DNA from: Dioscorea cayenensis subsp. rotundata
Taxonomy: Eukaryota; Streptophyta; Magnoliopsida; Dioscoreales; Dioscoreaceae
Direction: 5' to 3'
Length of the DNA stretch: 64,000 nucleotides
Assembly: GCF_009730915.1 (NCBI RefSeq)
Contig: NC_052476.1
Location: forward strand, 744,001 to 808,000
Made by a program: the position numbers and the translations under genes. The notes below the pieces were generated by a model. That model had not been told where the DNA came from, did not search any database, and worked only from the letters and a program-made list of their open reading frames with translations. This document shows positions 1 through 64,000 of the stretch, piece by piece. The number at the start of each line of letters is the position of its first letter. Positions within the stretch are counted from its first letter, which is position 1.

Positions 1-270
1 TTAAATGAGCGTATTTTTAAAGTTATAACGCAGCATTTTTGAAAGTAGAGGACGGCGTGAAAGCATTTTTGAAAGGAGATCTCAACCAAAGAAAGAGTAG
101 AAATGAAGAGACGACCAAATAGGGTATTATTAACAAAAAAATCCAATCCCACTCTATACTAACGTGTTCCAGCGAGCATCAGAACTAATACCACCATCTT
201 TTAAAGAAACAAACCTTTCTAAGTAAACAGCCAGAGATCTAAAACAAAAACAACAACAAGAAGAGCAAAA

Positions 271-672
271 ATGGGGACAAGAGAAGAAGAAGAAGAAGAA
301 GGGGAGAAGCATAGGTTGATCCGGGAACCACGCCGGCCATGGATGCATAGGTTGAGAAGCATCTCAGGGAGGAAGAGAAGAACGGCAACGGTGCAACTGG
401 GAAAGAGACGAGCTTGGTGGCGAAGAGGTGGAAGGATTATGTTTGGAGTGTTGAAGCGAATAAAGTTCAGGTATTTAGTGTCAAAGTATGAGAGAGTGAT
501 AAAAAAACTAAGTAAAATGTATTCAAGGATGTTGAAAGAGTTAGCACAAGGGAATGCAAGCATGGATGCAGTGCAAGCAAGGCTGATGATGGAGACTTAT
601 TTTGCTATGCCTATCATGCCTATTTCTCTCACAATGTCTTCTTCAACTGCTCCTGAACTCTATATCAGATAA
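271..672 (+). CDS. Small basic protein, unknown function
   Basis: Single-exon reading frame of 133 residues. I do not recognise the family. The N-terminus is a Glu run, followed by an Arg/Lys/Trp-rich stretch with the segment TATVQLGKRRAWWRR (about residues 38-52), a basic probably helical region (FGVLKRIKFRYLVSKYERVIKK), and a C-terminus rich in Met, Ser and Thr. There is no signal peptide or membrane segment. The ATG at 271 has a purine at -3; an internal Met (MHRLRS) could also serve. A second small basic protein at 3437-3700 shares the pattern Arg-rich / V-x-LG / Arg-rich / helical, so the two may be diverged relatives. Coding is supported by open length, strong basic bias and the contrast with AT-rich flanks. 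Nuclear or nucleic-acid association would be only a guess from charge. Confidence 0.5.
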   Translation: MGTREEEEEEGEKHRLIREPRRPWMHRLRSISGRKRRTATVQLGKRRAWWRRGGRIMFGVLKRIKFRYLVSKYERVIKKLSKMYSRMLKELAQGNASMDAVQARLMMETYFAMPIMPISLTMSSSTAPELYIR

Positions 673-843
673 TTAATAATATATATATTTATATATATAT
701 TATATAATAAAGTTATTATTATTATTGTTGATGAATAAATGGCTAGTTAGAGAATGAATGGTTAGTGTTGTGAATTATATCTTGAGAGGTTGAGATGAAG
801 AGGTTGTTTGTTTGTGTGTTGTACCATGTGTTGCAGAGGTAAA

Positions 844-884
<41 letters not shown>

Positions 885-2003
885 TGTCAATGAATGAATG
901 ATTAGTGAGTGTAAATTATTTCTGTGATGTTGAGAAGGAGAGCATTGTTTGTTTTGTGATGTATCATATGTTGCAGAGGTGGTTTGGTTTGTGCTTATCC
1001 ACACATATGTAGATAAATAAATAAATAAATAAATAATAATAAAATTAAAATGTTAATTTTTGTTTTTTTTTTTGTTATCATGTACATCAGTAGAATAGGG
1101 GTTTTTATCCAATGTTATATTTGGGTTTTATTTATTTATTTTTTATTGTTGGTTTTATTGTTTAGCTCACTATCATTTTTATGTTCTATCATTTTAATGC
1201 TTAATTATAAAAAAAAGTAATGAAGAAAAAAAAAAAAGGAATATTTCTTATGGAATGTAGGAATCTTGATCTAATGGAATATTTCTCTTGCTTAAATGAT
1301 CTGTGGACGCTTTTAATTAATTTCATATTGATAAGCTTTTGTCTGTGTCTCTATCACCAGAATGCAATGCAGGAATCTTGATCTAATATAATGTTTATAT
1401 TATGTTGTTTTTTTAAATAAAAATGTTTATATATTGTGTTTCTCCATGGTTTAATTGTTTTAGCTTTCTTCTCTTGCAGTTTAATTTTTTATGTTGAAAC
1501 TTTAATCCACCGGAATTTAGGGAAATTCTTTCATTTATATAATGTTTGTATAATTATTTCAGTGAAGAGCTGCTCTTTTAATTTATTATTATTTTTTTAA
1601 ATAAAATGGATAAACTACTGATTTATTCATAATTTTTGTTTTTTTAAAATATATTGGCAAGCCACGAATTAAATCATTTGTTTTTTTTAATGCTAAATCA
1701 TTTACTTTTGAGTGAGTAAAGAAAATGAAATACTAGTTGTTTTACTGCAGTGTGTTATATATATTACAGTTATGATAAAGATATACTAATAAATCAACAG
1801 TAAAAATACCAAATCAAATCTTAAATAAGATATTATTAAATAATAATATAAAAATATCAATTAAAAAGGAACTGATGCCATTTTTAACATAATTTAGTTT
1901 AGGTAATTAAACCAATAAAATTTGGATCTAGTCTCTCGAATAGATTCAAGATCATATACGTACATTGGTCAAAAGATTCATTTTCCTTCTAATCTCTTTT
2001 CCA

Positions 2004-2035
<32 letters not shown>

Positions 2036-2130
2036 ATGTTTTTACATTTTATTATGGAAAAATTAATATTTGTTATATTGATATAATAATATAGTTAAGG
2101 ACATTGGAATAACAACTAATGGCATTGATA
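673..2130. other. Intergenic, AT-rich
   Basis: No gene seen. It holds the probable 3' UTR of the small gene, trinucleotide repeats (TTA)n around 705-726 and 846-882, an (AAAT)n run near 1011-1036, and a (TA)n tract at about 2010-2034. The short phrase 'aggaatcttgatctaat' occurs twice (about 1259 and 1371). Confidence 0.6.
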
Positions 2131-2812
2131 TGTGTAACTTTGAAATTGGTTTGCTTTTGAGATTTTTCTTTTGATCATTTATTGTCACTTTTTCCTTCAA
2201 ATTGTATTGGGATTCCCACATCTCTGAAACAAATTTTTTTATTTTTAATTTATAATTACTCTCTTGAACTGTAAGTAAAAGATTGATCACATTCTGTGAT
2301 AATTTACAAAATAAATAAATCAAAAGTTTGGTAATTAATTAATCATCCTCCCCTTTATTAATCTATATGTCTCAAAGCATCATCATGTGATCTTTTGTAC
2401 ATTCCTCAAATAAATAAATAATAATAAATAAAAATAATATAAAAAGTTCTGTTGGAAAAATATTATAAAAATAATTTGGACTTGTGTTGTTTGTTTTTCA
2501 ACCAATAGAGTTTTTTTTTTTAAATTATCAAATGATATAATTTAATGAATAACATTCACATGTGTTCTTCTGTGCATATTGTTAGATTGCCTTTTAGTTT
2601 AAAAGAGTATTTTAAAATATTATGTTAATTTTGGAATAAATTTTATAGCTTGACAAACCAAAAAAAAAAAAGAAGAAGGAATTTTATATTCTTAATTTAT
2701 TTAATATCCAATATATGCATCTAGTAAATATATCACTTAATAAAATTTTGACCTAACAAAGGAGCAATAATTTTTAAGACAATAAACCTACATTGACCAC
2801 ATCATTGTTAGT
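2131..2812. repeat. Duplicated block, copy A
   Basis: This stretch matches 6366-7184 in the same orientation. Shared landmarks in the same order are 'gaaattggtttgctttgag', 'ccttcaaattgtat', 'ctgtaagtaaaagattgatc', 'aaagcatcatcatgtgat', 'tgtacattcctcaaataa', a run near 'caaatgatataatttaatga', and 'gagcaat' before a shared end at 'attgttagttaa'. Copy identity is moderate with many small indels, so the duplication is not recent. No gene is seen inside. Confidence 0.75.
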
Positions 2813-3436
2813 TAAAAAGTTAAAACAGTGTTACCAAAACATATTGAACTATATTAAAACATTCCCTTTGGATTAGTTCAGCCGAATTATTTAATTTTCA
2901 AAATTATAATTAAACCATTTCAAACTAGTTTATTATTTCCATATTCATTTGTAATGACTTATGGGATGACATGGATTTGAAAAATTTTTAAATACAAAAA
3001 TATACTAATTTGGGTAGATCATGCATGTTTGAATATTGAAAACAAAAAGTCTTAATTGTAATTAAGTTACAAATAATAAAGATTAACATATGTGTGTGTG
3101 AACTCATGAAGTTGAATAAATTTTTAAGAATGTGAAACTTTTTGATAAAGTTAATACATGTTACGTTGCATCTTAAACAATAAACTAAATGCAGAAAATT
3201 GTTCATTTGTGTTCAGAAAACATATAAACAAAAGAACACAGAAAATAAAACAAAAGATCAGACAGCCAAAAACAAATCACAAAATGATCAAATCTGGCAT
3301 CTGAATAATACAAGAATGGATTTTTAAGTTCAATCAATGTTTTGATGAAGAGCATCTAAAGAATGGCTTGTTGGCTGATGACTCATGGTCTATAAATGAT
3401 ATCTCTACATTGTAGATCCAAAAACATCATCAAGAA
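2813..3436. other. Intergenic, presumed promoter of the 3437 gene
   Basis: AT-rich, no gene recognised. 'tataaatgatat' at about 3391 lies some 45 bases before the ATG at 3437 and could be a TATA element; the support is only position and composition. Confidence 0.4.
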
Positions 3437-3700
3437 ATGGCCGAAGAAGAAGGCCGGCCACCGTTGTTTTCATCACGGTCACACCACCTTCGCCGGCGAA
3501 GGAAAAAGCTGGTGGTGAGACTAGGAAATCATAAGCTGAGCTCGAAGATAGAGAGAAGGATGAGGTGCATCTTCTTGGCAGTGAAGAGAGGCGTCAAGCG
3601 AGTTAAGGCGGAGATCAAGGCAGCTCAGTCGATGCTCTTCAAAGATGCATTCATGCAGCCACACCAATTGCCGGCTTTTTCCCTTTATAATGGCAAGTAA
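3437..3700 (+). CDS. Small basic protein, unknown function
   Basis: Single-exon frame of 87 residues. An acidic start (MAEEEGRPP) leads into a very basic stretch (HLRRRRKKLVVRLGNHK), then a long probable helix rich in Arg, Lys and Ala that ends near FKDAFMQPHQLP. There is no signal peptide, transmembrane segment or catalytic motif. GC content is clearly above that of the flanks, as expected for a real plant coding region. The V-x-LG element after an Arg cluster resembles the protein at 271-672. The ATG is favoured by an A at -3 and by the composition change exactly there. Function is not known to me; a DNA- or RNA-associated role would be a guess from charge. Confidence 0.55.
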   Translation: MAEEEGRPPLFSSRSHHLRRRRKKLVVRLGNHKLSSKIERRMRCIFLAVKRGVKRVKAEIKAAQSMLFKDAFMQPHQLPAFSLYNGK

Positions 3701-3841
3701 AACCTGACTAAATACTTCACACCTCACTCTGTTTGCCAGTTGAAATGTTTTTTTATTGATTTTTGTTGCTTCAGAAACAAGAGTGGAAGAACCAGATTAG
3801 TGAAACAAGTCAATGGGGGGCAAATAAATAAAAATCACAGC

Positions 3842-4070
3842 ACAAAGCGATCTTTGGGATTTACGATTGCATACGGATCGTCGATAGAGTTTCACCGAGT
3901 GGTGAGAGTTCGATTCTGGTGAGGCGCATTACGGGAGTTGTGAATAGTGATTATGTATGGGTGGTTCATGCGATGTAAAGTCTGATGCCCATCACGTTTT
4001 ATTCCATTTGAGAACATCGTGGCATCTTTCGGGTCTTTAATGGGTTTTGCCCCTGCTCCTCTTTCCCAAA
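3842..4070 (+). mobile_element. tRNA-derived SINE, family 1
   Basis: About 229 bases bounded by imperfect direct repeats (about 3823-3841 and 4071-4089, 'aataaataaa.atc.cagc'). The body has a pol III B-box-like site 'gagttcgattctggtgagg' near 3907 and ends in 'cctctttcccaaa'. The same family occurs inverted at 48781-49010; shared phrases include 'gatagag.t.tcaccgagtgg', 'gggagttgtgaatagtg' and 'gggtctttaatgggtt'. The imperfect flanking repeats indicate an old insertion. Confidence 0.8.
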
Positions 4071-4971
4071 AATAAATAAAATCTCAGCCGTGTTAAATGA
4101 ATGAAGAAATGATACATCAGAAGAAGAATGAAAGCTAGAAACATATGTGCCTGTTGATTTTTATGTATGATTGAATCAACATACAAAAGCGGCAAATAAC
4201 AACATTGCCGAGAGATAAGACAATGAATGCTGAAACAAAAGACACTTTGTTTCATTCTTCCTCAAAAGCCTACTTCCTACTTCTTCCAAACAAAAGCAAA
4301 TTCTAAATTTCTAATAACATAGTCTTTTGTTCTTGTCCTCTTTGAAGGGGTCTGAGTGACCTCTTCTTTCTTTTTGTTTTGTTGTTTGTGGTTTTTGCTT
4401 TAATCAGTTTTTGCGTCTTTTTCACCACTAATGAAACCTTGTATATTTTTAATTATTAATGCACATGGTTTATCAATTTTTATAAAAAAAAACATAAAAT
4501 CATTATATATTCCATAATCTAATAACATAAACTCAACCCTATATTCTATTTTTGAAAGTTAAAGAGAATATCGATCGATCAATCAATTAGAAAAATCAAA
4601 TCTACAATCATCAATCTTGCCAAATTAATTATTTCATTGATTATATTCAACAATTTTTATAAGTGAAAAATCACCTATAACACAGTCTTAAAAAATTAGA
4701 AATAAGATTATTTATACCGATAATATCATTAATCATATTATGAACTATTATAAAAATAGAATTCATGATGTTGCCTAATGGTTTTTCAAAACAAATCATT
4801 CCTCCACTACTAAAAAAATATATGCTTTCTTAGAAAAGTTATTTTCTTAAATTTCATGAACTTCACTCAAGGTCTTGTTGAAACAGTCACAATAAGATGC
4901 TTTTCCATGTCACCCCAATACCATGTATCTCACTGCATTTGCAAAGGTGGACGTGTGTAGTAATGGAATAG
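4071..4971. other. Intergenic
   Basis: AT-rich; I see no gene, RNA gene or recognisable element in it. Confidence 0.5.
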
Positions 4972-4982
4972 TATTATTAGAT

Positions 4983-5207
4983 TTTTTTTTGTTTTTTTAA
5001 ATAATAGACGACAAGCGTCATTTTTTATAAATATAAACAATAATAAACAGTACTGGAACCCGGATGTACAGTATGAGAATAGTATAGAAATCACGGGTGA
5101 ACAATGTATGAACAGTACGGAGAACAATACTGTTGGGGGAGATATTTGAACCCATGACCTCCCCCTTACACTTTGATGTCATACCATTGGGCTATCCAAT
5201 GGTTGAC
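4983..5207 (-). mobile_element. tRNA-derived SINE, family 2
   Basis: Reverse-strand SINE of 225 bases with an exact 11-base target-site duplication TATTATTAGAT (4972-4982 and 5208-5218). Read on the minus strand it starts 'agtcaaccattggatagccc', holding an A-box-like TAGCCCAATGG, then a B box 'aggtcatgggttcaaat', and ends in an A-rich tail (T-rich at the left on the plus strand). A second copy with its own flanking repeats lies at 14774-14992. These features define a tRNA-like SINE head. Confidence 0.85.
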
Positions 5208-5255
5208 TATTATTAGATCTTCTTTAAAAAAAAAAAAAAACAGTAAATAAGAATC

Positions 5256-5727
5256 ATCCTCCACGAGACCTTGTGAATTGGGTAAGGCTAATAGTAATGT
5301 AAGTTAAAAAAACTAGACCAAAATGATGGACCCTAGTATATATGGATAGGCAAAAACTAACTCAAAGAGGCTCAATATATAGATTGTTGAACTAGCATAC
5401 CAATGCTCGCGTAGGAGTCAAAAAAACAAAGCCAGATATGAAGGATATTGTCAAAGCATTAGAGCCAAGCCATTTTTAAAACTCGCCGATGTCTTTGCCG
5501 GACTGTTTGTTTACACAGCCGCATATAGTAGATGATCATCATTAAGGATGATGATAATGATTAGAAGCAAAAAATAAACACCATAGGCACTTGTGTAATG
5601 GACTTCATATGAATTCGACTCAGTCTATTAGTAATGGACTTCATACTAATTCTCCATGACATCATTAACATAATCATAAAAACAAAGTTTGGAGAATATG
5701 ATGTTGATCACATGGATTTCACATTTA
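5256..5727 (+). pseudogene. RLCK kinase 3'-exon relic
   Basis: This is a truncated, decayed copy of the last exon of the kinase gene at 10452-13276, in the opposite orientation and about 5 kb away. Homology starts at 'cctccacgag' (parent PPRE), passes a near-copy of 'ttgtggattgggc', and is clearest in the segment encoding KLADVFAGLFVYTAA (parent [15 protein letters not shown]). It continues through the parent's QSISNGLH segment, past the parental stop and about 30 bases into the 3' flank. It is interrupted by stops and frame changes, and the kinase core exons are absent. The copy ends where the TTA-flanked transposon begins at 5728, and parental flank sequence resumes for a few bases on the other side. 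Confidence 0.85.
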
Positions 5728-6360
5728 GAGACTTTGTTTGGATAAAAGTCGGGAATGTAGGCATAATCAGTATGATATCTCATAATTTAATATTTTCCGA
5801 TAATTATCTTAGTATTAATTTGTTTGAGTCTTATTTTAGAGTATAAAAATTATGGCGTAATATAGGTATTATAGTATAAAAAAATATTCCACTCTTAGTG
5901 GAATATTTTTATTATGAAAAGTCTCTCTCTTTTGATCCAAAGCATGACCCACCAATCCACCGGGTGGCTTCGACTCTACGCTAAGCTGGGCCTCCGGTGA
6001 CATCTGTCGGCGATCCACCGGGTGGTCCGTAGAAGCTTCAGACAGCGGTCACCGATCCAACCATCGGTCCCACCGGGCCTCCGGGGACTGACCGGCGATC
6101 CAGCGGTGGTTCGCCGACTTAGCTCCCGTGACACCGGCTGATCCACCTATGCTCCGGGCCGACCTCAGATGGCTGGCCACGGGTCCCGATAGTGGTGCAG
6201 TTGCTGCGATCGGTCGATCTCGTAATTTTTATTTTTGGTAACCAAAACACTCGTTCTATAGGGAATAAAATATCTTTATAATTTACGTAATAATCACTAT
6301 GACTTCCTACGTAATAAAAATTATGCTTATATTTTTATTTTTGCGACCCAAAGCAGACCC
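5728..6360. mobile_element. PIF/Harbinger-like MITE, TTA target site
   Basis: Bounded by TTA at 5725-5727 and 6361-6363. The left end reads gagactttgtttggat and the right end, reversed, gggtctgctttgggtc, resembling Tourist-type termini. No transposase is present. Both arms are AT-rich with short hairpins such as aatattccactcttagtgga (about 5884). The centre (about 5935-6230) is strikingly GC-rich, with repeated 'gatccaccgggtgg' and 'gggcctccgg'. Removing the element restores a sequence like the kinase 3' flank ('ggatttaacattaatta' in the parent), which supports the boundaries. Class assignment rests on the 3-base target site and termini only. Confidence 0.65.
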
Positions 6361-6365
6361 TTATT

Positions 6366-7184
6366 AATGTGAAATTGGTTTGCTTTGAGGTTGCGTGCTA
6401 GTCTAAGTCTTATTATTTTTAGATTATTTAACTTTTTAACTACAAGAAATTTGTTTTCTCTTTTCCTTCAAATTGTATCGGGAATCCCACATTACTGAAA
6501 CATTTTTATTTTTATAATTATTCCCTTGAACTGTAAGTAAAAGATTGATCACCGTTTGTGATCAATTTAAAAATAAATTAAATTAAATTAAAAAACAAAG
6601 TTTAGTAATTTACCAATCACCTTCTTAAAAACAATCACCTTTCCTTTATTAATTTATATCTCAAAAGCATCATCATGTGATTTCTTGTACATTCCTCAAA
6701 TAAAAATAATATATAAAAAGTTCTGTTGAATAATTGAACTTGTGTTGTTTTGCAACCAATGGTAGTTTTTAAAATAATCAAATGATATAATTTAATGAAT
6801 CACACTCACATGTGTTCTTTGCATGTTGTTGGATTGTGTTTTAGTTTAAAAAACTTATTATATCAACAATGTTTTTTTCTATTCTTTTGAAATAAGTGTT
6901 ATAACATGAAACACCAAAACATTCTTAATTAGTTTATCATTCAACATATTTATCTAGTAAATATGCCACTTAATAAAATTTAATAACTATAACAAATAGA
7001 TTAATTAATTAATAAATTTACCATTAAGATGGTATCCAAAAATAATCAATAAAATTTGTCTTTTTCATTTTCTGAAAATTATATTTAGCTTTTGACCTAA
7101 CAGTGAGTTATAATTTTTGACCCTAACAAACGAGCAATTATTTATAAGAGAGCATACTTACATTCGCACATAATTGTTAGTTAA
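6366..7184. repeat. Duplicated block, copy B
   Basis: Direct-orientation copy of 2131-2812 with the same ordered landmarks. It ends at 'attgttagttaa', where a GC-rich repeat begins. It has a longer central part than copy A, including a run near 'aattaattaataaattt' absent from A. No gene is seen. Confidence 0.75.
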
Positions 7185-7350
7185 GACCAATGTTGTTTGA
7201 CCGGACCGGCCCGGCAGTTCAATAGAAAAACGGGAACCGAGCCATGTGCCGACAGGAGTATCTCGATGACCGGGTATTAAAAACCCGGGTGTTAACCGAG
7301 TGACCAGGGCGGTTCAATCGAGAGCCGGTTGACCCGCACGAGTCGATTAG
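7185..7350. repeat. GC-rich dispersed repeat, class unknown
   Basis: About 165 bases of GC-rich sequence inside AT-rich DNA, with repeated 'ccgg' phrases ('gaccggaccggcccgg', 'gaaccgagcc', 'aaaacccgggtgttaacc', 'gagccggttgacccg'). It looks like the terminal part of a dispersed plant element, but I cannot assign a superfamily or see target-site repeats. Confidence 0.4.
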
Positions 7351-8006
7351 TCATAGATGTTTAATTTTTTGCAATATTTAATAATTTATGATTATTTTTT
7401 TCATTAAAAACCACAAAAATCGTGTATATTTATTAATATTAATTTATAATTTATAATCAATAAATAGAATTACAATATATATATATATATATATATATAT
7501 ACCAACAAAAATTAACATTTAAAAAAATAAAAATATATTAATGTATTATGTAAATACTTTCTAAAAATTTAATTTATTAAGAAAAATAAAAACAATAAAT
7601 GAGTGTAATTTTTATTATAAAAAAATATAAAAATTAAAAGTATTCTAATTAAATAAAAAATATAAGAAAAATTTAAAAACAAAAAAATAAAAAAAGCTGA
7701 AGCGAGATATAAGAATTAGTGAATTAAATTTACTATTTATCTTAACAAAAATCAACCAATAAACAAATAAATAAATAAATAACATCGAGAGAAGTTTGAT
7801 AATTATATATTAATATATTAAATTTATAAATATTTAAAAAAATGTAAAAAATAAATGACCAAAATTAGAAAACTCTACGTATATAAAGGTCATTTATCAA
7901 TTTAAATATCAAATTTGAAAGCGATTTTTATAATATAATTATGGATTTAATATTATATTTGCTTATTATTAATTATTATAATATTTTTATATTTAATTAT
8001 TGACCC
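7351..8006. other. Very AT-rich intergenic stretch
   Basis: No gene seen. Contains a (TA)n tract around 7476-7501 and long A- and T-rich runs leading into the assembly gap. Confidence 0.5.
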
Positions 8007-9006
8007 NNNNNNNNNNNNNNNNNNNNNNNNNNNNNNNNNNNNNNNNNNNNNNNNNNNNNNNNNNNNNNNNNNNNNNNNNNNNNNNNNNNNNNNNNNNNNN
8101 NNNNNNNNNNNNNNNNNNNNNNNNNNNNNNNNNNNNNNNNNNNNNNNNNNNNNNNNNNNNNNNNNNNNNNNNNNNNNNNNNNNNNNNNNNNNNNNNNNNN
8201 NNNNNNNNNNNNNNNNNNNNNNNNNNNNNNNNNNNNNNNNNNNNNNNNNNNNNNNNNNNNNNNNNNNNNNNNNNNNNNNNNNNNNNNNNNNNNNNNNNNN
8301 NNNNNNNNNNNNNNNNNNNNNNNNNNNNNNNNNNNNNNNNNNNNNNNNNNNNNNNNNNNNNNNNNNNNNNNNNNNNNNNNNNNNNNNNNNNNNNNNNNNN
8401 NNNNNNNNNNNNNNNNNNNNNNNNNNNNNNNNNNNNNNNNNNNNNNNNNNNNNNNNNNNNNNNNNNNNNNNNNNNNNNNNNNNNNNNNNNNNNNNNNNNN
8501 NNNNNNNNNNNNNNNNNNNNNNNNNNNNNNNNNNNNNNNNNNNNNNNNNNNNNNNNNNNNNNNNNNNNNNNNNNNNNNNNNNNNNNNNNNNNNNNNNNNN
8601 NNNNNNNNNNNNNNNNNNNNNNNNNNNNNNNNNNNNNNNNNNNNNNNNNNNNNNNNNNNNNNNNNNNNNNNNNNNNNNNNNNNNNNNNNNNNNNNNNNNN
8701 NNNNNNNNNNNNNNNNNNNNNNNNNNNNNNNNNNNNNNNNNNNNNNNNNNNNNNNNNNNNNNNNNNNNNNNNNNNNNNNNNNNNNNNNNNNNNNNNNNNN
8801 NNNNNNNNNNNNNNNNNNNNNNNNNNNNNNNNNNNNNNNNNNNNNNNNNNNNNNNNNNNNNNNNNNNNNNNNNNNNNNNNNNNNNNNNNNNNNNNNNNNN
8901 NNNNNNNNNNNNNNNNNNNNNNNNNNNNNNNNNNNNNNNNNNNNNNNNNNNNNNNNNNNNNNNNNNNNNNNNNNNNNNNNNNNNNNNNNNNNNNNNNNNN
9001 NNNNNN
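8007..9006. other. Assembly gap (1000 N)
   Basis: Exactly 1000 N, so probably a placeholder rather than a measured size. Nothing can be said about its content. Confidence 0.99.
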
Positions 9007-9930
9007 TTTTTTTATAAAAATATTTTTGTTTATAAGGATGTTATTGTCCAAGTATTAATCCAATTTGAAATGCATGAAGAATGGGCATGACATAAGGAGT
9101 AATTCTCTATAAAGTCCATCTGAAGTTCACTTTGATATTTTACAAATACTTATTAAGTTTATATGGTGATTTAGATGGGGATTTAGCACGTAATACTTTT
9201 TCCCATCCACATATAAAAGATTTAATATTTATGTGTGTATATATATGTTTTATCCCTAGAATGACTCACCTATATTTTTCAATAAAATAAATAAATAAAT
9301 AAATTGAAAACAATTTAAAAAAAATTCAAATATACTTTCAAATAGATTAGTAATATTGAGTTTTTATACTAACAAATCTTTTATATACTACCTTTATAAT
9401 GAAAGAGACGGTATCTTATTTGTTTCTCGAATTAAACTTATTAGTAATATTTGACCTAGCTATATCTTGCTTAACATTTAAGTAATGATAGACTTTGTTT
9501 AATCAATTTAACAAACATTAGACAATTAATTGAAAAAGTCAATGCAGAAAAATAACAAATAGAAAAGCACTCAACATGTCCTCACCTTTCAATTTCTCAT
9601 TGTTGCATTACATTATTGTTTGCATATCAAATAAAAAAAAATGTCAAAACTCAATAAAATTACAATAATGACAAGAATTAAAAATATGATTGCTCTTTAT
9701 GAACTATTATTTAATTTTTTAATCACTTTTATTCATGATTACATCAATTAGAATACAAAAAGTCAGGAACGAAGAAGAAGAAAAGTAAAGCATGGAGATA
9801 GCACTTGGAAGTTGGAACTTGGCAGGGTAATAGTTGGGAAATACAATACATAGAAACATTTCTATTTAAGAATATTATTATCCAAGTTTGCTCCAATTTG
9901 AAATGCATAAAGAATGGGTTTATTTTATAT
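9007..9930. other. Intergenic with a short duplicated phrase
   Basis: No gene recognised. About 70 bases next to the gap (9025-9095: 'ccaatttgaaatgcatgaag') recur at about 9845-9920 ('ccaatttgaaatgcataaag'), so a small local duplication spans this stretch. Confidence 0.5.
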
Positions 9931-9934
9931 TCTT

Positions 9935-10125
9935 GGGCCGGATGCAACCTCCTTCTCATGGACCAAACCAAGCGCAATTATAATTCAAGCCCAAAGCTCT
10001 CCTTATTATGGCCGCGTCCAGCCCAAGGTTCATAATACGTTATTTTATACATTCACTATTTTTTGTTACACAGTTAATATATCTATTGGGCCTGATCCAG
10101 CCCACAGAAGCCCATGAACCTAATC
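9935..10125. promoter_or_regulatory. Cluster of site II-like (TGGGCC/AGCCCA) motifs
   Basis: Seven or so GGGCC/GCCCA-type elements lie within 190 bases ('ttgggccgga', 'aagcccaaag', 'cagcccaagg', 'ttgggcctga', 'cagcccacag', 'aagcccatga'). Such clusters mark promoters of plant translation and growth genes, as in the RPL27A promoter at 20550-20760. No gene is visible immediately on either side, so this may be an orphan or unannotated promoter. Confidence 0.4.
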
Positions 10126-10451
10126 AAGGCATTAACGAACCATAGACCATTCAAACAACATTCTTTGGATTGTTAATATGAAGATCATCTTAATTCATAA
10201 TACAACTTTGATGATCTCAAAATAATATTATTTTTTTAAAAATTAAAATCGTTTACCAATTTTCAAAAATAAGAGACCATTGAACTACACTGTAACAAAA
10301 TACAATTACAAATCACAAATCACAAAATCTAGCCTATAGAATGATCATAAAATTGAATGATCAACATGGAGAAGAAATTAACTCATTAGTCTTTCTCTTT
10401 ATGTATATATATACACACACATAATTAATGTTAAATCCATTTGATCAACAT

Positions 10452-13276
10452 CTAATTCTCCAAACTTCTCTTGTGATGATGTTGATGATGTTTTGGAGAA
10501 TTCCAATGAAGTCCATTACTAATAGACTGAGCCGAATTTTTCGGCAACTTCAACTTGTGCATGTGTCTATGGTGCTCTTTTTGCTCATCTTTTTTATGAT
10601 TATCATCATCCTTACAGATGATCTCCGGTGCGGCTGTGTAAACAAACGGCCCGGCCGGGACATCAGCGAGCTTTAAGAGTGGCTCTAATGCTTCGACGAC
10701 GTTCTTCATATCCGGCCTTGTTTTTGGTTTCCTACTCAAACATTGGTAAGCCACTTCAGCTGCCTTTTGAGCCCCCTTGAGTGAGTATTGCCCATCCATG
10801 CTAGGGTCCATTATTCGGTCTAGTTTTCGAACATCAGTTAAGTATGACTTTGCCCAATCCACAAGGTTTTGTTCTCGTGGAGGCCTATTCTTGTCTACTG
10901 ATCTTCTTCCTGTTAGAAGCTCCAGTAAAACTACTCCATAACTATATACATCACTCTTTGCAGTGAGATGACCTAAAAGGGAAAAAAATACATGTATATA
11001 TTATAATAAAATAAAATAATATTATATCAAAATTATATATATATATATATATGTATTAGTATTTTCTCTTGTAAATTACAGTCTAACTCTTCTTCTATAT
11101 ATATATATGTGATAGTTATTAGAACTTACCAGTCATGACATATTCAGGGGCTGCATATCCATGGGTGCCCATGACACGTGTGGAGACATGTGTGTCATCT
11201 CCTTGAGGACCATCTTTTGCTAAACCAAAATCTGATAGCTTTGCACTATAATCCTGAAAAGATTTATTTAAACGTTAAATTCATTGTTGTAAATTTGAAC
11301 TCATGATCTAAATTTGACTTTGTACTTTGTACTTTGTACTTGTGAATATATTCTTGTGAACAAATAGTTTATATAAAATTATTTTATTTTATTTTTTTTA
11401 ATACACCTTTATAAATAGAAAATAATTGCTATTATTACCATCTTAAAATTATAGTGTTAATGCACTCTTATAATTAAATTGCTATTTACTTTTATAAAAA
11501 TTTATCAAAAATCCTCTCATCCTCTTCAATTCATATGTTTAAACATGATTTTAAGAAAGGCATGTAAGCAAACATTTATCTTAATTTTCTATATATGTAT
11601 ATATTTTAAAAAATTAATTTCTAGCTAAAATTATTTGGAACACTTAAATTTAGTGGTTGATGTTTGAGTGGCTAGGATATCATTGAGCTGGAATGAACTA
11701 AGATCATGTGCAATGAGGGGCCCAAACTGAGTAGGATTTGAGCAAGTGCTTTAATTACACTGCTAAGTGCTAATTAAAGAATACTCAACTTGAGATTACC
11801 ACTCAAGTTCAATTATATTTGCCAAGTCCTTTAATTATCATCATCCACTTTGATTAGCCTAATGTTACTTATATTTTAAAGTTTAGCAAAAATAATTAAC
11901 AATCATAAAATATCAAACAATTGATATAATAAATTTAAAAAGCAAAAATAAATTACCGAGTCTAGTAATATGTTGGATGCTTTAAAGTCACGATAAATTA
12001 CTGGCTTCTCGGCCTCATGAAGAAATGCAAGCCCTTTTGCAGCTCCAACAGCAATCTTTAATCTCATTGACCATGTCAATGTATTGAAAAACCCTACATA
12101 AAAATCAATACATTTTAAACAATTAGTTTTTTTCCCAACTAAATAATAATAAAGAAATATTCAATTCAAACTGATTAGTTATGCAAAGTTAGCAAGTTTT
12201 TGGAATGTCAAAAAGTTGGCAAATTCTCTACTTGCCCCCCACTCCCCTTGCAATTTTATTCAAAAAAGTTAGTATGGTTGGTAAGAAGCCACACAATATT
12301 ATAATCTTTCAAACAGAACAGTAAAAATAATTACTATCCAACTTGTGTTTTGCCACGGTATAAACACTTTATTTAAATATAATTAGCCATTTTTTTTTAA
12401 AAAAACAACTTCATATGAATCTCTCATAGAGAAATATTAGTGGTCAACAACCAATAAAACACAAGCTACTTGAAAGTGAAAGCATGCATGACAATGAACC
12501 CTTCCAACAAGATTAGGTATTTGGATACTTTGAACCATCAAAATCATAAGAATAATTAAGGAAAAAAAAAAAAATAAAACACACAACCATCCGTTTTTTC
12601 ATTAATTAGAAACTTAATTAAAAATTAAAACCTACTCTTGAAAAGATGGTTCTCCAAACTCCCTCTTGACATGAACTCATACACAAGCATCCTGTGCTCA
12701 TTTTCATAGCAATATCCAATCAACTTCACAAGATTTTGATGCCTCAGTTGTCCAAGAAATATAACTTCAGCCTAAAAATAAAAAAATAAAAACATTTTTA
12801 ATTAAATATTATACATATATATATGTTCATGAATAAAATGAAATCATACTAATTAGAGTAGAATCCTTCAATAATAAATTTTTTTGGGCAATTACCTGCC
12901 ATTCTTTAGGACCTTGAGCGCCATCTTGATCGAGAAGTTTAACGGCGACAGGCTGAGCTTTGAGACCGGGCTTCAATTTATCATCGATAAAGCCTTTATA
13001 GACGGGACCGAAACCACCTTCACCGATAAATTGGCTAGTGGAGAAGCCATTAGTGACAAGTTTGAGCTCTTGAAGGGTGAAGACATGGAGATTTGATCCT
13101 ATGAGAGATATTGAGAGGTCTTCAGGGGAAAGCAATGAAGGAGAGTTGCTTATATCTGAGTATGAGAGTCTCCGGGGTGACAATGAATTGCCGGTGTGTT
13201 TTCTTGGTTTTGGTTGAGGACTAACATCTGAATTTCCAAAGCAACATAGGAGTTCCTTTAGTAAGGACTTTGGCAT
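10452..13276 (-). CDS. Receptor-like cytoplasmic kinase (RLCK-VII/PBL type)
   Basis: Five exons on the minus strand: 13276-12896, 12771-12636, 12093-11957, 11253-11130 and 10972-10452. All junctions are GT-AG and in phase, giving 432 residues. The N-terminus has a Cys pair (ELLCCFG) that could be acylated but no Gly2. The Ser/Thr kinase domain starts near residue 80: glycine loop [12 protein letters not shown], catalytic Lys in VAVKLLD, catalytic loop [17 protein letters not shown] in [10 protein letters not shown], activation segment [12 protein letters not shown], and [18 protein letters not shown]. The [11 protein letters not shown] signature and absence of an ectodomain place it in RLCK-VII, a class that relays immune and growth receptor signals at the plasma membrane. 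The tail is His/Lys-rich and probably disordered. A decayed copy of the last exon is at 5256-5727. All catalytic residues are present; the pathway partner is unknown. Confidence 0.93.
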
Positions 13277-13358
13277 CTTGTTATAGTCCTTGTATTTAGG
13301 TATACTAAAAGGAGAAGGAGAAGGAGGAGATGGAGGATGAGAAGGAGGAGATGGATGA

Positions 13359-13368
13359 TATAAATATA
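13359..13368 (-). promoter_or_regulatory. Candidate TATA element of the kinase gene
   Basis: tatatttata on the minus strand, about 83 bases before the kinase ATG at 13276. Position fits a plant TATA box; the surroundings are AT-rich, so chance is possible. Confidence 0.35.
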
Positions 13369-13371
13369 GGG

Positions 13372-14761
13372 ATGAGTTGTGTGTTGCATGAGGATGATAG
13401 AAGGGAAATGTCTTTGATGACCCATTGACTTTTATTATAATATGAAAAGAGTTGGGGAAAGTTGGAAATGGAAAATGAATGAATATATATATATATTTTT
13501 ATTATTTTTATATGTTCACGGTTTTTATTTGTTTAGTGAATTGTATTTTGTAGTTGTTGTAATGTATATATTTTTGTGTCATTAATGGAGTTGGAAGGAT
13601 TGACTTTAGCCTTTTTGAGACTTTTGGTGTATCACTTTGTAGATATAATTATATAAAGCCAATAAATGTTATTTTACTTAACCTATTTAATTTTACTTAT
13701 GTGTAAATTAAGATATATATGGCACTCCATTAGGCATTCAGTATTTGCTATAATTAATTAATTTAATTAAAAATTATATGGTATTATTGAACTCAAATTT
13801 TCTTCCCTTTCGTGATATTTTTGAAACCGTGTAATAAAATCAATTCCAAATGATGTATAAAACCAATATTTGAATTTTATTTGAATCTAATCATATTCTT
13901 TGGTTTAGTGATGCATATCCTTCTATAAAAAATAATAATTTTAATTTAAATTTTTTTTTAGGCCAATGAAAGCCCTTCTTATTAGAGTTTTAGAATTTAT
14001 GAATTAAAAAGACTTAATCAATAAATAGACAAATTGGTAAAGCGTGTTAATTTGTTCTAATTAACATGATTAATTTCTTAAATAAAAGCATATAATTGGT
14101 TCATTGAATTTTTTCCTTTTGTTTATGTTAATCTTTGAACAAAAATAGTATAATTCCAAACAAGGTATGTAGTCAATGTTTGGAAAATATTTATTAAAAA
14201 ATCAATGATATTGTTGCTAGAGTTCATGTAATATTAGCCAAGAAAGTGGTATGCAACACTGGCATATAGACAAATACATCAAGCAAAATCTGGCTACCAA
14301 AGCATACCAAATCAAGGTGTGGTTGGTGGGGCACATAGAATGGTAGCCTTTGATTATTGTGTTTTCATATATATAAGATTTATTTATTTATGGGCATAGG
14401 ACTATGTCGATTGTGGTTAATCATGATTTAAACACATATCTTATTTATATTTAATATAAAAATTACATTTTAAATGATACATTATGAAAATAATCTCTAG
14501 TTTTTAGTTTGTTTTAAATAATTAATAACATAATAGTATTTTTTAAGGCCTATTTCTACGTTTCAAGAAAAGTTATTTTGAGCATCTAAAATAATTATAT
14601 TTTATAATTTAAAATAAAAATTGCTCACAAAAAAAAATTCTCTTGATAATAAAAAAATTAAATCATGAAGTTTTTTTACTCATTAGTTTTGTGTAAGTTA
14701 TGGATTCTAAACTAGTTTAGATAATGTACTAAAAGTTCTATAAAAGTTAGATTTGTTTATG
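13372..14761. other. Intergenic
   Basis: Upstream region of the kinase gene on the minus strand. AT-rich; no gene or element recognised. Confidence 0.5.
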
Positions 14762-14773
14762 TAGATGTTTTTT

Positions 14774-14992
14774 AATAATGAGCGACAAAGTGCCCTTTTT
14801 TTATATGTAATATAAACAGTCAGGACAAACGATCTGAAACCCCACGGATGTCAGATGTATATCGATATAAAAAAATCCCCGATGAATAGATATGACAAGA
14901 GTGAACAATACGGTCAGGGAGGGATTTAAACCCATGACCTCTCTCTTATACTTTGGTGTCATACCATTGGGCTATCCAATGGTTGACTAGAA
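14774..14992 (-). mobile_element. tRNA-derived SINE, family 2, second copy
   Basis: Same family and orientation as 4983-5207. Flanked by tagatgtttttt (14762-14773 and 14993-15004). It carries the same A-box region (plus strand 'ttgggctatccaatggttga') and B box (plus 'ggatttaaacccatgacct'). The 12-base exact flanking repeat suggests a moderately recent insertion. Confidence 0.85.
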
Positions 14993-15004
14993 TAGATGTT
15001 TTTT

Positions 15005-16519
15005 GTATACATAAAAATTTAAACTCAAAACTATTTGCTTAAATAACCAAATTTTTACTGCTCAAATCAACACATTTAATTCCAACGTGTTTTTTAATAT
15101 TGAAATAAATAATGTGGAGATTTTTTTTAAATATTATCAAAATAGTGATTAGATATATGTAAATATATAAGAGAGATGTTTAGGGAAAAGAGACATCTCA
15201 ACATACATTGTGCACTAAAAGAAACAAAACATTGCTTGGTGATAAAGAAAACCTGAATATTGTCTTTTAATTTTTTTAATCATGGATTAATTTTCATGGT
15301 ATTCTTCTGATGGCTTGAAGATTAAGGCTATGGAAGAATCTAAATCACTAGTAAATTGATTTTCTAGAACTTAGTCAGCAGCCTAACCTTCTTATTTCCT
15401 AGAACCCTCTAAGCTAAATGACAAAACTACACAGAGCTTCTATGACAAGAACATTGATAATTACAAGAAGAAACTTCTAAAAATTTTGCTTTAATTTTCA
15501 TTGTTTTATTTTCATTAATTATACAAGAGAGACTTTGATGTTCATAACTTGGGAGAAAGGGTCCCATGTATTTAATCAAAAAGGGCCCCATATACTCAAC
15601 CACTCCAAATTAATGTATCGATTGATCTTATGGTCCAATAAATCATGAATGTTTTCTAGAAACAAATGTTTATATATATATTATCATATTATTTATATAT
15701 ATGTGAATATTGGTATATCTTAACTGTATAATTTATGCAATAACGTTTATTAATTAATAATGCAAATAATATCTTTGTCCATTAACACCAGATCTCTTAC
15801 GTAGAGCATTTATATCTTTTTGAGGAGACAGAGTTAGAATTTTAGTTCATCTAATTTGAAAGAACATATGTGTTAAGGTACTAAATCTACATGTGTGTTT
15901 ATTTTTTATGTGATTTGTTTGCTTTGTTAAAAAAATAAAACATTAATCAACAATAAAATATAAAAATTAATCTAATATATATATAAGAGATACATAAAGC
16001 AATATCATAACATTAATTTCAAAATTATTGATAAAGATTCGAGAAGCTTTTTTTTATAAATAATAGAATGTTAAAATCTCAGCTTTAATTTGACGTAAGT
16101 GACTGGTAAAAGTCCATAAAATGCATATAATACAAATCTAATACTTTGATTAAAACTCAAATGAACATTGAAAAAAATTTTATTTGTACACTGTTTGGCT
16201 TTTGAAAATAAATAAAATAATATTAGGTCTCGGTATTAGGTTGAGGTTAGTGACATATAATAAAACCCTAATACTTGGATTAGGATAAGGGCGCTCAACT
16301 AATTTTTCAACCTTTTTCTATTTATTTATTTAAAGTAAGATAATTAATAACGTTTATTTATTTGGTTGCATTGAAGTGTTTGCCATGTCAAAAGTCAAAG
16401 TATAAGCTCTCTTTCTCCCCCTCATTTAGTGAAGAATAGTCAACGCGGTTCTAGTCAAAATGAGTGGGAAGTTCCAATGTTCCATGATATGTTAAGATAT
16501 AACTTAGATATTTCCTTCT
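15005..16519. other. Intergenic
   Basis: AT-rich; no gene, RNA gene or element recognised. Confidence 0.5.
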
Positions 16520-16529
16520 TGGAAATGGA

Positions 16530-17026
16530 GGGTAAATTTTTCCAATGAGCACCCAAGTTTGGTCTTATATCAGTTTGAGCACTAACTTTCAATTTGTATC
16601 AAAATGACCATAAAGTTTTAATTTTGTTTCTCCGATGAGCAATTGGGGGATTTTGGTTATAATTGAGTGGACGTTGAGTCGTAAATATGATGTAAACACA
16701 TTGGAACCAAGTCGAGAACTATCCACATAATCAACCAGTTTGGAAAGGGATGAAGATAAGGAAGGGGAGGAAGGAAAGGGATGATGATGTGGTAGCCAAT
16801 TAGGCTACGTGTATAAGTTGATGATGTGGACATGTCTTTCGAGTTGGTTCCTGTGTGTCCACATCATATTTACGGCTTTCACGTCAATCGATGATAACCG
16901 GAATCCCCAAATTGCCTCATCGGGAGAAACAAAATTAAAACTTTGTGCTCATTTTGATACAAATTGAAAGTTAGTGCTCAAATTGATATAAGGCCAAACT
17001 TAAGTACTCACTTGAAAAATTTTCCC
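16530..17026. mobile_element. Mutator-like MITE with long terminal inverted repeats
   Basis: Non-coding element of 497 bases with inverted repeats of roughly 180-190 bases. The left end begins gggtaaatttttccaatgag; the right end reversed begins gggaaaatttttcaagtgag; matching continues through 'caatttgtatcaaaatga' and 'aattttgtttctcc'. The exact 10-base direct repeat TGGAAATGGA flanks it (16520-16529 and 17027-17036), close to the 9-base Mutator norm. No transposase is visible between the arms. Confidence 0.85.
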
Positions 17027-17036
17027 TGGAAATGGA

Positions 17037-17930
17037 TTACAAGTTTACAACCATCTCACATCCCATTAATCAATAAATTATTATCTCTCTTTAGTTACAT
17101 ATATATAAAGTTGAGAGCTTCCTTTTGTCTCTTTGCTCTCATTGGTTTGTGTTAATACTAGTTTACTGCCACTATATCATGATTAATATGCTGAAACTTC
17201 TTCAATATATATATATATATCATAGTGGATAGTCAACTCAGGACAACAAATGTACGTTATTTATAATTAGAGCATTGTGATTAATTAAGAACCACATGTA
17301 TTTATAGTTAGTTAATTGTGTCATGATTTCATATGATATTGGATTGGTGTTAAGTGCAATAATATAACTCAAAGTTTTTGAGGTAAATTACAAATACTAA
17401 AAACAGTACCATAGTCCCACATGGTGCTTATTCTTAAGCTTATTTAGTTTATGAATTTGTTCCCATTTATTAAAATTTAGAAACCGTGTAATTTTTATTT
17501 TTCTTTTTTTATTACTTTTTAAAAAAAGTTTTTCAACAACTCTAGCAGACATCATATATATATATATATATATATAAATCCTTAAATGGTACTTGCTTTT
17601 AATTACTCCACTTTATTCTCTCAATTCATACTTCAAGATCTCTTGGTGATTTTCAATGTGTGAAATAAGAGATTTTCTTGTGACTTTATACTTTACCATC
17701 TCTGAATAATATATATATACATATATGATTAAGTTTGGTTAGCTTTATCACCATATATAGACACACCTTAATTAATTAATTTCTAAGAAGCAATAAAAAT
17801 GTTTACAACGTTTGAGTGCTTTACAGCATGTACATGGACTAGATTATTTTGAATTAGCAAAGATTTCCCACCCAATATATTCAAAGATAACATATCTCTT
17901 CTTGTTATTTCTCTAGTCTTAAACACATAA
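17037..17930. other. Intergenic
   Basis: AT-rich with (TA)n tracts near 17205 and 17557; no gene recognised. Confidence 0.5.
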
Positions 17931-18070
17931 CTATCTTTTCTATTCTTCTCCATTACTTATTACCATCTTTTCTATTCTTCTCCATTACTTATTTCTATTC
18001 TTCTCCATTACTTATTACCATCTTTTCTGTTCTTCTCCATTACTTATTACCATCTTTTCTGTTCTCCTTC
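17931..18070. repeat. Minisatellite, about 33-base unit
   Basis: Roughly four to five copies of a pyrimidine-rich unit built from 'accatcttttctattcttct' plus 'ccattacttatt'. One copy is shortened. Strand asymmetry is strong (C/T on plus). Confidence 0.85.
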
Positions 18071-19153
18071 ATTTGTCTTCCTATATATCTTGTTCAACAT
18101 GCATATATATATGAGTGCTTTGAATAAAATAATGACCGATCGAAAAGCCGAAAAATATATGTCAAAAGACAAAGTCACAACTATAATTAATCTTGCAAAG
18201 AACTTGACAATCAATGTAAGAAGAAATTTTACATTCAAAAAGTTACTCCTTGATCTCTTCTTTGGTTGGTGCAGTCTAAGTCATGTGTTCTACTTAGCAT
18301 ACTTCTTCAAGTTTATGCATAAATATGTGAAAACTTTATAAAAGAGAACAACTCATAATTACTCAATACTCATCAAATATTAACATCTTTTATATGTCAA
18401 AAGAGATTGCTCAAATGGAATGGAATGGAATGTTTCCAAAATTAAAAAGATGAAGAAGATGAGACTTTTGAGTGCTAAGTTGTGGTTGATATTCCAAGTG
18501 ATACTATATCATGAAAACTACTGATTCTTTGATGACATCATCCAACCATTTCTTCAATGTAGTCCATCCAATTCACATCTCTATGGACTTATTCCCTTTT
18601 CATTTTCCCACCAACCTCCATGACAAAATCAGTCATTAGATATATATACACTTCTTCACATTGCTTTTGATTCAAGAAAATCTAATTATTTGATTAAATT
18701 TACTTTTGATTATTATTATATTAAAAATGAATAAAAACATAATTTATTGGAACAAAACAGCGATATAAAATATAGAACATGATATAAAGTAAAAAGCAGT
18801 TCTAACAATAGTTGAGGGAGTCACAATCAAGACAATATATATATATATATCTCTATTAAAGAAACTAAAAAAAAACCTTAACAAAAAAGGAAATTAATAT
18901 ATGAGAAATACCCCCAACTGATCGGACAACGTCAATATCATAAAATACAATATGTAAAACACTCTTACTACTCGTCCCAAAAGAGGTAGAGTCTGCTCAC
19001 GGAATTAAGATCTAGAAGTCTTATAAAGTTGAGATTTTTTTATTAAAGGGGTCGCCACTTTACTTTTAATTTTAAGTTATGATGTACAATGTAATTTAGA
19101 GATAATAACGTGTAAATACAAGTTGAATCATGTCTATATCACATAAACTCTAT

Positions 19154-19184
<31 letters not shown>

Positions 19185-20540
19185 CAATGAAAAATTTAAT
19201 TATGTGATCATCAATGAAGGTAATTAAATAATGATGTAAATATAGGATTAATATTGTCTTCATCAGTGGGGTCCTAACTTTTAACCATCACTGTCTCGGT
19301 GGCTATATAAGTCTAAAAATAACAATATTAATAATTATTATTAAAATAAAAGATAAATCACTTCATTATGATAATGAAATAGATTATAATGTGAAGTAAA
19401 ATCTAGAAAGCAGCCACTTAAATAATATCAAATACTAAATGGGACCATTAGAACAAACATCACATCTTCTTTTCTGATTTTTCTAAAGGCCGTGCAATAA
19501 TTTTCTATATACTTTTAATTGGGTCCTTAGTCTACCATCATTCATTCATTTCCTATATGATATGGTTTCAAACCAAAGTTTGGGCCTTTTCGGAGTCACG
19601 GTCAACCCTATAACCATTATTTAAATTTTTTTAAAATCTATTTTAATGGAAAAAAATTTAAATCTCATTATCCATATTTTATTTATGAGATTTTAAGTTT
19701 AACTTGAACTCATTGTAAATAATGAATAAAGTAGTTTTTTTTGTCGAATCAAAATGTTTTTTTAATAAAAATAAATAAATTATTCAAATATGTCAACATT
19801 AAACAGTGATAAAAGTAGAAAAAAATACAAAATTATATTAAACAAAAATATAAGCCGAAAGAAATAGATTGCAACTACAAAAAGTAATTGTGCAATATCA
19901 CAAAACAGAAGAAAGAAGAATGATAGATTGAGATTCCAAATTTTGATAATATAGAAAATTCGATCAACCATAGTTGCTGAAATGGGACCGTTACTTAAAG
20001 AATGCTATCGTTTGGTTATTAGCATATGGACTTCTATTGATACTAGAACAGATGCATAGAAAAATTGAGGCATCATTTGATCGTGGCAATAGAGTCCACT
20101 CTACCTTGAATCCTAGGCCCGAAACCAAAATATTGTCACAAATTTTATATATATAATGATGATAATATTTTAAGGAGAAAGGGTTATCCTCCTTTGAGGG
20201 TCAAATGGGTTGTTAGGCAAAAGGATCACTCAAGAGGTCTGTACCTATTCTCTTTATCCAAGTTTGTCTGCCAATTGTTACAAGTCCTCCCTTGACTTTG
20301 AGATGATGTCTTGTAGTTATTCCCTTTTAATTTTAATTTTAATTTTAATTTTTTTTTTAAAGGTGTAGTCCACCATTGAGATCATCATCTTTAGATTAAA
20401 AGCTTCAAACTCCTTAATTTCTGAAATAATGAAAATGTTTGAACATTATGACAAGATAATTTATCCATATTTTACTAACCTCCATTCATCAACATTTTCA
20501 TATTTGGGGGTTTTATACACTTTTGCAATGATAAGAGACA
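18071..20540. other. Intergenic
   Basis: No gene supported. A few open stretches lack coding character. (TA)n tracts occur near 18833 and 19157. About 19975-20150 has less AT bias and may be a degraded element, but I cannot name it. Confidence 0.5.
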
Positions 20541-20549
20541 CAGATCCAT

Positions 20550-21299
<750 letters not shown>

Positions 21300-21820
21300 T
21301 CTGCAGGTTCTATTGCTTTTGATTTAATTTGTGTTTCCTTTTTTGAGATAAAAGTTGAGGTTTTTGATACTGCGTGGTTTCAAACTTTAATCTGATCTTT
21401 TAGCTTTTGATGCATGCTACGAACATTGGAATTTATGGTTTTGATTACTGTGATTTGGCATCATCTCTATTGATCATAGTGATTGTTTTACTTTATTGCG
21501 TTGTGGAATGGTATTTGTTACAATGTTTAATTCTTAAAAATGGTTAAAAATGTGAGCTTTTGGATTATACCAGCCATTGGTATTGATCGTAGGTATATTG
21601 GAAAACTTCAGTTTGTGTTTGATTGCTGTATCTTTCTTTTTACTTAGTAGAAAGAGTTTAATTATCTTAGATTAAGTTTGAGTAGAAAAATGTTGGTATT
21701 TGAAATTTCATTTTTTTACTGAATTGAGTGAGGATTAGAAATTTAGATTAGCAATATGTGACACAGTAATGGTAATACCAAGGAATGTTTGTAGGAATTT
21801 AATAGAGACTTCACTGTCTT
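21300..21820. other. RPL27A 3' UTR and flank
   Basis: No further gene; AT-rich sequence following the stop, likely containing the 3' UTR. Confidence 0.5.
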
Positions 21821-22690
21821 TCATGTTCATAGTTTTAACTAATAAAGCTGTGTGCATATTAAAACTGTCTTTAGGAAGGTCTAAGGAACATTAGAGTTGG
21901 CATTGGTGATAAAGAAGATTGAACATGGTTGACATGTTTTGATTATTCACTTTTCATTGAAGAATTGAACCATAATAAACCTTGTTCTTTTGCTAATTAA
22001 TTAGTTAACACTGACACTAGATACATTTAGCTGAAATTTTCCCATCTTGTGTGTTTGTACTTTGTAACTAATGAGGCTGTGTTCAAATTAAATCTGATTT
22101 TAGTATGGATCGGAGTAGTTCTAAGGAACATTAGAGTTGTCATTGGTGATAAAGAAGAACAACTTAGATGAAAATTACGAAAGTTAGATGTGAACATAGT
22201 TAACATGTTTTGACTATTCATTTTTCATTGAACTACAATAAACCTTGTCCTTTTGGTAATTGGTTAACGCTAACACTAGATAAGTTTAGTTGAAATTTGC
22301 CCATCTTGTGTGTTCATATTTTGTAACTAATGAGGTTGTGTTCATATTAAATCTGATTTTAGTAAGGATTGGAGTCGTTTTAAGGAACATCAGAGTTGCC
22401 ATGGGTGATAAAGAAGATCAATTTCAATGAAAACTTAGAAATCTAGATGTGAACATATTTGACATGGTTTGACTATTCATTTTTGTTTAGTTGAAATTTG
22501 CCCATCTTGTATATCTTTACTTTGAAGCAAAGAAGGCTTTTTGTGGTTAGTGTTAGTTTTCAAGGAACAATTAAGTTGCAATTAGTGATAAAGAAGAGCT
22601 ATATATGTTGATGTAACAAAAATTGAGGAAGCTAGATAGTACATATCATTGTAGTTTTCAGGTAACAAAAATTGGTCATCATGGACATGT
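21821..22690. repeat. Degenerate tandem repeat, unit about 200-250 bases
   Basis: Three clear copies and one partial copy in a row, starting near 21821, 22054, 22314 and 22515. Each carries, in order, 'taactaatgaggctgtgttc', 'ctaaggaacattagagttg', 'attggtgataaagaaga', 'gacatgttttgactattca' and 'aaatttgcccatcttgt'. The copies have diverged by substitutions and indels. Confidence 0.8.
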
Positions 22691-23404
22691 TTTGATCATG
22701 CTACACTACATAATACATGCCATTGTGGTTTTCAGGTAAAAAAAACAGGGCTCTAATTTTATGAAAATGTCTGGAAGATGAAGTTCTGAATTTGTTAATT
22801 CTTGATATGAATGTTAATTGATATAGATTGGTAGCAAGCTCTCCTTTTCCAAAGATTTCTTTGCAGCACATATTCACTATATTCACTATTGTCTGGAAGT
22901 TGTTTTTATTTGTTTATTTATGGTGGGATTATTTTATTGATCCTTAAATGCAGGTGTGTTGAAATTTTTTAAAAAATTGCTTTGTGGTTTTGATGGCTTT
23001 CCTTTACCATTGGAACCAAACTGAAATTTCTGTTGTGTTTAGTGATTTGTTTATTTATTTTTATTTGAGGTTATAAAATCGAAATTAAATTAATTGAAAA
23101 TTTGGTTCGGCTATAACTGATTATAACTAAACAACTTTAGAGAAATGTTATTAGGAATTGAATTTCACTAGTGGATAAATTTGAAGTTGCAAACTCTTTA
23201 TTTATAAAGAGAAAACAAATGCTCTCAAAAAATATCTACTCTCTTCTTTCTATTTTTTTCACTCACTTGATGTGTTGTGAGAGTTTCATCTCTTGTCTAT
23301 TATAGGCGAGAGTTGGATGAGATTAAAGAGGTTAACTGATTAACATTAAATTAACTCACATAATCTTGTCTTAATCTAACAGCCGCTATCATTAACACAT
23401 GTAC
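22691..23404. other. Intergenic
   Basis: No gene recognised. It leads into the protease relic at 23405. Confidence 0.5.
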
Positions 23405-24500
23405 ACACTTTCATCTTCACCATCATCATCATCATCAAAATTAACAAGATGTCCCTCTCTTCTAAGTATATATCATCATTCTTTTTACCATTCCATGCCG
23501 CGTCTATTCTTTAATATTGTGACTATAAAAAATTCATCCTTTCCACTCTTGGCGACTCTCATGACTCCCCTACTTTTGTTGAATTTGCTCAAACGTATGT
23601 ATATATTTATAATTTGTTCAAACGTGTGTATGTATTTATAAGCCTTGCATAATAAACAGATGCTTGTTTAGGGGTGTTAACGAGTCCCGCCCCCATCCCC
23701 GTTGGTGGTGGGAATGGGGATTCCCAGTCCCCTAATTTTCTAACGGGGAAATTGCTTCTCTGTCCCCGTCCTCACGGGGATCCTCAAGGAGATTCTCCAT
23801 TTGCAAACATTGATATTACATTTTAGTAATTTACTTATAAATTTTATTTTTTTAAAAAATAAATTTAATACCAATACATCTGAAAAAAATAAAATAAAAA
23901 TAAAAAACACTATATTCAAATAAAAAACACTATTGAATATAGGATACATACATGAAAACTACTTAGAGCTCAATAAATTTGTCAAACCAATATATATAAA
24001 AAAACTTATATATATATATATATATATATCAAAATAGTTTTCAATATAGATTCAAAATATTCATGTAAGCATGTGGTATGGTACAATCTAAAATTAAAGT
24101 TATTTGTATCCTTATTTAGCCCTTTGAATTTTTAAATATTGAGAAAAAATTATATATAAGAATCAACGGAGGAGATAAACAAAAGCGTTGATGAAAATAA
24201 TCTCAACCTAATCAGGTTCACAAATGAGAGGGGACTTTCATATATAAAAATTTGTAATCAATTATAAGATTTCTAATTCTTCATATATATATATATATAT
24301 ATATATACATATGTATGAATGTGTTTTCTTCTCTATTTCCAAAATTTAGAGATCTGAGCTGGGAAGAATTCCAAACAAAATGTACGGAATTATCCGACAG
24401 GCAATTTTGATCATGCATGAACAACACATAAATATGCAAATACAAACTCACCAATGCACCTAATTCCAATCCTCAGATGACACTAAATAAAAATCTTAAG
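23405..24500 (+). pseudogene. Aleurain-type cysteine protease relic (exons 1-3 only)
   Basis: Decayed copy of the 5' part of the protease at 27577-29248. Exon 1 homology runs 23405-23602 ('catcctttccactcttggc' and 'gaatttgctcaaac' match the complete gene). Exon 2 homology is near 24160-24235 ('ggaggagataaacaaaag', 'aatctcaac.taatcagg'). Exon 3 homology is near 24350-24500 ('gagctgggaagaattcc', 'caaactcaccaatgcacc'). All three are broken by stops and indels. No catalytic-domain exon follows. A GC-rich repeat (23668-23800) sits in the first intron. Confidence 0.85.
23668..23800. repeat. GC-rich repeat, possible hAT terminus
   Basis: Starts ttaggggtgttaacgagtcc and continues with C- and G-rich runs ('cccgcccccatccccgttgg', 'tggggattcccagtcccc'). 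A TAGGGGTGT start resembles plant hAT ends, but I find no matching second end or 8-base duplication, so the class is uncertain. Confidence 0.35.
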
Positions 24501-24710
24501 ACAATTGAATTCAGTACGTAGGAAGGATCAATTAAAACATGTTGAAATGTCTTTGGGAAGGATTGGATATCATGAGGATTGAAAATGGTACAAAAGAAAA
24601 CAAAAATGGCCTCAGTGAGATATAATACCAAATCAATAAATCAGAAAAAAGCTATAATGCGAATTAATTAAATTAATTAATAAATAACTGCCACATAATT
24701 AATTATGTGA

Positions 24711-25110
24711 TGTTTGATGGTTTGTTTAGTTAGCCCACGTATCAAACATGTTATCAATTCCTAGGAAAAATCAGGATACATGGATGATTAGTTAGCCCAT
24801 GCATCAACAATGGGATTTTTGAAGAAAAAGGGCTCTAAGAGCAAGAGCTAATTATTAAAAAAAAAAACAAAAACAAAAGAGTGGCCCAATAGGTATATAA
24901 ACAGTAAGAGTAATATAAAAGGAGAAAACAAAGAACACACTAAGATTCAACAACAAATCCATCATTGGATGGTTAGTTAGCCCATGCCACATTAATGGGT
25001 TTAGGGTTTAGATTGCATGGATGGTTAGTTAACCCATGCATCATAAATGGGTTTAATTAGGGTTTAGGTTGATTGATGGTTAGTTAGCCCATGTATCAAA
25101 CGAGTAGGCA
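24711..25110. repeat. Dispersed minirepeats 'ggttagttagcccatgcatc'
   Basis: Five spaced, imperfect copies of a motif around 'gatggttagttagcccatg' followed by 'catcaa..atggg', at about 24714, 24780, 24966, 25018 and 25073. Some are followed by telomere-like 'gggtttagggttta'. They lie just upstream of the isopropylmalate synthase fragment. Confidence 0.6.
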
Positions 25111-25515
25111 CAAATCTTATGAAATATTATGAGATAATTTAACTTTAAAAATAAAAAACCCCTCCAAATAACTACATTTCTTCTCTATATAAAGATATCA
25201 AGCTCTGAACACTTACTTGCATACTAAAAGTTCTTCAAGAACACAATATGACTTGCCTACAACTTCTCCACCACCTCCACCATATTTTCTTCTTCATTAA
25301 ATGGTTGCATTTCCAAGCGAGATGAACATAGTGGTACAATTTGCTAATTACTTCCATTATTATATATTTAGCAACTTCTTCTTTATAGAAATAATTTGTT
25401 TAAAGTTTATTAATTGGGAGCACTGAAAATAGGGAGCTGAGGCTGGAGCAAGGCAATTAGAGGTCACAATAAATAGGATTGGAGAGAGAGACGGAAATGC
25501 AACACTTGAAGAGGT

Positions 25516-25548
25516 GTTCTATTCTATTCTATTCTATTCTATTCTATT
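25516..25548. repeat. (TCTAT)n microsatellite
   Basis: About six pentanucleotide units immediately after the first exon of the isopropylmalate synthase fragment. Confidence 0.9.
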
Positions 25549-25837
25549 CATGTTTTAATAAATAATTAAATAAATGTGTACTCTAATTCTTTGTAGGTTG
25601 TGATGGCAATCAAGTGTAGAAGGGAATTGCTAGGACTTAATATAGGCATTGATACTAAATACATTGTTGCAGCAAGCAAAATGGTACTACCCTCCATCAT
25701 TATTTCATAATATATATATATTGGAATAACTCAGGTGAAGTGTCAACTGTGTAGTTCCTGTAGTTTTCAATAGAATGTTTACTACTATTTCAATAATGAC
25801 TAAAGCAAGCAGAGTTGTGGTGGGTTCATGGTTTATA

Positions 25838-25841
<4 letters not shown>

Positions 25842-25872
<31 letters not shown>
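25842..25872. repeat. (TA)n microsatellite
   Basis: Perfect TA tract in an intron of the isopropylmalate synthase fragment. Confidence 0.95.
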
Positions 25873-25879
<7 letters not shown>

Positions 25880-26380
25880 TGGAGACATACTGTAATTAAT
25901 GATATTATTGAAATATATACGAACTACACTTCTTCCACCTCAGCTAATTAAGTCAATCCTTTTCTCTTTATATATATAGATATATATAGTTGTATGTAAA
26001 TATTGATGAGTGTTATGTCTTATGATATTTATTTGTTAGTTTTTTTTAATCAATTATTATTGTTGGTGTAGGTTGCGGAGTTCACCGGCTTATATGTGCA
26101 ACCACATAAAGCTATTGTTGGAGTTAATGCTTTCGCCCACGAAAGCGGCATTCGTCAGGTGTGTATATATATATATATATATTATGCATTAAATATAATA
26201 TATATTGATTATTAAAAATAAAATAAATAAAAAATTATTGACAATAATTACTAACTAAAAAAATTTATTATTTTTGTAGAATTTTTCTGATGATGATATT
26301 GAAGCACTTGTTGGAAATAAAAATGGTCATTTAAAAATAATATGGTCACTTGGTGATATTCAAGTCCTAATGTATAACTT

Positions 26381-26819
26381 GGCAGATGAACAGATCTCTC
26401 ATGGTAAATAAAATCAATTTATAACTTTAATATTTGAGAAAAATTAATTCTTCATTTATAATCTTTTATAAATTTTATTTTCACAGAAAGACTAAGAATA
26501 CGATGGAATTATAAGTTATATTCAACAGCAGGGTGATTGTTCAGCTTGTTGGGCTTTCAGGTGATTGATATTACTTAATTAATTAATTATTTAGAATAAC
26601 AAATTAAATTATGAAATTAAAAAAAAAAATAACTACAATATACACATGAAATGCAGTGCCGAAGGAGCAATTGAAGCAGCAAAAAGTATAATGTTAAAGA
26701 TTTACTATCAGTACTGTCTCTGTGCGACTACTCAAAGATTGCTCATTGCTCTACTAAAAACAGAGGATGCACAAGTGGATGCCCAGCTGCAGCTCTGCAA
26801 CAGAATGGTGCCATCAACA

Positions 26820-26858
<39 letters not shown>

Positions 26859-26860
26859 TA
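26381..26860 (+). pseudogene. Papain-family relic, exons 4-5 of the 31613 type
   Basis: Aligns with 32241-32700 of the second protease gene: the intron before exon 4 ('ataaattttattttcacag'), exon 4 ('cagcagggtgattgttcagc', 'ttgttgggctttcag'), the following GT intron and exon 5 ('ggagcaattgaagcagc'). The catalytic region would have read DCSACWAF, closer to the usual GSCWAF than the FACWAF of the intact gene. Frame is lost in both exons. It ends in a (TA)n tract near 26820-26856. Confidence 0.85.
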
Positions 26861-26934
26861 TTCCTACAGTTAATGAAGCTAGATTTCTATCTAGTTGTTG
26901 AATGATTAGCCACTGATTAAATAGTAATTGAAAA

Positions 26935-27085
26935 TTGATTAAGCCGGCCTTGACAGTGATGTCTTTTGGATTAAAATGTACATGAACCTTCTTGGCTTGT
27001 GTAAGGATACAAATTGTCTGTCTTGATGCCACCTTTGTCTCTAACATTCATAAGAGGTATACCATGCATTCCACTGTAATGTTAT
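26935..27085 (-). pseudogene. Inverted papain-family fragment
   Basis: On the minus strand this reads VRDKGGIKTDNLYPYTSQEG then SCTFNPKDITVKAG, the papain-family segment around GGIxTxxxYPYT. It resembles RNGGINSDPSYPYTGTEG in the gene at 31613-33393. It is oriented opposite to the relic just before it, so an inversion or independent insertion happened here. Only one exon piece is recognisable. Confidence 0.75.
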
Positions 27086-27317
27086 GTTAATGTAATGGTT
27101 GTTAATTAATTCAGTTAATAAACTCTTACTGTGGTTTTGATCTTCTGCTTTATATGCATGCAATCAATTATTTCTCTCCATCATTCATCTCTAATTATAA
27201 AATAATAATAGTCCAAACAAACATTTGAATATGCTTGTTATATTATGTTATATAATGTTAGTTTTCCATGAATTTGTCCCCAAATAATGAAAGCAATGTA
27301 TGTATACTTATATACAT

Positions 27318-27355
<38 letters not shown>

Positions 27356-27576
27356 CTACGTGTGCGTTACGTTACAATGGCATAGTTATAATTAATTAAT
27401 ACAGAAGTAATTAAGTGGCTAATTAACCTTAATTTGGTAACTATCCATTTCTACGTGCATGAGAAGGCACTCACTCCATGCAAGACTTCATTCTTTCTCT
27501 ATTTGTCCGTTCTCTAATCAATACTCTATTTAAATGTCCACACTTGTTCATCTTCTCCATCACCAAAATTAACAAG

Positions 27577-27729
27577 ATGGCAAGCCTTGTTCATCTCCTT
27601 CTCATGACCATCACTCTCTTCACCATTTCAGCCATCTCTTCTTCAAGCCCTATGGCTACCAAGGACTACATCCTTTCCACTCTTGGCCACACTCATGACT
27701 CCATTACTTTTGCTAGATTTGCTCAAAGG

Positions 27730-27760
<31 letters not shown>

Positions 27761-29248
27761 ACTAAGCATTGTATATATAATTAATCAATATTGTTAGTTC
27801 TATAGTTGTATTTATTTATATTTTTACTAATAATAGGTATGGAAAGAGGTATGAATCAGTGGAGGAGATAAACAAAAGGTTTGGTCTGTTCATGGATAAT
27901 CTCAACATAATCAGGTCCACAAATAAGAAGGGACTTTCATACAAACTTGGAATTAACAGTATGATTTCTCATTCTCAATAAAGATTTTTTTTTTTATATA
28001 TATAAATCTATATATATGTATACAAGCATGTATGTATTTTCATTTTGGATTCAGAATTTACTGATATGAGCTGGGAAGAATTCCGATCAAACAAGCTTGG
28101 TGCTGCGCAGAATTGTTCGGCAACTCTCAAAGGCAATCACAAACTCACTGATGCACCAATTCCCCAAACGGTACTAAATAAAAGTCATGCATGAACACAT
28201 TAATCTGCAGAAATTTTTTTTTCAGAAAATTAAGAATGTAGAAATGCATGCATGATTTTAATTTGTTGTTGTAGAGAGATTGGAGAAAAGAAGGAATTGT
28301 GAGTCCTGTTAAAGATCAAGGTGAATGTGGATCATGCTGGACTTTCAGTGCAACAGGAGCACTAGAAGCAGCACACTGCCAAGCAACAGGAAAGAACATT
28401 ACTCTTTCTGAACAACAACTTGTGGACTGTGCTCAAGCCTTCAATAACAATGGATGCCAAGGAGGATTACCTTCTCAAGCTTTTCAGTATGTTAAGTACA
28501 ATGGTGGTCTTGACACTGAAAAATCATACCCTTACAAAGAAACTGATGGCACTTGCAGCTACAAATCTGAAAATATTGGTGTCAAAGTTATAAACACAGT
28601 TAACATCACCATGGTATGAACAATCAATCAATCAATTAGTTAATACTTTTGTGTTTGTGTGTATCTATCCATCTATCTATCTATATAATATATATATATA
28701 TATATATGATTTGAAATTCATTGTTGATTTGAGATAGGATGCTGAAGATGAACTAAAGCATGCAGTTGGAGTTGTTAGGCCAGTGAGTATTGCATTTGAA
28801 GTGGTGCAGAGTTTCATGTCTTATAAAAGTGGTGTGTACTCTAGTGACACATGTGGAAGTTCTCCAATGGTGAGATTATTATAATTAACTAAGTAGTGTT
28901 TTAATTAAGTATTAATTAGAAATTTTAAATTATAATTAGCATTTATTAATTAATGTGCATTTGTTTGTAGGATGTGAATCATGCTGTTCTTGCTGTTGGT
29001 TATGGAGTTGAGAAGGGTGTACCTTATTGGCTTATTAAGAATTCATGGGGAACTGAATGGGGTATGGATGGTTATTTCAAGATGGAACTGGGGAAGAACA
29101 TGTGTGGTTAGTTCGTTAATCTCATTAATTACGGGCACTAATTATCTGTTTAATTGATTTAATTAATATCGCTAAGAATTGATCATGAAGTGATTTTTTT
29201 ATTGTAGGTGTGGCTACTTGTGCTTCCTACCCAGTTGTTTCTGCATAA
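27577..29248 (+). CDS. Aleurain-like (cathepsin H-like) cysteine protease
   Basis: Seven exons: 27577-27728, 27837-27958, 28055-28170, 28275-28613, 28738-28869, 28971-29106 and 29208-29248. All are GT-AG and in phase, giving 345 residues. A signal peptide ([15 protein letters not shown]...) precedes an I29 inhibitory propeptide ([42 protein letters not shown]) and the C1A domain starting near [12 protein letters not shown]. Catalytic residues: Gln and Cys in [10 protein letters not shown], His in [11 protein letters not shown] and Asn in LIKNSWG. The [12 protein letters not shown] and CASYPVV segments are typical of aleurain. The product should enter the secretory route to the vacuole and act as an aminopeptidase/endopeptidase after propeptide removal. 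The NPIR vacuolar signal of classical aleurain is not preserved (SSSPMATK instead). No intron splits WTF/S here, unlike the gene at 31613. TATA-like tatttaaat lies near 27525. Confidence 0.95.
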
Positions 29249-31320
29249 CCAGTAATGTGAATTAATGAGCACTGATTAAATGCTCTATTATTATTATTAT
29301 GATGATGATGATGATGTTGGAATTAATGTAAATATCTGAAAGTGAATGTATGAGTCAGAGTCCTTTCAAAGAATGAAGCTTCACTTCTGGTGGACTTTGT
29401 ACCCTTCTTATGTTTGTTCTATTATTTTCAATGAAGTGGTGGTTTATTTAAATTTTTTTTTTAAAAGGTTTATATCAAGTCATCACTTGCTCTTAAATTA
29501 AATGCAAAATTTTCATTATTAATAATTCTCGTTGTATTTTTAACTTTTATGATAACTTCTAATGCTCGACATTTTTGAAGGATTTTCTTGTATGTAATAA
29601 TAAATAAATAATGAAAGATGTCTTTTAATAAATAGAATTCTCATCATAAAATTAATTTTGGTTAATAAAACTGATTTATTATTAATAAATTAACTCATTA
29701 AAGTATTGAAATTTTAGATCTTCTGCGTCTTTATTCAATAAATCAGTGGTTCATTCATTTTATTAAAAAAAAAAAAAATTTAAGATACGAGAAATAGCTT
29801 AGAAACCTCAGCCAACCAGGGTTGGACTCCTTTCTATGATATTATTGATAATTTAATCCTTGTATGAGTGTCCTAGCTTGGTCTCATTTCTAGCAGTGCA
29901 TCTTCATCTCTCCACTCAATAATACAATAACAATAATTTGGACAATAATCAATGTGAAGCCTTAGGAATAGGTACAAAACCTTTGGCCACTATCCCAATA
30001 ACCAAATAATAATGTATTTGACTTCTATATGGGAAGTAAAAACATTGGACCATGCGGGTGATGGAGGTAAACAAATTGTTCATTTAAATTGAAAGCTTGA
30101 ATGGTATGATGGAACACCTGTGTTACGTTATTGGGTAGTTTACATTTGAAAATTAGTTGATTAGGCAAGTGTCAGTCTGGAGGGAAATAAAGTCTGATCA
30201 TGGATAATTGATCAGTTTATTTTGTTTTGTTTTATTACATTGTTTATTTTCAAAGTTTACTGATCAATAGAAAAATCAAACATATTTTTATTAATTTAGC
30301 ATGTTTCTTTATATTCATTTGTATTATATTTTTAGTTTAATAATTTATTAAATATTAAGATCTTATCCATAAACTCATTATCAGTGCAAGTGATTTATCA
30401 ATTTTTCATTAAAAAAATTATTAGTTTTTTTTTTATAAACCGTGGCAAGGCCTCATAAAAAAATGTCAAAAGAACAAGTAGGTACATGCATTAATAAAGG
30501 TGGAAATTTATCATATGGGGCAAGGGTCACATAAGACACAATTAGGGCCTTGGATTAGAACATAAAAAATTAGAATTTTTTTTTAATAACAAATAAGGAA
30601 GCAAATCAAGTGATATTGGGCTTTAAAAAACATTGGCGATTCTGCAATATATATCAAATGGCCAAGTAAATGTTCTTCAAAAAGTTTAAAAATAAAAGAA
30701 TAAGTATTATGTCATCATTATATATATACATCCACAAAATATGTGGATTTAATAAGAAAATTATAAATTTTATAAACAAAATTTTGCCTTCATAAAAAAT
30801 TAGGAAAAAGTCAGAACTCTAATAACTAAATGGTAACCCATCAAAAATTAGGAAAAAAGTCAGAACTCTAATAACTAAATGGTAACCCACTTGATTCGAT
30901 ACAAAAATTTAGGATTAACAATAATATATATAGTAAGGTTTAATCACCATACATGAGCCAAAAGTGAATTACAAATTTTTATAAAAATAACTTTTGTCAT
31001 GATCCTGCAATATTTGTTTAATTTATAATTATTTTTAAATTTACAGTGACTCAGTGAGTAGTGACTAAAATATGAAGTTTATAAGTGTATTTGTTAAAAA
31101 GAATAATCAAACATATTTATATAGACATCACTTACGTACCCATTAGATTTCTTTTAAAAATTATTAATTTTCATATAAAATAAATGAAAACAAAATCTGT
31201 CAAACAATAGTAAGGGTAATCGTTAGGTAAATCACACTAAATTTATGATAGATGGTTATTAGCTAGCACACTTATTAAACTAGAAATTTTATACTACTAA
31301 TACCACCAACCTAATTTTTA
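29249..31320. other. Intergenic between the two protease genes
   Basis: The first ~470 bases (29281-29720, presumed 3' UTR and flank) are duplicated, diverged, at 37900-38640. An approximately 48-base sequence is tandemly repeated at 30794-30841 and 30843-30890 ('gtcagaactctaataactaa'). The rest is AT-rich with no gene seen. Confidence 0.6.
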
Positions 31321-31327
31321 ATTTGTT

Positions 31328-31492
31328 ATCCATGCAAACCACATGCAAACCATCTTCTTCATATAAATGTAGAAATTAGGTTATCCATGCAAACCACAAG
31401 CATGCAAACCATCTTCTTCATATGAATGTAAAAATTAGGTTATCCATGCAAACCAAATGCATGCAAACCATCTTCTTTATATGAATGTGTTA
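31328..31492 (+). promoter_or_regulatory. Triple promoter repeat with RY (CATGCA) motifs
   Basis: Three tandem units of about 55-62 bases, each with 'ttatccatgcaaacca', a second 'catgcaaaccatcttctt' and 'catat.aatgt.'. They give about six CATGCA elements, 120-285 bases before the ATG at 31613. RY motifs bind B3 factors of the ABI3/FUS3/LEC2 group and drive seed expression, so a seed-linked role for the protease is a reasonable inference. Confidence 0.65.
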
Positions 31493-31612
31493 GGCTCTCA
31501 ACATTTTCAAACTAATCTGGTGTTCTTCGCACTTTGTTTTGTTCATTTTGTTTGAGTTCCCTTTTTAGCTGTTCTATTAGTTCTACTTGAAGAACATTCA
31601 ACAGCACACAGC

Positions 31613-33393
31613 ATGATGACGCGTATGTTTCATCTCCTACTCCTGATCATCATAGTCCGCAGCATTGCATGTTCTTCTTCCTCAACCCGGCCTAGCACAA
31701 TCAAGAGCCTCATCCTTGCTACTCTAGGACGCTCAAATGACTCACTGACTTTCGCTGATTTCGCTCAAAGGTGTGTGCGTCTATATATGTATATATAAGC
31801 TTTAGATAATGAAAATAATTAATATAAGTGTGTTTTTTTATTTATTTATTTTATTTTCCAATGATAGTTATGAAAAGCAATATAAATCAGCAGAAGAGAT
31901 ACACAAAAGATTTGGCATCTTCATGGATAATTTCCATAGAATCAGATCCACAAATAAGAAAGGTCTTCGTTTCACAGTAGGAATCAATGGTGAGGCTTAT
32001 TCTTAATTGTTCTTAAAATATTACAATTGATTCTTGTTTTAGAATAAACTAGTTATTTAATAATTATAAAATCTTTATATATATATGTGTGTGTGCTAAT
32101 TAACTTATATACCTGTGTGGTTTGAAACTCAATCAGAATTCACAGACATGAGCTTCGATGAATTTAAGTCTAAAAGACTTATTGAATGGAATACCTCAGT
32201 GCCTTTGGCTAATAGAACCAGGATTTATAACTTGACTGACGCAGTAGCTCCTCTGATGGTAGATTAAACCAATCTATAATTTTAATATTTGAAAAAAATT
32301 AATTCTGTACTTATAATAATCTTTATAAATTTTATTTTCACAGAAAGACTGGAGAAATGATGGAATTATAAGTCCTGTTCGACAGCAGGGTGATTGTTTT
32401 GCTTGTTGGGCTTTCAGGTGATGGTATTAATTAACTAATTAATTAATTAAAGTAACAAGTTAAGTTAAATTATGAAATTAATAATAAAAAAAAAATTACT
32501 ACAACATATGCATGAAATCCAGCGCTGCAGGAGCAATAGAAGCAGCAAAAAATAAATTGGAAAACCAGACGGTCACTGTCTCTGTGCGGCAACTAGTAGA
32601 TTGCTCTACTGCAGACGGTGGATGTGAAGGTGGAAGGACAGATAGTGCTTTTTTATATGTTGCACGGAATGGTGGCATCAACAGTGATCCATCCTATCCT
32701 TACACAGGCACAGAGGGCACTTGCAGCTTTGACCCAAATCACATTGCTGCCAAGGTCACTGGTGTAGAATGGGTCCATTATGTGAGTAGAAAACCGTACA
32801 TATATGTTATTAAGTTTCTCTGTGTGTGCATGTGAGAAAGAGATAAATTTTGTTTTTAACCTATGTATGTTTGAATGCACGTCACGTGTATATTAATTGT
32901 GCAGGGTGACGAAGAAGACCTGGAGAAGGTAGTGGGCCTTATAGGGCCAGTCAGTGTTGGGATTCAAGCAGAAGGAGACTTCCTGGACTACAAGGGTGGA
33001 ATTTATCGCACTACTTCTTGTGGAGATCCAGGAGTAATTATTATTTACTGTGCTTGTGTTTCTTTTGTTTTAATTATTAAAAATATATATATATATATTT
33101 GTGAAGCTTATTGTTTAATTGTTGTTCCTCTTATGTAGAAGCTGAACCATGCGATGCTAGTTGTGGGGTATGGGCTTGATTATTTTGATGATCAACCATA
33201 CTGGATATTGAAGAACTCATGGGGAGATGGCTGGGGAGTGGGCGGATATTTATTTATGGAAAAAGGAACAAATATGTGCGGTGAGTTAATTATTTATGAT
33301 GAACAAATTGTTATTCAGATTATAATATTTAAATATCTTGATTAATTTGATGCAGGTGTGGCTTATGTGGCTAATTTTCCTACCGTTGAATGA
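31613..33393 (+). CDS. Papain-family cysteine protease with unusual active-site lead-in
   Basis: Eight exons: 31613-31770, 31868-31989, 32137-32258, 32344-32417, 32523-32781, 32905-33033, 33139-33280 and 33356-33393; all in phase, 347 residues. A signal peptide and Ser-rich linker precede an I29 propeptide like that of the 27577 gene (LTFADFAQ, IHKRFGIFMDNFHRIRSTN, FTDMSFDEF). The mature domain (KDWRNDGIISPVRQQGDC) has the oxyanion Gln and catalytic Cys, but the invariant Gly-Ser before the Cys is Phe-Ala (CFACWAF). His (LNHAMLVVGYG) and Asn (WILKNSWGDGWG) are present. The middle (TVSVRQLVDCSTADGGCEGG, YPYTGTEGTCSF) looks more like general papain/SAG12-type proteases than aleurain. An alternative start is the next codon (ATG 31616). 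Probably active, perhaps with altered specificity; the Phe-Ala change could lower activity. Confidence 0.92.
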
Positions 33394-33853
33394 CTATGTA
33401 AATGAGTGAATTAAATTTTTCTTATGATCCAGAGTAGTCCTACTCTATTTGCTGGGCAAACTTGTGTCTCCAGACGGTAGCTTTATCCGGCCCAGTCTGT
33501 CTCCTTTACTCTTGTTTCTTTTATGTTTTGTACTATTTTTTTCTCTGTTTTTCTCATCTTTGGTAAGGATTAAGATTGTTGTTATCTTTAGACCCACTTG
33601 TTATTTTTTCTCCGTTGTACTTCTCTGTATTTTTTTTAAAAAAATAAATTAGTGGTTTACTCACTTTTTTTCCAAAAAAAAATGCATATTAAGTTTTTTT
33701 TAATGTTGTAGTCTTCACATTTAGTGGGTTTTTTGGACTTTTGTTCAAGTCTTTTATGTAATATTTATTATTTATTAATAAATTTATGTTTTATCTATTT
33801 TATTAAAAAATTTATTTTATATGTATTAAGCATGTTTTTTTTTACTTCTTAAT

Positions 33854-33894
<41 letters not shown>

Positions 33895-33915
33895 AGGATA
33901 AGTTATTTATCTTTT

Positions 33916-33952
<37 letters not shown>

Positions 33953-34077
33953 GATTAAACTTTAGCCAAGCAATTAAATAAGTATGGTGCAATCTATCAT
34001 GAATCATCTCTTATGAAATAATAATCTAAAAAAGAAAGATAGCAAGATTATAAAAAACACAAGCCACAATTCAATTC
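33394..34077. other. 3' flank of the second protease gene; microsatellites
   Basis: Includes 3' flank sequence ('tgttgtagtct', 'gttcaagtcttttatgtaat') that is found again at about 35186-35240 and 35397-35445. A (TA)n tract at about 33857-33892 and (TAA)n near 33920-33950 follow. No gene. Confidence 0.6.
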
Positions 34078-34334
34078 ACTACATTGCTCAATGTATATAT
34101 ATATATATATAATTTTTGAAACGTGACAATAAATTAAGATTACCCGTTTATCCACTTTAAAAAAAAACAATAAATAAGATAATTCGTGATATATATCCAA
34201 CCACATCTTAACTAAATCCTAACAAACAGAAGTTCTTAATAATTAACTTGATCGGTCCATTAACCAATTATATATTCAGCAGCAGTACTCATTCTTTTCC
34301 AACAATCTCCTTCATCAAAATTAACAAATTAAAG

Positions 34335-34982
34335 ATGGTGCGCCTTGTTCATCTCCTTCTTATCATCATCACTCTCTTCACTATTTCATGTGTCTCTTCT
34401 TCTTCTTCAAACCCTACTATGACAACCAAGGACTTCATCCTTGCCACTCTTGGCCACACTGATGATTCCCTTAATTTTGCTGAATTTGCTGAAAAGTGTG
34501 TATATATATATTTATAAGCTTTAGATATATAATGAATTGACGTTTGTTATATATATATGTAGTTGCAATTTTTTTATTTATACTATTATTATTATTATTA
34601 TTTTTCCTATGATAGGTATGGAAAGAGGTATGAATCAGTGGAGGAGATAAAGAAAAAGTTTGCTGTGTTCAAGGATCATCTCAAAGAAATCAAGTCCCAT
34701 AATGAGAAGGGATTAAGTTTCACACTTGGAATCAATGGTTATTAAAAGATTCCTCATTCTTTGTATATATTTTTATTTTTAAATATAGGTATGAATGCAT
34801 ATATTTTTTTATTTTTGTTTTCAGAATTTTCGGATATGACCTGGGAAGAATTCAAAGCAAAAAGGCTCAGATATAAATGTTGTGGGAAGAATCCAACCCA
34901 AAAATTAAGGCCCTTCAACTTCGATGAGTTTCAAAATAGATCAAGGCTTATCAACTTCCGAAGGCAACTACAAACTCACTGA
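34335..34982 (+). CDS. I29 propeptide-only gene, copy 1 (no protease domain)
   Basis: Three exons, 34335-34495, 34616-34737 and 34825-34982, in phase with GT-AG borders, giving 146 residues. Exons 1-2 and the start of exon 3 match the full proteases: signal peptide (MVRLVHLLLIIITLF), SSSSSNPTMTTK linker, and I29 fold with [36 protein letters not shown] and FSDMTWEEFKAKR. After that the frame runs through a novel tail (RYKCCGKNPTQKLRPF) and ends QLQTH-stop. No catalytic Cys, His or Asn exon follows, only scraps of a last exon at 35109-35314. The reading frame of the propeptide is clean across two introns. It is either a young pseudogene or a secreted or vacuolar stand-alone propeptide-type cysteine-protease inhibitor, as known for CTLA-2 and crammer in animals. 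Confidence 0.7.
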
Positions 34983-35108
34983 TTAATGCACCAACTCCAC
35001 AAACTCCACCAAATTAGAGTCATGCATGAATATATATATATGAAACTCACATGAATGTGCATGCATTAGTTTGTTTTTTTTTTTTTCTTCTTCTTCTTTT
35101 ATTTTCTT

Positions 35109-35314
35109 GAAGGATCATCTCAAAGAAACTCACCAAATTCGATGCAAGTGTGGCTTATGACATATTAAGCTTGTTTTTTTTTATGTTGTAGTCTCCATAT
35201 TTAGTGGCCTTTTGTGGACTCTTGTTCAAGTCTTTTATGTAATACTTATTTTTTTATTAATAACAATTTGATGCAAGTGTGACTTATATGGCTAATTTTC
35301 CTATCATTGAATGA
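35109..35314 (+). pseudogene. Scraps of exon 2 and two last-exon copies
   Basis: At 35109-35160 an 'aaggatcatctcaaagaaa' piece of exon 2 abuts 'gatgcaagtgtggcttatg', the start of the last exon. At 35267-35314 a fuller last exon recurs ('gatgcaagtgtgacttatat', 'ggctaattttcct', ending in TGA), matching 33349-33393. Between and after are copies of the 3' flank of the second protease gene. The catalytic exons are missing, so an internal deletion joined the propeptide part to the 3' end. Confidence 0.75.
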
Positions 35315-36059
35315 TTGTGTACGGGCGAATTAAATATTTCATATAAAAAATAATTGCATGTTAAGTTTGCTTTTATGTGATCGTTTTCTTTATATGTTGT
35401 AGTCTCCCTATTTTATGGTTTTTTTGGACTTCAAATCTTAATGTAATATTTATATTTTATTAATAAATTTATGATTTATTTATTTTATTAAAAAAATATT
35501 TGTATCTATACATGATTGCATGGCTTTATATGATATTTTTTTTTGGTTTTTTGTACTTCTTGCTTGCATGTTTTTATATATCTTCTAATTTAAGTTATTA
35601 ATCCAATTTTTTTAAAATAATCTATTCATACTATTAAAATAGATGTATAATCTCTTCCTAGAGTGATTCAAAGAACAATTTAAGTTTTTTTTATTATATT
35701 TAAGTTTTATTTATATTATTTATGACATTAATTATTAAAAAAATTTTAATTACATTTATTTATTTATGCAATAAATATCTATAAGACCTTTGAAATCCAA
35801 AATATATAATATACATGATATTACTTAAGAACCCTCCTCATAATTTTAAAAACTCTAATTAATGCATTGCTCAATATATCTGTATATAAATATATATATA
35901 TATATATTTAGAATTGAAACATAACTATAGATAAGATAATTTGTGATATATATCCAACCACATCTTAACTAATTCCTAACAAACAGAAGTTCTTAATAAC
36001 TCGATCGGTCCATTCATTCTTTTCCAACAATCTCCTTCATCAAAATTAACAAATTAAAG

Positions 36060-36886
36060 ATGGCACGTCTTGCTCATCTCCTTCTCATCATCATCATCAC
36101 TCTCTTCACCGTTTCATGCGTTTCTTCTTCTTCTTCTTCAAACCCTATTAAGACAACCAAGGACTTCATCCTTGCCACTCTTGGCCACACTGATGACTCC
36201 CTTAATTTTGCTGAATTTGCTGAAAAGTGTGTATATATATATTTATAAGCTTTAGATATACTCCCTCCGTTTTTTTTTATCTCTCGTGAATAATCGAATC
36301 TCACATAACAAGAAAGTTGGTTATTTCACATAATTTAATAAAACTTACTTATCTTTTCAAAATTACCCCTAATTTATATTTTCACATTTCTCTCATATTA
36401 AATTTCAAGAAGAGAATTGAATAGAGTGTCAGGGTAATTTTGAAAAAAAATAATAAATGCTTCTGGATGTTTAAATGACAGAAAAGAAAGGAGAGAGTAT
36501 AATGAATTGATGTTTGTTATATATAGTTGTAATTATTTTTATTTTTACTATTATTATTATTTCCTATGATAGGTATGGAAAGAAGTATGAATCAGTGGAG
36601 GAGATAAAGAAAAGGTTTGCTGTGTTCAAGGATCATCTCAAAGAAATCAAGTCCCATAATGAGAAGGGACTAAGTTTCACAATTGGAATCAATCGTAATT
36701 AAGATTCATCATTCTTTGTATATATTTTTATTTTTTAAATATAGGTATGAATGTATATTTTTATTTTTGTTTTCAGAATTTTCGGATATGACCTGGGAGG
36801 AATTCAAAGCAAAAATGCTCTTCAACTTATTAGATGAATCTGAAATTAGGAATGTTCATCTCCGAAGGAAACGACAAACTCACTGA
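36060..36886 (+). CDS. I29 propeptide-only gene, copy 2 (no protease domain)
   Basis: Three exons, 36060-36226, 36573-36694 and 36777-36886, in phase, 132 residues. Signal peptide MARLAHLLLIIIITLFTVSC, then SSSSNPIKTTK, which is close to the NPIR vacuolar-sorting signal of aleurain. The I29 core is intact (NFAEFAEKYGKKYES, VEEIKKRFAVFKDHL, FSDMTWEEFKAKM). A short basic tail ends RRKRQTH-stop. The terminal QTH-stop and following bases are shared with copy 1, so the truncation came before the duplication. Exons 1-2 are about as similar to copy 1 as recent tandem duplicates would be. Intron 1 carries a Stowaway MITE absent from copy 1. No catalytic exon follows. Same two interpretations as for copy 1; two clean frames favour use or recency. 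Confidence 0.7.
36261..36497. mobile_element. Stowaway-type MITE in intron 1
   Basis: A 237-base element beginning ctccctccgttttttttta and ending ggagagag, with TA on both sides (36259-36260 and 36498-36499). The paralogous intron at about 34518-34535 reads tttagatatataatgaattg without the element, a natural empty site. CTCCCTCCG is the canonical Stowaway (Tc1/mariner) terminus. Confidence 0.9.
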
Positions 36887-37899
36887 TTAATGCACCAACT
36901 CCTCAAACTCCAAATTAAAGGCTCTTCTTTTTTCTTTTTTTTTTCTTTTTCTTTTCTTTTCTTGTAGGAAGATGTCACTTGAAGAAAATTAGGATTTCTG
37001 ACTTTTGTGCTTTATCTTTGAAATAAGTTTTTTTATACATATTTAAATAAAATAAAATCATCTTTCTTCTCAATAGTGTGGTTTGATTTGAGATAATCAT
37101 TAAAAAGATTAAAATTAAATATATTGAGAAACAGATAAATTCTTTTGGAATGTTTCAGGATAAGAATAAAATTAAAACTAAAGAAGATAAAAAGATAAAT
37201 AAAGAAAATAAAAAGAGACGATAAAGGATAAAAAAAAACGGAAAGGAATAAGAAGATAAATGAATAAAAAAAAATCCCGGGAGCGTAAATAATGGGTGGG
37301 TAATAGTTAAAAAAAATTGATGCAAAGGGACAAAACGGAAAAAAAAAATTTTTAAAAAAATTTATAATAGACGACATCAATGCATGAATAATACAGTGGA
37401 TAGTTTTGTGCGAAGGTTGAATATGACTCTTTCCACAATGATTTCACTGTAGACTATTTGAATTATTTAGGGCCATAGGATCGGGGTTTATTACCAATTG
37501 CTTTTACTGCTAGACTAAATATCTATCTGTGAAAAAAAGATATTAACTGTTATTGTTTTAAATTTTTTTTTTTTTTTAAATATGGGCAAGCAAAGTATTA
37601 GAATGTTCACTCGCATGGAGTATCTCAAGTTTTTTAACACATTTGCTTAAGCTCAAGTTTGAATCTGTATCTTTTCATGATATAAATACTCTAAATAAGT
37701 ACTCAGTGCTAATTGATGAGAGGTTGTTAGCAATTTATAATATCTTTAGGGAGCTGATCATGGAAGAACCCTTTGCAATTTAATTATCTATTCATCACCT
37801 TTCCCCTCTCACCAATTTGTGTGCTCATAAGGCCTCACCATAGCTTTAGCCATACATAAATATCCCTTATATTAACTCAAATGCTCTATTATTATAATT
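36887..37899. other. Intergenic
   Basis: Starts with a pyrimidine run (about 36920-36964) and continues AT-rich and purine-rich (37150-37370). No gene recognised. Confidence 0.5.
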
Positions 37900-38640
37900 A
37901 TATATGTTGCAATTAATGCAAATATCTTGAAGTGATTTATAAGTTGAAGTTTGTGAGTTCATGTCTTTCCTTGTTCCTCATCATTCAAATGCAAGATTCT
38001 TATTATTAATAATAGTTCTAGTTTTATTTTAAAATTCCATTACACCTTTTAATTATTAATAGTTTTTGAAGAATTTTCTTGCATGCAACAAACAAATATC
38101 ATTTTTATCTGTTATAAACACATATTCCTTTTTATCTGTCATTTTTTAATATCAAAAAATATTTATTATTTTTTTCCCAAAACTCCCTAATACTTTATTC
38201 AATTCTCTTCTTGAAATTAAATATGAGAGAGAACAAAAATTTATAAAAAATTAGTTATCTTTCCAAACTACCTTTAATTTATATCTTCACATTGCTCTCT
38301 CATATGTAATTCCAAGAAGAGAATTGAATAGAGTGTTAAAAGTAATTTTGGTAAAAAATAATAAATGCTTTTTGATGTTAGAAAAAATGACAGATAAAAA
38401 GGAACATGGATTTGTGACCGATAAAAAGTAACGGAGGGAGTATAAATTAGATGTAATTTTAGAAAGATAACAAATTTTTTGTAAAAATTTGTGAAATAAC
38501 TTGTGAGATTCGGTTGATCACGACAGATAAAAAAGAATGGAGGGAGTAAATAAATAAATAGGTTTCTCGTTAGAAAATTTAATTTCAGTTAATAAAACTG
38601 ATTTATTATTAATTTATTTATTCATTAAACTATTGAACAT
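37900..38640. repeat. Duplicated protease 3' flank, split by MITEs
   Basis: Segments 37900-38100 and 38570-38640 align with 29281-29600 and 29630-29720, the 3' flank of the complete aleurain-like gene ('gctctattattat', 'gcaaatatctt.aagtg', 'gaa.gattttcttg.atg', 'ttaataaaactgatttatta'). Stowaway-type elements at 38124-38546 separate the two halves. This marks the end of a lost protease copy. Confidence 0.75.
38124..38546. mobile_element. One complete and one half Stowaway-like MITE
   Basis: The first (about 38124-38404) has inverted ends 'ttcctttttatctgtcattt' and its reverse, and shares 'aagaagagaattgaatagag' and 'aataataaatgctt' with the element at 36261-36497. The second part (about 38442-38546) matches one terminal half of the 36261 element in reverse and ends ggagggag before TA. 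A further ggagggag at 38433-38440 suggests nested insertions. Confidence 0.75.
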
Positions 38641-40142
38641 TCAGATACGGAAGTCGCTTAGTCACGTGCCGTTAGCGCCAGGGCATGCATTTCCCCACGA
38701 GTTGACTCGTGTGCGTTGCTATTCCGGCACGTGCCTTTTGGCGCTTACTTTAGCAATTATGGACGGTGTAGATGATGACACTCATTGTAAAAAGACATAA
38801 ACACCCCTCCAGCAACTAATCAGTCTAATCTAGATTTTTTTTCTTTATTTAATTAAAATTTCATTAAACTTCAAATCAAGTTATCTAAGGACGTAAGTCA
38901 ACGATTTCTAGAATGATTAGAGTACAAGTTAAGGATAATATAATTTATTCCAATTAATTAATCATAAATTTAATACATTTTCAAGAGTGGCGTGTCCTCT
39001 TGTGTAAATATAACTTTTGGTTGGAAATTTTTTAATTTTTGACATCAGATTAAATATATCATATATTAAATTTTCTTCATTTAAAATTTTATACTTTATC
39101 AATATTTCATTAATTCATCTCATATTATCCCTTTGTTTTGCAAGTAATATATTTCTTTATCTTGTTACATTAATTTCTAAATTGCAATTATTCTAAATGT
39201 ATGGAGTAGCAATCTTATAAATATATAGCTTACCAAAAAAAATATATATTTAAACTAACAAAAAAAATATAGTTTTATAAGATCAAGCGCATTTCCAAAT
39301 ATGAGGGTTAGCGCGCTCGTGAACCCTTCTCCCAGATGATCGTATTTTCTGAGATCTGTTTCTTTTACAGTGATAGTTGTTTTCCTGCCACCCCTTTTTA
39401 TTAGTAGTTGGGTCCCCTTTTTTTTATTTTTTTAATGTTATCTTTTTATCTCTAGTAATTTGTGTTTTTTGGGCAATTTTTTTTATTAAAATTAAATTCG
39501 TGGTTTATTTACTTTCGTTGTTAAGTTGAATAAATTGAGCCCTCACAAACCGGTTAACTATAAACAATCTGAATAGTAAAAAAAAATGAGGTTGTTGCCT
39601 TGTTGGTTGTAATTTGGACATTGAGATATGATTATTTGGCCAAAAATACAAGTAATTAATAATTGGCAATCATAGTATAGAAGGCTAGTTTGGTAATTTA
39701 GCTAGTCTTATGTCTAGCCAATGACAATGAGGCTTCGGATTCTTCTCCTCATGTACAAGAAACAATCTTTGAAAAGTGAGAGTTTTAGAAGGAAAAGCCT
39801 CATTTTTCTCGAGGTTCAATCTCAGTTTCAGCGAATTCCGGTTCTTGCCACGCAATTTCTCTTCCAAATTAGGGCTCACAATCACTATCTTGGAATCCTA
39901 ATTCGTCTTCATTCCTTCCCCTTTTTCTTCAAAAGCCCCAAATTTTGAGCCCTCTCAGACAATCCAGCCCCAGAAATTTAGGGTTTTTTGTCTTTCAATT
40001 TGTTTTTGTATATAAATTCTTCACAAATTCATTTTTTAGGGTTTCAATTCTCCTAGATTCGTTGTTGGAGCTTGAAATTTCACCAATTTCTTTGTAAATT
40101 AGGGCGTAAAACTCTATAAAAATTCCAACTTTGATTCTGACG
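38641..40142. other. Intergenic and RSH 5' region
   Basis: 38650-38760 is a GC-richer island with two gtgcc-type G-box sites ('cacgtgccgttagcgcc' and 'ggcacgtgccttttggcgc') that form a loose inverted repeat. The rest is AT-rich; about 39720-40142 is probably promoter and 5' UTR of the RSH gene. No gene seen. Confidence 0.45.
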
Positions 40143-42881
40143 ATGTCGGTGCCGGCAATCGCGCTCTACGCTAGTCCGCCAAGCCACCACCCGTGCCAGC
40201 TCGCTTCTGCGTCCTCCCATGGCTCGCCGGAGCATGACTTCAACCCCCGGCCATGTCCACCGTCCTCTTGCCCTAAGCCGATCGCCATGGGTGGCCTCTC
40301 CTGCCTCTTCTCCTCTTCCACTGCCCGCCACACTGCCGACGAGCTTAGCTCCATCTGGCACGACCGCTCCGATGATCTCTCCAGCCCCTTCTCCTTCAAG
40401 TCCCGTGACGCCAGCCCTGTCTCGGTGTTCCGCGGCCCTGTTTCCTCCAGCCGGAGTCCACCATCGTTTCGGATCCCTAAGGATTGGATTGGATGTGATT
40501 TGAGGACGGGAAGAGACAGGCTTTTCCGGGGGTTCGTGAGGAATGCTTTGGGATCTTGTTTGGACTATGATTCTCCGAGCTTTCCCATGCCTGGAAGCAG
40601 GGGGCTTGATTCAGAAGAGCTTGCTTTTGATTTGGAGGATGGTTTGGATGTTATGGCGCCAGCCTGTGAGCCCTACGCCAGAGAATTGCTTGCCGGAGCA
40701 CAAGAAAGGCATAAGATTTTCTATGAGGAGCTTGTTGTGAAGGCGTTCTATGAGGCTGAGAAGGCTCATAGAGGGCAGGTGATTAATCTTGACTTTTGGA
40801 GAAGAAAATAAGAAATAAAAACTTGATCTTTGTCATGCTCAGCTGTTCAATTTTAGAAGTTTGTTTTTCAGGATTTGGATGAAGGCTTGTTTTTGTTATA
40901 CTTTTCAGGTGAGGGCGAGTGGTGGTCCATATTTGCAGCATTGTGTGGAAACAGCAGTGTTGTTGGCGAAGATTGGTGCTAATGCCACTGTTGTTGCTGC
41001 CGGGCTTTTACATGACACATTTGATGATTCTTTTATGGATTATGATTATATTTTTCGGTCTTTTGGAGCTGCAGTTGCTGATCTTGTTGAAGGGGTAACA
41101 GATCTCTTTCTTATCTTTCTTCTTGTGTGTTGAATATATATTGACAATTTCTCTAAATGTCTCTCTTCTTTACCATTTATGCATCATTCATCCCTCTGTT
41201 TACATACACATCAATGTTAAGTGTGTGTAGTATATAATGGTCTCCCTCAGCTGTAGTAAGAGATTCTAATGTAGTAGGAATGGTGAATATTTTTATTGCT
41301 TAGCAGACAGTTCGGAAGATAAACTCATATTTTGTGTTTTATGCAGGTCTCAAAGCTTAGTCAATTGAGCAAGCTTGCTCGTGACAACAATACTGCTAGT
41401 AAGACTGTTGAGGCTGATCGGTTGCACACGATGTTTCTAGCCATGACAGATGCTAGAGCTGTTCTTATCAAGTTAGCAGACAGACTACACAACATGATGA
41501 CCCTTGATGCTCTGCCCATGGATAAGCAACTGAGATTTGCTAAAGAAACTTTGGAAATCTTCGCTCCATTGGCCAATAGGTTGGGGATCTCGAGTTGGAA
41601 AGAGCAACTAGAGAGTTTGTGCTTCAAACATCTTTATCCCGGCCAGCACAAAGAGCTGACTTCTAAACTCATTAGTTCATTTGATGAAGCCATGATAGCT
41701 TCTGTTATTGAGAAACTAGAGGAGGTTCTCAAAGCCGAAGGTGTTTCTTACCATGTTCTTTCAGGAAGGCACAAGAGCTTGTACAGCATTTACTCGAAGA
41801 TGCTCAAGTATTTTCACTCTCTTTTACTCACTTTTCTTAATAAAAATGATAAGATGTGATGCATGTTGGACGAAATTAATAATATCTTGATGCTCAATTT
41901 CAGGAAGCAGCTAACTATGGATGAGATCCATGACATTCATGGGTTGCGGGTGATAGTTGATAAAGAAGAAGATTGCTACACTGCACTTAACATTGTCCAT
42001 AATTTATGGCCCAAAATTATTGGAAGGTTTAAAGATTACATTTCTTGTCCCAAATTCAATGGGTATGTCTTTGAAGATCGTTGTTTCTTTATGATCAAGT
42101 TCAGCTTTATTTACATAACATTTACATTTGCCTTCTCTTTCAGTTATCGATCATTGCATACTGTTGTTATGGGGGAAGACATGCTTCCTCTGGAGGTGCA
42201 GATCCGAACCAAAGAGATGCATCTTCAGGCTGAATATGGATTCGCCGCACATTGGAGATACAAGGAAGGTGACTCCATGCACTCATCCTTTGTGCTTCAA
42301 ATGGTTGAATGGGCGAGATGGGTCCTGACTTGGCAGTGTGAGATAATGAACACTGATGGCTGCTCGTCTCTTGGCGAATCAGAGCTGGTTAAGCCACCAT
42401 GTCCATTCCCTAGTCATTCTGAAGACTGCCCTTATTCATACACACAACAATGTGACCATGATGGACCTATATTTATCATAATGCTTGAAAATGAAAAGGT
42501 AGACATCTTTGTGTTTTCGAACTTTAGTTTTATTGAATTCTTCTCATACAGAGAGATAAATGTATAATGATGCATTTGCATGGAAATTTCAGATGTCTGT
42601 GCAGGAGTTACCACCGAATTCAACGGTAAATGATCTCTTGGAGAGGGCAAGTCGACGGAGTTCAAGATGGGCACTTTATAATTTACCGGTGAAGGAAGAG
42701 TTACGACCAAAGCTGAATCACGAACCGATTTGTAACCCGAAACAGAAGCTTTAGGATGGGTGATGTGGTTGAGCTGACACCGGCGATACCTGATAAATCT
42801 CTAACTGAGTATCGCGAAGAAATCAAGCGTATGTATGATCTTGGGCTTGCTGTTCCAACCCAAGGAAGATGGAGAAGCTGA
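40143..42881 (+). CDS. RSH: RelA/SpoT homologue, RSH2/RSH3 type, one +1 frameshift
   Basis: Plastid (p)ppGpp synthetase/hydrolase. Six exons: 40143-40778, 40909-41094, 41347-41807, 41904-42062, 42144-42498 and 42593-42881; in phase, about 694 residues once one extra base is discounted. The Ser/Pro-rich N-terminus looks like a transit peptide. HD domain: [30 protein letters not shown] and [10 protein letters not shown]. Synthetase domain: [28 protein letters not shown] and [17 protein letters not shown]. The C-terminal TGS-like region has [16 protein letters not shown] and [20 protein letters not shown]. The frame breaks at 42750-42752 (TTT): as printed a TAG appears at 42752-42754, but the last ~43 conserved residues continue one base off. 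Both hydrolase and synthetase motifs look complete. Controls plastid transcription, translation and stress metabolism by alarmone level. Confidence 0.93.
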
Positions 42882-43344
42882 TACTGTCTGTCTACTGGAT
42901 ATGTTTACATGCTATGTAAACTGATCATTTGATTTGTTGTATATATGATTTCAAAAACTGTACATAACTCCTCATAGTTTGAAATGTAGACATACCTGAT
43001 TCATTAAACTTGGTGTCTTTGTGTTTCAATGTTGTTCCTTAGCAATATTTAGATTTTTCTAATGAAATTATTGACATTAAGTCTTTATTAGAAAAGTTAA
43101 CAATATTATGAAACACAAGCTGTGAAAATTGATGGACCCAGTGGAAACTTTACATAGGTTCATGTGAATGATCAAAAAGTTTTTTTTTTTTTTAATAAAG
43201 TGTTAGTTTTTTTTTTAAAAAGTATGATAAGCACCTGACTCTATAACGAAAGATTTATTTTGGTGCTGTTGAGAAAAAATTTAAATCTTAGTTTACACAT
43301 ATTGAAATATTAATTTTATATCCATATGCACATTTCAAATGAGA

Positions 43345-43375
<31 letters not shown>

Positions 43376-43626
43376 TTATTTATTCTACAAAGTCCACAAG
43401 TTCAATTTCTATTGATCACACTATTTCTTTTTTCCAAATCTAGTCCTCATGTTAAAAAGAGAGTGATAAGTTGTTCTCAATGATTGCCTAGATAACTCAA
43501 GCTTTAGTTGAGGTTTTAAATTCAACAAATAAATAAACTAATATTAAACATAATAATTCCCAGTGTGTAATAAAGTTCTAACTAATCTCGGTTACATATA
43601 CATATGCTTGTCGCCTTTCTCACAAA

Positions 43627-43669
<43 letters not shown>

Positions 43670-43888
43670 TTGAAATTACAAATCTGGATTATCATACATA
43701 TTTTTATAATTTTTTTTTTATAAATAGTAAGTTAAAAAGCTATTAGTAATTTATTTCAGAAAGTTAAATTTTAATAGGGCCTTTATTAAATTTTACTGAA
43801 TGAGGAGAGATGGACTAAATTCTAATTGGTTCTTTTTGGAGGACTTGAACTTAACTTTCAAAATATACTCCCCAATTCAATGGTTTAG
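42882..43888. other. Intergenic
   Basis: RSH 3' flank, then AT-rich sequence with long (TA)n tracts near 43350-43374 and 43630-43669. No gene. Confidence 0.55.
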
Positions 43889-43896
43889 AAACCCTA
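43889..43896 (+). promoter_or_regulatory. Telo-box upstream of ESF1
   Basis: AAACCCTA about 245 bases before the ESF1 ATG, followed by GC-rich probable 5' UTR. Telo-boxes are typical of ribosome-biogenesis genes, which fits the product. Confidence 0.6.
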
Positions 43897-44139
43897 GACG
43901 TCACCGCGCGCTTGCTGCCTTCGCGAGTGCTGTCTTCCTGCTCATCGTCTCCGGCGGCCCTCTCCAGTCTCACCGTCGCCGTCTCTCGTCACCTTTCTCT
44001 CGGCGCTCTTTGCCTTTCTGATCACGAGCCACCTCCACTGTCTCCGGTCGTACCGAGCTCGAAAACCTCCCTCAAAAATACGATTTTGTTTGTATTTGTG
44101 AGAGCTTTAGTGCCAATCTCTTTGTCGCTTGAATCCGCC

Positions 44140-47100
44140 ATGAAACCATTCCTAAATCTCGCGAAGAAGCGGAAGAAGAAAGATAAGCCTGAGAAGCAAC
44201 GCCCGGATCGAGAGGACGACTCTCAGAAGCCAACAATGGAGTCCTTAGATCGTTCCCAAGACGCCGTAACGAAAATCCAGAAGAAGAAGAAGAAGAAGCA
44301 GAAGGTGGAGCGAGAACATGGCGAGAAGAAGAAAGAGAGGAAAAATAAGGACGTAATCACGGATGAGAGATTTGCATCTATGCACTACGACCCGAGGTTC
44401 CAGAGGATGCCCAAGAAGGAAGCGAAGGTGGTGGTGGACTCGCGCTTTTCGAGTATGTTCACTGATGAGAATTTCGCGAAGTCTTCCGCGCCAGTGGATA
44501 AGCGGGGCAGGAAGAGGAAAGGCAAGGGTGTTAATCCGTTGCTGCATTACTATCTCCAAGAGGAGGAGCCGAAGGTCAAGGAAGAAGATGAAAGAGAAAG
44601 CAGCGAAGAGGAATTTGAGAAGCCAGAAAGTGTAGATCATGAGAGTTCTTCAACCGGTGAGGATGATGATGACGATGATGAGGTGATTTCCACGTTCCCT
44701 TTCCCAATGAGTTCATATTTGTTGGAAAGTTTGTATTTTTCAGTTTGGTTCTTCAAATTTTGTACAAGTTCATATTTGTGATTTTTTTTTTCTCTGTTGA
44801 ATTCAGTACTCAGTGGATAGTGAAATATGTCGGTATTTAACAGCTAACCTTGAGGGTGCACCACAAATTGAAAATGAAACTCATAGGTTGGCTGTTATGA
44901 ACATGGATTGGGATCATATCAAGGTATGCCATATAATCTTATTTGAAGTTCCTTCTTATTAAATATGGATAGTATTTTTATGAATGATTCTATTTGTGCT
45001 CCTTATATTTCTTTGAGCTAGTATCTTGTGTGTTTATTGTTAGAAAACGTAACTAGCTTTTAAATTTCTGCTGGGCATGAATTGTAAAATTTATAATTTG
45101 TTCTTGTGGTTGGAGTATTTGGCGGTTTTATAGTCTAGGAAGCTTCTTTCGAACACTCACATTCTGATTTCTTTTAGTTAATCGCATGATTTTATGGGTA
45201 CTAAAATTTAGCAGGCTTCTTAAAACACTTGTTTTGTTTAGATGTTGTAGTTCTTCACTTGGAATTTAGAATTTTCTAATCAGTTCTTCTTGTTGTTGAA
45301 GCCCCTGTTAGAATACTCTGTTGTTGGTTTTTTGTCATTTTAAGTAATGTGATGAACTGTTCGATACAAGTTTAACTTTTGTGCTGAGATTCCATATCCT
45401 TTTGTTTTTATAGGCGGTGGATATATATGTTGTGATGAATTCATGTCTACCAAAAGGGGGGGAAATTTTGTCAGTGGCTGTTTATCCATCCGAGTTTGGT
45501 CTCAAGTGCATGGAAATAGAAGCAGTTCATGGACCATCTGCTCTTATCGACTCCAATGAAGGAGAGAGTGATGATGAAGCTGAGATTGACAATGAAAGAT
45601 TGCGTGTTTATGAATTGAATAGGCTAAGGTAATTGGCAGGATGAATTTTGTATTGTTTAATTTTTGTTCAATGTATTGTTTTTGACTTCTCATGTACTGG
45701 TTGATAAACTGAGTACTCTGTATTAGTGTTATTGTTATTGCTTTTCTGATCTGAAGGTGATGATTATCATAGGAAAAATAGTTTTATGGACAAATTCCAT
45801 GTTTAATTCAATCTGTTCATATTTTTTTTGTAGAAAGAGAAAAACCAAATTTTCTTCATGTATTTGATTATCATATGTTTCTAATCCTGTCTGTATTGTT
45901 GTGTGCTCTTTCATTAATTTATCTTCCTTTTCAATTAACTTGATGATAGAAATTGTAGATTATGTAGTTTGACTCCTTGGAGTAATTATCAACAAGCACT
46001 CAATACAGTTGCTAAAGCAATGCTGGTGACTCTGTAACATATTGTGATTAAAACTCTTTGTAAATGATGTCTTATTTGAACTTTCAAATACTTGCCATTA
46101 TGCATAGCTTTATGGAGTACTTAAGAATATAGTTGGTGAGATAATTGGTGGGTGTATGGTTGGAGATTATTAGTAGTTCACCAGCCAAACATCACCATCA
46201 TTATCTTATATATTGGTAGAGCATGGTTATAATGGCTGGTTTGATCTGAATCACAATGATGAAATAATATTCAGAACTTAATTATTACATTAAGATATTT
46301 ATATTTTGGTTTGGAATATATAAATGAATGAGGTGGCATTTAGTTTTGCCTTATTTTATACGTGGATATTTCGTACTTCAATGGTTTCTCCATGTATTGA
46401 TCTTGGCTCTGTTTTCCCTTTTTTAATTATCCTTCAGGTATTACTATGCCGTTGTAGTTTGTGATTCAAGTGCTACTGCAAACCACATATATAAAACACT
46501 CGATGGCACTGAGCTTTTAAAGACATCCAATGTGTTTGATTTGAGGTTCATTCCTGACTCAATGGAGTTCAAGCATCCTCCTCGTGAAATCACCATCGAG
46601 GTACTTGTTCACAGTCTGAATTTTGTTTTTTCAACTATTTACTCTCAGAAGATTATTCACTGATCATTAATCAAGGAAAGAATAGAAAAGGCTTTTATAA
46701 TTGAGAGAGAAATGAAAACACTTGGCAATTCCTTGCAATACTCTCATATCTTCTTTTATGCTTCTTTGTCAAGTGCCCTGTGATTCTTTATTGGTGAGGA
46801 GATCATTTGTGCTCATGTTTGCTCATAAGTTTTTCAATTTTCACCTTGTTTTGTCTTTGCTATGACAGGCACCAACAAGCTATAAGGAGCCAGAATTCCA
46901 TACCCGTGCTTTGCAGCATAGCAAAGTCAAACTTTCTTGGGAGGAAGATGAACCACAACGCACAAAGTTATTGAGAAGAAAGTGCAATCCCAACCAGGTT
47001 TGTGATTATCTTCGACATTTCATGTTTAATTTAGACGTTAAGGTGGTAAATGGTTCTCTATCTAGTTCAGTTTCAGAATAGTTTTGCCCCCGTTCATATC

Positions 47101-48235
47101 CTTATAAGTTTGTCCTTTTGTAAATATAATAAGTTAGACCGATTTTGGTGTTTCACATGGCTTGCCTGACTTGAAATTTTCTGTTTGTGCTGAAGCTGGA
47201 TGAATTCAAAGACTATCTCGCTTCCACTGATGAAGATAGTGATGAGGATGATGAAGAACATGGTGCTGGTGGGAATGGTGAAGCCAAAAGACTATTGGAA
47301 ATAGAGAAATTCCGTGCTCTTTTGCAGTCCAAGTCAGGCAATGGATCAGATTCAGATTCAGATAAAGATGATGGCAAAGACATGGAGATAACCTTCAATA
47401 CAGGTCTGGAGGATCTAAGCAAGCGCATTCTGGAGAAAAGAGACAAGAAGTCTGAGACTGTCTGGGAGACGGTTCTTAGGAAAAGAAAGGAAAAGAAAGC
47501 AGCGAGGAAGAAGAGATCCAAATACTCTTCTGATGATGAAAGCAGTGATTTTGATGCTCAAGAAACTGATGAACAGCCTGATGATTTCTTTATGGAAGAA
47601 GAACTCATGGATGTTGATGCCAATGCCAGTGAGAAACACGTTAAGGTGTCAAAGAAAGGCGGTAAAAATAAGCAAGGAAGGAAAGAACAGACTCCGGAAT
47701 TGGCAAAGGAACGAGAAGCGAGTAAAGCAGAACTTGAGTTACTGTTTGCTGAGGACCAAGGTGCCGATAGTGCTCCGAAGGGCTACAATCTAAAACCTAA
47801 GAAGAAGGTCAAAGGGAAGAAAGGGAAGAAGGAAGAGCTTATTGATGATAAGTTACCTACTATTGATTACAGTGAAGACCCACGTTTCTCAGCTATGTTG
47901 AATAATCCTATGTTTGCGTTGGACCCAACCGATCCTCAATACAAAAGGTATAGCACAACTCATCCGTCGAGAATGAAATTGTTTGTTTTACAGTATTTTA
48001 TGTCCGGTTTTGGCTAATTTCATGTCTTTCTTGATGTCACAGGAGTGCGCCCTATGCACGGCAAAAACTACAGAAACAGAGCAAGGTGGATATGAAGGAC
48101 TCGATTGTTGAAGAAGTTCCTATCCGGAAAGAAGATGAAGTTTCTCTCCCATCTTCGCGGAAAAAAGAGTATGAATTCTCGGCAACAGTTAGATCTCTCA
48201 AGAGAAACATCGGCACCTTTAAGAAACAACGTTAA
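44140..48235 (+). CDS. ESF1: ESF1-like pre-rRNA-processing protein
   Basis: Seven exons: 44140-44682, 44807-44923, 45414-45628, 46438-46600, 46869-46997, 47196-47947 and 48043-48235. All are in phase, giving 703 residues, normal for the family. The N-terminus is Lys-rich (FLNLAKKRKKKDKPEK), then ITDERFASMHYDPRFQRMPK and VDSRFSSMFTDENF. An acidic stretch precedes the ESF1 core (YLTANLEGAPQIENETHRLA, MNMDWDHIKAVDIYVVMNS, VYELNRLRYYYAVVVCDS, LRFIPDSMEFKHPPR). Then come acidic/Lys-rich tracts and the C-terminal NUC153 segment (DPRFSAMLNNPMFALDPTDP). It is a nucleolar protein for 18S rRNA maturation in the small-subunit processome. I chose the ATG at 44140 because the reading upstream lacks family resemblance; an internal Met (MESLDRS) is an alternative. 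No frame break was found. Confidence 0.93.
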
Positions 48236-48712
48236 ATTAAATGTTGTTCACACTGAAAATTTTGTTGTACTTTTTTGGTTGTGATTGTCTAGAGTCTCTG
48301 GACAACATTTTTGTGCATTGTGACTTGAAAATTTTCCACCAAAATGATGATCCATAAATGAATTAATGGTTTGCAATGCTGGTGTCTATGATAGAGAGAA
48401 ATCTCTTTTGTTATTTCCATCATCTCTAGGTTTTCATACTTCATAATTTAGTCCTTGATAAGCATTCAATTCAAAAAATTCAGGTGTGTGTAAGCGTTCA
48501 CTTGTTAGTACTTTCTTGTGCTTGCCTTGTAATATAGGTGATCAAATTCAAGAACTTAACCACTACTTTCCTGTGGTGGGGGTGGTAAAAATATATGATT
48601 TCAACTTTTGACTGTTTTTACATTGTTTTCAAAATTAAACATTCAACTTTTGATTAAAATTATGTTTGAAACTGATCTACCAATTTAGAGCATGTATTTA
48701 TTTTTTCTTGTA
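48236..48712. other. ESF1 3' flank
   Basis: No gene seen; AT-rich sequence up to the LINE target-site duplication at 48713-48729. Confidence 0.5.
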
Positions 48713-48729
48713 AATAATTCCATTAATAT

Positions 48730-50089
48730 TTGGCGTAATATTTGGCGTCTTAAGATTGCTCCTAGGCCTAAGCATTTCTTTTTTTTTGGGAAGAGGAACG
48801 GGGCGAACCCACTAGAGACCCCAGGGACGTGCACAAGTCTCGGTGGAATAAGTGGGGACGGGGCCGCGCTCACGTGGGCACAGGAGCCACCCGTACACAA
48901 CCACTATTCACAACTCCCAGAAATGTGCCCTCAGCCAAAAATCGAACTCTCACCACTCGGTGAGAGCTCTATCGGCGACCCGTGTACCAATAGACCCGAA
49001 GGTCGTTGGCGGCCTAAGCATTTCTTCTGGTTACTTCTTCATGAATCATAATGGTGTCAAAACGTATGAGTAATTATACAGGTTGAATCTTGGTCCTCAA
49101 ACTCTTGGCTAGTTTTGCAATCTTGATTTTGAAAACACTGAACTTTTATTCAATAATTGTCCCAAAGCTCAGTTAATATGGAGATTGGTTAGTAATGTTA
49201 TTGGCAAGCAAATATTTTCCATGATGGCTTTTCAACTGATAACTGGCTCTCTTTGGCTTACCCTGACTTTGACATGTGTGATCAGTCTGTGATTGCAATT
49301 ACTTCTTGGCTCCTCTGGAAGGTAAGGTGTAACTTAATTTTCCGTAATGAAGCTCCCGACTTCCACTCTATTCCTATCAGAGCTATTAATCATGTCAGGG
49401 AGTATACTCAATCTTCATCTTCCTGGTTTGGGAATCAGCTCATCTTTAACAATTTCTCTATCACTGACAATCCGTTTCTCTTTGTATCCTCAGTGGGCAA
49501 TTGTGAGACTAGAACTTATGGTGCAGGTTTTTATGTTACTAATGCAAACTCTCAACTCATCTGTGTAGGTTGATGTAATAATCTTGCAGATTCAAACATT
49601 GAAGCTGAAGCTTTGGCGCTCCTCGCAGCTCTTGGCAGCATACATGCGTTAGACCTCAGGACAAAAACGATCTTCTTTGCTTGTGTCGATCTCTACAAAG
49701 TCATCAAGATTGATATCTCTCATCATGCATGGCGTCTTAATCCGCTGATTATCAACATTTCTGACTATCTCTCAAGCTTAGGTCATCTGCGGATTTGCAT
49801 TATTCTTAAAGCTTGTTTGGCTGTTACCAATAGCCTTGCCCTTCATGGAGTTAATTCTTATGTTCTTACATTATTTCATCAGGGCAAGGATCTTCCACCT
49901 TGGCTTATGAAGCAGTTTATTAGATCTGGAGTTAGTTTGTAGCTTTGTTTTTCCTGTCTTGTTTGTTTTTAGATTTTGTTTGTGTTCTTTTTTCTTTGGT
50001 TTGTATCTTAAACTCTCTTGTATTTCTTTTTTTTTTATCAATAAAATATCTTTATGAGCTCCTTCCCCTAAAATAATAATAATAATAAT
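48730..50089 (+). mobile_element. 5'-truncated L1-type LINE with RNase H-like tail
   Basis: Exact 17-base target-site duplication aataattccattaatat (48713-48729 and 50090-50106). Recognisable coding remnants: zinc-finger-type end of the reverse transcriptase ('KIAPRPKHFFWLLLHES', split by the nested SINE), the segment WLLWKVRCNLIFRNEAPDF, and an RNase H-like region (IEAEALALLAALGSIHALDL) to a stop at 49940-49942. The tail has 'tcaataaaatatctttatg' and ends in an (AAT)n run. The 5' end, endonuclease and most of the reverse transcriptase are missing, the usual 5' truncation. Several stops and shifts are present in the remaining coding part. Confidence 0.9.
48781..49010 (-). mobile_element. SINE family 1 nested in the LINE
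   Basis: Exact 16-base target-site duplication ggcctaagcatttctt (48765-48780 and 49011-49026). The element lies on the minus strand: T-run at the left, B-box region at about 48942-48965. It is the same family as 3842-4070 but better preserved. Because it splits LINE coding sequence, it is younger than the LINE. Confidence 0.9.
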
Positions 50090-50395
50090 AATAATTCCAT
50101 TAATATCATTACACAAAAAAGATCACAATAAGAGTTCCTCAAGTTTCCACCTTATATATTAATGTTTAAATTTTATATCACTGCCAAAAATTAATTTTAG
50201 TTGTTACACACTATGACATATATTACAAAGATAAACTTGAATAATTCCACTAATATTATGACACAAACAAGATCAGGATAACAATACTCAAGTTTCCACT
50301 CTATATAGTAATATTTAAATTTTACATCACTGTCAAAAATCAACTTTAATTGTTTGGCACTATGATATATATTACAAAGATAAACCCAAACTTGA
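50090..50395. repeat. Two tandem copies of an approximately 146-base sequence
   Basis: Copy 1 (about 50090-50235) and copy 2 (about 50236-50395) share 'aataattcca.taatat', 'ctcaagtttccac', 'taaattttatatcactg' and 'atatattacaaagataaac'. The LINE inserted at the left edge of copy 1. Confidence 0.75.
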
Positions 50396-50595
50396 ATAAA
50401 ACTGTATATAATTATATATTGAAGATAAATTTTTCAGAACTTTCTCTAATAAGAAGACCTGAAATTCAAAGTAAAATTATAAAGGAGATTAGACCATATA
50501 TATATATATATGGATATAAAACCATGCAAAAGAATAACAAGAGAATTAGAACTTGGAGATCATAGTGTACTTACTTTGCCCTTTTCATATCACAG

Positions 50596-51582
50596 TCATG
50601 GCATGAAGATCTTGTTCAGGAACTCTAGATCTTCATTTCTATCATTGTTCATGTTAAGTAGATTGGTATAGGTCATGCTTGCATCAGTGTTTGAAGGTAT
50701 ACCAACCTCATTAACAGCATGTTGTTGTTGGCCATGATCAATGTTTTGGAATTGGTTATTGTGAAGTGGAATACTAGTCCCATGATCAGAGAAAACATTA
50801 TTAAGATTTTCATGGTGATCAGTAAATTGGAGTTGGGGAATATGATTCTCTTCCATTATTTGATTCTCAAAATGCATGTTGCTATTTGCTGAAATTCCAT
50901 TAAAGTCCATGCCAATTTCAGGTTCAAACTTATTAGGGAAGGCCATGTTGGTGTTGAGAATATGGCTAGTTTCATCTGCTACTATTTGTTTTTCTTGCTG
51001 AAAATGTGGGAGCACATCCAAGTTTTCATAGCCAAAACCTGAAAATTCCTGTAGATTTTGCATGCTAGGATCTATTGGTGGAGGTAGTTGGTTACCATCT
51101 TGAATTGAAGCATAGTGTTGTTCATGGTGTAACTGTGGATATGTTGGACCTTGTAGGCCTTCATTCAATCCTAGCTGGTTTATGGACATCTCCAGGTTAC
51201 TAAATGTTGGTATATCATGAGTATAAGAAATGGGATTAATGTTATTAGGAACCATTTCTTGTTGGTATAGAGCATGTTGAGGTATAACTCCTCCTGAAGG
51301 ATGAAAATGATTATATATAGTTAGGTAAGTAGTTAGGTTGTGAATTAAAGTATTGGCCTGGTTGATGCTGAGATTGAAGTTCAGGTTGGAGTTGAGGCTG
51401 AAGAAGAGATTGAGGTTGGGATAAGAGTTCAGGTTGAGGTTGAAGTTGGGTCTGATACATGTGATCAGTTGATATCATTTGATTCTTCTCATTATTGGCC
51501 TGTAGTAACAATGCTTCCTTTTGCAGGCGAACTCGATATTTCTGAATGCACATGCAACATGAAAATATAATCAAAGTGAGTA

Positions 51583-51613
<31 letters not shown>

Positions 51614-53084
51614 AAGAAGATGATGATGATGAAAGACATGACTGATTCAATGCTAAGATATACTTATTAATGTTGTCAACAAAGCTTTTATGGTTTATTT
51701 GATTTTCTGAGATATACTTATTCATTATAAGGAATTAAAGTACTAAAACTAATTTTTATTTTCATATCTAACAATGATATGCTAAAGATTTCAATCTTGA
51801 AATACATTTCACTATAACTCTTCTTTGTTGACTTTAAATTAATAAGAGCAAAAAGGTCATATATTTGTTTTATACCTGCAAATGACTGGCAACATGATGC
51901 CTCTCCACACCTTCAACATTCATAAGTTTTGCTATCTTTCCTGGGACAGCATCTATAATAGAAATTTAAAATGATGAGCTTAGATATATATATATATATA
52001 TATATGTTGAGAATAAGAGAGATACATACACCATGCATAATTTAAATGTTTTTCATATGATCAGAGTATAGAAATGCATGTATAACCTGGTCCAAGTTGT
52101 ATAATAGCATTCTCAAACAACTTTTCCAAGTAAGGAGTCCAACAAAGACGGCCATTCCTTTTAGTTATTTTCTTGAAATCATGACCTTCTTCCCCATTGT
52201 TCACTTCTTGATCACTAATACTATCATTGTTGTTCTCTTCTATACTGATTGCACTCTTTCCTTTATCATTCTTGATTTGCTTCTCATCTTCCTGATTCTT
52301 ATTCTCTGATTCAGCCATCAAAGAAATGTTCTTCCAAGCAGTGTTCTTCCAAATGCTATTCACCAAAACATGTTCCAATGGTTTATCTATAAAGCTAGAT
52401 GCTCCTTTCATGATACCATTCATCCTCAAATCCATGTCATTGCCACTGGCCATCACTGCAGTTAAACAAGAAATATATATATATATATATATATTGATGT
52501 TTGTTAAAAAAAAAAAAATAAACAAAATTAAACTAAAGATCAAGAAATATCCATGATTATATATACTCACAAACAACAGGTATGCTTAATTCTTTTACAG
52601 CTTGAAGTAACTCAAAGCCATCCATCTCTGGCATGAAAACCTCAGCCAAGACAAGATCAAAGTCTTGATGTCTCTCCCTGAAGAATTGATAGAGCAACTT
52701 TAGGGTCTGCACACAAAGTAACTGCAAAATATATTTCAAAATAATAATTAGTTTAATCAGTTTGATCAGAACTTTAGATAAATTAGAAACACTCTCAAAA
52801 CTCTAAAGTCACTCAAGAAATTATTTTTTACAAGATAAATTATGATGAAAAGCTTGAAAAACATGATTTTCACCAGATCAAAATCTATCAAAGATGCATG
52901 TGTGTATATATATATATATATATATGTCTAAATATATACCTTTATAGTTGCATGATGAGAGCATGGTTCCTGCAAGCTTAAGAGACTCAGGATCAACATC
53001 AACAATCATAACTCTGAAGCCATTTGGGAAGAAGTGCTTCACTAGATGTTGATCACTTCTCATGGATGTTCTAAGGTAGGACAT
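50596..53084 (-). CDS. Atypical type-B response regulator (receiver + GARP)
   Basis: Five exons on the minus strand: 53084-52940, 52721-52571, 52455-52087, 51952-51876 and 51541-50596; about 561 residues if two extra bases are discounted. Receiver domain: FRVMIVDVDPESLKLAG, FDLVLAEVFMPEMDGFELL, VLMASGNDMDLRMNGI and GASSFIDKPL. The phosphoacceptor position, normally Asp in ISD(V), is Glu (LAEV), and the acidic pair VDD is VDV. The GARP/Myb DNA-binding domain (RLCWTPYLEKLFENAI, VERHHVASHLQKYRVRL) is complete. A Gln/Leu/Pro-rich region and a long acidic, Asn-rich C-terminus suit a transactivation domain. It is a nuclear transcription factor of the cytokinin two-component class, but probably not regulated by phosphorylation. 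Frame breaks: one extra base near 52715-52717 and one near 51311-51319. TATA box at 53160-53167. Confidence 0.88.
51585..51631. repeat. (GAA)n/(GAT)n microsatellite in an intron
   Basis: About twelve GAA units then several GAT units inside intron 4 of the response regulator. Confidence 0.95.
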
Positions 53085-53159
53085 GGAGAGAGAATGGGAG
53101 AGGAGGAAAATGAAGGTGTATTGCCTTCTGTGTGACTGGTTGTGTTGGGAGGTGTGCTC

Positions 53160-53167
53160 TATTTATA
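53160..53167 (-). promoter_or_regulatory. TATA box of the response regulator gene
   Basis: TATAAATA on the minus strand, 76 bases before the ATG at 53084; perfect consensus within less AT-rich sequence. Confidence 0.75.
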
Positions 53168-54636
53168 GGTGATACACAGAAGGTGACAAATGCTTGATAT
53201 CCTCATTAACTCATGTATCTATTTCAACATCTTGAAATAATTAGAAAGTTAATTTGCCCATAGAAGTTAAAATCAATTAGTTTTTACCATTTTTGATCTT
53301 TTTATTATGTTTTGCTTTTTTATTTATATTGTTTTTAAATAAAATATAATTTTTAGTAGTGCATGTTTAAATTTATCGTGAAATAGTTAACTATTGATGT
53401 ATTATTCATTTTTTGAAAAAAAAAATCTTTTCATTATGTGCAGAAGCAATAAAAAAAATTGGATTTTTGCTTAGGAAAATGTATTTGATGATAAATTAGT
53501 AAATCTAAAAAAAAATTCATTATTAGTGTAAATGAATCGTAAGATTTTAAAGGTTTGTATTTTTCTTAAGTATGATAAGAAGGAACATTTATTTTCTTTG
53601 ATCCTCGATATATTTGTCGTTTTCGTATATTGTCATTTGAGCATACGACAACTAAATTTATGTATGGTAATTACTAAACCTTGCTACAATTGAAGTACTA
53701 AATTCATAAACTTGGCAATCACAAACTTTTTGAAATTAAATTTAGACATATTAAGGTATCTATTTTGTTAATTTTATAAAAAAATAATTGGTAAATACCC
53801 CTTGTATATTATTATTTTTGTTAACCATTTATGTTGGCCGGCCTGTGTATGGTGAAAAAATTTTCTTACCACATGAAAATTAACCAGATGATAAATTTAA
53901 CTTCACACAAAATATTTATTGAAAGATTTTTAAAAATTCCCTCTTACACTTATAAGATGTCCAATGAGATATATAGAATGTGATAAATATTAGTGGGAAA
54001 AAACAACTATAATAACAGACAAATGGAAATCTTTCAAAAGATACAGCGTTGAAAACCAGCATTGAACAAGAGTAAAAAACCAGAGGATTTGAAGAGTAGT
54101 TTCAAAAATCTTGAAGGGTTCACAAAGCAATATTCCATATACAATGTTTTTGAAATAAAAGATTTTTACATATTCACTATCCAATTCTACAAGGCAGAAA
54201 TAGAAATTCTCAATTTGAGACATATATTGCACCAGAGGATCAATTGGCCATTGTGAATTGAACAATATTGGTGATCCCAAGCTGTTCCCTTCCTCTCATG
54301 GACATCTTTTGTTTTAGTGCTAAGAATGCGACCATGAGTGTATATATATTATATATGATGGATTTAAAATTAATGTGCATCTTTGTGATTAATTTATGAT
54401 ATGTTAATACTCCGAGTTTGGATCATTTCCTTATTGAATAGACTCATAATATGAATATGACTAATGCTAGCTTGATTACCAAATGAAACAAAATGTGTGT
54501 TCGTGTCTATATATATTTGATGAAAATCTTGTTCTTGTTTTTTCCCCATACATCCTCTCATTAATTGTTTAGTTCTCTCTGTACTTCTCTATATTTCCCC
54601 TTCAAAATGAAGTCTATAATCACATGTTAATTAACT
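53168..54636. other. Intergenic
   Basis: AT-rich. The open stretches around 53990-54280 lack coding character in either strand. No gene or element recognised. Confidence 0.5.
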
Positions 54637-56061
54637 TCACCAAGCTTTGTTCTTGGCAATGATCTTTTTTTGGTTCTGAATCCACATTTGTTGTTCTCTC
54701 AGTATCTGTTGTTGCTCATCCATCACCTGAGAAGCATGGGATAATGACGCTAAAGTATCACCGATCAACTCAGGACTCTTCGAACAGTATGTTGGATGAG
54801 ACATCGACACTGATCTCCCCATTGGCCACTGACACATCTCTGAGCTCTCATTTATAAGGAATGGATTATTGTTTGAGTTCCTGATCATATTGTCAGAGTT
54901 CTTCATCCCCGAATTCTTAGACATGTTACTAGCACTCTCAACCAAGACAAGTTCCCAACCATCTACTCCTTTCTCAGTTTCATTTGATCTCCAATTCCCT
55001 GATGGGCATCTGTATTCAAGCTTTGACTTCGTCGAAGTATGATCTTCAAAATTATCTATTTGCTTGGAAAGAAGGGATTTGAGAGGACTCCGGGCAGATT
55101 GTTGTTCTTTTCTGCTGTTGTCTTTGCTGCTTCTGTTGTTGTTCTTCTTTTAAGAACTCCTGCATTGTATCCAAAAGGACCTTGGAGATCCTTCCGATGA
55201 CTGGGTATTCAAAAGCCCGGCCGACACCAATCTCCTTGCAAAGCCTGTAGAGAGAGTCTAGCTGAATGAATTGCTTAGCTGCCTTGGCACAAACATGGAA
55301 AGTTTCGACACAAGAAGGGTGATCAAGATGGAAAAAATTATCGAGGAGGACGTAGAGCCCATCGGAGATATCCTGGTAAAGGCCAATGCTTTCTTGAATG
55401 ATCGGATAAAGAGAGATGAGAATGAGTCTATTAGTCTTGGCGGGACCGGTGGGGCGCATTCCGATTGCTCGGTCTAGTAATTGTTGCCAATATTTTATAT
55501 TGTCGAGGACAGCCATCGGCTTCATGTTAATAACACAGGAGGCGGCCGTGGGAGGTTGGCAGCGGCGGTGATGATTGCGAAGCTTTCCAAGGAGAGTACA
55601 TTCAAGGCGGACCTCTAAGTAGAGAGCGAAAGTGCGAACAAAGGCAGTGAAGTCCCAAGGACTATTGTGGCCAGAGTCATCGGAGAAGGCAGAGAGGTCG
55701 AGAAGACGAGGGCCACCTCGGTGTGAGGCGGCGAGAGCTTCCCGGGCAAAATGGGGGGTACTGAAGTCCCGGAGGGCGATGAAGGTGAGGGAAAGGGCCT
55801 TGAGAGCCACAATCCAGTTTCGAGTATATGTAATTCGACGAGTAAGGATTTGGACAAGTTCGGCCGTCGCCGTGGGGGATGAGGAAGCTAAGAGGATGAC
55901 CTGGGTGTACCGGCGATCATCGACCGGGTTGTCATCATGTGAGGTAGCCCGGAGGACAGAGACCTCTAGAGTGGAGGACCGGCGAGAGAATTTGGCTGAG
56001 ACTAATGCTGGTTTGGTCCTTGATTACCCCAATGGCTCGCCGGAATTTGCTCGCCGGGCAT
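54637..56061 (-). CDS. ANTH-domain clathrin assembly protein (AP180/CALM type), three +1 shifts
   Basis: Intronless minus-strand gene; 473 residues once three extra bases are discounted. The ANTH start reads KFRRAIGVIKDQTSISL, then SSTLEVSVLRATSHDDNP (the PIP2-binding region, with RATSH for the usual KATxH), RYTQVILLASSSPTATAELV, RRITYTRNWIVALKALSL and SPWDFTAFVRTFALYLEVRL. The later helices include TNRLILISLYPIIQESIGLY and VGRAFEYPVIGRISKVLLDT. A Gln-rich linker follows, then GWELVLVESASN, an NPF motif (NNNPFLI) for EH-domain partners, and a C-terminus with LREQQMWIQNQKK. It links clathrin and membrane in endocytosis at the plasma membrane or TGN. Frame breaks are near 56054-56055, 55997 and 55108-55111. 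TATAAATA lies at 56205-56212. The three shifts together leave the length a multiple of three. Confidence 0.88.
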
Positions 56062-56204
56062 TGTTCTTGTTGATGTTGGGAAGCTAGTTCAGAGGGGGTG
56101 GACCTCTCTGGTTGTAGGTTTGGGAGGAGATAGGCATGTTAATTAAGGCCCCTCCAACGGTTTTTTGGACGGTTCCAACGGTTTTTTGAAATGTTTGGCG
56201 GGTT

Positions 56205-56212
56205 TATTTATA
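56205..56212 (-). promoter_or_regulatory. TATA box of the ANTH gene
   Basis: TATAAATA on the minus strand about 144 bases before the ATG. Between them a 'ccaacggttttttgg'-type motif is repeated (56155-56190), an AACGG Myb-core pair. Confidence 0.6.
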
Positions 56213-56660
56213 GTTCTGACAGGGAGGGAAACAAAGTCTTTTGTTGGCCTCTGATTTTTAAGACTTCAATTAAATTAGACAATTGTAAATAACTTTAATT
56301 AGCTTTGCATCTCAGGTGTTATGCTGCTCAATTTTGTTTTTTGTTTTTCCCTAATATTAGAAATATATATATATATATATATATATAAGAAAATAAATAA
56401 ACTAGTGATATATTAAAAAAATAAAATCAGTATAAATTGAGAAAACAGTGCAAAGCACAAATAAATAAAAAGTACATAAATAAAAAGTACAAATGAAAGA
56501 AAACACAACACAAAACCAACAACAAGAAGCATTCATCGGAGTTGATGCAAGGATAGAACATAAACTTAATTACTGACAATAATAAAAGTAAAAAAACAAC
56601 TGGGTTGTCGGAGTCCATCGTGCAGTATATTAGAAATATTTTCAATATTATTTTATGACA
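56213..56660. other. Intergenic
   Basis: A (TA)n tract near 56365-56387, otherwise AT-rich with no gene seen. Confidence 0.5.
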
Positions 56661-57251
56661 TTAGGGGTGAAACTCATGGACCACCAAATAATAAGTAATA
56701 ATAATCATTATAATAATAAACCGAATAACAGTTGAGTTTATTCCGAGGAAGACCCTCCAAGCAACTTTCTTATACTTGATGACATCCTCAACATCCAAGA
56801 AACTAAACTTCCCAACAATATTTGCCTGCAAATTATTACCAAAAAGAGACAAAGAAGTCAACTGAGTTCTTGGTTCAGAGCTACTGAAAATAAAGAAAGC
56901 CTTAGCTGTGTCATTGCCAGCATTAACAATGAAATGCAGCAAACCTTCAGGGAAAACTATGGTATCACCTTTCTCAATATTTTTATAGTACACATTGTTC
57001 GCCGAGGATATGAAACCTGCGATCAGTGAGCCCTCAGTTACAACAACAATCTCCGATGAGCCAGATGTTTGATGTATTGGCTAGTTGTCGAAAGCCGGAA
57101 AAGATGAAGTCATCAACTGTGATATTTTCAGGACTCTTGCAGGAGTAGCCGGAGGGACCTGCACGGTGAGGTCAGCTAAGCAGAAGTCTTGAACTGCTGC
57201 ATTTGAGGTGGTGGAGATGAAGAAGATGAAGAGGATGATGATGGGTAGCAT
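56661..57251 (-). pseudogene. Germin-like protein pseudogene
   Basis: Minus-strand relative of the gene at 59017-59638. It starts with a signal peptide (MLPIIILFIFFISTTSNAAV) and DFCLADLTV, then loses frame. The family segment SGYSCKSPENITVDDFIFSG follows in another frame. About 34 residues before cupin box 1 (PGLNGLG... to the HxH) are deleted, and box 1 survives only as HQTSGSSE. Box 2 (GDTIVFPEGLLHFIVNAG) is conserved, but the C-terminus diverges after DVIKYKK. Loss of the HxH metal ligands means no manganese site and no oxidase or SOD activity. TATAAAAA lies at 57296-57303. At least two frame breaks plus the deletion make this a true pseudogene rather than an assembly artefact. Confidence 0.85.
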
Positions 57252-57504
57252 GTTTGGTTTTTAGGGTTTATGTGTTTGTGTGATTGTTATTATGGTTTTT
57301 ATAGTGTATCAAATTTTCAAGAAAATATTTCTTGTGATTTCTTTCTTAATTTGATAGAATGATATCCTTCCTTAATTAATTGCGTTTATCATTAGTAAGA
57401 GTATCTCCTAATTTATTATTTATATATAAATATTATCTAAAATATATTTTTATTATTTAAATATACGCTTTTTAGTTTTTATTTATTTATTTATTTAAAT
57501 CCTA

Positions 57505-58660
57505 GAGGAACGGGATATATGGTTAATTTCATATAAATATGTATATCAGGCTGAAAGTAAAGTATTATCAAACAAGGTAAAATAATTTGTGTAAAAAAAA
57601 TCTCTTCCTCATATGTGACCTTTGCAAGAGGCATCTCTAAATCAAATTTTTTTGAATTTATTTTAATGTATTATTTTTATAATTTATTTATTTTCTTGCT
57701 CAATATTATTTGAGGTATTTTTTTTTGAATAATGTGAATAAATCATAGATTTATTAAAAACAAAAAAAATTAAGATTCTTTTCTTATTCTTCACTCATGT
57801 CATCTTCGCCTCATCACCATCATCATCATCGTCATCGTCATTACTATAACAACAACCATTAATTAATTATCCTTGCATTATATCCTATGTTATCCATCAC
57901 CAACCACGTTAATTAGTATTTATGAATCTCTAAATTGTACTTCTAATAATGCGCTAGCAATGTACATTAAGCTATATAAATGTATGTACTTTTTAATAAA
58001 AATATTAGAACTATTTTATTTTATAGAATGAAAATTTTTTCTTTCTATCCAATGTAGCCAATTTTTAAAAGTAATTAAGCCGCCCTAATTAATGTATTTT
58101 ACCTATTTACATTTTTACTTTTATTTATTTATTTGAAGGGATGGTTAATTTCACACAAATATGTATATCAGCTGAAAATAAAGTATTATTAAACAAAATA
58201 AAAAATCTGGTTAAAAAAAAAATCTTTTCCTCATATGTGATCTTTGCAAGAGGCATCTCTAAATAGTTTCTTTTTAATTTATTTTAGTGTATCATTATAA
58301 TAGTTCATCAATTTTCCTTGCTCTACATTGTTTGAGGTAATTTTTTTCTCACTCTTCAAACATGTCATCTTCGTCTCATCATCATCATCATTATCATAAT
58401 TCTAACAACAACCATTCACCAACCACAGGTTTTAAACGGCCCTTGGAGATAATGCTGCCTTAATTAGAATTTTATTTCTTTTTTTGAATCTCTAAATTGT
58501 ACTTCTAATAATGTGCTCGCTATCTACATTAAGCTATGTGCATATATGTACTTTTTAATAAAAATATTAGAACTATATATTTTATTTTATAGGTTTTTTT
58601 TGCTATCCAATATAGTAAATTTTTAAAAGTAATTAAGCCACCAATTAATGTATCTTCATA
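57505..58660. repeat. Two tandem copies of an approximately 550-base intergenic block
   Basis: 57505-58090 and 58133-58650 share, in order, 'aaatatgtatatcag', 'gcaagaggcatctctaaat', 'catgtcatcttcg.ctcatc', 'gaatctctaaattgtacttc', 'tacattaagctat' and 'tttttaataaaaatattaga'. They separate the two germin-like genes and probably record the unequal exchange that made the pair. No gene inside. Confidence 0.85.
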
Positions 58661-59016
58661 AGTAGTTGTATTTTTAATGACATTTATCAGCTTTATAAAG
58701 AAAAAATTTACAACTCTATCGAGTTCTTGTGTCTCCAATTTTTTTCTTGTTGTGTATTTGCTGTTTTCTTTTTTTTTATTTTTTATTGTACTATTGTTTT
58801 TTTTTTCAATAAATTAGTGATTTATTTATTTTTATAAAAAAATTAAAATAAAAAATATTTGATAAACATAAAATCAAATTAATGACTAGAAAATCAAACA
58901 AGTACAAATTAAAAGACCAACATCCCAACAATTATACATAGCACATAAATTATTTAGGCACCAAATTAAGAAAGAAAGCAAACATGCATGCACCACAACC
59001 GGAGCTCCGGCGAACT

Positions 59017-59638
59017 CTAGTTCATACCACCAAGCACAGCCTTAAGCTTCTTCACCTGAGCATGATCCAAGAACGTAGTCTTCTCAATGATTATAGAAGG
59101 CAAACTACTTCCAAACAATGCAATTGAAGTAATCTGAAGCCCAGGGTCTGAACTACTAAAACTAGCATAAGCCACTGAAGGAATACCACCAGCATTAATC
59201 TGAAAATGAAGTAAACCTTGAGGAAAAATCATAATGTCACCTTTGTGCAATGTTTTATAATAAACGGAGTTCGATGATGAGATAAAGCCGGCCTTAATTG
59301 AGCCTTGAACTACGAGTAGGACTTCATTGCCGCTGGGGTGAGTGTGGAGAGGGACGACGCCGCCTGGTGCAAGGTCTGAGACGAGCTAGTGAGATGCCGA
59401 GACCGTTAAGGCCGGGGAATTGGGCGGCAAAGGCTGGGCTAACGGCGGCTTTGATGATGTTGGTTGTGTTTCCTGGTTGTTCAAAGCCATTGAAGATGAA
59501 GTCATCGATGGTGACCTTTGTCGGAGACTTGCAGTGGTAGCCGGAGGGGGTTTGAGGGGTGGTTATGTCGCCGACGCAGAAGTCCAGGGCTGTGGAGGAG
59601 GATGGGAGGAGGAGGAGGAGGAGGAGGAATGGAAGCAT
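59017..59638 (-). CDS. Germin-like protein (cupin), one +1 frameshift
   Basis: Intronless minus-strand gene; 206 residues if one extra base is discounted. Signal peptide [17 protein letters not shown], then [20 protein letters not shown] with the two family Cys. Then come [31 protein letters not shown], cupin box 1 ([14 protein letters not shown], with both His and the Glu) and box 2 ([18 protein letters not shown], with the third His). The C-terminus [15 protein letters not shown] is typical. It is an apoplastic hexameric Mn-binding glycoprotein; family members show SOD or other oxidase activity and defence roles. The frame breaks near 59377 (one extra T on plus), just before box 1. The pair with 56661-57251 is a tandem duplication in the same orientation. 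Confidence 0.9.
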
Positions 59639-61417
59639 TGTGCTTATTTGTTCTTGCTCTTGTTGTATTGGTTTGAAGGTGGCTTCTTGTTTATATATAT
59701 ATATATATACGGAGATATATACGGTTATTTTGAATACATGTGATAGGTTTTCATTATCTTGTGTGTTTAACTCATCATACAAAATAAATAAATTTCTATT
59801 AAAGCTGTTATGCTACTCTAATTTATACATCGTTTGTGTTTATTTATATTTTTTAATTATTATAAATGAAGGAGCTTGCTGTCTATTTGTATATATATAT
59901 AAATATATGAAAGAGATAGAGAGGGTGATGGCATGGATGAGAGAGCAACTGATATCTGTTTTTGTGGTGCTAAATGTGGGGATGAAATAAATTATAATAT
60001 TATTATTATAAATAAATATCAAGTGTTTTATGTGATCTTGAATGGTAAAATAATAATAATAATTTCTCATATAATTTGGTTATAGATAGGGAAGAAGTAA
60101 ATGAATACATCATCTTCCTAATAGAAGGAATGATAATTTTTTTAATCATCTAACAATGATTAAAATGTGACTTTACCTATATTATTAAAAAAATTGAATA
60201 CAAAATAAAAACCCAAAAGTCAAGATTATGGACCAAATTAGAAGAAAATCAAGACTTAATATCCAATGTAATCAAGATTTCCAAAAAGGCACCTTTCACG
60301 TACTGTAGGAACTTTTGGAAGTGGAGATGAAGCTAGTGAAATGAAGTGGTGGAGATTTTGATAAGGTAAGGTATCATTGTATCAACATCAAAAGCGAGGT
60401 CCAAAATAGTGCAAGCAAGCTCACATGGCAAGATGCACTATGAGACACAATGACAGCTAAAACATCAGTGTCCTTCATGTAGGGGATTGTTTCCCACCTT
60501 GCATCTCCTGCCTATCCTATCCTTCATCGCCCTGTGCCTTGGGGCATGCATGCAAAAGGATAAGGAGTGTCCTTAAGATGATTGGATGTAGGTGTTTCCT
60601 TTAGTTCACAATTAAAGAGATGACTAATTTCTGACGTATGTGTACCTAAGAACGGCGTTGAAGCAGCTGTTCTCATTTCATGCATGCCTTTGTGCCTTTG
60701 TGTGATCAATTAAGTTCAAAGTTAGGTGAAGTCCATCAACAACAAGAAGAATAAGACATGGAACTTGTTGGATTGTTGATGATCTTGAGCCATTCATTGC
60801 CTTCTATGTGGGTTCATTAACTGCCCATTACCAAAAGTAATGCAATAAAAAGTTTAATAATATAAACAATAATAATAGAAAAAAAAAAAGAAGTAAATCA
60901 GACTCCCAGTTGGGCAAAAGCTTTGAGCCTGGCATGTTTCAATTTTTACTGTCGAAAAAATTACACACAAATCAGTATTGATCTGTGACATGTATATAGA
61001 AGCTGAAAAGATGAAGAAAAGTCTCCAAAGGAACAGAATACAAAGGAATTCACCGTCACAGAATCATCCGCCTGTAATGGACGACAAAATAGAGCAAATT
61101 GACACGTATCCGCTCACTATGATAGGTTTGAGCAATCTATAATCCCTGCAAACCTAAATTTATTGTACACTTTAGAGAAAATAACATGTGGTTGAGATAT
61201 TCAATATAACCAAACAGGCCACCATGATGTCTGATACCTCTATTTAAGTGTTTAAGTTATCTAGTGTTTGGATTCTACAATCACAATATGAAATCGCACA
61301 ACCTCAAGAGTCTGAAGAAAGATGATTAACCATACTGGTGTTTCGTTTAACTAACATTTCAATTATGAAAAATCATTTCGTTGGTGATTGAGCTGATAGA
61401 TAACAAATCTAACAGTA
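59639..61417. other. Intergenic
   Basis: (TA)n near 59694-59710. From about 60290 to 60830 the sequence is less AT-biased and has two perfect CATGCATG palindromes (60545-60552 and 60680-60687), but no coding frame. I could not recognise an RNA gene there. Confidence 0.45.
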
Positions 61418-63625
61418 TTACTTGCTCTTCCGATCATCATTGTAATCATCGATTAGTCTCTCAACATCCTTCCAGAATAAACCTTCAACAAGAATCCCAT
61501 CCTTGGTGAACCTGAAAAGAGTCATCCATGTTAAATATCTATTGTTTGACATCAGAACATGTGTTTCAAAGAGTGAAAAGGAATATAGATAAGTAACAAA
61601 ATTTGGCACTAATTAAGTAACATGTAGTTCAATTTAACTGCTAAATTGTTTGGCTACCATTCTATGTCAAATATGTATAGTTGAAGAAATTAGATGAAAT
61701 CTTCATCTAACCAATACACTAATTTCAGCTAAAAAATTATCTGGGTGGAACAACATCAAGGGGCATTGGGGATCTTTCCAACCATGAAAAGGTGCACACC
61801 TATATATTAGATAATAGATCAACATGAAGGATTTAGCCATGATTTTTGCTAATAATTATATTATTCAGTAGTCCATAATGGGGAATACACAATGCATCTG
61901 ATAATGAGATCATCACAAATGACGCCAAGACAACGTAAACTAAAGATTTATCCTAAGAACAACCTAAATTGTGAACTACTGCATTCAAAAATTGATTCTT
62001 AGAAACTTTGAGATGCAGTTCATGAACTAACCAAGTACTCTACTAAACAGTCTAATGAAGAAAAGTCAGATGAAAGTAAAAACTAACCACTTTTGTGACA
62101 CTCTTGGTGAATTCAACAGTTTTATTTGCTGAAATGGACTTAGGATCAGCACTGGCCACTGTAAGAGTATACATGTCAGAGAACCTTGGCAGTTTGGAAG
62201 ACACAGTCAGCCCCTGTGCTATTGAAAGATCCCTGTATAAAATCAAGCACACTAAACAAATAAGCCAGCAACATCCAGATTTTCAGCATAAGCATTGAAC
62301 AAATATCTGCAGTGGATAAACAATTCGACCTTAAAATGCATTTTAGATTCTGCAAGCAGTGACTTGACTTTTGCAGTCAGCTAATTACTGAACTACACTC
62401 AGCCAACCTCTCCAAGTAATGTCCACAGCTTATTGTAAAAACAGATAACAGAGATTTGCAAAAGGTAGTAATACTATGTTCATAAAGCCAAATTACAATT
62501 AGCACAAACAACAAGGTGTTCACAATAAATTCTTCGCTCAAACAGAACCGAAGTCATATGCTAAGTATAAAACAAGACAACATGACAGAAATTCTGTCAA
62601 GTTTACAAAGTTTAGTTATGTATAAAGGATATCCAGAGGCGCTTTGTGTAAAGAGAAATACACAGGCCATTTCAGGTATTCAATGGTGCATTCACCAAAT
62701 CACCCAACACTGACATAAACAGTACATTAAAGTTCCCAACTTTTATTTCCATCATCTACTGTTTCATCACAATAACAACCTTAAGTGAACATAAAAGCAC
62801 TACAAACCAAGAGTTATTTGCAGTTGTAGAGTTTACTTCAAAATCTAAACATTCGGTTTGAATTGAAAAAAAACACTTCCGACTTGCTTCTAAGTTCACA
62901 AATCAGTTATTTTCCACAACATATTGACAAGATAACCACAACATTGCACGCCCTCAATCAAACACGTCAAAACATATATGAACAAAAACACACTTTCTAA
63001 GATAACAAACCCGACGAATTCTTTAAGGAAATCCAACACAGCCAAATCACAAATTAAGAACTAAAAAAATTCAACAGAGGAAAGCAACTCACAGCAGGGG
63101 GGTAAGTGAAGAGGATTGCGTTCTTCTCCTTGGTGTAGCTGATGAACTGAAGGATCCCATTCAAAATCACATACTTAAACAAGGAGTCAAAGATCAAACA
63201 CCATAATACTTCATCAAAAAATACAGAAACCAAAACAAAACTAAAACTTTCTCAAGATCAACACAAAAAAAGGATATGATATGATGCAAGTGATCAGAAA
63301 ATTCCGATTCTCTGGGAACTTCTTATTAGTGAAACTGCGCCAATAACGCAATCCCGATGATCACCGTCCCAATCAGCAGTCTCACATTGCTCAATCTGAA
63401 ATCCTCACCATATCCTTTACCAGTAACGATCTGAAATCACAAAAATCTCTTCAAAACCCTAGATTTCCCAAAAAGATACATGAAATGGTACCAAAAAGCA
63501 CACGGATCAAGAGAGAACGAAGAGATCTGGCGAACCTCGTTGACGGATTCATCCAGGACATGCTTGATGGCGTGGGGATCGAGGAGATTGGCCTTCTTCG
63601 GGCCCTTCGCCGCGCCGCTCGTCAT
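61418..63625 (-). CDS. SPCS2: Signal peptidase complex subunit 2 (SPC25), three +1 shifts
   Basis: Five exons on the minus strand: 63625-63536, 63430-63278, 63174-63093, 62232-62088 and 61511-61418. Discounting three extra bases gives 186 residues, near the family norm. The start is MTSGAAKGPKKANLLDPHAI then KHVLDESVNE. The first membrane span is NVRLLIGTVIIGIALLAQF, followed by TNKKFPENRNF and the second span ending YVILNGILQFISYTKEKNAI. The lumen-facing or cytosolic tail has GSFNSTG, TVSSKLPRFSDMYTLTVAS, KSISANKTVEFTKSVT and FTKDGILVEGLFWKDVERLI. It is an ER membrane subunit of the signal peptidase, supporting secretion. Extra bases: 63332-63334, 62211-62214 and 62090. The exon 2-3 junction is not GT-AG: the intron starts ATATCCTTTT, the U12 consensus. 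Exon 1 and exon 4-5 borders are GT-AG. Confidence 0.9.
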
Positions 63626-64000
63626 CGTCTCGTCCTCTCGAGCTTCGTCCGCGTCTTCGGTTCGTGCCTGGAGTCCTTCGCCGTTGTGGACTGGACTCGC
63701 TTCGGTTGGGTTTCAATTTATCAAAGATGGGCTGGACCTCACTGGGCCTTTTACATTCTTCCAAAATGGTAGTTTAATCACTTAATAAACACAAAAATTT
63801 ATATATAATTTTTATTATTACATTAACAGGGGTTTTAGAAAATAAATGAAAATTCAATGGGGAAAAACGTTTCGTGTTACATGGATATTGAAAAATTAGT
63901 GAATTTTATTTAATTAAAACGTTATTACTGCTATTATTCACATATTTTTTTAAATAATGAATGATTAATCTTGTGGCTTTTGGTTTAAGAGTATGGTTGA
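63626..64000. promoter_or_regulatory. SPCS2 upstream region
   Basis: GC-rich just before the ATG, with TGGGCT at 63728-63733 and TGGGCC at 63742-63747 (site II type, as in many housekeeping promoters). Further upstream is AT-rich with no gene seen. Confidence 0.45.

Follow-up and report, generated by a model that had tools for sequence, protein, structure and literature searches.

Two tandem I29 propeptide-only frames, probably remnants of an aleurain-like gene, in a cysteine protease cluster of Dioscorea

Results

The protease cluster and its relics

The window analysed here, a stretch of 64,000 nucleotides from Dioscorea cayenensis subsp. rotundata (assembly GCF_009730915.1, contig NC_052476.1, positions 744,001 to 808,000 of the forward strand), harbored two full papain-type (C1) protease genes, termed G1 and G2, two decayed relatives, P1 and P2, and two shorter frames that encode an I29 propeptide domain, termed copies A and B (Table 1). 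G1 and G2 are located upstream of the two copies and each carries its own propeptide. G1 was the closest kin of A and B within the window, and its best PDB match was pro-cathepsin H (6czk, E = 1.8e-101), with the QNCSAT mini-chain included. G2 had no Cys of a QNCSAT-like mini-chain, had GS replaced by FA ahead of the active-site Cys, and possessed one intron more than G1; its specificity is possibly altered.

Table 1. Coordinates of the protease genes, the I29-only copies, and related DNA in the window
Feature	Position	Strand	Basis
P1: fragmentary I29 exons of the A/B family (23421-23611 and 24157-24461), stops in matched stretches	23421..24461	+	DNA comparison
P2: decayed G2-like fragment around exons 3-5, with stops, GDCSACWAF kept	26370..26824	+	DNA comparison
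G1: intact 7-exon aleurain/cathepsin-H-type protease, 345 aa	27577..29248	+	gene model, Pfam, PDB match
G2: divergent C1 protease, 8 exons, 347 aa	31613..33393	+	gene model, Pfam
Copy A exon 1: signal-like N-terminus and propeptide start	34335..34495	+	in register with exon 1 of G1 and G2
Copy A exon 2: I29 core, ERFNIN-type helix	34616..34737	+	gene model and Pfam
Copy A exon 3: I29 end (GINEFSD), then frameshifted tail to QTH-stop	34825..34982	+	gene model, G1 alignment
Copy A exon-3 end and former exon-3/intron-3 junction, 78% like G1 28121-28195; donor gone	34952..35030	+	DNA comparison
31-nt stretch, 84% like A's own exon 2 (34659-34689), filler-like scar DNA	35098..35128	+	DNA comparison
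24-nt remnant like G2 intron-7/last-exon junction (33344-33367)	35136..35159	+	DNA comparison
Remnant, 86% like G2 downstream DNA (33685-33781)	35161..35263	+	DNA comparison
Remnant, 83% like G2 last exon and flank (33344-33425)	35265..35344	+	DNA comparison
Second remnant, 81% like G2 downstream DNA (33693-33825)	35383..35510	+	DNA comparison
Copy B exon 1	36060..36226	+	gene model
237-bp TA-flanked insert starting CTCCCTCCGT, intron 1 of B only	36261..36497		A/B alignment
Copy B exon 2: I29 core	36573..36694	+	gene model and Pfam
Copy B exon 3: I29 end, then short tail to QTH-stop	36777..36886	+	gene model, G1 alignment
Behind B: 76% like G1 just past the stop codon (29278-29355)	37879..37944	+	DNA comparison
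Behind B: 69% like G1 3' flank (29475-29683)	37959..38170	+	DNA comparison
Behind B: 79% like G1 3' flank (29600-29719)	38527..38646	+	DNA comparison

P1 offers a yardstick of decay against which A and B can be set. Just upstream of P2, positions 25600-26330 gave a weak Pfam match to HCS_D2 (E = 0.0083), and we take this stretch to resemble 2-isopropylmalate synthase exons; P2 lies beside it, so two gene relics appear to have been joined. On the reverse strand, 26948-27101 showed a weak match (60-65%) to the catalytic exons of G1 and G2 and is perhaps a further, inverted relic. Because G1 and G2 stand beside the decayed P1 and P2, we conclude that the cluster both gains and loses copies.

Elsewhere in the window were two Cupin_1 frames on the reverse strand (56661-57080 and 59017-59385), presumably of germin-like proteins, and an HD_4 domain frame (41323-41856) that we assume belongs to a RelA/SpoT-homologue gene. 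The only run of Ns is a scaffold gap of 1000 unknown bases (8007-9006).

Two three-exon frames with a complete I29 domain

Copy A (34335-34982, 146 aa) and copy B (36060-36886, 132 aa) each comprise three exons in an open frame that ends in QTH and a stop codon, and all four of their introns have GT-AG borders. Their exons line up in register with exons 1-3 of G1 and G2, with an exon-1 donor that reads AA/GT versus AG/GT in the two full genes. The Pfam I29 profile (PF08246) was matched over its full length, positions 1-59 of 59, at 63.8 bits in A (E = 1.9e-17) and 66.6 bits in B (E = 2.5e-18), with a gathering cut-off of 24.4 bits, and the same profile search of both products returned no Peptidase_C1 match. 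Two clean three-exon frames with a signal-like N-terminus and an I29 domain, as an earlier, sequence-only reading of this DNA had described them, are borne out by the exon models, the GT-AG introns, and Pfam. That reading had also called the I29 fold intact: completeness holds for the profile match, and the fold itself is a prediction from profile matches only. We considered chance frames as well, and these were ruled out by I29 scores far beyond chance and by the exon register with G1 and G2.

Copy A was 82% identical to B and 54% identical to G1. Its best PDB sequence matches were the propeptides and zymogens of C1A proteases, and crammer (2l95) was matched at E = 1.5e-4. Motifs were scored with the usual ERFNIN and GxNxFxD patterns. 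In the alignment GxNxFxD was kept in both copies, as GINEFSD in A and GINQFSD in B, and the ERFNIN positions, assigned by eye, read E-K-F-H-I-N in A (4/6) and E-R-F-H-I-N in B (5/6), with all six present in G1; thus Asn had become His in both copies, and in A the Arg was also gone. Behind the signal, B carries NPIK, which we take to be close to the NPIR vacuolar signal, and A carries NPTM, neither of which is found in G1.

Loss of the catalytic half

The shared QTH-stop proved to be an out-of-frame reading of DNA that spells KLTDAP in exon 3 of G1. In addition, a 4-bp insertion (ATTA) after the stop is common to A and B, and the exon-3 donor GT of G1 (ACG/GTACTAAAT) is missing in both A (ACTCCACCAAAT) and B (ACTCCAAAT). 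Since the frameshift, the insertion, and the donor loss are shared, the truncation is older than the duplication, the order of events that the sequence-only reading had proposed.

Homology of A to G1 extends to about 35030, the start of the former intron 3. No catalytic exon followed either copy in tblastn searches of the whole window (E up to 1) or in blastn searches of 34983-36059 and 36887-38200, in agreement with what had been noted before from the sequence, and the idea of hidden catalytic exons behind A or B was rejected on these searches. Elsewhere in the window, catalytic exons were confined to G1, G2, P2, and the weak reverse-strand piece at 26948-27101. These searches bear on whether A and B might be the first exons of ordinary proteases, the catalytic exons of which were misassembled away or lie further off. 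The scaffold gap shows that the assembly is a draft, and the DNA around A and B is repetitive, but this sole N run lies 25 kb away, the window holds no catalytic exon beyond those just listed, and the lost exon-3 donor and the frameshift are identical in the two copies. The donor loss common to both copies goes most of the way to refuting an artefact of gene model or assembly, which we regard as extremely unlikely.

The DNA behind both copies retained pieces of protease genes (Table 1). Behind B, the pieces that resemble the 3' flank of G1 are collinear with the G1 order, so B resembles a G1-type gene from which the middle and the catalytic part are missing. A short stretch further on (39476-39546) resembled the 3' flanks of both G1 and G2. 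The insert in intron 1 of B is presumably a Stowaway-like MITE; related DNA was present downstream, partly inverted at about 38126-38551 and partly self-complementary over about 38102-38551.

Relative to the parent gene, A and B carry disabling lesions of the kind seen in unprocessed pseudogenes, namely a frameshift, a lost donor, and missing catalytic exons. They are devoid of the catalytic C1 domain by which an aleurain/cathepsin-H-type protease is recognized, and each encodes an I29 domain without a peptidase domain, as do the genes of stand-alone I29 inhibitors of the CTLA-2, crammer, and BCPI type.

Divergence of the two copies

Noncoding DNA of A and B differed at 17 of 358 aligned positions (upstream 6/138, intron 1 6/107, intron 2 3/81, downstream 2/32) and coding DNA at 20 of 328 (exon 1 12/161, exon 2 5/122, I29 part of exon 3 3/45; Fisher p = 0.50). 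Because the introns of A and G1 have diverged to K = 0.31-0.34, as compared with 17/358 between the copies, the duplication is young relative to the split from G1.

The exon-3 tails (A 34868-34951, B 36820-36860) were far more different than the surrounding DNA, with 20 of 65 aligned positions differing and a net indel of 48 bp. For tail A, the score was reached by 2 of 500 shuffles against A's own exons and by 8 of 500 against the G2 gene, and for a segment of it that was picked afterwards and compared with G2 exon 3 by 7 of 500, which is weak given 15 comparisons. Nothing clear emerged for the origin of tail B, where 45 to 340 of 500 shuffles reached the scores. Intron 1 of A and B shared 12 sites with G2 and 10 with G1, and the other four segments favored G1; the alignment would be consistent with a possible conversion tract in this intron.

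Selection and frame maintenance

Pairwise dN/dS between A and B was 0.25 over the signal and propeptide (9 synonymous, 9 nonsynonymous changes) and 0.31 over the propeptide alone (3 synonymous, 4 nonsynonymous), and comparison of either copy with G1 gave 0.85-1.15 across these two ranges. We then used a branch model on four sequences, with significance taken from 100 neutral simulations. The dN/dS between the copies, on which the sequence-only reading had proposed to judge the function of the I29 part, spoke for constraint over the whole frame of signal and propeptide, where post-duplication omega was 0.25 (2dlnL against omega 1 = 7.32, reached in 0/100 simulations), and not over the I29 propeptide alone, where an omega of 0.35 was indistinguishable from 1 (2dlnL = 1.65, reached in 29/100). 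Moreover, the low whole-frame value reflects the abundance of synonymous changes within exon 1 and is therefore weak evidence of constraint. Synonymous differences stood at 9/68 versus the noncoding 17/358 (p = 0.013), and nonsynonymous differences, again relative to noncoding DNA, at 9/253 over the frame (p = 0.55) and 4/189 in the propeptide (p = 0.16).

On the stem leading to A and B, omega exceeded 1, with the statistic reached in 4/100 simulations for the propeptide and in 12/100 for the whole frame, the latter not being significant. Parsimony, in which six more changes were unplaceable and G2 served as a distant outgroup (dS about 1), assigned 15 nonsynonymous, 0 synonymous, and 2 mixed propeptide changes to this stem and 11 nonsynonymous, 3 synonymous, and 2 mixed to the branch of G1 itself. 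When freed, omega on the G1 branch was also raised (0.56-0.86), and fast change is therefore not special to A and B.

All three coding indels between the copies (3, 3, and 48, the tail being counted as one event) were multiples of three, as opposed to one of eight noncoding indels (4, 28, 5, 8, 1, 2, 4, and 3, with the 237-bp insert left out; Fisher p = 0.024), a result that is suggestive only, because triplet repeats, where slippage is by three in any case, account for two of these coding events. Under neutrality, both copies together would have been expected to gain about 0.9 stop codons, to undergo about 0.5 losses of a start or splice site, and to collect about 7.7 indels that break the frame, the last figure being based on the noncoding rate, which is inflated by AT repeats; none was observed. 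The surviving frames are mild evidence of constraint, and overall the evidence of selection on A and B is mixed.

Discussion

Young remnants or working inhibitors

We consider that A and B are probably duplicated 5' remnants of an aleurain-like (cathepsin-H-type) gene, young members of a birth-and-death cluster whose frames survive and that are possibly transcribed. Consistent with this are the frameshifted end, ATTA insertion, and donor loss shared by the copies, the decay of P1 and P2, the debris behind both copies, the equal divergence of coding and noncoding DNA, the propeptide omega of 0.35 that was indistinguishable from 1, the diverged tails, and the loss of the ERFNIN Arg as well as the Asn in A; the open frames and splice sites, the frame-keeping indels, the whole-frame omega of 0.25, and the absence of the lesions expected at neutral rates speak against it. 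Remnants are favored over working inhibitors because constraint on the I29 part could not be demonstrated and because damaged copies are plainly being discarded in this cluster.

Exon 3 has changed frame, which brought an early stop, its donor has been lost, and the catalytic exons are missing; the DNA behind A retains scraps that resemble the last exon and 3' flank of G2, and the DNA behind B retains scraps that resemble the 3' flank of G1. The truncation, being common to A and B, predates their tandem duplication. What is left has the capacity to encode a signal peptide, a complete I29 domain, and an unconserved tail. If translated, the product would be predicted to enter the secretory pathway, where it could bind a G1-type protease in trans in the manner of a propeptide, making that protease the first candidate partner.

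Alternatively, A and B may be working stand-alone I29 inhibitors, in which a propeptide that is secreted or sent to the vacuole would engage mature aleurain-type proteases, G1 first, in trans, threading their active-site cleft as it does in the zymogen, and damp their activity. We treat this as a serious, though less favored, possibility. The complete I29 profile and the GxNxFxD motif of both copies agree with it, and a role change followed by constraint would fit the stem rich in amino-acid changes, the frame-keeping indels, and the post-duplication omega of 0.25; however, the propeptide by itself gave no significant post-duplication constraint (29/100), the whole-frame result for the stem was not significant either (12/100), the G1 branch also had a raised omega (0.56-0.86), and the Asn of ERFNIN is His in A and B. 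Excised plant propeptides do inhibit in trans: the available part of PMC3355106 describes C1A propeptides, those of barley among them, as competitive inhibitors that can act in trans and with selectivity, and that of PMC6010012 reports inhibition in trans by a recombinant Calotropis propeptide. A more detailed version, that a beheaded aleurain gene turned into a pair of stand-alone I29 inhibitors by their target through a burst of amino-acid changes in the ERFNIN helix once the catalytic half was gone, followed by frame-keeping constraint after the duplication, appears somewhat unlikely to us; if true, it would provide a plant counterpart of CTLA-2 and crammer with an independent origin from the cathepsin-H branch.

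The free propeptides could also serve mainly as foldases or stabilizers of neighboring proteases in trans and not as inhibitors. By analogy, cathepsin L is stabilized at neutral pH by CTLA-2 alpha, and also by crammer but not by BCPI (all from the accessible text of PMC4089206). Such a role is very unlikely here, as G1 and G2 have propeptides of their own and there is no visible need for a helper in trans. Hence, of the stand-alone inhibitor or chaperone that the sequence-only reading had put forward, what stands is a pair of I29-only frames that arose by truncation before duplication, and the functional part meets mixed evidence, with constraint in the whole frame and the indels set against the null result for the propeptide alone, the equal divergence of coding and noncoding DNA, and the decayed kin nearby.

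Comparison with known systems

The aleurain-like, cathepsin-H-type proteases, exemplified by G1, are similar to A and B in the positions of exons 1-3 and in the complete I29 match, and differ in that A and B are without a catalytic domain and a QNCSAT mini-chain and have a frameshifted end. Among animals, CTLA-2, crammer, and BCPI are the studied stand-alone I29 inhibitors, as presented in the available part of PMC4089206, and seven stand-alone I29 proteins are reported from the Colorado potato beetle in that of PMC5792627. A and B resemble these proteins, the beetle CPID genes included, in having I29 without a peptidase, and A matches crammer 2l95; unlike CTLA-2, crammer, and BCPI, they are of plant aleurain-type origin, have a longer tail, and are described here as sequences. 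The accessible text of PMC4089206 places C75, the Cys that CTLA-2 alpha uses, near the active-site cleft and C72 of crammer in the homologous region, where BCPI has none. Cys113-Cys114 of A, which we count in favor of the inhibitor reading, lies near this position, 6-7 residues past A residue 107, which was paired with crammer-chain residue 72 at the end of the phmmer match. B has no Cys in this region, in which it is like BCPI.

In plants, I29 is treated as always joined to a peptidase in PMC4189545. Among the titles and abstract openings of the open-licence literature searched, none described a functional stand-alone plant I29 gene. Transcript-aided curation in pineapple yielded 58 genes that encode I29 and 53 that encode I29 and C1 together according to the portion available of PMC10354200, which by subtraction leaves five I29-only models. 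These share with A and B the presence of I29 without C1 within the plant C1A family, a likeness matched by domain description only, and the same portion of that paper does not discuss them as inhibitors. If A and B are relics, then intact-looking inhibitor genes can arise as debris, which would call for caution with I29-only gene models of plants. If they are working genes, the view of plant I29 as always joined to a peptidase would need revision, and the birth of an inhibitor from its own protease would be traceable step by step in a single cluster, where the truncated copies still lie next to decayed relics and to a close relative of full length. The nearest plant parallel in function is SPI-1 of Arabidopsis, described in the available parts of PMC11371169 and PMC7017114 as a stand-alone I9 propeptide-like inhibitor of subtilases, which would share with A and B the design of a free propeptide-type inhibitor in a plant and differs from them in belonging to the I9 family and in targeting subtilases.
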